From Acidithiobacillus sp. (GTDB lineage Bacteria; Pseudomonadota; Gammaproteobacteria; Acidithiobacillales; Acidithiobacillaceae): a DNA stretch of 63,276 nt. The stretch's first letter is position 1, and each line of letters begins with the position of its first letter. This document shows, piece after piece, positions 1 to 63,276 of this stretch. Where the stretch lies: NCBI RefSeq assembly GCF_023256195.1, contig NZ_JAGDWX010000024.1:1-63276 (forward strand), written 5' to 3'. Position numbers and translations under genes: made by a program. The notes beneath the pieces are model-generated. The model had not been told where the DNA came from, searched no databases, and worked only from the letters and a program-made list of their open reading frames with translations.

Positions 1-366
1 CCCCAATGTTCCCCCGCTGAGGGAACCAGAGAACCATATATAAATCAAGGCCGTTCCCCCTGTTCCCTCGGTTCCCCCGCAAATATTCAAAGTTCAGATG
101 ATTATGACGCGGCAGAGCAGGCGGCGATCCAGTGGGAGGCAGAGCAGCCGCCCTACGACGATCCCACCGGCACGGCTCGCGTGCCATGGCCGGACGAAGC
201 CGCACGATTCCTGCTGATGGTGTTGCGGGACGGTTTGGGCTTGCACCCGCACCTGGACGCTGAGGGCAGGCTTCATATCCCTGGGCTCACCAACCCCCAG
301 GATCGTAACTCAGTTGCCCGCTACAAGGACGCCCTAGTGGCGCTACTAAAGGAGGAAGCACGATGA
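1..366 (+). CDS. C-terminal part of a phage/plasmid-type protein, possibly a primase (5' end outside window)
   Basis: The frame is open from the first base, so this is the 3' end of a longer gene that starts before the window. About 121 codons are visible. The first 27 are Pro/Ser/Gly-rich and come from repeated GTTCCC-type DNA. The rest is an acidic, helical stretch that includes WPDEAARF and ends LLKEEAR. Such low-complexity tails are common at the C-terminus of prophage primase or replication proteins, which is my tentative reading. The next gene starts inside its stop codon (ATGA overlap). I see no catalytic motif in the visible part, so the function is inference from context only. Confidence 0.4.
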   Translation, partial: PQCSPAEGTREPYINQGRSPCSLGSPANIQSSDDYDAAEQAAIQWEAEQPPYDDPTGTARVPWPDEAARFLLMVLRDGLGLHPHLDAEGRLHIPGLTNPQDRNSVARYKDALVALLKEEAR

Positions 367-563
367 CCGACCAAGAGCTACACCTGCAAGACGCGTTTGA
401 GAGCCTTTGCAACGCACAGGCCGCGCTCGACGGTGGCGATATGGAAGAACTCGCTGCCTGCCTTGCCGAGGCGGGATTCTCGATCTGCTGTGCCCTGCCT
501 GAGCAGTACGCCGAGCGAGCGCCGGATGATTGGTTTGAGACCCAAGGAGGCATTGATGGCTGA
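363..563 (+). CDS. Small hypothetical protein of the phage-like element
   Basis: This 66-residue acidic protein (starts MTDQELHLQDAF) has no motif I recognise. Its ATG overlaps the preceding stop codon, and a clear AAAGGAGGAA ribosome binding site lies just upstream, so translational coupling is likely. Its end overlaps the start of the next gene. It is rich in Ala, Glu and Cys and is probably helical. The setting, a run of small overlapping genes, fits a prophage or integrative element. No function can be assigned. Confidence 0.5.
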   Translation: MTDQELHLQDAFESLCNAQAALDGGDMEELAACLAEAGFSICCALPEQYAERAPDDWFETQGGIDG

Positions 564-897
564 CAGTAAATTACAGGCGATTACAGGCAAGCGGCTACCA
601 CCGAACGCGGGCAAGGGCAGGCCAGCCGGAGCCGTCAACAAAACCACGGCCACCCTGAAAGCAGCCTTGGAGCAATCATTCAGCGAGCTTGGCGGGGTGC
701 GTTGGTTGGTGCAGCTTGCCGAGCGAGAACCGCGAGCCTACGCCGCGCTGTTGGCAAAGCTGTTGCCGACGCAGATTGACGCGGATGTTACCGCACACCC
801 GCCGATCACCAAGATCACCCGCGTGGTTGTGGACCCACAGCACGGCACCGAGACGGAAATACCACCAGCAACACCAGACAAGGAGATGAACTCATGA
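556..897 (+). CDS. Phage-type small protein, terminase small-subunit-like N-terminus
   Basis: This 113-residue protein starts at an ATG preceded by AAGGAGG; an upstream in-frame start at 397 lacks such a site. Its N-terminus has the GKGRPAGAVNKTT pattern, followed by a helical region ending in LLAKLLPTQI. Similar proteins sit next to terminase genes in many prophages and are often labelled terminase small subunit-like or DUF5681-like. That is recall of a family pattern, not a search. No large terminase follows here, which is unusual. The stop overlaps the next start (ATGA). Confidence 0.45.
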   Translation: MADSKLQAITGKRLPPNAGKGRPAGAVNKTTATLKAALEQSFSELGGVRWLVQLAEREPRAYAALLAKLLPTQIDADVTAHPPITKITRVVVDPQHGTETEIPPATPDKEMNS

Positions 898-1985
898 GCA
901 GATTCTACGCGCTGGAGCTGTACGCGCCGACCGCACAGCAGCAGGCATCGGCCACGGTCACGCTGCCCATTGCGGCCAAGCAAGGCATCCTCCCCAAGCC
1001 CAGCCCGACCAGCGGGACCAAGACCTATCCCGGCTCTCCGACAAAGGTCTGGACCAGCCATCCCAACGGGATCTACGACCCAGGCGCCCAGAACATCCAG
1101 TTCGACGTGCTGACCTTTGGGCAGGGTATCGGGCAGACCATATTCACCATTCAGGTCGAGGGCGTATCGTTCCAAGACATCCAGCAGCACAACAACTTCC
1201 GCGACTACGGCCTGAAGCTCTACGCCGGGATGCTCCCCGGCCTGCCATTGGCCAACCAACAGCCAACCCCGGGACTGATCGTGCAGGGCTATGTTCTGGA
1301 AGGCATCGGCAACTGGGTCGGCAACGACATGACGCTCACCTTCGTGGTGAACCCCGACCCATTCACCGAAGACAACCCCGGCAATCTGGTGTTCCAGTGG
1401 AAGCCTGGGCAGACGTTGGCGCAGGCGTTGCAGAACATGCTTTCCGTGGCCTACCCCGGCTGGAAGTTTACTGCCAGCATCAGCTCGAATCTGGTTACCA
1501 ACCATGTTGTGACGCACCGGGCCGCGACGCTTTCAGACTTCGCTAGCTGGCTGGAGCAGTACACCCGGCATCGTCTGGGGCCGAAGTATCGCGGCGTGGA
1601 GATGTTCTTCCGCCAAGGCCATATTGTGGCCACCGACTACACGCAGACGCCCACGTCCACCCCGCCATCCATCCGCTTTGACGAGCTGATAGGGCAGCCT
1701 GTCTGGTCGGATGCCGCGCAGATGGACCTCATGGTGGCCCTGCGCGCAGACGTCCGCGTGGGTGACCAGATCAAGCTGCCGTACACCGAAGCCGCGCCAG
1801 GGTTGCAGGTGGAGTTGCCGCAGACCAGCAACGCATCGCTGGACTATCAGAAATCCTTCAATGGCACGTTCATCGTGAGCCACACCCGCCAGCTTGGAGA
1901 CTTCCGAGGGGAATCTGGCCAGGACTGGATCACGGTCATCCGCTGCTACGCGACGACGGTTGACGGACCAGGCGAGGCGTCCTAA
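894..1985 (+). CDS. Phage-like structural protein, probably baseplate hub
   Basis: This 363-residue protein is rich in beta-forming segments and has no signal peptide. Motifs such as NPDPFTEDNPGN, FQWKPGQTLAQAL and VRVGDQIKLP resemble the baseplate hub or tail proteins of contractile-tailed prophages, which contain a similar GD-x-I motif near the C-terminus. I infer a hub role; sequence alone does not prove it. It is coupled by an ATGA overlap to the terminase-like gene, without the portal, capsid or tail-tube genes that normally lie between. The element therefore appears rearranged or reduced. A hairpin terminator candidate follows about 40 bases downstream. Confidence 0.5.
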   Translation: MSRFYALELYAPTAQQQASATVTLPIAAKQGILPKPSPTSGTKTYPGSPTKVWTSHPNGIYDPGAQNIQFDVLTFGQGIGQTIFTIQVEGVSFQDIQQHNNFRDYGLKLYAGMLPGLPLANQQPTPGLIVQGYVLEGIGNWVGNDMTLTFVVNPDPFTEDNPGNLVFQWKPGQTLAQALQNMLSVAYPGWKFTASISSNLVTNHVVTHRAATLSDFASWLEQYTRHRLGPKYRGVEMFFRQGHIVATDYTQTPTSTPPSIRFDELIGQPVWSDAAQMDLMVALRADVRVGDQIKLPYTEAAPGLQVELPQTSNASLDYQKSFNGTFIVSHTRQLGDFRGESGQDWITVIRCYATTVDGPGEAS

Positions 1986-2016
1986 TCTTCTAAGCATGGT
2001 GCTAGTAACACCTACA

Positions 2017-2053
2017 GGCGGAAATCCGCCCCGTCAGACATGCGGGATTTTTT
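2017..2053 (+). terminator. Terminator candidate with a competing upstream hairpin
   Basis: AAATCCGC at 2022-2029 can pair with GCGGGATTT at 2042-2050 (one bulged G), followed by a run of T to 2053. This resembles an intrinsic terminator just after the baseplate-like gene. The same AAATCCGC segment can instead form a tight hairpin with GGCGGA at 2017-2022. The two structures exclude each other. Confidence 0.45.
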
Positions 2054-2196
2054 ATGCCCAGCGTTGGGCACGTCCTCAATGGCCGGGGGTGGGCGAATAC
2101 AATACCTTCGGGAAATCAACCCGGTGTTCCTGTAGCACTTTTCAGCCCCTGGCCGCCTGCCGCCGTTGGCAGGTACTCAGCTAGAGGGCTAATCAC

Positions 2197-2505
2197 ATGC
2201 ATTTTTCCCACCTACACAACGGAATCTATAACGCCAAGGAAATGGCCGCCCACCCGGAGCGGTACACCAAGGCTGAAATGCGGAGCGAGGCGGACGAACT
2301 CGGAGTAGTTCTGCACGGCCTGTTGGACTTTATCGGGGTGCTTGGTCAGGTCATGCACTACACCGGAGACAACGGGGATGCGTGGCAGGGACGTAACCTT
2401 CGCACCGTCGGAGAAGCGCTGGCATCCCTGGCGGACCTGGCAACGGGTATTGACGATATTCGCTTTGACCTGTTGAACCCGTCTGTGGCCAAGTCCGACG
2501 ACTGA
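2197..2505 (+). CDS. Hypothetical protein of the phage-like element
   Basis: This 102-residue protein starts MHFSHLHNGIYN and continues as a mostly helical chain with no recognised motif. It stands alone between two terminator candidates, so it is probably a separately transcribed accessory cargo gene (morons in prophages have this layout). A weak AGAGGG ribosome binding site precedes the ATG by about ten bases. Coding is supported by a clean open frame and a downstream hairpin terminator. Function is unknown. Confidence 0.5.
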   Translation: MHFSHLHNGIYNAKEMAAHPERYTKAEMRSEADELGVVLHGLLDFIGVLGQVMHYTGDNGDAWQGRNLRTVGEALASLADLATGIDDIRFDLLNPSVAKSDD

Positions 2506-2525
2506 TAGACCGCATCGTCAGCACC

Positions 2526-2551
2526 AGCCCCCGCCCTGGGGGCTTTTCTTT
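2526..2551 (+). terminator. Intrinsic terminator after the 102-residue gene
   Basis: AGCCCCC at 2526-2532 pairs with GGGGGCT at 2538-2544 around a GCCCT loop, followed by TTTCTTT. It lies 21 bases after the stop codon of the preceding plus-strand gene. Confidence 0.75.
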
Positions 2552-2716
2552 GCCCTGAGAGCGACGATCAGGACGCGGGTGGGGCATGTGTACTGCCGAG
2601 GCCGGAGAATCGCTCAGAGGGCAAATCTGGCCTGCGCCAAAGCGAGTAGCCATCGGAAGGAAGGGCGCGACACCACCGTCAGGAGCGGGCCGATTTTGTC
2701 CAGTTTCTTGGCCGAG

Positions 2717-2739
2717 TGTAACCGGTAATGTAACCGGTA
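2717..2739. repeat. Tandem 11-base direct repeat near the tRNA-Pro boundary
   Basis: TGTAACCGGTA occurs twice with a 12-base period, and each copy contains the palindrome ACCGGT. It lies about 57 bases beyond the 3' end of tRNA-Pro, on the element side. Paired short repeats near an attachment core can be integrase arm-type sites. That is inference, because no integrase is in view. Confidence 0.5.
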
Positions 2740-2795
2740 GATGGTGATGGGCAGATTACTGGCTCTGTGACTAGTTTATAACTGCTTGATTTTAT

Positions 2796-2872
<77 letters not shown>

Positions 2873-2881
2873 ATGGCGCCA

Positions 2882-2910
2882 AGCATAGCGGCCCCGGGGA
2901 GGTGGGTCAA
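2882..2910 (-). promoter_or_regulatory. Sigma70-type promoter for tRNA-Pro
   Basis: On the minus strand TTGACC (2910-2905) is followed after 17 bases by TATGCT (2887-2882), placing transcription start a few bases before the tRNA. The -35 box overlaps the stop codon of the YtxH gene. Confidence 0.65.
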
Positions 2911-3263
2911 TCCAGACGGGCGAGCTTGCGGCGCAGGCGATCCAGTTCGCCCCGTGCCATGGCTATGCCATCGTTGAGGCGAGCGCGCTCCTTTTCCGAG
3001 AGCTCCTTGCCTTTTTCCACCAGTTCCTCGCTGTAGATGGCGATGGTGTCCAGCAGTTCCTCCACCCGGGCGTTCATGCGCTCCCGCGAGGCAGCCATGC
3101 GGTCCCAGGCCTTGTTGGCCTGACGGCGCAGCTGCTCACGGGTACGCTCGCCCGCCTGCGGGGCAAAGAGCAGAGCAACAGCGGCTCCCGCCAGCGCACC
3201 GGCAACGAGTGCCGTGCCCAGTGCGCCGTATCCCAGACCGCGATCTTCGTCGTCATATTCCAT
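2907..3263 (-). CDS. YtxH-domain membrane-anchored protein
   Basis: This 118-residue protein has an acidic N-terminus, one glycine/alanine-rich membrane segment at about residues 10-33 ending in the LLFAPQAG pattern, then a long charged helix likely to form a coiled coil. This is the arrangement of YtxH (formerly gas-vesicle-like, PF12732) proteins, which are small envelope or stress-linked proteins of poorly defined function. The ATG has a strong GGAGGAAA site. It lies 17 bases after the phosphoglucomutase gene and is probably co-transcribed with it. Confidence 0.8.
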   Translation of the reverse strand: MEYDDEDRGLGYGALGTALVAGALAGAAVALLFAPQAGERTREQLRRQANKAWDRMAASRERMNARVEELLDTIAIYSEELVEKGKELSEKERARLNDGIAMARGELDRLRRKLARLD

Positions 3264-3280
3264 GGTGTTTCCTCCGTGGT

Positions 3281-5207
<1,927 letters not shown>

Positions 5208-5211
<4 letters not shown>

Positions 5212-6098
5212 AGGGAAAAACCTTGGCTGCGGAGAAAATCTCGACTGGGTGCCGCGCACTCGTTCATGAGCTGTCGCCGATGCGGGTTATGCCGCACCCG
5301 CCGCGCCAGCAGCACCGGCTCTGCGAGACCGGCAGCGGCATAGACGTTGGCCGAGGGGAAGAAACAGCTCTGCAAAAACTGGTGGATGACCCGCCGCAGC
5401 AGCGGGCTCAGCAGGCGCTTCTGCCAGGAACTGAGCCGACGGCTGCGCTCTTGGATGGTGGCACGGGCAAAGGCCATGTGCCGAGCCTCCTCCCGCATGT
5501 GGATCTGGGTGATGGCGAGTACCGCGGCAGGCAGCTTCTTATCTGCAAAGATCCGCCGATTGAGGCGGTCTGGGATGTTCTCCCCCACCAGAATGGTGGC
5601 CCAGAAGGCCGCCGAACTCTCCGGCGCAAAGCGCGCAAAGGCACTGGCCAATCGTGGCCGATCCCGGGCACCGGACATGAAAGGAATCTGGGCGCGCCGT
5701 TGCAACTCCAGAAACATCAGACTGTGCCCGATTTCTTCGCGCATCTCATGGAGCTGATAGCGGTAGGCGGCGGCATCTCGATACATCTCCGCCAGCCGGT
5801 TGCGCCCGAGGCGCTCTATGAACAGGGCCTCCAACCATAGACCCAGTTCACAGAAGGCCACGAATTCGGCGTGGGAAAGGCGGATCCGCTCTTCCGCGCC
5901 AAGGGCGTCGAACTCCGGCAGGCCATAGAGCGACAGCAGCGGTTCCGGGAGCCAGAGCTCATCAAAGCGCAGACTGTCCCACGGCACGGCCGCGACCGGA
6001 TCGCGATAGTGGCTGCTGTGCTCGTTCAGACGCAGCAGCAGGGCCTCGTGATGATGCCGAACGACAGCGGACGACGGAAGCGGTTCGGGACGGTTCAT
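5208..6098 (-). CDS. AurF-like diiron oxygenase
   Basis: This 296-residue protein contains metal-ligand motifs of the ferritin-like diiron fold: EFVAFCELG near residue 90, MREEIGH in the middle and MREEARH later. The pattern fits the AurF p-aminobenzoate N-oxygenase family (PF11583), whose members oxidise amines or other substrates with O2. The real substrate cannot be told from sequence. The same reading frame stays open far upstream through the antisense of ffh, but the homologous protein starts at MNRPEP. No ribosome binding site is visible, and a promoter-like element lies directly against the start. Confidence 0.75.
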
Positions 6099-6104
6099 GG
6101 CCGC

Positions 6105-6133
6105 ATTCTGCCACGTTGCGGCAGGGTCTCCAA
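6105..6133 (-). promoter_or_regulatory. Possible promoter giving a leaderless AurF-like transcript
   Basis: On the minus strand TTGGAG (6133-6128) is spaced 17 bases from CAGAAT (6110-6105), which ends only six bases before the ATG. Transcription would then start at or next to the start codon. The match is modest. Confidence 0.35.
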
Positions 6134-6199
6134 GGCCGGTGGATGCCCGTCTCTGGTGAAGCAACGCACGGACTGGCAGCTTGGTTCCAAGATCGGACT

Positions 6200-6228
6200 T
6201 TGCGCGCGCACCGCAGCTGGCGCACAAT
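6200..6228 (+). promoter_or_regulatory. Probable promoter for ffh
   Basis: TTGCGC (6200-6205) and CACAAT (6223-6228) are separated by 17 bases, about 21 bases before the ffh start codon. Four of six bases match the consensus in each box. Confidence 0.45.
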
Positions 6229-6248
6229 ATTGATGTCCAGGGGGTTCC

Positions 6249-7625
6249 ATGTTCGACAATCTCACCCAGAAGCTCAGCCAAAGCTTCCGCAACCTGCGCG
6301 GTCAGGGGCGGCTCAGCGACGACAACATCCGCGATGCCCTGCGCGACGTGCGCATGGCCTTGCTCGAGGCGGACGTCGCCCTGCCCGTCGTCAAGGATTT
6401 CATCCAGTCCGTGCGGGAGCGGGCGCTGGGCGAGGAAGTCAGCCGCAGCCTGACGCCGGGGCAGGTCTTCATCAAGATCGTCAACGACGAACTGGTGGCG
6501 CTCATGGGCGCGACCAACGACCGGCTGGATCTGCAGGTGCGGCCACCTGCCGTGATTCTTCTGGCCGGCCTGCAAGGGTCCGGCAAGACCACCACGGCCG
6601 CCAAGCTCGCCCTGTGGCTGACGGAGCGGGAGAAAAAGCGGGTACTCCTGGTCAGTACCGACGTCTACCGGCCGGCGGCCATGGACCAGCTGCGCAATCT
6701 GGGCCGCGACATCGGCGTCGAGGTCTTTCCCAGCGATCCCAGCCAGGCCCCCCTGCAGATTGCGCGGGACGCCCTGGCCGAGGCACAGCGCAAGGTCATG
6801 GACGTGCTCATCGTCGATACCGCCGGTCGTCTGCACGTGGACGAGGAGATGATGGCCGAGGCCAAGGCCCTTGCCGCCGCCGTCCGGCCGGCGGAGCTCC
6901 TCTTCGTGGTGGATGCCATGACCGGCCAAGATGCGGTCAACACCGCCAAGGCCTTCGATGCCGCCCTGCCGCTGACGGGTGTCGTCCTCACCAAGGCAGA
7001 CGGTGATGCCCGCGGCGGCGCGGCCCTTTCCATCCGCGCCATCACCGGCAAGCCCATCAAGTTCATCGGCGTGGGCGAAAAGGTGCGCAAGGGCCTCGAG
7101 CCTTTCTACCCCGATCGCATGGCCTCCCGCATTCTCGGCATGGGCGATATCGTCAGCCTTGTGGAGCAGGTGCAGCAGGACGTGGACCACGAGCAGGCCC
7201 GGCGCATGACGGAAAAGCTGCGCAAAGGCAAAGGCTTCGACTTGGAGGATTTCCGCGAACAGCTGCGTCAGCTGGAGCGCATGGGCGGCATGGCCAGTCT
7301 GATGGACAAGCTTCCGGGCATGGGCGAGCTGCCGGCCGAGGCGCAGAGCGCGCTGTCGGATCAGAAACCCATGCGCCGTCTGGAGGCCATCATCAATTCC
7401 ATGACGCCCCAGGAGCGCCGCCACCCCGAGATCATCAAGGCCTCGCGCCGCCGCCGTATCGCCGCCGGCTCCGGCACCACGGTAACGGAGGTCAATCGGC
7501 TCCTCAAACAGTTCGAGATGATGCAGAAGATGTTCAAGAAGATGGGAAAGGGCGGCAAGGGCCTGGGACGTCTGCTGGGGATGAATCCCAAGAACCTGCT
7601 GAAGGGCGGTCTGCCCTTTTCCTGA
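6249..7625 (+). CDS. ffh: Signal recognition particle protein Ffh (SRP54)
   Basis: This 458-residue GTPase binds 4.5S RNA and nascent signal sequences and delivers ribosomes to FtsY at the inner membrane. The N domain is followed by the G domain with P-loop GLQGSGKTT at residues 107-115, then DTAGR and [10 protein letters not shown]. The C-terminal M domain is rich in Met and contains the RNA-binding [12 protein letters not shown] segment. Length is normal. It heads the ffh-rpsP-rimM-trmD-rplS group, an arrangement conserved in many bacteria. A GGGG-containing weak site precedes the ATG. Confidence 0.97.
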
Positions 7626-7641
7626 AAGCGCGCCTGAAGTC

Positions 7642-7670
7642 TTTCAATGGCCGACATTTTTGGTTACGAT
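7642..7670 (+). promoter_or_regulatory. Possible promoter for rpsP
   Basis: TTTCAA (7642-7647) and TACGAT (7665-7670) are 17 bases apart in the ffh-rpsP gap. The -10 box is fair and the -35 box weak. Confidence 0.35.
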
Positions 7671-7722
7671 ACGCGCCTTTCCCAGCACGCGTGAGTGCCT
7701 GCGGGTAGTCCAAGGAGAATCT

Positions 7723-7980
7723 ATGGTAGTCATTCGTATGGCAAGAGGCGGCGCCAAGAAGCGGCCTTTCTACCACATCGTGGTGGCCGACAGCCGCTTC
7801 CGGCGGGATGGACGTTTCATCGAGCGCTTGGGTTTCTACAACCCCATCGCCAATCCCTCGGAGCTTCGTATCGACAAGGAGCGGGCGGCGTATTGGTTGG
7901 CGCAGGGCGCGCAGCCCTCGGACACCGTGGCGCGTTTCCTCAAGCAGGAGGGCGTGAGCGGGGCAGGTGCCACAGCCTGA
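7723..7980 (+). CDS. rpsP: 30S ribosomal protein S16
   Basis: This 85-residue protein begins [10 protein letters not shown], followed by the family signature [14 protein letters not shown]. It is an assembly protein of the 30S body. The ATG at this position has an AAGGAG site seven bases upstream; an earlier in-frame start lacks one and would add an unrelated leader. Its 3' end overlaps rimM by 14 bases, so the two are coupled. Confidence 0.97.
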
Positions 7981-8476
7981 AGATGCCTGGACCGTCCTCG
8001 GACGGATCTCGGGAGTGCACGGTGTGCGCGGCTGGGTCAAGGTGTTTTCCTTTACTCAGGAGCGCGACGGGATCCTCGACTACCCCCACTGGTATCTCGG
8101 CAGCGAGCACAGGCCGGTTCGGGTAGTGGAAGGTCGCCTTCAGGGCGGTGGCGTGGTCGCCCGTCTGGAAGGGATAGAGGACCGCGACCTTGCCTTGGGC
8201 CTGGTCGGGCGTGAGATCGCGGTGCCCGCGTCGGCCCTGCCAGCCTTGCCGGCCGGAGAATATTACTGGTTCCAGCTGCAGGGGCTGGCGGTGGTCAATC
8301 TCTCCCAGGAGTGCCTTGGCAGAGTGTCCGGGCTCCTGGAAACCGGGGCCAACGACGTGCTGGTGGTGCAGGATGAGCAGGGTACGGAGATCCTCATTCC
8401 CTGGGACGCGCGTGCGGCCGCAGGGGTGGACCTGGAACAAGGGCGGATCACGGTGGATTGGCAGCGGGATTGGTGA
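7967..8476 (+). CDS. rimM: Ribosome maturation factor RimM
   Basis: This 169-residue protein helps mature the 30S head and binds S19. It starts at a GTG inside rpsP, and the N-terminal RimM domain shows the [15 protein letters not shown] motif. A PRC-barrel domain follows, with FQLQGLAVV and the closing [10 protein letters not shown] segment. The order rpsP-rimM-trmD-rplS is the conserved trmD operon. Its stop overlaps the trmD start (TGATG). Confidence 0.96.
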
Positions 8477-9201
8477 TGCGCTTTGACGTCATCAGCATCT
8501 TTCCGCAGCTCATCGAGCAATACCTGCAGGAGGGGGTGGTTGGGCGCGGTCTGGCGCAGGGCCATTTTCGACTGGGGCTGTGGAACCCGAGAGACTTCAG
8601 TACCCTTGCGCATCGTCGCGTAGACGATCGTCCCTTTGGTGGGGGGCCGGGCATGGTGATGATGGCGCCGCCACTGTTGGCGGCCATCGCCGCCGCCCGG
8701 GGTGAGAATCCGGGGGCGCCGGTGATCTATCTGTCGCCCCAGGGGAAGGTGCTCCATCAGGCGGCGCTGCAACGCTTTGCCGACCTGGAAGGCTTGATAC
8801 TGCTTGCCGGGCGCTACGAAGGCATCGACGAACGGGTCATGTCGGCGGTGGATGAGGAGTGGTCCATCGGCGATTACGTGCTCGCCGGCGGCGAACTGCC
8901 GGCCCTGGTGCTCATGGAAGGGGTAGCGCGCCTGCTGCCGGGGGTGCTGGGGCATCCCGATTCGGCCGGGGAGGACAGCTTTGCCCGAAACGGCCTGTTG
9001 GACTGCCCGCACTACACCCGGCCGGAGCGTATCGGCACGCAAGAGGTGCCGCCGGTGCTGCTGTCGGGAGACCATCGGCGGATCGCCCGCTGGCGCCTGC
9101 GTCAGGCGCTGCGGCGCAGTCTGGAGCGCCGCCCGGATCTGCTACAGGCCCGGGGTCTGAGTGCCGAGGAGCGCGCTCTGTTGGAGCAAGAGGAAAACTG
9201 A
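8476..9201 (+). CDS. trmD: tRNA (guanine-37-N1)-methyltransferase
   Basis: This 241-residue SPOUT-fold enzyme methylates G37 next to the anticodon, which prevents frameshifting. The S-adenosylmethionine-binding knot is represented by [10 protein letters not shown] and [13 protein letters not shown], and [10 protein letters not shown] lies in the N-terminal half. The ATG that overlaps the rimM stop gives the standard MRFDVIS start; an in-frame start 18 bases earlier would add six atypical residues. It appears complete. Confidence 0.97.
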
Positions 9202-9238
9202 AACGAGCGGGTAGGTCGGATTTTTTGAGGAGTGGGTC

Positions 9239-9583
9239 ATGAACGTCATCGATGCGATCAATAAAGAGCAGATGGGTGCGGAATTGCCGGCCTTTGGTGC
9301 TGGCGATACCGTAGCCGTGCACGTCAAGGTCAAGGAAGGCGACCGCGAGCGCGTCCAGGTTTTTGAGGGTATCTGCATTGCGCGCCGCAACCGCGGTCTG
9401 CACTCGGCCTTCACCGTGCGCAAGATCTCCAACGGCGAAGGGGTAGAACGGGTGTTCCCCGCGCATTCTCCTGCGGTGGTCAAGGTGGAGGTGAAGCGGC
9501 GGGGCGATGTTCGTCGCGCCAAGCTCTACTACCTGCGCAACCTGTCTGGTAAGGCCGCGCGGATCAAGGAAAAGCTGGGCTGA
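9239..9583 (+). CDS. rplS: 50S ribosomal protein L19
   Basis: This 114-residue protein sits at the 30S-50S interface. The family pattern [26 protein letters not shown] is present in parts ([20 protein letters not shown]), as is the C-terminal [18 protein letters not shown] upstream is a good ribosome binding site. Its stop codon overlaps the next gene, so translation of the unknown 410-residue protein is probably coupled to L19. Confidence 0.97.
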
Positions 9584-10815
9584 TGTCGGGCCCGGACCCG
9601 GAGCCCATATCGCGGCTCCGGCCACGGTTGCCAGGGTCGGCCTCGGAACAGGATAGCTGCTGGGCCGATCCGCAGGCGGCCGCTTCCCTCCGTCGGGACC
9701 TGTGGCACGCCATTCTGGGACGCTGGCAAGCGTATCCGGACGACGTGGCGGTGCTGGAAGGCGTGGTGGAGCAGCTCAGCTGGCTACAGGAAGCCCCTTC
9801 CATGGCCGGTTCCTGGGCGCTGCCTTGGCTGGAACGTTGGCTGGGTCCCGGCAGAGCGGAAACTGCCACCGCCGCCGAGATCATCGCCCATCACCACGCC
9901 GATCGGGCACTCCCGCTGGATATGGAAGGGGAGGAGTTCGGTCGTCGTCTGGCAGCACGTGATCCCGACGCACTGATGTCCCTTCTGCTCAGCATGGCAG
10001 AGGACGAACGGGCGCGGGAGCTGGTCGTGGCCGGTCTTGGTCTCAGCATGGCCGCCGATGCCGAGGCGGGTGGCTTGCGCTGCCGCTTGGCGGCGGCCTG
10101 GGCAGCGCAGGCAGCGACCTTGGATAACCAGGATTTTGCCGCCTCGGCCTGGCTTCTGGCACGCAGCCACTGGTCCCTGCCGGCCTCCTGCGCCGTGGTG
10201 GTACCCGAGAGTGTGTCGCCCAGTAGCACGGGGGATGAAAAACCTCTGCTGGAGAGTCTGCGCCAGCGAGATCTGCCCGCCTTCATGCAGCACCTGCGAG
10301 CCATGGGCGACCAGCCCTTGGCAGCCTTGCGGCAGCTCTTTCTCAGTACCGGCCTTGCCATCCTGGAGTGTGCGGAGGATGCGCAGCGGCGTGAGCTCGC
10401 TCGACTCTATCTGTGGATGGGAAGCAGTCTGCAGTTGCCCCACCGCAGCCGCCAGCAGAGCCGGCGCCTGCTCTTCGGCGTCGCCGCTGCCCTCTTTACT
10501 CAGGCCGGCTGGCAAAGACTCGACGGGGTACCGAGCTTTCGGGAAGTGCAGAGCTACGGTGAGGCTGTGCGTGCGGGTACAGCAGGCCCACCCACCCATC
10601 CATGGCAAAGCTGCCTTGCCGCGACCCAGGACGGTCAGCCGGAACACGAGGCGCGGTGGTGGCAGCACACGGCTCTGCAGTATGCTGCCTCGAGTGCGTG
10701 CGAGCGACCGTATTTTTTTGCGCTCTGGCACATGGCAAAAACGGCGGGTGCATTAGGCGGAGGTCCCTTGACGTGGATACATCCCCTGGTATTCCAGGCG
10801 CTGCATCGACCCTGA
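9583..10815 (+). CDS. Unknown 410-residue protein coupled to rplS
   Basis: The ATG overlaps the rplS stop (TGATG) and the 3' end overlaps the ogt gene, so the frame is tightly embedded in the operon. The protein is Ala-, Leu- and Trp-rich, predicted mostly helical, without signal peptide, obvious membrane helix, nucleotide-binding loop or metal motif. Segments such as WHAILGRWQAYPDDVAVLE and LARLYLWMGSSLQLP suggest helical-repeat packing. I do not recognise the family. The GC content and codon use match the neighbours, so it looks resident rather than recently acquired. Confidence 0.75.
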   Translation: MSGPDPEPISRLRPRLPGSASEQDSCWADPQAAASLRRDLWHAILGRWQAYPDDVAVLEGVVEQLSWLQEAPSMAGSWALPWLERWLGPGRAETATAAEIIAHHHADRALPLDMEGEEFGRRLAARDPDALMSLLLSMAEDERARELVVAGLGLSMAADAEAGGLRCRLAAAWAAQAATLDNQDFAASAWLLARSHWSLPASCAVVVPESVSPSSTGDEKPLLESLRQRDLPAFMQHLRAMGDQPLAALRQLFLSTGLAILECAEDAQRRELARLYLWMGSSLQLPHRSRQQSRRLLFGVAAALFTQAGWQRLDGVPSFREVQSYGEAVRAGTAGPPTHPWQSCLAATQDGQPEHEARWWQHTALQYAASSACERPYFFALWHMAKTAGALGGGPLTWIHPLVFQALHRP

Positions 10816-11297
10816 ATGCCTACCACTGGCAGCCGGGCTGGGGCTGGATCGAAGCACAGTTCCAGGACGGTGCTCTGATCCGCCTGGCCTTTGCCGACGC
10901 GCCGTCCCTTGCGGACCCATCACTACCATCGGTAATACCTGCGCCGGCATCGCTGCGCGAGCTTTTGGATGCTTATTTTTCGGGCCGTCCCATCGCGGCG
11001 CGGGATGCGCTGCAGTGTCTCCCCATCCGCCTGCAGGGCACTCCGTTCCAGAAGCGCGTCTGGGCCGCCTTGACGGAAATACCCTACGGAAAAACGACCC
11101 AATACGGCCTTCTGGCTCAGAGTTTGGGAAGTGCACCGCGGGCTGTGGGTCAGGCCTGCAAGGCCAATCCTGTCGCCATTCTTGTCCCCTGCCACCGCGT
11201 TCTCGCGGCCACGGGCCTGGGTGGGTATGGCGGCTTGCGCAGCGGACCCGCATGGAGCCGCAAGGAGGCCCTGCTGCATCTGGAGGGCGCCCTTTGA
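10773..11297 (+). CDS. ogt: Methylated-DNA--protein-cysteine methyltransferase
   Basis: This suicide enzyme transfers the methyl group of O6-methylguanine to its own cysteine, repairing alkylation damage. The active-site motif LVPCHRV places the acceptor at Cys140, and the DNA-recognition helix region includes PYGKTTQYG and GSAPRAVGQACKANP. I chose a GTG start with a GGCGGAGG site about nine bases upstream, giving 174 residues; an earlier in-frame ATG would add an unrelated leader read out of the upstream gene. The stop overlaps the xerD start. Confidence 0.9.
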   Translation: MDTSPGIPGAASTLNAYHWQPGWGWIEAQFQDGALIRLAFADAPSLADPSLPSVIPAPASLRELLDAYFSGRPIAARDALQCLPIRLQGTPFQKRVWAALTEIPYGKTTQYGLLAQSLGSAPRAVGQACKANPVAILVPCHRVLAATGLGGYGGLRSGPAWSRKEALLHLEGAL

Positions 11298-12217
11298 CAG
11301 TCGCCGAGGGTGAGGCTGTGGCGCCGCTTCCGGGTGGAGAGGATCTGACGCGTTTTCTCGATCACCTCTGGCTGGAGGGCAACTTGGCCGCCAACAGTCT
11401 CGCGGCCTACGGGCGCGATCTGCGCTTGCTGGAAAGCTACTTGGCATCCCGGGGGCGGCGATTGCGCGATGCCGACGCCGCCGATCTGTCCACCTTTCTC
11501 GCCCGGCGTCTGCAGGACGGTGCGGCCCTGCGGAGTATCGCCCGGCAACTCTCCAGCTTGCGGCGTTTTTATGCCTATGCGCAACGGGAAGGTTGGCGCG
11601 GCGATGATCCCAGCGCGTCTCTGCAGCACCTGCATATGGGTCGCCACCTACCTGCCGTACCCAGCGAAGGGGAGGTGGACGCCCTGCTGGCGGCGCCGGA
11701 TCGCAGTACCGTTCTCGGCCTGCGCGACGCCGCCATGCTCGAGCTCCTCTACGCCACCGGTCTGCGAGTATCGGAGCTGGTGGGTCTGCTTCGTGCGCAG
11801 CTGGATCTCGAGGCCGGTGTGGTGCTGACCTTGGGCAAGGGCAGCAAGGAGCGTTTGATTCCCGTCGGTGAGGTGGCCATGGAAGTCCTCGACCGCTACC
11901 TGCGGGAAGCGCGACCGCAGCTGCTCGGGCAGAGGCAGAGTCCGGCCCTGTTCCTGAGCGTTCGCGGCGAGGCCATGAGCCGCCAGCGTTTCTGGCAGAC
12001 CATCAAGGCCTACGGCGCCAAGGCCCAGATTCGCGCCGCCTTTTCACCCCACAGCCTGCGTCACGCCTTCGCCACCCACCTTCTGGACCACGGTGCCGAT
12101 CTGCGCAGCGTGCAGCTCATGCTCGGCCACGCCCAGCTGAGCACCACAGAGATCTACACCCACATCGCCCAAGCGCGCCTGCAGAGCCTGCATCGCCAGC
12201 ACCACCCCCGCGGTTGA
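11294..12217 (+). CDS. xerD: Tyrosine recombinase XerD-type
   Basis: This 307-residue site-specific recombinase resolves chromosome dimers at dif with its partner XerC. The N-terminal SAM-like core-binding domain (LTRFLDHLWLEGNLAANS) is followed by the catalytic domain with Arg in ATGLRVSELVGL, Lys in GKGSKERLIP, HSLRH, LGHAQLSTT and the nucleophile Tyr288. I chose TTG as start because it overlaps the ogt stop and has a GGAGGG site; an earlier frame start lies inside ogt. XerC is possible, but XerD fits better. It is complete and ends convergent with the htrA-type gene. Confidence 0.88.
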   Translation: MTVAEGEAVAPLPGGEDLTRFLDHLWLEGNLAANSLAAYGRDLRLLESYLASRGRRLRDADAADLSTFLARRLQDGAALRSIARQLSSLRRFYAYAQREGWRGDDPSASLQHLHMGRHLPAVPSEGEVDALLAAPDRSTVLGLRDAAMLELLYATGLRVSELVGLLRAQLDLEAGVVLTLGKGSKERLIPVGEVAMEVLDRYLREARPQLLGQRQSPALFLSVRGEAMSRQRFWQTIKAYGAKAQIRAAFSPHSLRHAFATHLLDHGADLRSVQLMLGHAQLSTTEIYTHIAQARLQSLHRQHHPRG

Positions 12218-12222
12218 CAGCG

Positions 12223-12247
12223 GGCCCCGCCCGCAATGGGGCGGGCC
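12223..12247. terminator. GC-rich hairpin between convergent xerD and the HtrA gene
   Basis: GCCCGC at 12229-12234 pairs with GCGGGC at 12241-12246, with further imperfect pairing outside. There is no T run, so it may be a weak bidirectional barrier rather than a true intrinsic terminator. Confidence 0.35.
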
Positions 12248-12292
12248 TGCCACCATCCCCCGGGCGACAGCAGGCCTGAAGCGGAAGCGGTC

Positions 12293-13798
12293 TCAGTGCT
12301 TGGGCAGCGTCACGACCACATAGATGCTGGATGGACCCTGACGGACCAAGACCGGAATGGGTGTGTCGGCGGGCAGCCGGCGAACGATCGCCTCCAGTTG
12401 TTGAGGTGTGGAGACATCCTGTTGAGCGATCTGCTGGAGGATCATGCCGGGACGAATCCCCGCCTCCGCCGCCGCACCCTCACCCACATCCGTGATCACC
12501 ACTCCATGGTGGATTTTCAGACGGTCCATCAGCGCCGCGTCCAGCGCCCGCACGTGCACGCCGAGGCGCGGAATCTCCAGGGCACTGGGCTTGGCCGCCT
12601 TGCTGCTGACGGTCTCGTCGGTTTTTTCCGGCTTGGGCAGGGCGCCGACGGTGACCTGAAGGGTTTCGGGTTTGCCGTCGCGGAGAATGCCCAGGGCGGC
12701 CGTGCTACCGGGTTTGCTGGATCCGACGAGCAGCGGTAGCTGTCCGACATTGTAGACGGGCTTGCCGGCAAAGGTGACGATGACGTCGCCGGGGCGCAGA
12801 CCGGCATGGGCGGCAGGACCATTGCTCATCACCGAGGCCACCAGGGCACCCACGGGCTCCTTGAGGTGCAAGGCTTGGGCCATTTGCGGTGTCACGCTCT
12901 GCACCTCGACCCCCAAGTAACCGAATTCGATGGGCTTGTGCTCCTTGAGATCCCGCACCACCTGCATGACGGTGTTGATGGGGATGGAGAAGGATAGCCC
13001 CATGTAGCCGCCGCTATTGGTGTAGATCTGGTCGTTGATGCCGATGACCTGGCCCGCCATGTTGAACAGCGGCCCGCCGGAGTTGCCGGGATTGATGGGC
13101 ACATCGCTCTGGATGAAGGGGATATATTCGTCGTCCGGCAGGGGCCGGTTGGTGGCGCTCACCACCCCTTGAGTCACGGTATTGAAGAAGCCGAAGGGGG
13201 CACCGACGGCCAGCAGCCACTGTCCCACCCGCAGGTCGTCGGAATTACCCAGGGGCGCGGTGGGCAGACCCTGGGCGTCTATTTTGAGGAGAGCGGTATC
13301 GTAGCGCACCGACAGGCCCACCAGCTTGGCGGGATAGGCGTGGTGATTGGTCAGGGTGACGACGATGTGCTGCGCGCCGCGGACGACGTGAGCGGCAGTG
13401 ACGATGTAGCCGTCGGAGCTGAGAATGAAGCCGGAGCCCAGCGACTGGATTTTCTCCTGCGGGCCTGCGCCGTGACCTCCCTGAGAACCACCGAAATGTT
13501 TGAAGAAACGATAGAAGGGGGAGTCTGGCGGGAAGGGATTGTGTTCTTGGGCGAGGGCCTTGCTGCTGGTGCTGCTGATATTCACCACGGTCGGTCCGTA
13601 GCGATCGATGATCGGGGTGAAGTCCGGGAGATTCACCAGCGGCTGTGCCGGTCCTGCCTGAGCCGGAACCGACAGGGCCGCGGTGTTGGCCGCGGGCGTC
13701 GCCTGGGCGCATCCGCTGAGACCAAGAGTCAGGGCGAGAAGGGCAGTCCCCATGGCCTGGGACAGGGGAAGGCGGTTTTGCGGGGCGTGTCGGCTCAC
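12293..13798 (-). CDS. HtrA/DegP-type serine protease with a lipoprotein signal
   Basis: This 501-residue periplasmic quality-control protease degrades misfolded envelope proteins. The trypsin-like domain has His137 (VTAAHVV), Asp167 (RYDTALL) and Ser240 (NPGNSGGPLF), followed by two PDZ domains around GVEVQSVTP and LGVHVRALD. The chosen GTG has a GGAG site about nine bases upstream, and the resulting N-terminus is a signal sequence ending in the lipobox LSGC at Cys30, with Ala at +2. That predicts lipid anchoring at the outer membrane instead of a soluble form. Confidence 0.93.
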   Translation of the reverse strand: MSRHAPQNRLPLSQAMGTALLALTLGLSGCAQATPAANTAALSVPAQAGPAQPLVNLPDFTPIIDRYGPTVVNISSTSSKALAQEHNPFPPDSPFYRFFKHFGGSQGGHGAGPQEKIQSLGSGFILSSDGYIVTAAHVVRGAQHIVVTLTNHHAYPAKLVGLSVRYDTALLKIDAQGLPTAPLGNSDDLRVGQWLLAVGAPFGFFNTVTQGVVSATNRPLPDDEYIPFIQSDVPINPGNSGGPLFNMAGQVIGINDQIYTNSGGYMGLSFSIPINTVMQVVRDLKEHKPIEFGYLGVEVQSVTPQMAQALHLKEPVGALVASVMSNGPAAHAGLRPGDVIVTFAGKPVYNVGQLPLLVGSSKPGSTAALGILRDGKPETLQVTVGALPKPEKTDETVSSKAAKPSALEIPRLGVHVRALDAALMDRLKIHHGVVITDVGEGAAAEAGIRPGMILQQIAQQDVSTPQQLEAIVRRLPADTPIPVLVRQGPSSIYVVVTLPKH

Positions 13799-13968
13799 GG
13801 ATGGAATCTCCTTGTGGTTGGACCTGAGGTCAGGCCGTAGGGTCGGGCGGCGGGTTTGGGCTGAGCCGGTAATCCGGACCGCCGGAGCGTGCCTGATCCG
13901 GAGTGGGGTCCGGGGCCAGGCGTGGGGCCACTGCGGCGGCACCGATCAAAAAAGCTGCAGCCTTTCGT

Positions 13969-14838
13969 TCAGTATAAGGTTCTCGCCAAGCGAGTGCGAT
14001 ACTTTTCCACGAGGGGATGGCGGGCCCCCAGTACCGTGAAGATCTGCAGCAGCGTCCGCCGACCGAGATCGTCGCCATACTGCCGATGGTCGCGTACCAG
14101 TTCCAGCAGCTCTTCCATGGCTGGCTCCTCCTGTCCCTGCAGGAGGAGGCGCAGCGCGTGCAGGTAGAGTGCCTGCGCCCGCTCGTCGCCCTGCGCTTCA
14201 CGCAGGCGCCGCTCCAACTCGGCCATGGGGGGAGCGCTCTGGACAGCCTGGGAGAATTCCAGCAGGGCCTTCAAAGCCTGCACCTCATCTTCCAGCTGAA
14301 AGGCCGGACTCATGGCGGCGATGTCGGCGTTGACCTCTTCCCAGCGTCCTTGGGCACTGTGCAGGCGGGCCAGGCTCAGGCGAGCCGCATCGTTGCGGGG
14401 GTTGGCCGTCAGCGCTTCGCGAAAGAGCTTCTCGGCCTCGTCTTCCCGTCCTGCCTCCATGGCCGCCAGCGCTGCCTGGCGCAGATCGTCTCCGGGGGGT
14501 GGAACGATCCCCTCCAGAAACTTGCGCACAGCCGACTCGGGCAGGGCACCGGTGAATTCGTCTACCACCTTGCCGTCGCGGAAGGCTTTCACAGCGGGAA
14601 TACCGCGTACCTGAAAGCTTCGCGACAGTTCTGGATTCTCATCGGAGTTGACCTTGGCCAGGAGGAAGGCACCTGCCATTTCTTCTGCCAGCTTCTCGAG
14701 GACGGGGCCGAGGGCACGGCAAGGCCCGCACCAGGGCGCCCAGAAGTCCACGACTACCGGCCTCCGCTTCGATTCCTCGAGGACCGCGGCGGCGAAATTG
14801 TCCTCACGGACATCGATGACCAAAGCTTGCGCCGTCAT
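13969..14838 (-). CDS. Thioredoxin-TPR co-chaperone (CnoX/YbbN family)
   Basis: This 289-residue protein has an N-terminal thioredoxin domain with the active site WCGPC (Cys37, Cys40) and a C-terminal tetratricopeptide-like helical region. CnoX proteins protect unfolded proteins from oxidative aggregation and hand them to GroEL or DnaK. Some CnoX proteins have lost the dicysteine; here both cysteines are kept, so redox activity is plausible. The tail contains typical helical pairs such as AAMEAGREDEAEKLFREAL. It is cytosolic, as no signal peptide is seen. It is followed downstream by the HtrA protease gene on the same strand. Confidence 0.9.
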   Translation of the reverse strand: MTAQALVIDVREDNFAAAVLEESKRRPVVVDFWAPWCGPCRALGPVLEKLAEEMAGAFLLAKVNSDENPELSRSFQVRGIPAVKAFRDGKVVDEFTGALPESAVRKFLEGIVPPPGDDLRQAALAAMEAGREDEAEKLFREALTANPRNDAARLSLARLHSAQGRWEEVNADIAAMSPAFQLEDEVQALKALLEFSQAVQSAPPMAELERRLREAQGDERAQALYLHALRLLLQGQEEPAMEELLELVRDHRQYGDDLGRRTLLQIFTVLGARHPLVEKYRTRLARTLY

Positions 14839-14950
14839 ATGTACTCCCTGAAAACGATGGCATGTCTCACTGCATGACTGAGCCGATCATGGTAGGACCT
14901 CCGTCGGTGATTCTCAATGCATGGAGCGGATGGCGCGATGGCGGTCGCCG

Positions 14951-15505
14951 TCATTGCGGCCGCAGTCTTGCCAATTCGTCCAGAATGCCCTGCAGTAGCT
15001 GCCGGGCGTTGGCGCTCATACCCCGCGCCAGCCGGGCGTAGTCTTCTTGGCCGCGTGACAGTGGCCCGAGGGCAGCGCCAATACGCGCCATGTCGCCCCC
15101 GGCCCGCTCCATCTGGCTGGCCATCTGCCCAAGCCAGGCCAGCGCTTGGCTATCGCCCTGGCGCGCGGCGTGTACTACGCTGGCAATACCGGGAGCGGCA
15201 AGACTGGGGTCTGCGCCCTGATCCAGGGCGGGCAAGCTGTGCCGGTCCTGCAGTCCATTCAGGATGCTCTCAGTGATGACCCGGTCTTCTTCGTCCAGGC
15301 CCTCCAGCAAGGCGGGATCGCGTTGCCCGGCGAGGATCCGCCGCAGGATCTGCACCAGCTCACCCCAGCCGTTGCTGGCTGCCGTCTGTAGGTGTGGCTC
15401 CAGCGCCTTCTGCTCCGCCGGGTTCTGGCAGGCAGCCACCACCATATGGATCAGGCGGGCGTGGGCGCGCCGTATCTGTTCGCGACGCTCGGGCAAGCTG
15501 GACAT
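14951..15505 (-). CDS. Unknown helical protein (184 residues)
   Basis: The chosen start is the ATG giving MSSLPERREQ; an earlier in-frame start at 15577 would add a low-complexity leader that overlaps the divergent promoter region. The protein is helical, with Gln/Arg/Ala-rich segments (HARLIHMVVAACQNP, LVQILRRILAGQRDP), no membrane segment and no recognised domain. It starts from a strong-looking minus-strand promoter that overlaps the promoter of the plus-strand membrane protein. Function unknown. Confidence 0.65.
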   Translation of the reverse strand: MSSLPERREQIRRAHARLIHMVVAACQNPAEQKALEPHLQTAASNGWGELVQILRRILAGQRDPALLEGLDEEDRVITESILNGLQDRHSLPALDQGADPSLAAPGIASVVHAARQGDSQALAWLGQMASQMERAGGDMARIGAALGPLSRGQEDYARLARGMSANARQLLQGILDELARLRPQ

Positions 15506-15586
15506 CCTTCCTCCGCATTGATCGGCCACCGTTGCCGCGCCACGGCCAGGTGGTGTGTGCGCCGGGATGGGCGGCACTTAAGCTCT

Positions 15587-15615
15587 TTGAGTTTGTAGCC
15601 CGCCTTCTCTAGAAT
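15587..15615 (+). promoter_or_regulatory. Plus-strand promoter for the membrane protein gene
   Basis: TTGAGT (15587-15592) and TAGAAT (15610-15615) are spaced by 17 bases, with a predicted start near 15622 and the gene beginning about 24 bases later. It is superimposed on a minus-strand promoter. Confidence 0.6.
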
Positions 15616-15620
15616 GTCAA
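15592..15620 (-). promoter_or_regulatory. Minus-strand promoter for the 184-residue protein gene
   Basis: On the minus strand TTGACA (15620-15615), a perfect -35 box, is followed after 17 bases by TACAAA (15597-15592). Each box touches or overlaps a box of the plus-strand promoter, so both cannot be occupied at once. Confidence 0.6.
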
Positions 15621-15645
15621 AGCTAGCAAGGCTGGGGGGTGCACC

Positions 15646-16419
15646 TTGGGGTGGCAGTGGGTCAGTAGGATGGTGTCCTGGGTCGAGGGTGGCGCGGCCA
15701 TCGTGGCAGCGCGACCGCGCGCCTGGGCACTTTTTGCCCTGTCCGCCGTGGCCGTGGCGGCCATTCCCTTCCCCAGCTGGCTCATGGATGCCATCGCTCC
15801 CATCGGGCTGCTCCTCGGGCTGCGTCTGGCCGGCCGCTGTGAGGGAGAGGAGTACAGCGCCACGCAGCTGCGCCACGCCCTGGAGGTAGCGGTGCTCTGG
15901 GGTATGTTGTTGGCCGTCTTCGGCATGCTGTTCAGCTTTGGTCAGGAGACGGTTATCCTCGCCGCCTTGCTCGCGGGCGTGGATGGGCACTGGCAGATGC
16001 CGAGCTCCGGCGGTTTTCTGGATTGGTGGTTCGGTCTTGGGGAGCGCCTTTCCGATCTGGCCCTGATGCCCTATTTCTGGTTCTCTCCGGCCTTTTTTGG
16101 AGTGGCCCTGGCGTTGCACAAGGGACACGGCTGGATCGAGTCGGAGGTGGAGACGACTCTGGCGCTCATTTTCCGACCCGAGGTTCGCGATCCCCTCATC
16201 GCGCTATGGGCCATCGTGCTTTTGAGCAATCTTTTTCTCCCCCAGTTTTCCCAGGTCTGGTTGGGACTGCTGGTGTGGGTGCTCGGCCCGCCCGTGGTCT
16301 TTGTCGCCTATCAGGATATCTTTGCCAACAAGCGCAAGCCGCCGCGCAAACGGGAACCGGCGCGCAAGGCCTCGGCCCTGGCCCAGCCGGTTCTGCGCCC
16401 AGTGCGGGCCAAAGGTTGA
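15646..16419 (+). CDS. Multi-pass inner-membrane protein of unknown function
   Basis: This protein of about 257 residues has at least five hydrophobic segments (for example LFALSAVAVAAIPF, APIGLLLGLRLAG, WGMLLAVFGMLFSF, IVLLSNLFL) and a basic C-terminal tail rich in Lys, Arg and Pro. I give the TTG start that follows a GGGGGG purine run; an ATG 24 bases further in is also possible. I do not recognise the family. Its promoter is shared back to back with that of the unknown minus-strand gene. It lies upstream of glyA but probably has its own transcript. Confidence 0.75.
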   Translation: MGWQWVSRMVSWVEGGAAIVAARPRAWALFALSAVAVAAIPFPSWLMDAIAPIGLLLGLRLAGRCEGEEYSATQLRHALEVAVLWGMLLAVFGMLFSFGQETVILAALLAGVDGHWQMPSSGGFLDWWFGLGERLSDLALMPYFWFSPAFFGVALALHKGHGWIESEVETTLALIFRPEVRDPLIALWAIVLLSNLFLPQFSQVWLGLLVWVLGPPVVFVAYQDIFANKRKPPRKREPARKASALAQPVLRPVRAKG

Positions 16420-16480
16420 ACGCGGATCTTGTTGCCCGCGGACATGAAAAGAATTCACGACGAGGTGCAAAAAAACGCCC

Positions 16481-16509
16481 TTGTCCTGCCGCAGGCCATC
16501 CGCTAGTGT
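16481..16509 (+). promoter_or_regulatory. Possible promoter for the glyA operon
   Basis: TTGTCC (16481-16486) and TAGTGT (16504-16509) are 17 bases apart, ending about 31 bases before the glyA ATG. The -10 match is weak. No glycine riboswitch pattern is visible in the leader. Confidence 0.4.
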
Positions 16510-16540
16510 GGAGGCCAAAATCCATCATCGAGGAGCTCCC

Positions 16541-17785
16541 ATGTTTTCCAAGACCCTGAATCTATCGCAGTTCGACCCCAGCCTGTGGGAGGCGATGCAG
16601 CACGAATCCCAACGTCAGGAAGACCACGTCGAGCTCATCGCCTCGGAAAATTACGCCAGTCCGCTGGTCATGGCCGCGCAGGGATCGGTGCTTACCAACA
16701 AGTACGCGGAGGGCTACCCGGGCAAGCGCTATTACGGCGGTTGCGAATACGTCGACATCGCCGAGCAGCTGGCCATCGATCGGGCCCGCACCCTTTTCGG
16801 CGCCGAGCACGCCAATGTCCAGCCACACTCCGGCTCCCAGGCCAATCAGGCGGTCTTCTTTTCGGTCCTGAAGCCCGGCGACAAGATCATGGGCATGAGC
16901 TTGGCCCACGGCGGGCACCTCACCCACGGCGCCAAGGTCAATCTCTCGGGCAAGCTCTTCGAGGTGGTGGCCTATGGGGTACGCGAGGAGGACGGTCGCA
17001 TCGATTACGATGCCCTGGCCGAACAGGCCGAGCGGGAGCGCCCGCGCATGATCATCGCTGGTGCCAGCGCCTATTCGCGGATCATCGACTTTGCCCGCAT
17101 CGGCGAGATCGCCCGCAGTATCGGGGCCTATTTCCTGGTGGACATGGCCCACATCGCCGGTCTGGTTGCCGCTGGCCTGCACCCGAGCCCCGTGCCCCAC
17201 GCGGATTTCGTCACCACCACCACCCACAAGACCCTGCGCGGTCCGCGGGGCGGTTTGATCCTCTGCAAGGAGGAGTATGCCAAGAAGGTCAACTCGCTGA
17301 TTTTCCCGGGTATCCAGGGCGGACCCCTGATGCACGTCATCGCTGCCAAGGCCGTCGCCTTCCTCGAGGCGCAACAGCCGGAATTTCGCCAGTATCAGCA
17401 GCGGGTCATCGCCAATGCCCAGCGCCTCAGTACCGTGTTGGCCCAACGCGGCTATGGGGCGGTTTCCGGTGGTACCGACAACCACCTCTTCCTCCTCAAT
17501 CTGGGTGAGCGGATCACCGGCAAGGATGCCGAGACGGCTTTGGGTGCGGCGCACATCACGGTCAACAAGAACGCCGTGCCCTTCGACAGCCGGCCCCCGG
17601 CTGTGACCAGCGGCATCCGCATCGGTACCCCCGCCGCCACCACACGCGGCTTCGATCTGGGGGAAATGGATGTACTCGGAGCCGCCATCGCCGACGTGCT
17701 GGATCATGCCGAGGATGAAAAGACCATCGCCGAGGTACGGGAGCGCGTCGTCGCCCTGTGCCGGCGCTTTCCGGTCTACGGCTGA
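16541..17785 (+). CDS. glyA: Serine hydroxymethyltransferase
   Basis: This 414-residue PLP enzyme converts serine and tetrahydrofolate to glycine and methylene-tetrahydrofolate. The PLP lysine is Lys230 in [15 protein letters not shown], and the N-terminal [24 protein letters not shown] and PHSGSQAN motifs are intact. The ATG has an AGGAG site at the right distance; an upstream in-frame start gives an unrelated leader. It leads a seven-gene group through nusB, linking one-carbon metabolism, ribonucleotide reductase control and riboflavin synthesis. Confidence 0.97.
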
Positions 17786-17787
17786 CG

Positions 17788-18279
17788 GTGCACTGCCCTT
17801 TTTGCGGTTTTGCCGACACGCGGGTGGTGGATTCGCGGTTGGCGGATGAGGGTGAGGCGGTCAAGCGTCGGCGTGAGTGTCCCTCCTGCGGCCAACGCTT
17901 CACCACCTATGAACGAGCAGAGCTAGGGTATCCCATGGTGGTCAAGGCCGATGGCCGTCGGGAAGCCTTCAATGCCGAGAAACTGCAGCGCGGCCTCACC
18001 CGCGCTTTGAGCAAGCGGCCGGTGGCCACGGAACGGGTAGACGCGGCGCTGCGCGATATCGAACGGCAGATCCGGGCCAGTGGTGAGCGGGAAATTGCCG
18101 CTCGCACCATCGGCGAGCTGGTGATGCGGGCCCTGGGAGATCTTGATCCTGTGGCCTATGTGCGTTTCGCCTCGGTATACCGACGCTTTGAGGACGTCGA
18201 TGCCTTCAGTGCCGAGATCGCTCGTCTCAAGGCCAAGGATGACAAGGCGGACGCCGGTGACCCCGTCCAGGAATCCTGA
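17788..18279 (+). CDS. nrdR: Transcriptional repressor NrdR
   Basis: This 163-residue repressor of ribonucleotide reductase genes senses ATP/dATP. The zinc ribbon uses Cys3, Cys6, Cys31 and Cys34, and the ATP-cone domain spans roughly residues 45-135. The GTG start two bases after the glyA stop gives the standard MHCPFC N-terminus; no separate ribosome binding site is seen, so reinitiation from glyA is likely. glyA-nrdR-rib order is widespread in proteobacteria. Confidence 0.95.
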
Positions 18280-19399
18280 CGCCCGATTCATGGCCGAGGC
18301 CTTGGCTTTGGCGGGTCAGGGCATCTACTCGACGCATCCTAATCCGCGGGTCGGTGCCGTGGTGGTGCAGCAGGGAAAGATCATCGGGCGCGGCGCGCAC
18401 CTGCGGGCAGGCGAGGCCCACGCCGAGGTCTTTGCCCTGGCCGAGGCCGGTGATGCGGCCCGCGGCGCGACCCTCTACGTCACCCTCGAGCCCTGTTGCC
18501 ACCATGGCCGCACGCCGCCGTGCACCGAGGCGATACTGGCCGCTGGTGTGGCCCGCGTCGTCATCGCCACGGCCGATCCCAATCCGCAGGTGAGCGGTGG
18601 GGGTATCGCCTTGCTGCGCCAGCATGGCATCGAAGTCGAGTTGGGCTGTCTGGCGGAAGAGGCGACGGCTCTCAATATCGGCTTCATTCGACGCATGCGT
18701 TCGGGGCGACCCTGGATCCGCCTGAAGCAGGCGCAGAGTCTCGATGGCTGCGTCGCCCTCGCCAGCGGCGAGAGTCAATGGCTGACGGGTACGGCGGCGC
18801 GCGCCGATGTGCAGCGACAGCGCGCGGCAGTCAGCGCCATCGTCGTCGGCATCGGTACGGTGCTGGCCGATAATCCGCGCCTCGCGCCGCGAGTGGACTT
18901 TCCCCTGGTCCGCTATCCGCACAAGGTGATTCTCGACAGTGCCCTGCGCACGCCCCCGGAGGCCGCTCTCTGGGATACTCCGGGAGAGACCTGGATTTTT
19001 CACCGACAGGATGCGGACCCAGGGCGTCGCGCGATTCTTGCCGAGCGCGGCGCTCGATTGCGTAGCCTGCCGCCGGGATCCGCCGGTGTCGGCATCGATC
19101 TCGCGTCGCTGTGGACGGCGCTGGCCCAGGACGAATGCAACGAGGTCCTGGTGGAGGCGGGTCCGGGGCTCGCCACCAGTCTCCTGCGCGGCGGCTGGGT
19201 GGACGAGTGGCTGCTCTACCTTGCCCCCGTGGTGTTGGGTGCGGGGGCCCAAGCTTTCGCCCACCTGGGTCCCTACGCCCGGCTCGATAGGGTGCCCCGT
19301 TGGCATCTGCGGCGAGCCGACGCCCTGGACGGGGATGTCAAATTGCAGCTCCTTTCTGCGGAGGGACAATCGTGTTTACAGGAATCGTTCAAGCCTTAG
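18257..19399 (+). CDS. ribD: Riboflavin biosynthesis deaminase/reductase RibD
   Basis: This 380-residue bifunctional enzyme performs the second and third steps of riboflavin synthesis: deamination and then NADPH-dependent side-chain reduction. The deaminase domain has zinc ligands in AHAEVFAL and [13 protein letters not shown], and the C-terminal half is the dihydrofolate-reductase-like domain ([12 protein letters not shown]). Three start codons are possible; I prefer the GTG with AAGGCGG upstream that leaves a short leader before MAEALALAG. It overlaps nrdR by 23 bases. Confidence 0.93.
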
Positions 19400-20028
19400 G
19401 GCGGCTGCGGCAAAAGCAGGCTCAAGGTGGGGATTACCGCATGGTCTTTGATGCCGGGACCCTGGATCTCGGCGATGTCGCCTTGGGCGACAGCATCGCC
19501 GTTTCAGGGGTCTGCCTCACGGCGGTGGCACTGGCCGCGCCGACCTTTGCCGTGGATGTGTCGCGGGAAACACTGGAACGCAGCATTCTGGGCGATCTGG
19601 ACATCGGTGCTGCCGTCAATCTGGAGAAGGCGCTGCGCCTGTCGGATCGTCTCGGCGGACATCTGGTGGCCGGCCACGTGGATGGCGTCGGCACAGTGCG
19701 GGAGGCAGTGCCATCCGGCCGCTCCATCGTCTTTCGCATATCGGCACCGGCGGAACTGCGGCGCTACATTGCCGCCAAAGGCAGCATCTGTGTGGATGGC
19801 ATCAGCCTCACCGTCAACGCCGTCGAGGGCGAGACCTTTTCCCTCAATCTCATTCCGCACACCCTGGAGCAGACCACGGCGCGGGATTGGCGAGCGGGCC
19901 AGCGAGTCAATCTGGAGGTGGATCTGCTGGCGCGCTACCTCGAGCAACTCATGGTCAGGGATGGTGCAGACGGTGTAGAATCTCGTATTACGCCGCAATG
20001 GTTGGCTGCCAAAGGATTCCCGCAATGA
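19372..20028 (+). CDS. ribE: Riboflavin synthase alpha chain
   Basis: This 218-residue enzyme dismutates two lumazines to riboflavin. It starts [10 protein letters not shown] from a GTG that overlaps ribD, preceded by GCGGAGGG. Two internally similar lumazine-binding modules are visible, each with the S-V-x-G-V/I-S/C-L-T pattern (IAVSGVCLTAV and ICVDGISLTVN). The trimer works next to the lumazine synthase encoded two genes later. Its stop overlaps the ribB start. Confidence 0.95.
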   Translation: MFTGIVQALGRLRQKQAQGGDYRMVFDAGTLDLGDVALGDSIAVSGVCLTAVALAAPTFAVDVSRETLERSILGDLDIGAAVNLEKALRLSDRLGGHLVAGHVDGVGTVREAVPSGRSIVFRISAPAELRRYIAAKGSICVDGISLTVNAVEGETFSLNLIPHTLEQTTARDWRAGQRVNLEVDLLARYLEQLMVRDGADGVESRITPQWLAAKGFPQ

Positions 20029-21158
20029 GTGAAGCCCAGATCAGTCCGACGGAAGAGATCATCGCCGAGATTGCAGCCGGGCGTATGGTGATCCTGATGG
20101 ACGACGAGGGGCGGGAAAACGAAGGCGATCTCATCATGGCCGCCGAGTTCGTCACGCCCGAAGCCATCAATTTCATGGTTCGGCACGCCCGGGGATTGGT
20201 CTGTCTGCCCCTCACGCGGGAGCGCTGCCAGCGTCTGCGTCTGCCGCAGATGGTCAGCCACAACACCACACACCTGGGCACGGCCTTTACGGTATCCATC
20301 GAAGCGGCGCGCGGTGTCAGCACCGGCATATCCGCTGCCGATCGTGCTACCACCATCCTTGCGGCCATTGCCGACGATGCCGGCCCCGAGGACATCGTCA
20401 TGCCCGGACATATTTTTCCTCTGGCGGCGGAGCCCGGTGGCGTCCTGGTCCGCGCCGGACACACCGAGGCGGCGGTAGACCTGGCGAGTCTTGCCGGTTG
20501 TAAACCGGCCGGCGTTATCTGTGAGATCCTCAACGAGAACGGGGAAATGGCGCGGCTGCCCGACCTGCTGCCCTACGCCGCCCGGCACGGTCTGAAGATC
20601 GGCACCATCGCCGACCTCATCCGCTACCGGCTGGAGCGTGAGCACATTGTCCAGCGCGAGGCCAGCGGTCCCTGGTCGTCGCCCTACGGCACGTTTACCC
20701 TGCACCTCTATCGTGACCGGATCCGTCGGGAGACCCATTTCGCCCTGGTGCACGGCGACCTGGCGCAGCGCACGGAACCCATCCTGGTGCGGGTACAGGT
20801 AGGCAAGACCCTCACCGATCTCTTCCTCGGACCCGATGGACCCGTAGCCAAGGCCATGGAGCGTCTGGCCAGAGAGCCCGCCGGTGTGCTCGTCTACCTC
20901 GACCACCGCGAGGATGGCGACGAACTCCTCGCCCAGGTGCAGGCCCTTCCCAATCCTCCCAAGGGGCCGGGCCAGGCGGGCGATTCCGGGCGCATCCTGC
21001 GTACCTTTGGGGTGGGGGCGCAGATTCTCACGGATCTCGGTGTACAGCGAGCCGTCGTGCTCAGCGACAGTCAATTTCAGTATCGCGGTATCGGCGGTTT
21101 CGGTCTCGAGATCGTCGGTCAGCTTCCCTTTTTGGAGCAGGGTGCAAGCCATGATTGA
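20025..21158 (+). CDS. ribB: 3,4-dihydroxy-2-butanone 4-phosphate synthase with a degenerate GTP cyclohydrolase II domain
   Basis: This 377-residue protein has an N-terminal RibB domain (about residues 1-205) with intact [17 protein letters not shown] and HTEAAVDLA motifs, making the four-carbon precursor of riboflavin. The C-terminal domain is positioned like GTP cyclohydrolase II but has lost its signatures. RVHSECLTGD is replaced by [10 protein letters not shown], the zinc cysteines are absent, and the YHRQEGRNIGL equivalent is not recognisable. Cyclohydrolase activity is therefore unlikely, and a separate ribA is expected elsewhere. It overlaps ribE (ATGA) and ribH. Confidence 0.92.
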
Positions 21159-21618
21159 ACGTATCGAGGGACATTGGCGGGTGGACGATCGGCATCACTT
21201 CGTCTTGCTGGTCAGCCGTTTCAACAGCTTTATCACGCAGCAGCTGGAGCAGGGGGCCATCGATGCCCTGCGCCGCCACGGGGTCCAGGACGAGCGCATA
21301 CAGGTAGTCTACGCCCCCGGCGCCTACGAGATCCCGTTGGTGGCGCAGAAGCTCGCGCGCAGCGGACGCTATGCGGCGGTTATCTGCCTCGGGGCGGTGA
21401 TCCGCGGCGGTACACCCCACTTCGACTACGTCGCCGGGGAGGCGGCCAAGGGGATCGCCCAGGTTTCCCTGGAAACGGGCGTCCCCGTCGTTTTTGGCGT
21501 GCTCACCACCGACAGCATCGAGCAGGCCATCGAGCGGGCCGGAACCAAGGCTGGCAACAAAGGTTTCGACGCGGCACTCACCGCTCTGGAGATGGTGCAT
21601 CTCCTGGCGCAGATCTGA
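21151..21618 (+). CDS. ribH: 6,7-dimethyl-8-ribityllumazine synthase
   Basis: This 155-residue enzyme condenses the RibB and RibD products to lumazine. Family motifs [28 protein letters not shown] and [12 protein letters not shown] are present. The ATG lies eight bases before the ribB stop, so the genes are coupled. Length is normal for a subunit of the lumazine synthase shell. It is followed three bases later by nusB. Confidence 0.96.
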
Positions 21619-21621
21619 ACC

Positions 21622-22086
21622 GTGGCGGTCAGCAGACGACGATTGGCTCGCGAGGCGCTGCTGCAGGCCCTCTACCAATGGCAGTTGAATCCCGCACCTT
21701 GCAGCGAGATCGCCCGCCAGTTTCTGGAGGATGACGAGCGTCTGGTGGGAGCGGACCGGAGCTTCTTCGAGGAGATCTGGGCGCGCCTGTGTCCGGCGCT
21801 GGATGCCCTGGACGAGACCATTGCCGCCGTGATCCTGGATCGGCGCTGGGCGGATGAGGTCAGTGAGGTGGAGCGCGCCATACTCCGTCTAGGTGCCTTC
21901 GAACTGCGGGATGAGCGGCAGACGCCCTATCGCGTGATCATCAACGAGGCTGTGGAACTCAGCAAGGCTTTCGGCGCGGAGCAGGGACACCGCTTCATCA
22001 ACGGGGTCCTCGATCGCCTGGCCCATCAGTGGCGCCAGAGCGAGCTGGAGAGCGACGGCAAGAACCCATTGCAGAGCCGCAAATAA
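21622..22086 (+). CDS. nusB: Transcription antitermination factor NusB
   Basis: This 154-residue all-helical RNA-binding protein works with S10 at boxA to antiterminate rRNA transcription. The N-terminal Arg-rich RRRLAREALLQALYQW and the C-terminal ELSKAFGAEQGHRFINGVLD signatures are present. It starts with GTG three bases after ribH. A ribH-nusB pair is standard in proteobacteria, although thiL, the usual next gene, is replaced here by a Sel1-repeat gene. Confidence 0.95.
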   Translation: MAVSRRRLAREALLQALYQWQLNPAPCSEIARQFLEDDERLVGADRSFFEEIWARLCPALDALDETIAAVILDRRWADEVSEVERAILRLGAFELRDERQTPYRVIINEAVELSKAFGAEQGHRFINGVLDRLAHQWRQSELESDGKNPLQSRK

Positions 22087-22164
22087 GTTCTGGCAAAGTC
22101 TGAAGCACTTGTTGTAAGCTACTGTGGCTCAAGGTAATTGCTGTCACATTGGAGGGTCGATCAC

Positions 22165-22761
22165 ATGCGCGGGTCCCGGCATCGCACAGAATGGATGAAT
22201 CGTTGTCTCGGTTTGGGCCTTGGCGTTCTGCTGGCTTCTGCCAGCGCCACGGCCTGGGCACAGGCGCCAGTGGCCAAGGCAGAGGTGGAGGACAATGCCA
22301 GCACGCAGCCGGCCAACCTCACCACCGCCAAGCTCGAGAATAGTATCGGTACGCGCTGCGCCCTGGGTGAGGGTGTGCCCCAGGATTATGCCCTGGCCGC
22401 GCAGTGGTTCCGCAAGGCCGCGGAACACGGCTATGGCAAGGCCGAATACAATTTGGGTATGCAGTACTACTTCGGTCAGGGTCTGCCCCAGGATTACGCC
22501 CTGGCGGCGTACTGGTGGGAGCGTGCGGCCAACCAGAACATTTCGGCCGCTCAGTACAACCTGGGCAATCTCTACTTCATGGGCCAGGGTGTAAGTCGGG
22601 ATTACCAGAAAGCCGCGTACTGGTGGCAAAAGGCCGCTGCCAGCGGTAACGCCGACGCCAGCCGGAATTTGGCGGTCCTCGCCAAGATGGAACCCGCCGT
22701 GCTTCACAGCACGCCGCTGGCGGGTCCGGTGGCGACCAGCGCGGCTGCGCCCCAGGGGTAA
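22165..22761 (+). CDS. Secreted Sel1-repeat protein
   Basis: This protein of 198 residues has a signal peptide ending near AWA-QAP, then about three Sel1-like repeats of 36 residues with the pattern G-x-G-V/L-x-x-D-Y-x-x-A-x-x-W. Such proteins act as protein-interaction scaffolds in the periplasm. The chosen ATG has a GGAGGG site eight bases upstream. The first two repeats share nearly identical codons at DYALAA, a sign of recent internal duplication. The N-terminal half of the first repeat is shortened. Partners are unknown. Confidence 0.82.
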   Translation: MRGSRHRTEWMNRCLGLGLGVLLASASATAWAQAPVAKAEVEDNASTQPANLTTAKLENSIGTRCALGEGVPQDYALAAQWFRKAAEHGYGKAEYNLGMQYYFGQGLPQDYALAAYWWERAANQNISAAQYNLGNLYFMGQGVSRDYQKAAYWWQKAAASGNADASRNLAVLAKMEPAVLHSTPLAGPVATSAAAPQG

Positions 22762-22780
22762 ACGGACGCAAAAGAGCGTG

Positions 22781-23113
22781 TCAGTGCTCGGCGCTGCTGT
22801 GGCCGGCCTGCGCTCTCATGCTCTCGGCGCGCTCGATTTCCAGTTGGGCGCGCTTTCCACGTTCAGCTGCCAGATCTGCCTCGACCTCAGCAATACGCTT
22901 CTCGTGTCGGCGAATCCGCCAGCGATTGCGCAGGTGCGTCGGTAAATAGACGATCAGTGCCGCCACAAAACCCGCCAGGAAACCAATGAGCAGGACCACG
23001 CCCAAAGACTGCTGAAACTCCCAGCTCAGGAAGGTCACTTTGGCCGGAGCGTTGTTCTCCACAGCGAAGAGCACCGCCAGGGCGCCGATGATGAAAGACA
23101 AAACCATCCACAT
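22781..23113 (-). CDS. LapA-domain inner-membrane protein
   Basis: This 110-residue protein has two hydrophobic helices (about residues 3-17 and 38-60) followed by a basic linker and a charged coiled coil (RRHEKRIAEVEADLAAERGKR region). This is the LapA (PF06305) layout; the E. coli relative, LapA/YciS, works in lipopolysaccharide assembly with LapB. No lapB is adjacent here. The start has a strong GGAGGGAG site. It lies 14 bases after ubiB on the same strand and is probably co-transcribed. Confidence 0.83.
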   Translation of the reverse strand: MWMVLSFIIGALAVLFAVENNAPAKVTFLSWEFQQSLGVVLLIGFLAGFVAALIVYLPTHLRNRWRIRRHEKRIAEVEADLAAERGKRAQLEIERAESMRAQAGHSSAEH

Positions 23114-23127
23114 AACGATCTCCCTCC

Positions 23128-24813
23128 CTAGATTTTCCCACGAAAGAATACACGGCGCAGCCACCAGAAGCCTAGAGCAGAAAGCACGGGTAGGCCGATC
23201 AGCCACAACCACACCGGCAGACCCAGCACATCGCGATAGAGCTCGTGCTCCAGGGTGGCGACAATGGCCAGTCCAATGAACAGAAAGGCTGAACTCGTGC
23301 TGATGGCAAGCCGTCGGAGACCATTGCGGAGTTCCTGGCGGATGCCGGCGAGGTCCGGATTTTCCACCTGCAGGGGCAGTCGACCCTGGTGCGCCTGTTG
23401 CATCAGGCCGTGCAGTAGTACAGGCATCTCCGGTAGGACCAGCCCCCACTGCGGAAACTGTTGCCGCAGCGCATGCCACCAGGCCTGAGGCCCGCGTTGA
23501 CGGTTGAGCCAGTCGCGCAATAGCGGTGTGGCAATCTCCCAAATATTCAAGGACGGGTTGAAGTCTCGGGCAATGCCTTCGACATTGACCAGGGTCTTCT
23601 GCAGCAGTAACAGCTGAGGTTGGGTCTGCATCTGGAAGGTGCGCGTGGTCTGGAAGAGTCGCAGCAGCAATTGGGCCACGGAGATTTCGTTGAGCGGTTT
23701 TTCAAAGATCGGCTCCGCCAAGGCCCGGATGGCCGTCTCGAAATCTTGGATGTTGGTGTCGGGTGGCACCCAGCCTGCCTCCACGTGTGCCTCAGCGACC
23801 CGGCGATAATCGCGGTTGAAGAAGGCCACCATGTTCTCTGCCAGGTAGTGCTGGCTGGCTTCGTCGAGGCTGCCCATGATGCCAAAGTCCACGGCAATGA
23901 ATCGCCCATTGTTGGGATCGACGAAGATATTCCCCGGGTGCATGTCGGCGTGAAAATACGAGTCGCGGAAGACCTGACGGAAAAAGATCTCGGCCGCCCG
24001 CCGCGACAGCTGGTCGAAATCGATTCCGGCAGCCCGCAGAGCTTCCCTGTGGCCGATGGGAATACCGTAGATGCGCTCCATGACCAGTACCTCGGAGCTG
24101 CAATAGTCCCAGTAGATCTCAGGAACATAGAGCAGCTCCGGCTCCGCCAGGAAGTTGCGCCGCAATTGGCTGGCGTTGGCCGCTTCGCGCAACAGATCCA
24201 GTTCCCCCCGCAGGGTCTTCGCGTATTCGGCGACCACCGCGCGCACACGCAGTCGCCGGCCTTCCTGGGAGTAGCGCTCGGCAAATTCCGCCAAAGACGC
24301 TAGAATGCCGAGGTCCTGCTCAATGATCCGACCAAGCCCCGGTCGTTGGATCTTGACCGCTACGGCGCGACCGTCCAGCAGCTCGCCGAAGTGGACCTGC
24401 GCAATGGAGGCCGCCGCCGCAGGTTCCGTGTCCAGATGTTTGAAGACTTTGCCAAGCTCGGTTCCGAGGCTCGTCTCTATCCGCTGGCGTGCCTCTGCCC
24501 AGGAAAAGGGCGGCACCGCATCCTGAAGACGCGCCAGTTCTTGGGTGATGGCGTCTGGCAGCAGGTCCCGCCGGGTCGACAGCATCTGCCCGAGCTTGAT
24601 AAAGGTGGGACCCAGACTTTCCAGGGCCATACGCAGGCGTACCGGAAAGTCGCCCGATGGCTTCGGCATGATCCACAGCAGCGGATTCAGTTTGAGAATG
24701 GCCTGATAGGGTTTCAGCAGGGGCAGAAAATAGAGGACCTCGTCCAGACGATAACGGACGAGCACCCGAGTGATAACCAGAATTCGCAGGAAACGCAGGT
24801 AGGATTGGCGCAT
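23128..24813 (-). CDS. ubiB: UbiB-family atypical kinase (ubiquinone biosynthesis)
   Basis: This 561-residue protein belongs to the ABC1/ADCK/UbiB family, needed for ubiquinone synthesis and thought to be an ATPase that helps move lipid intermediates. The KxGQ motif (FIKLGQMLSTRRDLLP), the Ala-rich AAAASIAQVH loop, the lysine in VAVKIQRPG, HADMHPGNIF and VDFGIMG are all present. Two C-terminal membrane helices anchor it. I chose the internal ATG giving MRQSYLRF; the earlier start would add 18 atypical residues. No strong ribosome binding site is seen. Confidence 0.9.
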   Translation of the reverse strand: MRQSYLRFLRILVITRVLVRYRLDEVLYFLPLLKPYQAILKLNPLLWIMPKPSGDFPVRLRMALESLGPTFIKLGQMLSTRRDLLPDAITQELARLQDAVPPFSWAEARQRIETSLGTELGKVFKHLDTEPAAAASIAQVHFGELLDGRAVAVKIQRPGLGRIIEQDLGILASLAEFAERYSQEGRRLRVRAVVAEYAKTLRGELDLLREAANASQLRRNFLAEPELLYVPEIYWDYCSSEVLVMERIYGIPIGHREALRAAGIDFDQLSRRAAEIFFRQVFRDSYFHADMHPGNIFVDPNNGRFIAVDFGIMGSLDEASQHYLAENMVAFFNRDYRRVAEAHVEAGWVPPDTNIQDFETAIRALAEPIFEKPLNEISVAQLLLRLFQTTRTFQMQTQPQLLLLQKTLVNVEGIARDFNPSLNIWEIATPLLRDWLNRQRGPQAWWHALRQQFPQWGLVLPEMPVLLHGLMQQAHQGRLPLQVENPDLAGIRQELRNGLRRLAISTSSAFLFIGLAIVATLEHELYRDVLGLPVWLWLIGLPVLSALGFWWLRRVFFRGKI

Positions 24814-24865
24814 GGCTGCGATTCTAGCACGGAAACTGCCAGCGACGATGTGGAAATCCACAAGC

Positions 24866-24891
24866 AAATGGGCCCAGAAGGGCCCATTTTT
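24866..24891. terminator. Strong intrinsic terminator hairpin downstream of the OmpA-family gene
   Basis: AAATGGGCCC (24866-24875) pairs perfectly with GGGCCCATTT (24880-24889) around an AGAA loop. The T run follows on the plus strand and a weaker one on the minus strand. It separates ompA-type transcription from ubiB. Confidence 0.7.
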
Positions 24892-24912
24892 ACAGCGACC
24901 TAGACACTATAT

Positions 24913-25557
24913 TTACTGCTGAACGGTCTTTTCCACCTTGATGCTGGAGTTGATCTCGACCCGCTGGTTCAAGAAGCGTCCCTCGGGGGTAGCGTTGCTG
25001 GCCACCGGATCGTTGTAAGAGTGACCCTTCAGCACCATCCGATCGCGCGGAACGCCATGACGCTCCAGGTACTGAGCGACGCTTTCGGCGCGCAGCTTGG
25101 AGAGCTTCAGGTTGTAGGCGTAGGTACCCACCTTGCTGCAGTAGCCGTTGACGTCCAGCACCGCATCCGGGTGTTCCTTGGCAAAGTCCGCGACCTGGTC
25201 GAGGACCTTGATGTCCCGATCCAGAAGCTTGTAGGAGTTGAATTTGAAATTGATGCCCGTGATCGTGATCGGTTTACTTACCAAAACCGTCTTTTCCACT
25301 GGCGCGATCGGCGCGGGTGCCGGAGCGGGCGCTGGGGCCGGAGCCGGCTTAGCCGCCACCTTGGGTGCACAGTAGGCTGGCGTTGCGCCGTCGGTCACCG
25401 GACGGCCACCACGCACACATTGGCCGGTACCGGTCACGACCGGCTGTCCCTGCCCATTGATGGCGTAGCCTTCGTAGGCGTTTTCCGCCAGAGCTGCGGT
25501 ACTGACGAGCCCGGCGGCAAGCCCTGCGATCAGTGCCACTCTTTTGTTCTTGATCAT
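24913..25557 (-). CDS. OmpA-family envelope protein with altered peptidoglycan-binding site
   Basis: This 214-residue protein has a signal peptide cleaved near AALA-ENAYEG, a Cys-containing N-terminal segment, an alternating Pro-Ala spacer at about residues 70-83 and a C-terminal OmpA domain that normally binds diaminopimelate in peptidoglycan. The conserved Arg (Arg156 in LSKLRAE) is kept, but the Asp that sits 15 residues earlier in the family motif is Ser141 (GYCSKVG). Binding may be weakened or different. There is no beta-barrel domain. A good GAGGAGGG site precedes the ATG. Confidence 0.88.
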   Translation of the reverse strand: MIKNKRVALIAGLAAGLVSTAALAENAYEGYAINGQGQPVVTGTGQCVRGGRPVTDGATPAYCAPKVAAKPAPAPAPAPAPAPIAPVEKTVLVSKPITITGINFKFNSYKLLDRDIKVLDQVADFAKEHPDAVLDVNGYCSKVGTYAYNLKLSKLRAESVAQYLERHGVPRDRMVLKGHSYNDPVASNATPEGRFLNQRVEINSSIKVEKTVQQ

Positions 25558-25623
25558 GATTTAACCCTCCTCTTGTCAAGCCGCTGCCCCGTTTGCTCAG
25601 CGGAGAACCGAAACAACCTCCGA

Positions 25624-25652
25624 AGAATGTTGTAAACGGGCAACGATGTCAA
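25624..25652 (-). promoter_or_regulatory. Probable promoter for the OmpA-family gene
   Basis: On the minus strand a perfect TTGACA (25652-25647) is spaced 17 bases from CATTCT (25629-25624). The predicted leader is about 60 bases. The -10 box is weak, so the exact start is uncertain. Confidence 0.5.
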
Positions 25653-25811
25653 GGGATACGGTTGCCGACGCCCTTGCAGCAGGGTCTCGAGCTGTGGCAT
25701 TTTGTCGGCTTGGCAGTCGTCGTCATGCGCACGCGGCTGGCCGGGCTTTCTTAAAATCCTCAACCCAGACAGCGGGAATCGCACACGCAGATTCCCGCGG
25801 CCGCCTTCTAC

Positions 25812-25840
25812 TTGACACTGCACGGACCCGCGCCCATAAT
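25812..25840 (+). promoter_or_regulatory. Strong sigma70-type promoter for tRNA-tuf cluster
   Basis: TTGACA (25812-25817) and CATAAT (25835-25840) are exactly 17 bases apart, with the tRNA-Tyr gene starting 15 bases later. It is the only obvious promoter before tRNA-Tyr, -Gly, -Thr and tuf, and may also feed tRNA-Trp, secE and nusG. Confidence 0.85.
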
Positions 25841-25854
25841 TCGCCGCTACCGTG

Positions 25855-25939
25855 GGAGGGGTTCCCGAGCGGTCAAAGGGATCAGACTGTAAATCTGACG
25901 GCTCTGCCTTCGGAGGTTCGAATCCTCCCCCCTCCACCA
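25855..25939 (+). tRNA. tRNA-Tyr (anticodon GTA)
   Basis: This 85-base class II tRNA has acceptor stem GGAGGGG/CCCCTCC, an extended variable arm, anticodon GTA within GACTGTAAATC, the T-loop TTCGAATC and an encoded CCA. Confidence 0.96.
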
Positions 25940-25970
25940 TAACTGTTTGAGTTGTTTCGGCTTCGGTCGT

Positions 25971-26044
<74 letters not shown>

Positions 26045-26051
26045 AGTACAG

Positions 26052-26127
26052 GCCCACATAGCTCAGTCGGCAGAGCACTTCCTTGGTAAGGAAGAGGTCA
26101 CCGGTTCGAATCCGGTTGTGGGCTCCA
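26052..26127 (+). tRNA. tRNA-Thr (anticodon GGT)
   Basis: This 76-base tRNA has acceptor stem GCCCACA/TGTGGGC, anticodon loop TTGGTAA giving GGT, a TTCGAATC T-arm and encoded CCA. It lies 44 bases before tuf, the same order as in the E. coli thrT-tufB cluster. Confidence 0.96.
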
Positions 26128-26171
26128 TTTTTTCGGTCGATCTTGGGTCTTGCTTTTTTGGAGAAAGTCTG

Positions 26172-27362
26172 ATGTCCAAAGGAAAGTTTGAGCGGACGAA
26201 GCCGCATGTGAACGTGGGGACGATTGGTCATGTGGACCATGGGAAGACCACCTTGACGGCGGCGCTGACGAAGGTGTTGTCGGCGAAGTTTGGTGGGGAG
26301 GCGCGGGCCTACGACCAGATCGACAATGCGCCGGAAGAGCGGGCGCGTGGTATTACGATTGCGACGTCGCACGTGGAGTACGAGACGGAGAACCGGCACT
26401 ACGCGCACGTGGACTGTCCGGGGCATGCGGACTATGTGAAGAACATGATCACGGGTGCGGCGCAGATGGACGGTGCGATTCTGGTGGTATCGGCGGCGGA
26501 TGGTCCGATGCCGCAGACGCGGGAGCACATTCTGTTGGCGCGTCAGGTGGGGGTGCCCTACATCGTGGTGTTCATGAACAAGGCGGACATGGTGGACGAT
26601 GCGGAGCTCCTGGAGCTTGTCGAGATGGAGGTACGGGAGCTGTTGTCCAAGTACGATTTCCCGGGGGACGACATTCCGGTGGTGATCGGATCGGCGCTGA
26701 AGGCTCTGGAAGGGGATCAGAGCGACATTGGTGAGCCGGCCATCATCAAGTTGGCGGCGGCCATGGACAGTTACATTCCGATGCCCGAGCGGCCCATCGA
26801 CAAGACCTTCCTGATGCCCATCGAAGACGTCTTCAGTATTTCCGGGCGTGGTACGGTGGTGACCGGGCGTATCGAGCGCGGTATTGTCAAGGTGGGCGAT
26901 GAGATCGAGATCGTGGGATTGCGGCCGACGAGCAAGACCACGGTGACGGGAGTGGAGATGTTCCGCAAGATTCTGGATCAGGGTCAGGCGGGGGACAACG
27001 TCGGGGTGCTGCTGCGCGGCACGAAGAAGGACGAGGTGGAGCGTGGTCAGGTGCTGGCCAAGCCTGGCAGTATCAAGCCGCACACGCGTTTTGAGGCGGA
27101 AGTGTACGTGTTGTCCAAGGAAGAGGGGGGTCGGCACACGCCCTTTTTCAACGGATACCGGCCGCAGTTCTATTTTCGGACGACGGACGTGACGGGGGCG
27201 GTGGAGTTGCCGGAGGGTGTGGAGATGGTGATGCCGGGGGACAACATTCAGTTCAAGGTGACCCTGATTGCGCCCATCGCCATGGAAGAGGGGCTGCGCT
27301 TTGCGGTGCGTGAGGGCGGTCGGACCGTCGGCGCCGGCGTCGTGTCCAAGGTGGTGGAGTAG
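26172..27362 (+). CDS. tuf: Elongation factor Tu (first of two identical copies)
   Basis: This 396-residue GTPase delivers aminoacyl-tRNA to the ribosome. P-loop GHVDHGKT at residues 19-26, DCPGHADY and NKADMVDD are present. The protein is identical to the second copy, and the DNA looks identical from ATG to the first two bases of the stop codon; the stop differs (TAG here, TAA there). Codon choice (many GCG, ACG, GTG and GGG codons) differs from the GCC/ACC/GGC-rich neighbours. It is preceded by tRNA-Thr and has a GGAGAAAG site. Confidence 0.98.
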
Positions 27363-27387
27363 TTACCGTAGGAAATAAAGCGTTGGA

Positions 27388-27418
27388 AGACGGCGGCAGA
27401 TTCCGCCGTTTGCCGTCT
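27388..27418 (+). terminator. Nested hairpins between tuf and tRNA-Trp
   Basis: ACGGCGG (27390-27396) pairs with CCGCCGT (27403-27409); alternatively AGACGGC (27388-27394) pairs with GCCGTCT (27412-27418). It may be a leaky terminator or an RNA-processing signal ahead of tRNA-Trp. Confidence 0.35.
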
Positions 27419-27420
27419 GC

Positions 27421-27496
27421 AGGGCAGTAGCTCAATTGGTAGAGCAGCGGTCTCCAAAACCGCAGGTTGGGGGTTCGAGCCCCTCCTGCCCTGCCA
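27421..27496 (+). tRNA. tRNA-Trp (anticodon CCA)
   Basis: This 76-base tRNA has acceptor stem AGGGCAG/CTGCCCT, anticodon loop CTCCAAA giving CCA, T-arm TTCGAGCC and encoded CCA. It lies 20 bases upstream of secE. Confidence 0.95.
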
Positions 27497-27516
27497 TTTT
27501 TAAAGGTGCAGCGTTC

Positions 27517-27867
27517 ATGTCGGAGAAAGTGAAACTCTATTCCGCGGCAATCCTTGCCGCCTTGGGGGTGTTCGCCTACTTCCTGATCCCGCTGCACCTG
27601 GGTACGCTATATCCCAGTCTGGCCTTGATCCTTGCCTTGGCGCTCGCGCTCCTGGTGTTTGCCACCAGTGCTGCTGCCAAGGCGCTCGTCGTGTTTTTCC
27701 GCGAAGCCTATGTGGAGCTGCTCAAGGTCGTCTGGCCGTCGCGCAAGGAGGTATTGCGCAGCACGGGCGTCATCTTGGCCTTGATCATCGTCATAGCGAT
27801 CTTTCTCTGGCTTGTGGATATAGCCTTGCTGGCCATTGTGCGCTTTGCCTTGGGGGGCGTGGGATAA
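27517..27867 (+). CDS. secE: Preprotein translocase subunit SecE
   Basis: This 116-residue protein stabilises the SecY channel in the inner membrane. It has three hydrophobic helices, and the conserved cytosolic amphipathic segment [17 protein letters not shown] precedes the last one. Three helices match the long gammaproteobacterial form. The ATG closest to the tRNA-Trp gene gives a normal N-terminus (MSEKVKLYS). The stop overlaps the nusG start (TAATG). Confidence 0.95.
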
Positions 27868-28400
27868 TGACGATGCGATGGTACGTGGTACACGCCTTTT
27901 CGAGCTTTGAGAAAAAGGTGCAGGCAGAAATCCGCGAACGTGCGAAGCGGGAAGGATTGGAGGATCAGTTCGGCGAGATCCTCGTCCCCGTCGAAGAGGT
28001 CGTGGAGATGCGCAACGGTCAGAAGACCAGTTCCCAGCGCATGTTCTATCCGGGCTACGTGCTCGTGCAGATGGAGATGAACGATCAGACCTGGCACCTG
28101 GTCAAACACACGCCGCGGGTGACGGGTTTCGTCGGCGGTTCCGTGGGCAAGCCGCACCCCTTGAGTGAAGCCGAGGCCAACGCCATCCTCGATCGTATCA
28201 AGGAGGGGGTCGAGAAGCCGCGTCCGAAGTTCAGCTTCGATCCTGGCGAGCAGGTCCGGGTCATCGATGGGCCCTTCAAGGACTTCAGCGGGGTTGTGGA
28301 AGAGGTCAACTTCGAGAAGAGCAAGCTGCGCGTCTCGGTCACTATTTTTGGACGTTCCACCCCGGTGGAGCTGGATTTTGGTCAGGTAGAAAAAATCTGA
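27867..28400 (+). CDS. nusG: Transcription termination/antitermination factor NusG
   Basis: This 177-residue RNA polymerase-associated factor links transcription with Rho and with the ribosome through S10. The NGN domain begins [15 protein letters not shown] and contains [12 protein letters not shown], and the C-terminal KOW domain has [21 protein letters not shown]. It is coupled to secE and followed by rplK, the usual order. Confidence 0.97.
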
Positions 28401-28452
28401 CCATCTGCGACGAGGGAGCCTTTTCCGGCGTTTGCACCTCATGGAGAGTTGA

Positions 28453-28881
28453 ATGGCAAAGAAAATCACGGGTTACATCAAACTGCAGGTGAAGGCTACC
28501 CAAGCCAATCCCAGCCCACCCATCGGCCCCGCTCTGGGTCAGCGCGGTCTGAACATCATGGAATTCTGCAAGGCCTTCAATGCCCAGACCCAGGGTATCG
28601 AGCCGGGTCTGCCGCTACCGGTCATCATCACCGTGTTCGCCGACAAGAGTTTCACCTTCGAGGTGAAGACGCCACCGGCGCCGGTGCTGTTGATGAAAGC
28701 AGCGGGTCTGACCAAGGGCAGCGGACGGCCCAACACCAACAAGGTGGGCCAGGTGACCGAGGCGCAGATCGAGGAGATCGCCAAGACCAAGATGCCGGAC
28801 CTCAATACTCAGGATCTGGAGTCTGCCAAGCGCAGTATTCGTGGCACCGCCCGCAGTATGGGCATCACGGTGGAGGGCTAG
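28453..28881 (+). CDS. rplK: 50S ribosomal protein L11
   Basis: This 142-residue protein forms the GTPase-associated centre with 23S rRNA. The N-terminal region [21 protein letters not shown] and the C-terminal RGTARSMGI are family signatures, seen here in parts. A GGAGAG site lies seven bases upstream. In E. coli L1 represses the rplK-rplA mRNA; I see no clear operator structure in the short leader. Confidence 0.98.
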
Positions 28882-28884
28882 CTC

Positions 28885-29574
28885 ATGGCCAAGGTTTCCA
28901 AGAGAGAGGCTGCCTTGCGGCAGCTGGTGGATCGCAGCAAGCGTTATGCCGTCGACGAGGCGCTGGCGCTGGTGAAGCAGGGCGCGACGGCAAAGTTCGA
29001 CGAGTCCGTGGACGTGGCGGTGGGTCTCGGTATCGATCCCCGCAAGTCCGATCAGGTAGTGCGTGGTGCCGTGGTCCTGCCCAAAGGCACCGGCAAGACC
29101 ATGCGCGTAGCGGTCTTCGCTACAGGCGACAAGGCCAATGAGGCGCGCGAGGCCGGTGCGGATCTCGTCGGCATGGAGGATCTGGCAGAACAGGTCAAGG
29201 CCGGTCAGATGGATTTCGATGTGGTTATTGCCACTCCCGACGCCATGCGTGTGGTGGGTGCGCTGGGGCCGGTGCTGGGCCCGCGCGGCCTGATGCCCAA
29301 CCCCAAGGTGGGGACGGTAACCGCAGACGTGCGCACGGCCGTGCAGAACGCCAAGGGCGGCCAGGTGCGCTACCGTGCCGACAAGGGTGGTATCGTCCAC
29401 AGCAGTATCGGCAAGGCGTCCTTCAGTGTCGACGATCTGCGCGAGAATCTGCTGGCACTCATGGATAGCTTGAAGAAAGCCAAGCCGGCCACCAGCAAGG
29501 GCATCTACATTCGCAAGATCAGTGTTTCGCCCACCATGGGCCCGGGCGTGCCCGTGGACCCGTCTGGGCTCTAA
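28885..29574 (+). CDS. rplA: 50S ribosomal protein L1
   Basis: This 229-residue protein forms the mobile L1 stalk at the E site and is usually a translational repressor of its own operon. The signature [18 protein letters not shown] is present, as is the [10 protein letters not shown] segment. It lies three bases after rplK. A leader for the next transcription or translation unit follows. Confidence 0.98.
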
Positions 29575-29575
29575 G

Positions 29576-29718
29576 GTTTCGTCCTCGGTGACGAAAGGTC
29601 GGCGCAAGCCGGCGTTCAAAGACCGCAGGGGGCTTCGGCCTTAAACATCCCGCCCTGCGTAGGCGACGGCGCGCCAAGAATTTTTGGCCGCCTCTGTCCA
29701 ACTGGAGGTAGCAGTCCA
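29576..29718 (+). promoter_or_regulatory. Ribosomal protein L10 leader region
   Basis: The 143 bases between rplA and rplJ contain paired G/C-rich segments and the phrase CCCTGCGTAGGCGACGG, close to the conserved L10 leader motif. In other bacteria this RNA binds L10-L12 to repress rplJ translation. The L10 start follows an ACTGGAGG site. Confidence 0.65.
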
Positions 29719-30240
29719 ATGAGTCTCAAGCTCGCAGAAAAGGAACAGGTAGTCGCTGCACTGCAAGCGAAGCTCGAGGGTGTGCAAGCTACCGTGGTAG
29801 CGGAGTATCGGGGCTTGACGGTAGCGCAGATGACGGAGTTGCGCGCTGCCGGACGCAAGCAGGGTGTATGGATTCAGGTGGTGAAGAACTCACTCCTGCG
29901 TCGCGCCCTGAAAGACAGCCCTTTCCTGGTGATGGATCCCCTGCTCAAGGGCCCGCTGGTCTTTGCGGCCAGTGCGGATCCCGTGGCCATGGCCAAGCTC
30001 TTCACGGACTTTGCCAAGCGTTACGATAAGCTGGTCATCACCGGCGGTGCTCTGGGGTCTCAGCTCATGGATCCGCAATCCCTGGCGCAGCTCAGCAAGA
30101 TGCCCTCGCGCGAGGAGTTGCTGGCCAAGCTCATGGGTACCATGCAGGCCCCCATCTCTACCTTCGTGCGCACACTCAACGAGGTTCCCGGACGCTTCGT
30201 CCGCACCCTCGCCGCAGTGCGCGACCAGAAAGCAGCGTAA
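29719..30240 (+). CDS. rplJ: 50S ribosomal protein L10
   Basis: This 173-residue protein anchors L7/L12 dimers to the ribosome stalk. The N-terminal [13 protein letters not shown] and [10 protein letters not shown] segments are characteristic, and the C-terminal helix ([13 protein letters not shown]) provides the L12-binding surface. Its upstream region carries an autoregulatory leader candidate. Confidence 0.97.
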
Positions 30241-30270
30241 TTCATTCATATTTTCATAGGAGTATAGATC

Positions 30271-30663
30271 ATGGCATTGTCCAAGGCCGAAATTCTGGAT
30301 GCCATTGCTGGCATGACCGTCCTGGAGCTCTCCGAGCTGATCAAGGACATGGAGGAGAAGTTTGGTGTTTCTGCCGCGGCCGTAGCGGTGGCGGCTGGCC
30401 CCGCCGCCGGTGGCGCGGGTGGTGGTGAGGCGGCGGCTGCGGCTGAGGAGCAGACGGAGTTCGACGTCATCCTTACCGCCGCCGGTGCCAATAAGGTCAA
30501 CACCATCAAGGTGGTGCGTGCCATCACCAATCTCGGCCTGAAGGAGGCCAAGGATCTGGTGGACGGTGCACCCAAGCCGGTCAAGGAAGGTGTCTCCAAG
30601 GCCGAGGCGGAGAGCATCAAGGCGCAGCTGGTCGAAGCTGGTGCCCAGGCAGAAATCAAGTAA
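30271..30663 (+). CDS. rplL: 50S ribosomal protein L7/L12
   Basis: This 130-residue stalk protein recruits translational GTPases. The N-terminal dimerisation domain is followed by an Ala/Gly-rich hinge ([19 protein letters not shown]) and the globular domain with KINTIKVVR-like and [20 protein letters not shown] motifs. A strong ATAGGAG site precedes it, consistent with its need for several copies per ribosome. Confidence 0.98.
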
Positions 30664-30684
30664 AAGCAGTATCTTGGCTTTACC

Positions 30685-30711
30685 GGCTGGCGACGCTGGA
30701 CGTTGCCAGCC
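30685..30711 (+). terminator. Attenuator-like hairpin between rplL and rpoB
   Basis: GGCTGGC (30685-30691) pairs with GCCAGCC (30705-30711), with an inner ACG/CGT pairing. There is no long T run, so partial termination or RNA processing is more likely than full stop. E. coli has an attenuator at the same place. Confidence 0.5.
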
Positions 30712-30778
30712 CCTTATTATTGGCGGTAGTCACCGCTTTTGTCGGATCTCTTCTTAGCGAGCGTCGCGCGGAGCACTC

Positions 30779-33700
30779 ATGGCCTATTCTTTTACTGAAA
30801 AGAAACGGATTCGTAAAGACTTTGGCAAGAGCCAGAGCATCCTGCAGGTGCCCTATCTGTTGGCCACCCAAATGGATTCGTACCGGGATTTTCTGCAAGC
30901 CGAAGTGCCGGCCGCTGCGCGCAAGGAGGTCGGACTGCAAGAGGTGTTCCGCTCGCTCTTCCCCATGGAGAGCTACTCGGGCAATGCCAGCCTCGATTTT
31001 GTCTCGTATCGGCTGGAGAAGCCCGTCTTCGACGTGGTGGAGTGCCGCCAGCGCGGCTTGACCTACTGCGCTGGTCTGCGCGTGCGTCTGCGCCTGGCAC
31101 TCTACGAAAAGGACGACAGTACCGGTGCCAAGCGCATCAAGGATGTCAAGGAGCAGGACGTGTATATGGGGGAACTCCCCCTGATGACGGAGCACGGTTC
31201 CTTCGTCATCAACGGTACGGAGCGGGTCATCGTGTCGCAGCTACACCGCTCTCCGGGGGTGTTCTTCGATCACGATCGGGGCAAGACCCATTCCTCGGGT
31301 AAACTGCTCTTCAACGCGCGGATCATTCCTTACCGCGGTTCTTGGCTCGACTTCGAGTTCGACCCTAAGGATCACATTTACGCCCGTATCGACCGACGCC
31401 GCAAGTTGCCGGCGACGACCTTGCTGCGCGCCCTGGGTTACAGCACCGAAGACATCCTGGCCATGTTCTTCGAGACGGATACCTTCCGTATCGATGGTAA
31501 GCGTATCTTTTACCATCTGATTCCGCAGCGTCTACAGGGTGAGACGGCGGTATTCGATATCGTGCACCCCAAGACCGGTGAGGTGGTCGTGGCGGCGGGC
31601 AAGCGCGTGACGGCGCGTCACGTACGCCAGCTCAGCGACCTGGGCGGAGAGCAGGAAGTGGAAGTACCGGAGGCCTTTCTCCTCGGTAAGGTGCTCGCTC
31701 AGGATCTGGTGGATGAGAGCACTGGCGAGCTTATCGTGGCGGCCAACGAGCCTCTCGACGCGGAGACCCTCGAGCGTCTCTACGCCCTTCCGTCCCGCAG
31801 TCTGCGCACGCTCTACACCAACGAGCTGGATCGCGGCGCCTACATCTCCGAGACCCTGCGCATCGATACGGCGCGGGACGCGCACGAGGCGCAGCTGGAG
31901 ATCTACCGCCTGATGCGTCCGGGTGAACCGCCCTCCAAGGATGCCGCCCAGAATCTTTTCCAGGGTCTCTTCTTCAGTCCGGATCGCTACGATCTGTCCG
32001 CCGTTGGTCGGATGAAATTCAATCGGCGGGTGGGGCGGGAGGAGATCACCGGCCCCGGAGTGCTCAGCAACGAGGACATCATCGATGTGCTCAAGGTGCT
32101 TGTGGCCTTGCGCAACGGCCAGGGCGACATCGACGACATCGATCACTTGGGCAATCGCCGCGTGCGCTCTGTGGGTGAGCTGATGGAAAATCAGTTCCGC
32201 CTGGGTCTGGTGCGGGTCGAACGGGCGGTGAAGGATCGCCTGGCCCTGGCCGAGAGCGAGGGGCTCACGCCCCAGGATCTCATCAACGCCAAGCCCATCG
32301 CGGCGGTGGTCAATGAGTTCTTCGGTTCCAGTCAGCTCTCGCAGTTCATGGATCAGACCAATCCCTTGTCGGAGGTCACCCACAAGCGTCGTGTGTCGGC
32401 CCTGGGGCCGGGCGGACTGACTCGCGAGCGGGCGGGATTCGAGGTGCGCGACGTGCACCCCACCCATTACGGGCGCATCTGCCCCATCGAGACGCCGGAA
32501 GGGCCGAACATCGGTCTCATCAACAGCCTTTCCTGCTACGCCCGCACCAACGCCTACGGTTTTCTGGAGACCCCCTATCGGCGGGTGATCGAGGGCAAAG
32601 CGACGGATGAGGTGATCTATCTCTCGGCTATCGACGAGGGCAACTACGTCATCGCCCAGGCCAACAGCACCTTGGACGAGGACAATCGTCTCGTGGATGA
32701 ACTGGTGTCCTGCCGGCACCGCAACGAGACCATTCTGGCCACTCCGGATCAGGTGCAGTTCATGGATATCTCGCCACGGCAGATCGTGTCGGTGGCGGCC
32801 AGCCTGATCCCCTTCCTGGAACACGATGATGCCAACCGCGCCCTCATGGGCTCCAACATGCAGCGCCAAGCCGTACCGACGGTGCGCTCCCAGGCGCCGC
32901 TGGTGGGCACGGGGATGGAACGGGTGGTGGCCATCGATTCCGGTGCTGCCATCAAGGCCGAGCGTGGCGGGGTGGTGGACAGTGTGGACGGAGCTCGCAT
33001 CGTGGTACGGGTCAATGACGAAGAAACCCTTCCCGGAGAGCCCGGCGTCGATATCTACAATCTGGTGAAGTACGCCCGTTCCAACCAGAACACCACCCTC
33101 AATCAGCGTCCCATCGTCAAGGTGGGAGACGTGGTGGCGCGCGGCGATGTGCTCGCCGACGGCCCCAGCACCGAAATGGGCGAGCTGGCCCTGGGGCAAA
33201 ACATCCTGGTGGCCTTCATGCCTTGGAACGGCTACAACTTTGAGGACTCCATCCTCATCTCCGAGCGGGTGGCTGCGGAAGACCGCTACACCACCATCCA
33301 CATCGAGGAATTCTCGGTCTTTGCCCGCGATACCAAACTGGGGCCGGAAGAGATCACCCGCGACATTCCCAACGTGGCCGAGGGGGCGCTGCGCCACCTG
33401 GATGAGTCCGGCATCGTTGTCATCGGCGCCGAGCTGGCGCCGGGCGACATCCTGGTGGGCAAGGTCACGCCCAAGGGTGAGACGCAGTTGACCCCTGAAG
33501 AGAAGCTGCTGCGCGCCATCTTCGGCGAGAAGGCCTCGGACGTGAAGGACAACTCCATGCGCATGCCGGCAGGCATGTACGGGACCGTCATCGACGTCCA
33601 GGTGTTCACCCGCGACGGTATTGAAAAGGACGCCCGGGCCAAGGCCATCGAAGAAGAGCAGCTGCGCAAGATCCGCAAGGACGTCAACGACGAGTATCGG

Positions 33701-34867
33701 ATCTTCGAGCAGGATAGCTTCCAGCGTATTGAGCGTCTGCTGCTGAACAAGGTGGCGGAGGGTGGTCCCCAGGGGCTGGCGGCGGGTGCCAAGATCACCA
33801 AGGCCTACCTCAAGGAGCTACCGCGCAGTCAGTGGTTCGACATCCGCCTGCGCAGCGAAGAGAGTAACGCAGCGCTGGAGCAGATCCGGGCGCAGTTGGA
33901 ACAGCAGCGTGAGCGTCTGGACGCGGTCCTGGAAGAAAAGCGGCGCAAGCTGACACAGGGCGACGACCTGAGCCCCGGCGTGCTGAAAATGGTCAAAGTC
34001 CACGTGGCGGTGAAGCGGCAGTTGCAGCCCGGCGACAAGATGGCAGGTCGCCACGGTAACAAGGGTGTGGTGTCCAAGATCGTGCCGGTGGAAGACATGC
34101 CCTATCTGGCCGACGGTACCCCGGTGGATATCGTCCTCAACCCCCTGGGCGTGCCTTCGCGCATGAACGTCGGGCAGATTCTGGAGACGCACCTGGGCTG
34201 GGCCGCCAAGGGGCTGGGCCGGCGTATCGAGGAGATGTTGGAGAACCAGCGCCAGGTGACGGAGATCCGCGCCTTCCTGAAGGAGATCTACAACCGTTCC
34301 GGCAAGAAGGAAGATCTGGATCTGCTCAGCGATGAGGACATTCTGGATCTCGCCCAAAATCTCCGCCGCGGTGTGCCCATGGCAACCCCGGTCTTTGACG
34401 GAGCCTCCGAAGAGGAGATCCGCGACATGCTGGAGCTCGCCGGGCTGCCGCGCAGCGGTCAGGTCACCCTCTACGACGGACGCAGCGGCGAGGCCTTCGA
34501 TCGACCCGTCACCGTCGGCTACATGTACATGCTGAAGCTCCACCATCTGGTGGACGACAAGATGCACGCACGCTCCACCGGCCCCTACAGCCTGGTCACC
34601 CAGCAGCCTTTGGGCGGCAAGGCGCAGTTCGGTGGTCAGCGCTTCGGCGAGATGGAAGTCTGGGCATTGGAGGCCTACGGTGCGGCCTACACCTTGCAGG
34701 AAATGCTCACGGTCAAGTCCGATGACGTTTCTGGGCGCAGCAAGATGTACGAGTCCATCGTCAAGGGCGACTTCCGCATGGATGCCGGCATGCCCGAGTC
34801 CTTCAATGTACTCCTGAAGGAATTGCGGTCGCTCGCCATCGACATCGAACTGGAACAGTCCAACTAA
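30779..34867 (+). CDS. rpoB: RNA polymerase beta subunit
   Basis: This 1362-residue subunit forms half of the polymerase active cleft and the rifampicin pocket. Conserved stretches include [17 protein letters not shown] and [13 protein letters not shown] of the rifampicin region, [16 protein letters not shown], and the C-terminal [21 protein letters not shown] pattern (seen in parts). The length fits proteobacterial beta. The gap to rplL carries an attenuator-like hairpin. Confidence 0.98.
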
Positions 34868-34896
34868 AGGTCCACAGGCGGACAAGGAAGGGTGCC

Positions 34897-39045
<4,149 letters not shown>

Positions 39046-39068
39046 CTCGTTTTTCGCCAAGACTTTTC

Positions 39069-39097
39069 TTGACACCCTGGGCGCGCATCACTAAAAT
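39069..39097 (+). promoter_or_regulatory. Strong sigma70-type promoter for the rpsL operon
   Basis: TTGACA (39069-39074) and TAAAAT (39092-39097) are 17 bases apart. It probably drives rpsL, rpsG, fusA, tuf and, by read-through, the S10, spc and alpha genes, since no comparable promoter was noticed further down. Confidence 0.85.
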
Positions 39098-39103
39098 GCG
39101 CGC
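39081..39103. repeat. Perfect 8-base inverted repeat over the rpsL -10 box
   Basis: GCGCGCAT (39081-39088) and ATGCGCGC (39096-39103) flank seven bases and enclose most of the -10 element. It could be a protein-binding site or the read-through hairpin of the rpoC transcript. Confidence 0.6.
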
Positions 39104-39110
39104 TCTCGCT

Positions 39111-39130
39111 AGCGGCGCATTCCGGCCGCT
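39111..39130 (+). promoter_or_regulatory. Short hairpin in the rpsL leader
   Basis: AGCGGC (39111-39116) pairs with GCCGCT (39125-39130), followed by TTTCT. It lies between the promoter and the rpsL ribosome binding site and might be a weak attenuator. Confidence 0.35.
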
Positions 39131-39151
39131 TTCTGACTTTGGAGATGGTAG

Positions 39152-39523
39152 ATGCCCACACTGAATCAATTGGTGCGCAAACCGCGCAAGGCGCCGACGG
39201 CCAAGAGCAAGGTGCCCGCCCTGGAAGCAAATCCCCAGAAGCGCGGCGTCTGTACCCGTGTCTACACCACCACCCCGAAAAAGCCCAACTCGGCTCTGCG
39301 TAAGGTGGCGCGTGTGCGTCTCACCAACGGCTTCGAAGTCAGCAGCTACATTCCGGGTGAGGGACACAATCTGCAGGAGCACTCTGTGGTCCTTATTCGT
39401 GGCGGCCGTGTCAAGGACCTCCCCGGCGTGCGCTACCACATCGTCCGCGGCACCCTGGATACCGCGGGCGTCAAGAATCGTAAACAGGCCCGTTCCAAGT
39501 ACGGTGCCAAGAGGCCCAAGTAA
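39152..39523 (+). CDS. rpsL: 30S ribosomal protein S12
   Basis: This 123-residue protein monitors codon-anticodon pairing. The [16 protein letters not shown] motif is intact, with Lys43 and Lys88 of the streptomycin-sensitive type, and Asp89, the methylthiolation site in other bacteria, is present. It heads the str operon (rpsL-rpsG-fusA-tuf). A TTTGGAG site precedes the ATG. Confidence 0.98.
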
Positions 39524-39565
39524 AGGCCGGTCGTAGCCTATCCGCATCGAGGAGTTTCGAGAGTC

Positions 39566-40036
39566 ATGCCAAGACGTCGTGAAGTGCCCAAGCGTACGGT
39601 CCTGCCGGATCCAAAGTACAAGGAAGAGCTGATCGCCAAGTTCGCCAACGTGATGATGCGCGATGGCAAGAAGAGTACCGCAGAGAAGATCGTCTACGGC
39701 GCTCTTGAAATCGTTGGTGAGAAAGCCAAGACGGATCCCATGGAGGTCTTTCGCAAGGCCATAGACAACGTCCGTCCGGTTGTGGAGGTCAAGAGCCGTC
39801 GTGTCGGTGGCGCCACCTACCAGGTACCGGTGGAGGTGCGCTCCGATCGCCGCATGGCTCTTGCGATGCGTTGGCTGCGCGATTCGGCGCGCAAGCGCAA
39901 TGAAAAATCCATGGGCAATCGTTTGGCGGCAGAGATTCTCGAGGCGGCCGAAAATCGTGGCAACGCCGTGCGCAAGCGCGAAGAGACGCACCGAATGGCC
40001 GAAGCGAACAAGGCCTTCGCCCACTTCCGCTGGTAA
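39566..40036 (+). CDS. rpsG: 30S ribosomal protein S7
   Basis: This 156-residue protein organises the 30S head and lines the E site. The N-terminal [15 protein letters not shown] and [15 protein letters not shown] motifs are characteristic. It is preceded by a GAGGAG site. In E. coli S7 represses str-operon translation; I cannot identify the equivalent RNA fold in this short rpsL-rpsG gap. Confidence 0.98.
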
Positions 40037-40068
40037 CTCCCACCGTTTTCAACGACAAGGACCGAACC

Positions 40069-42168
40069 GTGGCGCGCACAACCCCCATCGACCGCTATCG
40101 CAACATCGGCATCATGGCTCACATCGATGCCGGCAAGACGACTACCACCGAGCGTATCCTCTTCTACACCGGGGTCTCGCACAAGCTGGGTGAGGTGCAC
40201 GAGGGCACCGCGACCATGGACTGGATGGCCCAGGAGCAGGAGCGCGGCATCACCATCACTTCCGCGGCAACCACCTGCTTCTGGAAAGGGATGGACGGCT
40301 CTCGCCCCGAGCACCGCATCAATATCATCGACACGCCCGGACACGTGGACTTCACCATCGAGGTGGAGCGTTCTCTGCGCGTGCTGGACGGTGCGATGGC
40401 GGTATTCTGCGCCGTCGGCGGCGTGCAACCGCAGTCGGAGACGGTGTGGCGGCAGGCGAACAAGTACGGCGTACCCCGTATTGCCTTCGTCAACAAGATG
40501 GATCGTCAGGGTGCCAACTTCCAGCGTGTGGTGGAACAGATCCGCACGCGTCTTCGTGGCAATGCTCTGCCGATCCAGCTACCCATCGGTGCTGAGGACA
40601 GCTTTCACGGCGTCATTGATCTCTTCAAGATGAAGGCCATCATCTGGGACGACGCCACTCAGGGGATGCGATTCAACGAGGAAGAGATCCCGGCCGAGCT
40701 CAAAGAGGCGGCGGAGGCTGCCCACCACGCCATGGTCGAGGCTATCTGCGACACCGACGAGACCCTCATGATGAAGTATCTCGAGGGTGAAGAAATCTCC
40801 CTGGATGAGCTCAAGGCCGCGCTGCGGCGTGCCACCATTGCCAGCGAGCTGGTCCCGGTACTCTGTGGTAGCGCTTTCAAGAATCGGGGCGTGCAGGCAG
40901 CCCTGGATGCGGTCCTTGACTATTTGCCCTCGCCGGTCGACATCCCTCCGGTAGTCGGTACCGACCCCAACCAGGGTGGAGAGGTGCAGCGTTCCGCGGA
41001 CGACAACGAACCCTTTTCGGCCCTGGCCTTCAAGATCATGACCGATCCCTTCGTCGGTCAGCTCACCTTCTTTCGGGTCTATTCCGGTGTGCTGCAGGCC
41101 GGATCCACGGTCCTGAATCCGGGCCGTGGTCAGCGCGAGCGCATCGGTCGCGTCCTGCAGATGCACGCCAACGAGCGGCGCGAGATCAAGGAGGTTTACG
41201 CCGGTGACATCGCCGCGGCCGTCGGTCTGAAGACCGCCTACACCGGTGACACCCTCTGCGACATGAACAAACCCATCCTGCTCGAGCAGATGGAGTTCCC
41301 GGAGCCGGTGATCCACGTCGCCGTGGAGCCTAAGACCAAGGCCGACCAAGAAAAAATGGGCATCGCCCTGGGCAAGCTCGCCCAGGAGGATCCTTCCTTT
41401 CGGGTGCGCACCGATCAAGAGTCGGGCCAGACCATCATTTCCGGGATGGGCGAGTTGCACCTGGAAATCATCGTCGATCGCATGAAGCGGGAGTTCAATG
41501 TCGAGGCCACCGTGGGTGCGCCACAGGTAGCCTACCGGGAAACCATCCGCAAAACCGTGGAGTCGGAAGGCAAGTTCGTCCGTCAGTCTGGCGGCCGCGG
41601 CCAGTACGGTCACGTGTGGTTGCGCCTGGAACCCTTGGAGCCCGGCAGCGGATTCGTCTTCGAGAACGGCATCGTCGGCGGTGTCGTACCCAAGGAGTAC
41701 ATTGGTCCGACCCAGAAAGGCGTTGAAGAGGCCCTGGAAAATGGTATAATCGCCGGCTTCCCGGTGGTTGATGTGAAGGCGACCATCTTTGACGGCTCCT
41801 ACCACGAGGTGGACTCCTCGGAAGCGGCCTTCAAGATCGCCGGCTCCATGGCTTTCAAGGCGGGTGCGGCCAAGGCCAACCCGGTGCTGCTCGAGCCCAT
41901 CTTCGCGGTCGAGGTGGTCACGCCCGAGGAGTACATGGGCGACATCATCGGCGACATCAATAGCCGTCGCGGGGTGATGCAGGCCATGGAAGACGAGGCG
42001 GGCGCCAAGGTGATCAAGGCGGAAGTGCCGTTGGCGGAGATGTTCGGGTACGCCACCACCTTGCGTTCGCTCTCCCAGGGACGCGCCACCTACACCATGC
42101 AGTTTGAGAAGTATCTGGAAGTTCCGGGCCACGTGGCCGAAGCCATCATCAAGAAAAGTCAGCGCTAG
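40069..42168 (+). CDS. fusA: Elongation factor G
   Basis: This 699-residue GTPase drives translocation. The G domain has P-loop AHIDAGKT at residues 17-24, DTPGHVDF and [10 protein letters not shown]; domain IV carries the [15 protein letters not shown] segment. It starts with GTG, giving [14 protein letters not shown], after an ACAAGGAC site. It is in the standard str-operon position, 18 bases before the second tuf gene. Confidence 0.98.
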
Positions 42169-42186
42169 TCGTTAGGAGAGTGGAGA

Positions 42187-43377
42187 ATGTCCAAAGGAAA
42201 GTTTGAGCGGACGAAGCCGCATGTGAACGTGGGGACGATTGGTCATGTGGACCATGGGAAGACCACCTTGACGGCGGCGCTGACGAAGGTGTTGTCGGCG
42301 AAGTTTGGTGGGGAGGCGCGGGCCTACGACCAGATCGACAATGCGCCGGAAGAGCGGGCGCGTGGTATTACGATTGCGACGTCGCACGTGGAGTACGAGA
42401 CGGAGAACCGGCACTACGCGCACGTGGACTGTCCGGGGCATGCGGACTATGTGAAGAACATGATCACGGGTGCGGCGCAGATGGACGGTGCGATTCTGGT
42501 GGTATCGGCGGCGGATGGTCCGATGCCGCAGACGCGGGAGCACATTCTGTTGGCGCGTCAGGTGGGGGTGCCCTACATCGTGGTGTTCATGAACAAGGCG
42601 GACATGGTGGACGATGCGGAGCTCCTGGAGCTTGTCGAGATGGAGGTACGGGAGCTGTTGTCCAAGTACGATTTCCCGGGGGACGACATTCCGGTGGTGA
42701 TCGGATCGGCGCTGAAGGCTCTGGAAGGGGATCAGAGCGACATTGGTGAGCCGGCCATCATCAAGTTGGCGGCGGCCATGGACAGTTACATTCCGATGCC
42801 CGAGCGGCCCATCGACAAGACCTTCCTGATGCCCATCGAAGACGTCTTCAGTATTTCCGGGCGTGGTACGGTGGTGACCGGGCGTATCGAGCGCGGTATT
42901 GTCAAGGTGGGCGATGAGATCGAGATCGTGGGATTGCGGCCGACGAGCAAGACCACGGTGACGGGAGTGGAGATGTTCCGCAAGATTCTGGATCAGGGTC
43001 AGGCGGGGGACAACGTCGGGGTGCTGCTGCGCGGCACGAAGAAGGACGAGGTGGAGCGTGGTCAGGTGCTGGCCAAGCCTGGCAGTATCAAGCCGCACAC
43101 GCGTTTTGAGGCGGAAGTGTACGTGTTGTCCAAGGAAGAGGGGGGTCGGCACACGCCCTTTTTCAACGGATACCGGCCGCAGTTCTATTTTCGGACGACG
43201 GACGTGACGGGGGCGGTGGAGTTGCCGGAGGGTGTGGAGATGGTGATGCCGGGGGACAACATTCAGTTCAAGGTGACCCTGATTGCGCCCATCGCCATGG
43301 AAGAGGGGCTGCGCTTTGCGGTGCGTGAGGGCGGTCGGACCGTCGGCGCCGGCGTCGTGTCCAAGGTGGTGGAGTAA
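42187..43377 (+). CDS. tuf: Elongation factor Tu (second identical copy)
   Basis: This 396-residue protein is identical to the copy at 26172, and the coding DNA matches by eye over its whole length; flanking bases differ at once on both sides. This sharp boundary suggests gene conversion between the two loci. GTPase motifs are as in the first copy. It sits in the conventional str-operon position and its TAA stop overlaps the rpsJ start (TAATG). The ribosome binding site is AGGAGAG. Confidence 0.98.
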
Positions 43378-43685
43378 TGGCCAGCTCCAAGATTCGTATC
43401 CGGCTCAAGTCCTATGATTACCGGATGCTGGATATTTCCGCGGCGGAAATCGTCGAGACGGCGCGCCGTACGGGCGCACGGGTCTGTGGGCCTATCCCCT
43501 TGCCTACCAAGATCGAGCGCTTCACCGTATTGCGCTCGCCGCACGTCGACAAGAATGCACGGGATCAGTTCGAGCAGAGGACGCACAAGCGCCTGTTGGA
43601 CATTCTGGACCCCAACGACAAGACCGTGGATGCCCTGATCAAGTTGGATCTGGCCGCCGGCGTCGATGTCGAAATCAAGTTGTGA
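43377..43685 (+). CDS. rpsJ: 30S ribosomal protein S10
   Basis: This 102-residue protein is both a 30S head protein and the NusB partner in antitermination. The motifs [14 protein letters not shown] and [19 protein letters not shown] are typical. Its start overlaps the tuf stop, so there is no S10-operon leader of the enteric type; L4-mediated attenuation as in E. coli is therefore unlikely here. Confidence 0.98.
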
Positions 43686-43695
43686 GGGAATGATC

Positions 43696-44328
43696 ATGGC
43701 CATCGGCTTGGTTGGACGCAAAATAGGTATGACCCGGATTCAGAGTGAAGACGGGCGAGTGGTGCCGGTTACGGTGATCCAGGTGGAGGCAAACACTATT
43801 ACCCAGATCAAGACCCTGGAGCGTGACGGTTACGAAGCCATCCAGGTGACGACGGGAGAGCGGCGGCCGCAGCGAGTCACCTCGGCGCTGGCCGGTCACT
43901 ACCGGCGCGCCGGTGCCCAACCGGGGCGGCTGTTGCGTGAATTTCGTGATGCAGGCCTCGCGGACGCCCAACTGGGCCAAGAGCTGGGTCTCGACATGTT
44001 CAATGCCGGGCAGCGCGTAGACGTGACCGGAGTCAGCAAGGGAAAAGGTTTTGCCGGCGCTATCAAGCGGCACAACTTTCGCAGCAACCGGGCTAGCCAC
44101 GGTAACTCGCTGTCCCATCGGGCACCGGGATCCATCGGCTGTCGGCAGACGCCGGGCCGAGTGTTCAAGGGTAAGAAGATGGCGGGACAGTTGGGCAACG
44201 AGCGTGTCACTACCCTCAACCTTGAGCTGGTACGTATCGATACAGAGCGTCGCCTGCTCATGGTCAAGGGCGCGGTGCCCGGGGCCAATCAGGCTGACGT
44301 GATCGTCCGGCCGGCCGTACGGGCTTAG
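43696..44328 (+). CDS. rplC: 50S ribosomal protein L3
   Basis: This 210-residue protein starts 23S folding near the peptidyl-transferase centre. It begins [16 protein letters not shown]; a second ATG six bases earlier is also possible, but the GAGGGA site fits this one better. The loop segment with [15 protein letters not shown] and [17 protein letters not shown] is intact. It follows rpsJ in the S10 operon. Confidence 0.97.
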
Positions 44329-44337
44329 GAGCAGGCA

Positions 44338-44955
44338 ATGCAGGTCAACAGTGTAGAAGTGAGCAGCGGCAAAGAGATGCCGGTGGAACTGGCGGATGCC
44401 GTATTTGCCGTTCCTTACAACGAGGCGTTGCTGCATCAGGTGGTGGTGGCGCAGTTGGCAGGATTGCGCAGCGGTACAGCCGCCCAGAAGAACCGTGCCG
44501 CGGTGCGTGGCGGCGGACGCAAGCCCTGGAAGCAAAAGGGCAGTGGTCGAGCGCGGGCCGGAAGCATTCGCAGCCCGCTCTGGCGCGGCGGTGGACGGGC
44601 TTTCCCCGGTGTCACCCAGAACTACGCGCAGAAGGTCAACAAGAAGATGTGGGCCGGAGCCATGCGCACGGCGCTGGCGGAGCTGCTGCGGCAGGGGCGC
44701 CTGCAGATCGTCGTGGTTGAGGATTTTGCCGAGCCCCGCTCGCGCCTTGCCCGGGAGTGGTTGCGCAAGGCCGGTGGCAGCGATCTCCTGCTGGTGATGG
44801 ATGAGGTGCCGGAAAACCTCTTTCTCGCGCTGCGCAATTTTCCACAGGTCGGCATCGCCGGTTGGCAAGATATCGGGCCAGCGGATCTCCTGCGCTACGG
44901 TCGGGTGCTGATGGATGCCCAAGCAGCTGAAAAATTCGGTGAGGTGTACGGATGA
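44338..44955 (+). CDS. rplD: 50S ribosomal protein L4
   Basis: This 205-residue protein lines the exit tunnel. The long internal loop [43 protein letters not shown] is present in parts ([20 protein letters not shown]). It sits nine bases after rplC with an AGGAGCAGG site, and its end overlaps rplW by four bases. Confidence 0.97.
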
Positions 44956-45245
44956 ATCCGGATCGGAAATATCTGGTGCTGTTGGCACCGATCATCAGTG
45001 AAAAAAGCACTATGGTGCAGCAGAAGTCCAACCAATACGTCTTCCGTGTCGCCCGTGATGCCAAGAAGCTGGAAATAAAGGCGGCCGTGGAAGCCATGTT
45101 CCGAGTGGATGTGCTGTCCGTACAGACCTGCAATTACGCTGGCAAAGAAAAGCGCATGGGTCGCCACGTTGGACGTCGCCCCGCCTGGAAGAAGGCCTAT
45201 GTGCGTCTGGCAGACGGCGCCAGTATCGACTTTGGCATTGCCTGA
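44952..45245 (+). CDS. rplW: 50S ribosomal protein L23
   Basis: This 97-residue protein forms the docking site for trigger factor and SRP at the exit tunnel. Motifs [29 protein letters not shown] and the loop [20 protein letters not shown] (in parts) are clear. Its start overlaps the rplD stop (ATGA). Confidence 0.97.
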
Positions 45246-45259
45246 GGACTCAAGACATC

Positions 45260-46084
45260 ATGGCTCTCGTAAAAACCAAACCGACCTCTGCAGGACGACG
45301 CTTCGTCATTCGCGTAGTGAATCCGGACCTGCACAAGGGCGCGCCCTACGCCCCCTTGGTGGAGCCGCAGAGCAAGTCCGGTGGGCGCAATCACTATGGA
45401 CGGGTGACCCGTCGACATCAAGGTGGCGGTCACCGGCGGCACTACCGCGTGGTGGATTTTCGGCGCGACAAGCTGGAAATTCCGGCGCGGGTAGAACGGC
45501 TCGAATACGATCCCAACCGGAGCGCGCACATTGCGCTGCTGTGTTATGCCGATGGTGAGCGCCGCTACATTCTCGCTCCCAAAGGGCTCAAAGCCGGGGA
45601 TACCGTGCTGTCTGGTAACGATACCCCCATCAAGGCGGGTAACTGCATGCAGTTGCGCAATATTCCCATCGGTTCCATGGTGCACAACGTGGAATTGCGC
45701 CCGGGTAAGGGTGGGCAGATCGCTCGCTCGGCGGGCGCCGGTGTCCAGCTCATGGCTCGGGAAGGGGACTACGCCCAACTGCGTTTGCGCTCTGGTGAAG
45801 TTCGGCGGATTCATGTATCCTGCCGCGCCACCATCGGTGAAGTCGGCAACGATGAGCACGGCTCGCGCCAGCTGGGCAAGGCCGGCGCGACGCGTTGGCG
45901 CGGAGTGCGTCCCACGGTGCGTGGTGTGGCCATGAACCCCGTAGATCATCCCCACGGTGGCGGTGAAGGACGTACTTCCGGTGGACGTCATCCCGTGTCT
46001 CCCTGGGGTCAGCCCACCAAGGGGTATCGGACTCGGAAAAACAAGCGGACGAGCAATATGATCGTTCGTCGTCGCAGCAAATAA
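45260..46084 (+). CDS. rplB: 50S ribosomal protein L2
   Basis: This 274-residue protein is needed for subunit association and peptidyl transfer. The family C-terminal signature [18 protein letters not shown] is intact with its catalytic-centre histidine, as is the N-terminal [19 protein letters not shown]. There is no strong ribosome binding site beyond GAGGACTC. It is complete and in the standard S10-operon order. Confidence 0.98.
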
Positions 46085-46100
46085 GGCTAGAGGATTCGCC

Positions 46101-46376
46101 GTGCCACGTTCCGTCAAGAAAGGACCATTCATTGACCTGCACCTGGATCGCAAAGTTCAGGAGGCTCAGGCCAGCAACAGTCGTCGCCCCATCAAGACCT
46201 GGTCGCGGCGCTCTACCATCACCCCGGACTTCATCGGGCTGACCATCAGTGTTCACAACGGTCGCCAGCACATTCCCGTCGTCGTGAATGAGAACATGGT
46301 AGGCCACAAGTTGGGCGAGTTTGCACTGACCCGTACTTTCAAGGGTCACAGTGCAGACAAGAAAGCCAAACGCTAA
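46101..46376 (+). CDS. rpsS: 30S ribosomal protein S19
   Basis: This 91-residue head protein begins [11 protein letters not shown] after a GTG start, and contains [16 protein letters not shown] and [23 protein letters not shown] site is upstream. It contacts RimM during assembly, whose gene lies in the trmD operon far upstream in this window. Confidence 0.98.
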
Positions 46377-46388
46377 GGGGACGAGAGA

Positions 46389-46721
46389 ATGAGATCCAGC
46401 GCGGTACTCAAAGGATTGCAGATGTCGCCACAGAAGGCGCGACTGGTGGCCGACCTCGTGCGCGGACTACCTGTGGCCAAGGCTCTGGAGATCCTGCAAT
46501 TCACCAACAAAAAGGCGGCTCTGCCCATTCGTAAGTGCCTCGAGTCGGCGGTGGCTAACGCAGAGAACAACGAAGGGGCAGACGTTGACGCCTTGGTTGT
46601 GGAGAGCATTCAGATCGATGGTGGTGCCGTGCTCAAACGTTTTGCGGCGCGAGCCAAAGGCCGAGGATCGCGGATTCTCAAACGCACCAGCCACATCACC
46701 ATTGTCGTTGCTGAACACTGA
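46389..46721 (+). CDS. rplV: 50S ribosomal protein L22
   Basis: This 110-residue protein lines the exit tunnel near the macrolide site. The motifs [16 protein letters not shown] and the C-terminal beta-hairpin residues [18 protein letters not shown] (in parts) are present. A GGGGACGAGAG purine-rich site precedes it. Confidence 0.97.
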
Positions 46722-46732
46722 GCGGGGATTTC

Positions 46733-47395
46733 ATGGGACAGAAAACTAATCCAATCGGACTGCGTCTGGGAATCATTAAGAATTGGAATTCTCGCTGGTA
46801 CAGCAAGGGCGATTTCAAGGACAAGCTCATCGAAGACATCCGTGTGCGCGAGTTCATCCGCAAGCGCCTCGGTGGCGCCGCCATTTCGCAGATCATTATC
46901 GAGCGTCCGGCGCGCAGTGCGCGGATCACCCTGCACACCGCCCGACCGGGCGTAGTCATCGGCAAGAAGGGTGAGGACATCGAGAAGTTGCGGCTGGACG
47001 TCCAACGGCAGATGGGCGTACCGGTTCACATCAATGTCGAAGAGATTCGCAAGCCGGAGTTGGACGCGCAGCTTGTGGCCGAAAGCGTGGCCCAGCAACT
47101 GGAGCGGCGCATCATGTTTCGCCGGGCCATGAAGCGGGCGGTCACCAACGCCATGCGCTTCGGCGCCAAGGGCATGCGGATCAATTGTGCGGGACGTTTG
47201 GGCGGCGCAGAAATTGCCCGCACGGAATGGTATCGGGAAGGGCGAGTCCCCTTGCACACCCTCCGCGCAGACATCGACTACGGTTTTGCCGAAGCCAAGA
47301 CGACCTACGGTATCATCGGCGTGAAAGTGTGGATCTTCAAAGGCGAGATCCTGGAGTGGAGCACCGCCCAAGGCGGTAGCTCTCAGCAGAAGTGA
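46733..47395 (+). CDS. rpsC: 30S ribosomal protein S3
   Basis: This 220-residue protein forms the mRNA entry and helicase site. It begins [14 protein letters not shown], has the KH-domain [11 protein letters not shown] loop, and the C-terminal domain with [24 protein letters not shown] (in parts). It is in standard order after rplV. Confidence 0.98.
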
Positions 47396-47410
47396 CGGGA
47401 GCAACCAGAC

Positions 47411-47827
47411 ATGCTGCAACCTAATCGCACCAAGTTCAGAAAACAGCACAAGGGCCGCAATCGCGGTATCGCTACCCGTGGCAACAAGGTCAGCTTCGGC
47501 GAGTATGGGCTCAAGGCGGTGACTCGCGGTCGGATCACGGCACGCCAGTTGGAGGCTGCTCGGCGGGCCATCAGCCGGCACGTCAAGCGCGGCGGCCGTA
47601 TCTGGATTCGCATCTTCCCGGACAAGCCCATCAGCAAGAAACCGGCAGAAGTGCGTATGGGTAAGGGCAAGGGTAATCCGGAGTACTGGGTAGCGCTGAT
47701 CCAGCCCGGCAAGGTGTTGTACGAGATGGAAGGGGTATCCGAGGAAGTGGCGCGGGAAGCTTTCTCTCTGGGTGCAGCAAAGCTGCCGGTACAGACCGTC
47801 TTTGTCAGTCGTCGGGTGATGGGATGA
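47411..47827 (+). CDS. rplP: 50S ribosomal protein L16
   Basis: This 138-residue protein positions the aminoacyl-tRNA. The start [19 protein letters not shown] and the central [22 protein letters not shown] are typical. It overlaps rpmC by four bases (ATGA). Confidence 0.97.
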
Positions 47828-48021
47828 ACCAGTCAGAATTGCACCAAATGAGTCTTGTGGAATGCCGGCAGCGCTTGGAACAGTTGCTCGAGGAGCAGTT
47901 CAAGCTGCGCATGCAGCACGGTACCGGGCAGCTGGGTAACACGGCGCGGCTGCGCAGTGTACGTCGCGATATTGCGCGGGTGCGGACCTTGATGACGGCG
48001 AAGGCGAGGAGTGAGGGATGA
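47824..48021 (+). CDS. rpmC: 50S ribosomal protein L29
   Basis: This 65-residue helical-hairpin protein sits near the tunnel exit. It has the pattern [17 protein letters not shown] followed by [17 protein letters not shown]. It overlaps both rplP and rpsQ by ATGA junctions, so the three genes are coupled. Confidence 0.95.
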
Positions 48022-48293
48022 GTGAAGAAAAAAAGCCGCGCAGCTTGGTCGGCAAGGTCGTGAGCAATCGCATGGACAAGACCATCGTGGTTACGGTGGA
48101 ACGCCGCGTCCAACACCCGCTGTACAAAAAATACATTCGGCGTAGCAAGAAATTTCACGCTCATGATGCGGAGAATCTCTGCCGCATCGGTGACACCGTT
48201 CGCATCGAAGAGTGTCGGCCCATGTCCAAGACCAAGACCTGGCGTTTGGTGAAGGTCATCAGCGAAGCCATCGAGGAAGGGGTGCAATCATGA
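48018..48293 (+). CDS. rpsQ: 30S ribosomal protein S17
   Basis: This 91-residue OB-fold protein has the signatures [14 protein letters not shown] and [24 protein letters not shown] (in parts). It overlaps rpmC at its start and rplN at its end by ATGA junctions, marking the end of the S10-operon block and start of the spc block without a gap. Confidence 0.97.
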
Positions 48294-48658
48294 TCCAGAT
48301 GCAGAGTCGTCTTTCGGTAGCCGACAACAGCGGAGCCAAAGAGGTCATGTGTATCAAGGTGCTCGGGGGCTCACACCGGCGCTACGCGGACATCGGTGAC
48401 GTCATCAAGGTGAGCGTCAAGGACGCAGCACCGCGCGGCAAGGTCAAGAAGGGGGATGTGTACAATGCCCTCATCGTGCGTACGCGCAAGGGTGTGCGGC
48501 GTGAGGACGGCTCCGTCATCCGTTTCGACAGCAACTCCGCTGTGTTGCTGAACAATCAGATGCAGCCCATCGGCACGCGTATCTTCGGTCCCGTGACGCG
48601 TGAACTGCGCGGTGCGAACTTCATGAAGATCATTTCCCTGGCGCCGGAAGTGCTGTGA
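48290..48658 (+). CDS. rplN: 50S ribosomal protein L14
   Basis: This 122-residue protein is at the subunit interface. It begins [17 protein letters not shown] and contains [20 protein letters not shown] and the C-terminal [18 protein letters not shown] in parts. I chose the ATG overlapping the rpsQ stop over an earlier in-frame start, because the earlier leader is unrelated to L14. Confidence 0.97.
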
Positions 48659-48668
48659 GGAATCGCTG

Positions 48669-48989
48669 ATGAGCAAATTACGAAAAAATGATGAAGTCAT
48701 CGTCCTGGCGGGCAAAGACAAGGGTAAGCGCGGCAAGATCCTGCGCGTTCTCCCCGATGAGTCGCGCGTCGTGGTGGAAAAGGTCAATATGATCAAGCGG
48801 CACACGCGTCCGGATCGGATGGGTAAGGCTGGGGGCATCGTCGAAAAGGAAGCGCCTATCCACATCTCCAATGTCGCCGTGGTGAACCCGGCCACCGGCA
48901 AGGCGGATCGAATCGGCCTACGGTTTCTGGAGGATGGTCGTAAGGTACGTTTTTTCAAGAGTAACGGCGAAGTAGTGCCGAGTCATTGA
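48669..48989 (+). CDS. rplX: 50S ribosomal protein L24
   Basis: This 106-residue assembly protein has the KOW motif [18 protein letters not shown] and the [10 protein letters not shown] segment. A TGAGGAA site precedes it. Its stop codon overlaps a possible earlier start of rplE. Confidence 0.97.
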
Positions 48990-49006
48990 TGGGAGCCGTC
49001 GATAAC

Positions 49007-49549
49007 ATGGAAGCGCGCTTGTACCAAGTTTACAAGACCACTATCGTACCGCGATTGATGCAAGAATTCGGCTTCAAGAGCGTGATGGAGGTCCCGCGCC
49101 TGCAGAAGATCACTCTGAACATGGGAGTGGGTGAGGCAGTGGGCGACAAAAAGGTTCTGGAAGCGGCTCTGGGCGATATGACCAAGATCGCCGGTCAAAA
49201 GCCGATTGTGACCAAGGCGCGCAAATCGGTGGCGGCGTTCAAGATCCGTGATGGTTACCCTATCGGCTGCATGGTGACCCTGCGGGGGGCGCGCATGTAT
49301 GAATTCCTGGATCGCCTGGTCACGGTGGCGATCCCTCGTATCCGCGACTTTCGCGGGCTCTCTCCGCGCTCCTTCGACGGACGGGGTAATTACAGTATGG
49401 GCGTCAAAGAGCAGATCATCTTTCCCGAAATCGAGTACGACAAGATCGATCGTTTACGGGGCCTGGATGTCATCTTCACGACGACGGCCAAGAACGATGC
49501 CGAGGGCCTTGGGCTCTTGAAGGCTTTCAATATGCCTTTCCGGTCCTGA
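49007..49549 (+). CDS. rplE: 50S ribosomal protein L5
   Basis: This 180-residue protein binds 5S rRNA and the P-site tRNA. The motifs [16 protein letters not shown] and [24 protein letters not shown] (in parts) are intact. I chose the ATG giving [10 protein letters not shown], which has a GGGAG site 12 bases away; an ATG at 48989, overlapping the rplX stop, would add six residues and is also possible. Confidence 0.95.
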
Positions 49550-49564
49550 GGGAGTTAATCAGCC

Positions 49565-49750
49565 ATGGCAAAAAAATCTCTGATCGCAAAGTCCGAACGT
49601 ACACCGAAGTTTCAGGTGCGCGCGTACCACCGCTGTAAGTTGTGCGGTCGCTCGCGCGGTTACTATCGGAAGTTTGGGCTTTGTCGACTTTGTCTGCGTA
49701 AGCACGCATCCAGCGGGGCCATTCCTGGCGTCGTCAAGAGCAGTTGGTGA
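49565..49750 (+). CDS. rpsZ: 30S ribosomal protein S14, short zinc-binding type
   Basis: This 61-residue S14 is the short C+ form with two Cys pairs (RCKLCG and LCRLC), likely binding zinc. Most beta- and gammaproteobacteria have a longer, about 100-residue, Cys-free S14 at this place. Its location between rplE and rpsH is standard. The start follows a GAGGGAG site about nine bases upstream. Confidence 0.95.
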
Positions 49751-49759
49751 GGGTTGATT

Positions 49760-50155
49760 ATGAGCATGACAGATCCTATTGCAGACATGTTGACCCGCAT
49801 CCGCAACGCGCAGCAGGTGGGTAAGGCTTCCGTACAGGTGCCGGCATCCAAGTTGAAGCGCGCCATTGCCAGGGTGCTGTTGGACGAGGGTTATATCGCG
49901 GGCATCGCCGATGACGAGCTGGGCGGTCACCCGAGTCTTCGGCTCACTCTGAAATACTATGCTGGTGAGGGCGTGATCGCTGAGATTCGGCGGGTCAGTC
50001 GTCCCGGTGTGCGTATCTACCGGGGCGCTCAGGACTTGCCACGGGTACGGGATGGTCTTGGCATCGCCATTGTATCGACCTCTCAGGGCATCATGACGGA
50101 TCGCGCGGCCCGTGCCGCCGGGATCGGTGGTGAAGTCCTCTGTGTCGTATCGTAA
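49760..50155 (+). CDS. rpsH: 30S ribosomal protein S8
   Basis: This 131-residue protein organises the central domain of 16S rRNA and in E. coli represses the spc operon. It begins [18 protein letters not shown]; an upstream TTG start would add two residues. C-terminal [26 protein letters not shown] is characteristic (seen in parts). A GTGAGGG site precedes it. Confidence 0.97.
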
Positions 50156-50167
50156 ATCGGGGGGATC

Positions 50168-50692
50168 ATGTCGCGCATAGCAAAATATCCGGTGCAGCTG
50201 CCCAAGGGGGTCGAGGTGACCGTGGGCACGGGCGAGGTCTCCGTCAAAGGCCCTAAGGGCCAGCTTTCCACCGCCATGGTGCCGGGGCTATCCCTGGTGG
50301 TGGATAATGGTACCGCTACCGTATCCTGGGACGCAGGCCAGAGTCATCATGCCGGTACCCTGCGGGCCCTGTTGAACAACATGGTGGTCGGAGTCTCCCA
50401 AGGATTCGAGCGCAAGCTGGAGATCATCGGGGTGGGTTACCGCGCGCAGGCCAAGGGCAAGACCCTGAGTCTCAGCCTGGGATTTTCCCATCCCGTGGAA
50501 TACCCGGTGCCGGACGAAATCACCATCGAGACGCCGACGCAGACCGAAATCGTCATTCGCGGCGTGGACAAGCAAAAGGTCGGGCAAGTGGCGGCGGATA
50601 TTCGCGGATATCGCCCGCCAGAACCCTACAAGGGCAAAGGCGTTCGCTATTCCGGCGAAAATGTCCGACGCAAAGAAGCCAAGAAGAAGTAG
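50168..50692 (+). CDS. rplF: 50S ribosomal protein L6
   Basis: This 174-residue protein lies near the sarcin-ricin loop. Two similar domains are visible, and the C-terminal signature [23 protein letters not shown] is present in parts. It follows rpsH closely with a GGGGGA site. Confidence 0.97.
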
Positions 50693-50701
50693 GAGCCTGA
50701 G

Positions 50702-51058
50702 ATGAAAGACAAAAATATCGCTCGGTTGCGGCGAGCCCGGAAAACCCGGATCCGCATCGCCGGTCAGGGTAAACCCAGGCTGTGCGTGTTTCGCTCAGGT
50801 CGGCACATCTACGCTCAGATCATCGACGACGCCAAGGGCCGGGTACTGACGCAGGCCTCGAGCGTTGAGAAAGAGACGCGCAGCGTCCACGGTCTGGGTA
50901 ATGACGTTGCGGCGGCGGCGGCCATAGGCGAACGGGTCGCCCAGAAGGCCTTGGCGATCGGTATCAAGGAAGTGGCTTTCGACCGTAGCGGCTACCGTTA
51001 TCATGGCCGCGTCAAGGCGCTGGCGGAGGCCGCACGCGAGGGCGGCCTGTCTTTCTGA
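50702..51058 (+). CDS. rplR: 50S ribosomal protein L18
   Basis: This 118-residue 5S-rRNA-binding protein has the start [18 protein letters not shown] and the C-terminal [24 protein letters not shown] in parts. An AGGAGCC site lies just upstream. It works with L5 on the central protuberance. Confidence 0.97.
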
Positions 51059-51072
51059 GGGAGAATTTCTAG

Positions 51073-51603
51073 ATGGCAAGAGAAAACCGCGACAATCAGC
51101 AGTCGGCCGATGGGATGCAGGAAAAGCTCATTCATATCAACCGGGTATCGAAAGTCGTGAAAGGTGGCCGGCAGTTTGGTTTCGCGGCGTTGATGGTGGT
51201 CGGGGACGGCGACGGCAAGGTCGGCTTTGGGCGTGGCAAGGCCAAAGAGGTACCTGCCGGCATCCAGAAAGCGACGGAGCAAGCGCGGCGCTTTCTGACG
51301 CAGATCCCGCTGATGCGTGGAGGTACCATTCCACACCCCGTGGAAGGACGTCACGGGGCGGCACGGGTCATCCTGCGCCCAGCTCCTGAAGGTAGCGGCG
51401 TGATCGCCGGTGGCGCCATGCGCGCTGTCTGTGAGGCCGTTGGCCTTCGCAACGTGGTGGCCAAGTCCTTGGGGTCCAACAACCCCATCAACGTGGTGCG
51501 GGCGACCTTCAATGCCTTCGAAAAGCTGTCCAGTCCACAGGCGGTGGCCATGAAGCGTGGCAAATCGCTCAAAGATATTCGCGATGGGGGTCACGATGAC
51601 TGA
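51073..51603 (+). CDS. rpsE: 30S ribosomal protein S5
   Basis: This 176-residue protein takes part in mRNA helicase activity and accuracy. The RNA-binding motif [19 protein letters not shown] and the [17 protein letters not shown] segment (in parts) are intact. Its 3' end overlaps rpmD by eight bases. Confidence 0.97.
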
Positions 51604-51781
51604 TCGGGTGCGTATTACCCTGGTGCGGAGTTTGATCGGAATTACCAAGAAGCACCGGCAAACGGTACGAGGCATCGGTCTCCGACACACGGGCCACACC
51701 GTGGAAAGGGACGACACCCCGGAACTGCGCGGGATGTTGGCGAAGATCCCCTATCTCTTGCGCTGGGAGGTGCAGCGATGA
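51596..51781 (+). CDS. rpmD: 50S ribosomal protein L30
   Basis: This 61-residue protein begins [15 protein letters not shown] and has the conserved [13 protein letters not shown] segment. The chosen ATG overlaps the end of rpsE; the earlier in-frame start at 51557 would add a leader without similarity. Its stop overlaps the rplO start (ATGA). Confidence 0.95.
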
Positions 51782-52215
51782 AACTCAACACGATTAGCCC
51801 CGCCGAGGGCTCCAAGCAAGAGCGTCGTCGGGTTGGCCGCGGAATCGGCAGCGGCTTCGGCAAGACGGCCGGCCGGGGACACAAGGGTCAGCATGCCCGC
51901 TCCGGTGGTTATCACAAGGTCGGATTCGAGGGCGGCCAGATGCCCTTGCAGAGGCGTATCCCCAAGCGCGGTTTTCGCAATGCCATCGCACCGCGGGTCG
52001 CCGAGGTGCAACTTGGTTTGTTGGCCAGTGCGGCCATTGCGGGGGTGGTGGATCTTGAGGCTTTGCGGCTACGTCGGCTGGTGCGCGGCAAGCCGGCGGC
52101 GGTGAAGGTCATCCTTGGCGGTGAGCTCACGGAGGCTATCACCGTGAAAGGCCTGCGTGTGAGCGCTGGTGCACGTGCGGTCATCGAGCAGGCCGGCGGT
52201 ACGGTGGAAGCCTGA
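51778..52215 (+). CDS. rplO: 50S ribosomal protein L15
   Basis: This 145-residue assembly protein begins [26 protein letters not shown] in parts and has the Gly-rich [15 protein letters not shown] segment and the [13 protein letters not shown] motif. It is coupled to rpmD and secY by overlaps on both sides. Confidence 0.97.
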
Positions 52216-53546
52216 TGTCCGGCTTGCGGGCCATCGGCAATGCCGCCCAGGGCGCCGGGAAGATCACGGAGCTCCGTAACCGCATACTGTTCCTTTTGGG
52301 TGCCCTGCTCGTGTTCCGCATTGGTGCCCACATCCCGGTACCGGGAATCGACCCCGCTGCCATGGCGGCGTTCTTCAATCAGCAGCGTGGAACCATCCTC
52401 GGCATGTTCAACATGTTCTCGGGGGGTGCGCTTTCGCGCCTGACGGTATTCGCCCTGGGCATCATGCCTTACATCAGCGCGTCCATCATCTTCCAGCTGG
52501 CGGGCTCCGTCGTGCCGAAGATCGAAGAACTGAAGAAAGAGGGCGAGGCCGGGCGGCGCAAGATCACCGAATACACCCGCTATGCCACGGTAGTACTGTC
52601 GCTACTGCAAGGACTTGGTATCGCCGTGGCCATTGAAAAGATGCACGCCGGCAACCTTCCGGTAGTCATCGATCCTGGCATCGGCTTTCTCTTCACCACG
52701 ACTATATCCTTGGCCGCTGGGACCGTCTTCCTCATGTGGATTGGGGAGCAGATCACCGAACGGGGTATCGGCAACGGTATTTCCATGATCATCTTTGCCG
52801 GTATCGTGGCGGGCCTCCCGGAGGCTATCGGCACCACCTTTGAACTGATGCGTACTGGCCAGTATCAACCCCTCTTCGTGCTCCTGCTCTTCATATTGGC
52901 GCTGGCGGTACTCGCGTTCGTCGTCTTCATGGAAAGCGCGCAGCGGCGCATTCCCATTCAATACGCCAAGCGGCAGGTGGGTAGGAAGATCTATGGTGGT
53001 CAGAGCACGCACATGCCGCTGAAGGTGAACATGTCCGGCGTGATTCCGCCCATCTTTGCGTCCAGCATCATCCTGTTGCCGGCCACCCTATCCGGGTGGT
53101 TCGCCAACGTCCCCGGGATGGAATGGTTGGCTCGCTTTGGGCAGGCGCTGAGTCCCGGTTCCACCCTCTACGTAGTGGTCTTTACCGTCGCCATCGTCTT
53201 TTTCGCCTTTTTCTATACGGCGATGGTGTTCAATCCCCGAGAGACGGCAGATAACCTGAAAAAATCGGGCGCCTTCGTGCCCGGGATTCGGCCCGGTGAA
53301 CAGACCGCGAAGTACATGGATCGGGTCCTCAGTCGTCTGACACTCTGGGGGGCGATCTATCTGACCTTGGTCTGTCTGCTTCCGGAGTTTTTGATCGTCC
53401 ATTACAACGTGCCTTTTTACTTTGGCGGTACCAGCTTGCTCATCGTCGTGGTAGTGATGATGGACCTCATGGCGCAGATCCAGAGCCACCTGCTCACGCA
53501 CCAGTACGAGGGGCTGCTGCGGAAGAATCCCGCGGGCCCGCGTTGA
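52215..53546 (+). CDS. secY: Preprotein translocase channel SecY
   Basis: This 443-residue inner-membrane channel exports and inserts proteins with SecE and SecG. Ten hydrophobic helices can be recognised, with the signatures [11 protein letters not shown] and the fifth cytosolic loop [22 protein letters not shown] in parts. It overlaps rplO and adk by TGATG junctions. Its partner SecE is encoded upstream in this window. Confidence 0.97.
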
Positions 53547-54211
53547 TGACGGAGCGGGGTCACATCATTTTTCTGGGCGCGCCGGGAGTGGGTAAGGGCA
53601 CCCAGGCCAAGCTGCTATCTCGCAGACTGGGCTTGCCTCATGTGTCCACCGGTGATATGCTCCGCGCCTCTGTTCTTGCCGGTACCGAGATGGGCCGTCG
53701 CGCCAAGGCCGTCATGGACAGTGGCGCCTTGGTCGGCGATGACATCATTCTGGGTATCGTGCGCGAGCGCTTGGCAGAGAGCGATGCGAGCTCCGGTGTC
53801 CTGTTCGACGGTTTTCCGCGGACATTGGCACAGGCCAAGGCTCTGGACGCGATGCTGGCGGAGTCGCCGCTGGGTATTCGTGCCGTACTGCATCTTGTCC
53901 TGGCGGACGAAGAGATCGTGGAGCGTCTGTCGGGCAGGCGCGTCTGCGCGCAGTGTGGGGCCATATACCACGTGCGTTTTCAGCCACCGAAGCAAGAGGG
54001 TGTCTGCGATCGCTGTGGCGGTGCTCTGTTGCAGCGGGATGACGATCGGCCCGAGGTGATTCGGCATCGCTTGGAAGTGTATCGTCGGGATACGGAGCCG
54101 CTTATCGCCTACTACGCGGACCGTCCCGGATATCGGGAGATTTCGGCAGAAGGTGATACCGAAACGGTGTCGAAGCGTATACTTGAGGAGGTAGGCGAAG
54201 CGCATGGCTAA
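53546..54211 (+). CDS. adk: Adenylate kinase with zinc LID domain
   Basis: This 221-residue enzyme interconverts AMP, ADP and ATP. P-loop GAPGVGKGT lies at residues 11-19, and [10 protein letters not shown] and the four LID cysteines Cys134, Cys137, Cys154 and Cys157 mark the zinc-binding long form. In enteric bacteria adk lies outside the ribosomal cluster; here it sits between secY and infA, as in many Gram-positives. It overlaps infA by eight bases. Confidence 0.96.
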
Positions 54212-54422
54212 GGAAGATACCCTGGAAATGCAGGGAGAGGTCATCGAGAATCTGCCCAGCGCCACCTTCAAGGTGCGGCTCGAGAATGGTTTTATTGTGA
54301 ATGCACACATATCGGGGAAGATGCGGATGCACTACATCCGCATCCTTCCCGGGGACAAAGTGACGGTGGAGATGACGCCCTACGACCTCAGTAAGGGCCG
54401 AATCATTTATCGCGCCAAGTGA
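54204..54422 (+). CDS. infA: Translation initiation factor IF-1
   Basis: This 72-residue OB-fold factor binds the 30S A site. It begins [18 protein letters not shown] and keeps the [21 protein letters not shown] and GRIIYRAK segments (in parts). Its start lies inside adk, and the AGGAGG site is also within adk, so coupling is likely. Confidence 0.97.
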
Positions 54423-54444
54423 GGGCGCTTCGTAGGGGGTTGAG

Positions 54445-54558
54445 ATGAAGGTTCGCGCATCGGTTAAGAAGCTGTGTCGCAATTGCAAGATCATTCGCCG
54501 CAATGGCGTGGTGCGCGTGATTTGCGTCGAGCCGCGGCACAAGCAGCGTCAGGGTTGA
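54445..54558 (+). CDS. rpmJ: 50S ribosomal protein L36
   Basis: This 37-residue protein begins [15 protein letters not shown] and has the zinc ligands Cys11, Cys14, Cys27 and His32, so it is the C+ form. A GGGGGTTGAG region precedes the ATG. It is short and easily missed, but the sequence is unmistakable, and it is in the standard place before rpsM. Confidence 0.96.
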
Positions 54559-54605
54559 TGAGTTTGAAGTCACGTAAAGCTGTAGAGCCTTTGGAGGAGT
54601 AGCGG

Positions 54606-54962
54606 ATGGCCCGCATTGCTGGTGTCAACATTCCCAATAATAAGCAGATAGAGACGGCGCTGACCTATATCTACGGTATCGGCCCCTCGCGATCCAAGCA
54701 GATTCTGGCGGCAGCCGAGGTTCCCTCCGATATTCGTGTGAAGGATATCAGCGAGGCGGAATTGGAGCGTATCCGCACGGAAGTGGGCAAGTTTCTGGTG
54801 GAAGGCGATCTGCGCCGTGAAGTCACCATGAACATCAAGCGCCTGATGGATCTGGGCTGCTATCGCGGGATCCGTCATCGCCGCGGTCTTCCGGTTCACG
54901 GGCAGAGGACGAAGACCAATGCGCGCACGCGCAAGGGTCCGGCCAAGGCCATCACTCGCTGA
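54606..54962 (+). CDS. rpsM: 30S ribosomal protein S13
   Basis: This 118-residue head protein begins [16 protein letters not shown], has the [15 protein letters not shown] segment and ends in the basic [14 protein letters not shown] tail (in parts). A TTGGAGGAG site is upstream. It opens the alpha operon block (rpsM-rpsK-rpsD-rpoA-rplQ). Confidence 0.98.
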
Positions 54963-54980
54963 TTCTGAAGGGTTATTCTT

Positions 54981-55379
54981 ATGGCTAAGACGCAAAGCAG
55001 CAATCTTCGGGTGCGCAAGAAGGTCAAGAAAAACGTCGTCGATGGCGTGGCGCATATCTATGCCTCCTTCAACAACACCATCATCACCATCAGTGACCGT
55101 CAGGGTAATGCTCTGGCATGGGCAAGTTCGGGCGGGTCGGGATTCCGTGGTTCGCGCAAGAGCACGCCCTTCGCCGCCCAGGTTGCGGCAGAAAATGCCG
55201 GGCGCAAGGCTCAGGAATACGGCGTCAAGAATCTGGATGTGGAAGTGCGCGGTCCTGGGCCCGGCCGGGAGAGTACCGTGCGTGCCCTCCACTCTGTGGG
55301 TTTTCGCATCACCAGTATCCGTGACGTGACACCTATCCCTCACAACGGTTGCCGTCCGCCCAAAAAACGGCGCGTTTAA
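54981..55379 (+). CDS. rpsK: 30S ribosomal protein S11
   Basis: This 132-residue platform protein contains [18 protein letters not shown] and the closing [15 protein letters not shown], both family signatures. It follows rpsM by 18 bases. It appears complete. Confidence 0.98.
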
Positions 55380-55398
55380 TTTCTGCTGGAGGTAGTCT

Positions 55399-56025
55399 GT
55401 GGCTAAATATACGGGACCCAGTTGCCGGCTTTGCCGACGTGAGGGTGGAAAGCTCTTTCTCAAGGGTGAGAAGTGTTTTTCCGATAAATGTCCGGTGAGC
55501 ATCAAGGCCTATGCGCCGGGACAGCACGGTCAGCGGCGCGGGCGCGTGAGCGAGTACGGCACCCAGTTGCGGGAAAAGCAGAAGATTCGCCGCATCTATG
55601 GGGTGTTGGAAGGTCAGTTCCGCCGCTACTTCGAACGTGCCAGCCAGACGCGGGGAGTGACCGGCGAACTGTTGCTGCGCTTTTTGGAGCTGCGCTTGGA
55701 CAATGTGGCCTATCGGCTGGGCTACGGTTCGTCGCGAGCTGAGGCCCGGCAGGTGGTGCGTCATGGGCACGTGACCGTCAACGGTCGGCGTGTCGACATC
55801 CCTTCCTACCAGCTTCGTGCGGGCGATGTCGTGGCTGTCGCCGAGTCGGCCCGGCAGCACGCGCGCATTCAGGCGGCGGTAGAGGCGGCTGCGGCTCGCG
55901 GTTTCCCGGAGTGGTTGAGTGTGGATAGTGCCAATTTTCAGGCGACGGTCAAGGCAGTGCCCGTGCGTGAGGATATGGCTCCGGATTTGAACGAACAGGT
56001 GGTGGTGGAGCTCTACTCCAAGTAA
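55399..56025 (+). CDS. rpsD: 30S ribosomal protein S4, Cys-containing type
   Basis: This 208-residue primary 16S-binding protein starts from GTG after a CTGGAGG site. The N-terminus has CRLCRREG and CFSDKCPV, a likely zinc site, and the S4 RNA-binding domain contains RLDNVAYRLGYGSSRAEARQ in parts. In E. coli S4 represses the alpha operon; I do not see a recognisable operator in the short leader before rpsM. Confidence 0.97.
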   Translation: MAKYTGPSCRLCRREGGKLFLKGEKCFSDKCPVSIKAYAPGQHGQRRGRVSEYGTQLREKQKIRRIYGVLEGQFRRYFERASQTRGVTGELLLRFLELRLDNVAYRLGYGSSRAEARQVVRHGHVTVNGRRVDIPSYQLRAGDVVAVAESARQHARIQAAVEAAAARGFPEWLSVDSANFQATVKAVPVREDMAPDLNEQVVVELYSK

Positions 56026-56046
56026 CCCCTGTATTGAGGACTGACT

Positions 56047-57066
56047 ATGTCGGAAATATCGGATCTGTTGCGTCCAGAGCATTACGATCTCGAAGTGGTG
56101 TCGCCGCGGCGTGCACGGATTTCTTTGGGTCCGTTGGAGCGGGGTTTCGGGCACACTCTGGGCAATGCTCTGCGGCGCGTGCTGCTGTCCTCGCTGAAGG
56201 GCGCGGCGGTGACCGAGGTGGAGATCGAGGGAGTTCTGCACGAATATTCCAGCATCGAAGGCGTGCAGGAAGACGTCGTCGATATCCTCCTCAATCTCAA
56301 ACAATTGGCGGTGCGCGCGCAGGGTCGTAATGAGGTCATGGTGACACTGCGCAAGCGCGGTCCAGGGGTGGTGACCGGTGCGGACATCATTGCCGAGCAC
56401 GGTATCGAGGTCGCAAATCCGGAGCAGGTGATCGCGACGTTGACCCGCGATGTCGAGCTGGTCATGCATTTGCGTTTTGATACGGGCCGAGGCTATGAGC
56501 CGGCAGCGACCCGCCGGCAGAGCCATGAGAAGCGGATCGGCGTACTGGCGTTGGATGCCAGCTACAGTCCGGTACATCGCGTCAGTTTTCAGGTGGAAAG
56601 TGCCCGCGTCGAGCAACGTACGGATCTCGACCGCTTGGTGCTGGACGTGGAGACCAATGGCGTGGTGGAACCGCTGTGGGCCGTTCAAGAGGCCGCACGT
56701 ATCTTGCGTCAGCAGCTTGCGGTTTTTGGCGGGGCAGAATTGCCAGCAGAGCGGGAATCGCAGCCGGCGCCGGTGCGGGAAGATCTGCTGCCCTTGCTGT
56801 CGCGCCCGGTGGACGATTTGGAGTTGACCGTTCGTTCGGCCAATTGCCTGAAAGCGGAAGATATCTTCTACATTGGCGATCTGGTCCAGAAAACCGAACA
56901 GGAGCTGCTCAAGGCCCCCAATCTGGGCCGCAAGTCGCTCACGGAAATCAAGGAAGTTCTGGACAAGAACGGCCTGTCTCTGGGAATGCGTATCGAGAAC
57001 TGGCCGCCGGATAACCTGCCGGCCGTGCCGGGGCGCACGGCGGTGGATGTCGGTCGGGGCGGCTAG
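56047..57066 (+). CDS. rpoA: RNA polymerase alpha subunit
   Basis: This 339-residue subunit dimerises to assemble polymerase and contacts activators and UP elements. The N-terminal domain has [20 protein letters not shown] and the C-terminal domain [22 protein letters not shown] and [12 protein letters not shown] (in parts). It follows rpsD in the alpha operon. Confidence 0.98.
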
Positions 57067-57109
57067 GAGCAATCGTTCCCTTTAAGCTTAGGGTGGGAGA
57101 GAGAGGATC

Positions 57110-57499
57110 ATGCGGCACGGTAACAGTGGTAAGAAACTCAACAGGAACAGCAGCCATCGTAAGGCGATGTTCGCAAATATGATGGTCTCGCTCTTTCAGC
57201 ATGAGCGGATCGTGACGACCTTGCCGAAGGCCAAGGAGCTGCGGCGCTTTGCCGAGCCCATGATCACCCTGGCGAAGGAAGCCACGGTGGCGCGCCGTCG
57301 TCTGGCCTTTGCCCGGCTCCGGGATCGGTCGGCGGTGGTCAAACTCTTTGACGAGTTGGGCCCGCACTACCGCAGTCGGCCCGGCGGGTACCTGCGCATC
57401 GTCAAGAACGGTTTTCGTGCCGGCGACAATGCCCCCATGGCGATTGTCGAGTTGGTCGATCGGGAAGGGGCGCGGGCACAGGAAGAGACGGCGGCCTAA
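57110..57499 (+). CDS. rplQ: 50S ribosomal protein L17
   Basis: This 129-residue protein begins [20 protein letters not shown] and keeps the [21 protein letters not shown] segment (in parts). It ends the ribosomal cluster. A GGGAGAGAGAGG purine-rich tract precedes the ATG. A strong terminator follows about 100 bases downstream. Confidence 0.97.
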
Positions 57500-57597
57500 G
57501 GGTACGGGTCGGGCGCTCTCGCTCTGTCGGTAGAGAGAGGGGCGGCTAGCGGGGATACCGCCTCCTAAGAGCCTGAGATCAAAAAAACCAGCACAGT

Positions 57598-57624
57598 GAA
57601 ACGGCCTTCGGGCCGTTTCTTTTT
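57598..57624. terminator. Intrinsic terminator after rplQ, shared with uvrA
   Basis: GAAACGGCC (57598-57606) pairs with GGCCGTTTC (57611-57619) around a stable TTCG tetraloop, followed by a run of T. On the minus strand a T run follows about ten bases later, so it can also serve uvrA. Confidence 0.85.
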
Positions 57625-57640
57625 GGTAAAGTGTCGCGTA

Positions 57641-60457
<2,817 letters not shown>

Positions 60458-60470
60458 ATTCGTCTTGGCT

Positions 60471-60500
60471 TTGGCCTTGGAGAGAATGGGTTAGTATAGA
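60471..60500 (+). promoter_or_regulatory. Possible promoter for ssb
   Basis: TTGGCC (60471-60476) and TATAGA (60495-60500) are 18 bases apart, about 40 bases before the ssb start. The complementary strand offers a TATACT -10 box for uvrA at the same place. Confidence 0.4.
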
Positions 60501-60539
60501 GTTTTTCGGGGCGTTCGTCCCTGGCACAAGGAGGAAAAT

Positions 60540-61001
60540 ATGGCGGGAGTGAATCGGGTCATCTTGTTGGGACACTTGGGTCGGGATCCGGAGATGCGCT
60601 ATCAGCCCAGCGGCGGCGCCATTGCCACCCTGAATCTGGCCACCTCGGAAACTTTCAAGGACCGGGAGGGCAACCGGCAGGAGCGTACCGAATGGCACCG
60701 GGTGGTTTTTTTTGGGCGTCCCGCAGAGATCGCCGGGGAATACCTGCGCAAGGGCAGCATGGCCTACGTCGAAGGCCGGCTGCAGACGCGCAAGTGGACC
60801 GATAAAGAGGGCCAGGAGCGCTATACCACCGAGATCGTTGGCGACCGTCTGCAACTGGTCGGTGGGCGCAGCGGCGGCAGCGCCAGTCTCGATGACGATG
60901 GACCGCGCAGCAGCGCGAGCCCCAGTGCCAGCTCGGCGCGCAGCAACCGCGAGATGCCGCCGGCCCCGCAGGAAGACTTTGACGACGATATTCCCTTCTG
61001 A
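60540..61001 (+). CDS. ssb: Single-stranded DNA-binding protein
   Basis: This 153-residue protein coats single-stranded DNA in replication and repair. The OB fold begins [20 protein letters not shown], and the acidic C-terminal tip DFDDDIPF is the conserved partner-docking tail. A CAAGGAGGA site is upstream. It is divergent from uvrA. Downstream lies an unrelated restriction-modification locus. Confidence 0.97.
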
Positions 61002-61041
61002 CCCGAGGACTTCCCAGGGAGGGTCTGCGGAAAATCCCGAT

Positions 61042-61067
61042 GCCCTGGGCCAAGACCCCCCCAGGGC
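61042..61067. terminator. GC hairpin downstream of ssb
   Basis: GCCCTGGG (61042-61049) pairs with CCCAGGGC (61060-61067) around a ten-base loop. There is no T run, so terminator function is uncertain. The surrounding 179-base gap otherwise holds no recognised feature. Confidence 0.4.
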
Positions 61068-61180
61068 TCCCCGCATCCTCGCCACGTAAGGGCGGGGTTC
61101 AGTGACCCAGAATTCCCACCAAGAATCTTCCGCGGCAAGGCGCACCCTAAGGCGCTGGAGCCCGAAAAGCGAAGCAAACG

Positions 61181-62724
<1,544 letters not shown>

Positions 62725-62728
<4 letters not shown>

Positions 62729-63276
62729 GCTACGTTTACGCCGATCAGATTGCAGATTTCTTGCCTGATGGATGGTCGATCCGTCCGTTCGAGGAGATGG
62801 TGTTCTTCCAGGAAGGTCCCGGTATCCGCAATTGGCAGTACGTGCCCAAAGGCATACCGTTCGTAAATATTCGATGCCTTGTTGACGGTCGCTTGGATCG
62901 TTCAGCGATGAGCCATATCTCTGAGGAGGAAGCGCTTGGCAAGTACAAGCACTTCCTGCTTGATCCTAAAGACTACGTAGTCTCCAGCTCTGGAACGCTT
63001 GGACGAATTGCCACCGTAGAAAATTCTGATTTGCCCTGCATGCTCAACACAAGCGTCATACGCATGCGGCCAAGAGGGGCCGACCTTGACAGGCGCTTCC
63101 TAAAGTACTTTCTGATATCGCATTACTACCAATCGCAGATACTTTCATTTGCGACGGGCAGCGCTCAGCTTAACTACGGCCCGATGCACTTGCGGCAAAT
63201 GTTTATTGTTACACCCCCCCTCCCCGAACAACGCGCCATCGCCCACATCCTCGGCACGCTGGACGACAAAATCGAG
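62725..63276 (+). CDS. hsdS: Type I restriction-modification specificity subunit (HsdS), 5' part
   Basis: The visible 184 residues run off the window end without a stop. The first target-recognition domain starts [13 protein letters not shown] and includes the [15 protein letters not shown] and [13 protein letters not shown] patterns, then the conserved [21 protein letters not shown] helix start in parts. This segment determines half of the recognised DNA sequence. It is visibly lower in G+C than hsdM, a usual trait of exchanged specificity domains. hsdR is expected beyond the window. Confidence 0.9.

Follow-up and report, generated by a model that had tools for sequence, protein, structure and literature searches.

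A probable bidirectional sigma-70-type promoter made of two superimposed divergent promoters in Acidithiobacillus and its relatives

Overlapping divergent promoters have been described, in the literature consulted here, in single systems. In Tn10, the tetA and tetR genes are served by overlapping divergent promoters within one short intergenic region, under the control of the TetR repressor and its operators. On the Bacillus subtilis plasmid pLS20, the divergent sigma-A promoters Pc and Pr are superimposed, and both starts were mapped by primer extension (PMC4207663). A further class consists of bidirectional promoters with a shared -10 element, whose divergent starts are given as 7-25 bp apart and most often 18 (PMC10268837, PMC12825309). 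For these shared -10 promoters, simultaneous binding in both directions has been called sterically implausible, and the same source states that basal transcription from five E. coli bidirectional promoters was too low for substantial competition, the opposite RNA falling only once transcription in one direction was raised (PMC12825309). We also considered as a parallel the 36-nt two-way fragment of a geminivirus and set it aside: its -10 elements overlap, so that its geometry is different (PMC12907893).

Here we analyze a 140-bp intergenic region in a contig of Acidithiobacillus sp., an acidophilic sulfur bacterium (the window: the whole stretch of 63,276 nucleotides), in which two promoter-like sequences facing in opposite directions lie on almost the same bases. 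The features are as follows (window coordinates):

Between the ATG at 15505 (minus strand) and the TTG at 15646 (plus strand): 140-bp intergenic region, which contains the putative divergent promoter block
14951-15505, minus strand: gene of a 184-aa protein, ATG start, without Pfam or NCBIfam match
15646-16419, plus strand: gene of a 257-aa predicted membrane protein, TTG start, without Pfam or NCBIfam match
15587-15592, plus strand: plus -35 box TTGAGT, from the sequence and the promoter scan, invariant in 10 of 10 genomes
15610-15615, plus strand: plus -10 box TAGAAT, from the sequence and the promoter scan, invariant in 10 of 10 genomes
15615-15620, minus strand (read 15620-15615): minus -35 box TTGACA, from the sequence, 6/6 consensus, whole in 9 of 10 genomes
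15592-15597, minus strand (read 15597-15592): minus -10 box TACAAA, from the sequence, 4/6 consensus, lacking the final T, whole in 9 of 10 genomes
15586-15621: conserved block of 36 bases in the 10-genome alignment, with which a gapped alignment agrees; putative core of the superimposed divergent promoters
15585-15622: imperfect inverted repeat with arms at 15585-15598 and 15609-15622
15622, plus strand: predicted transcription start, placed 7 bp after the -10 box, with the TTG 24 nt further on
15585, minus strand: predicted transcription start, placed 7 bp after the -10 box, with the ATG 80 nt further on

The earlier note had read a plus promoter, TTGAGT-17-TAGAAT, and a minus promoter, TTGACA-17-TACAAA, in almost the same 34 bases, with the -10 box of each promoter touching or overlapping the -35 box of the other. 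This reading is exact: both spacers are 17 bp, the joint footprint of the two promoters is 15587-15620 (34 bp), and one base is shared on each side, with 15592 common to the plus -35 and the minus -10 and 15615 common to the plus -10 and the minus -35. Measured against the sigma-70 consensus (TTGACA, a spacer of 16-18, TATAAT), the plus promoter matches at 9 of 12 positions and the minus promoter at 10 of 12, so that each strand has a sigma-70 likeness of its own. The minus -10 ends in A, where the sigma-70 -10 has its final T, a departure that may make the minus promoter weak or activator-dependent. The same base explains why the automatic promoter scan lists the plus promoter only: the scan requires the final T. 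The two-fold pseudo-symmetry of promoter DNA is present as the inverted repeat, whose arms are 14 nt each, stand 10 nt apart and are complementary at 11 of 14 positions (79%). At the shared base 15592 neither promoter has the consensus letter, and still all ten genomes that carry the block keep it unchanged.

The 257-aa membrane protein is encoded in all 29 Acidithiobacillaceae genomes and found no match in the two order outgroups searched. Its structure model, built from 8 sequences, is useless (mean pLDDT 39). Two genomes (G024, contig C74; G027, contig C377) hold a distant second copy of this protein, at 37% identity. The 184-aa protein yielded a weak single-sequence model (mean pLDDT 63), for which there was no PDB match at E≤0.001. 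Behind the 184-aa gene, on the minus strand, follows a gene of a thioredoxin-TPR protein (window 13969-15505 for the two genes), and in the order outgroup G029 (L057) a thioredoxin-like frame lies near the 184-aa gene as well; the linkage of the two genes may be older than the Acidithiobacillaceae.

At 16445-16457 of the window, upstream of glyA, stands a separate symmetric site, TGAA-N5-TTCA, both halves of which show no variation among the 8 aligned g1 and g4 genomes (8 of 8). It fits the MetR box, although chance alone could account for a single match in the window (0.5 expected).

To follow the block through the family, we searched the 29 Acidithiobacillaceae genomes, in groups g1 to g4, with a 22-base pattern that holds all box bases. 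The block was found in 10 of 29 genomes: in both genomes of genus g1, in all eight of g4 and in none of the 19 of g2 and g3. Nine of the ten show zero mismatches at the 22 fixed positions, while the remaining one, G009, has three, all among the ten minus-only positions and none among the twelve plus-box positions. Exact matches to the plus-promoter pattern occur in those 10 genomes only, out of 57.

In an alignment of the ten genomes anchored on the plus promoter, all genomes, or all but one, agree at every column of 15586-15597 and 15610-15621. Within the 12-base spacer between the two box clusters, 4 of 12 columns are invariant in all ten genomes (15599, 15604, 15605 and 15607); promoter function does not call for their conservation, which would be compatible with a regulator. 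Beyond 15586-15621, on either side, similarity is close to random: between G000 and the eight g4 genomes, identity is 0.76-0.91 in the core but only 0.21-0.40 on its left and 0.19-0.33 on its right. As a control, we aligned the glyA upstream region, start codon included, from the 8 of 10 block genomes that yielded the anchor motif. With 30 invariant columns in 8 genomes, the control exceeds the 25 that the ten genomes of the block alignment have in common, but its longest run of columns missing at most one genome is 6, against 13 for the block. The glyA total is thus higher but scattered, so that it is clustering, and not the total count, that sets the block apart. A glyA tree from 30 of 33 matching genomes joins g2 and g3 and leaves g1, the two parts of g4 and g2+g3 without a branching order; judged by this, the origin of the block may go back to that of the family.

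The start codons are compatible with the predicted transcription starts. Past the predicted plus start, an aligned TTG or GTG follows after 24-33 nt in 10 of 10 genomes, and four g4 genomes have an in-frame ATG as well, 11-19 nt past it. On the other side, candidate minus start codons in g4 lie 14-47 nt past the predicted minus start (the value of 47 belongs to the broken copy of G019), and in g1 the aligned minus ATG lies 80 and 86 nt past it, with nearer in-frame starts present. The g4 genes are so close that hardly any other non-coding DNA is left over for either promoter, and both promoters must therefore overlap or lie in coding DNA. Among the literature matches listed, none was by its title an Acidithiobacillus start-site map, and none of those listed for overlapping, divergent or bidirectional promoters named A. 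caldus.

We consider it quite likely, from sequence comparison, that 15586-15621 is a functional bidirectional sigma-70-type promoter for both genes, composed of two superimposed divergent promoters with near two-fold symmetry. The ground for two functional promoters is that both box sets are kept in nine of the ten block genomes in exactly the same register, which is also the outcome of the conservation check that the earlier note had proposed. RNA polymerase would bind the block in either orientation, not in both at once. Facing right, the complex would transcribe the gene of the 257-aa membrane protein from about 15622; facing left, it would transcribe the 184-aa gene from about 15585, in a transcript that perhaps includes the thioredoxin-TPR gene. 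Activity in both directions is suggested by the conserved boxes, and exclusive binding of the polymerase is plausible on steric grounds, as has been said of the shared -10 promoters (PMC12825309). Against the two-way reading we count the missing final T of the minus -10, the invariance of base 15592 in spite of its non-consensus letter, the four invariant spacer bases, the higher total of invariant columns in the glyA control and the lack of a peak at spacing 12 in 369 class genomes (see below).

The relatives serve as natural controls. In 9 of the 10 block genomes, an open 184-aa gene stands head to head with the membrane gene. Two genomes break the link between the block and the 184-aa gene, in opposite directions, and we count both against a two-way promoter: in G019 (contig C59, L009), a genome that is 61% complete, the block is intact while the 184-aa gene was not found, its frames being interrupted so that it looks broken; in G009, an open 184-aa gene stands next to drifted minus boxes (plus 9/12, minus 7/12). 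At this site in G009 (contig C25, 48138-48171; L022, L043), a minus-strand TATGAT abuts the plus -10.

In g2 the two genes have other neighbors: at three loci (L034, L041, L046) the 184-aa gene comes after a frame that we take, from its translation, to be uvrA-like, and at two (L014, L062) the membrane gene adjoins one that is presumably metX-like, again going by the translation. We scanned the upstream regions in 18 of the 19 g2 and g3 genomes (in G028, which was left out, the gene is cut by contig ends), considering the single best overlapping minus match per row. The best minus match overlapping the best plus match reaches at most 8/12 in these 18 genomes and is never in the observed register, whereas nine of the ten g1 and g4 genomes have an overlapping minus match of 10/12, at one and the same offset. 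Of the 18 genomes, 16 have a best plus match of 8/12 or better; a match of just 8/12 may be chance, and several of the best plus matches lie away from any promoter visible by eye. Such unpaired relatives without the minus boxes offer a natural test of whether superposition is selected for the coupling of the genes or for mere compactness.

The dyad might instead be the operator of a dimeric transcription factor acting on the plus promoter, with the minus likeness as a by-product. The complementarity of the arms would suit such a site, as would a spacer that is partly conserved beyond what spacing alone needs. The arms, however, are almost wholly composed of the four hexamers, and the asymmetric pairs 15591/15616, 15592/15615 and 15595/15612 are unchanged in 9 of 9 full-block genomes, a constancy that a symmetric operator would presumably not need. 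A second copy did not appear in the own genome (1.98 Mb): a symmetric pattern of 16 fixed bases, with up to three mismatches, hit only here (control 0), and a regulon defined by the right arm plus spacer was rejected, with one other place at 3 mismatches against 1 in the control. Neither neighbor is recognizable as a DNA-binding protein by Pfam, by NCBIfam or, for the 184-aa protein, by its weak model. We regard an operator as unlikely.

The same symmetric architecture was sought more widely. With a strict symmetric pattern at spacings of 7-17, a search of 369 class genomes gave 23 places in 20 genomes, two of them at spacing 12 (G000 and G201), one of which is the window itself; the pattern read backwards gave 9 places, and across the 369 genomes there was no peak at spacing 12. 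Genome-wide use of the interlocked architecture was accordingly rejected, the own genome having no second copy.

It seems quite improbable that the plus promoter alone is active and that the minus boxes are kept as its discriminator and spacer. The invariance of the plus boxes in all ten genomes, next to minus boxes that vary in G009, is what this explanation would predict, and the weak minus -10 fits it too. Against it, 9 of 16 g2 upstream regions have a plus promoter of 9-10/12 at a distance of 71-77 nt from the aligned gene start; the discriminator and spacer of these promoters, which perhaps share descent with the one studied here, are different. In g4, the 184-aa gene is without other conserved upstream DNA.

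We counted as a pair one promoter of at least 10/12 overlapping a divergent one of at least 9/12, each hexamer matching at 4/6 or better. In the 63-kb window, the sole overlapping divergent pair under this definition is that at 15587-15620; 100 dinucleotide shuffles of the window gave a mean of 0.08 pairs (largest 2), none in the observed register. A chance overlap without function is very improbable: single promoter matches of at least 9/12 are indeed common in the window (14 and 11 on the two strands), but 2000 shuffles of the 140-bp intergenic region gave 0 such pairs, and the pair is conserved in nine of ten block genomes of two genera between flanks that are near random.

We return to the bidirectional promoter and to its likely consequence for the two genes. 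From mutually exclusive occupancy, the earlier note had proposed that the membrane protein and the 184-aa protein may be expressed as alternatives. The superposition of two functional promoters is strengthened by conservation, but expression as alternatives does not follow, since no competition was seen at basal activity in the five E. coli bidirectional promoters mentioned above. Given the low basal strength that we infer, the two genes would probably be co-expressed weakly in ordinary conditions and not be strict alternatives. The base 15592 would fit weak promoters in being invariant and non-consensus for both, as far as one base can indicate. A further idea, which we put forward tentatively and hold to be doubtful, is that selection acts on the interlock itself: one polymerase site would fix a weak, mutually limiting ratio of the two genes, 15592 would be preserved because it keeps both promoters too weak for polymerases to compete, and in G009 the lost minus boxes would have been replaced by TATGAT, with a switch from the interlocked to a nearly shared -10 geometry.

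How, then, does this locus compare with the described systems? With Tn10 tetA/tetR, the likeness is that of overlapping divergent promoters in a short intergenic region. With the shared -10 class of the Grainger group, the locus has in common a pseudo-symmetrical DNA able to engage RNA polymerase in two ways, often between divergent genes (PMC12825309, PMC10268837). Unlike in that class, the -10 boxes here are 12 bp apart without overlap, and each shared base belongs to a -10 and a -35; with predicted starts that lie about 37 bp apart, we do not assign the locus to it. The nearest described case found is pLS20 Pc/Pr, where likewise the -10 of each promoter lies on the opposite-strand -35 of its partner (PMC4207663). 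Core boxes set on the core of the opposite strand are found here as well, in the same register in nine of the ten block genomes. The pLS20 boxes, in the assignment favored by the authors, fall exactly on one another, and the weak Pr needs the regulator RcoLS20, encoded beside it (PMC4207663); at the present locus the boxes have a one-base interlock, and two genera have retained the site. The kind of promoter is thus already known, and its conservation is unusual: next to the single systems described, the locus is a candidate overlapping divergent promoter of which two genera have preserved both box sets, amid non-coding DNA that has turned over.
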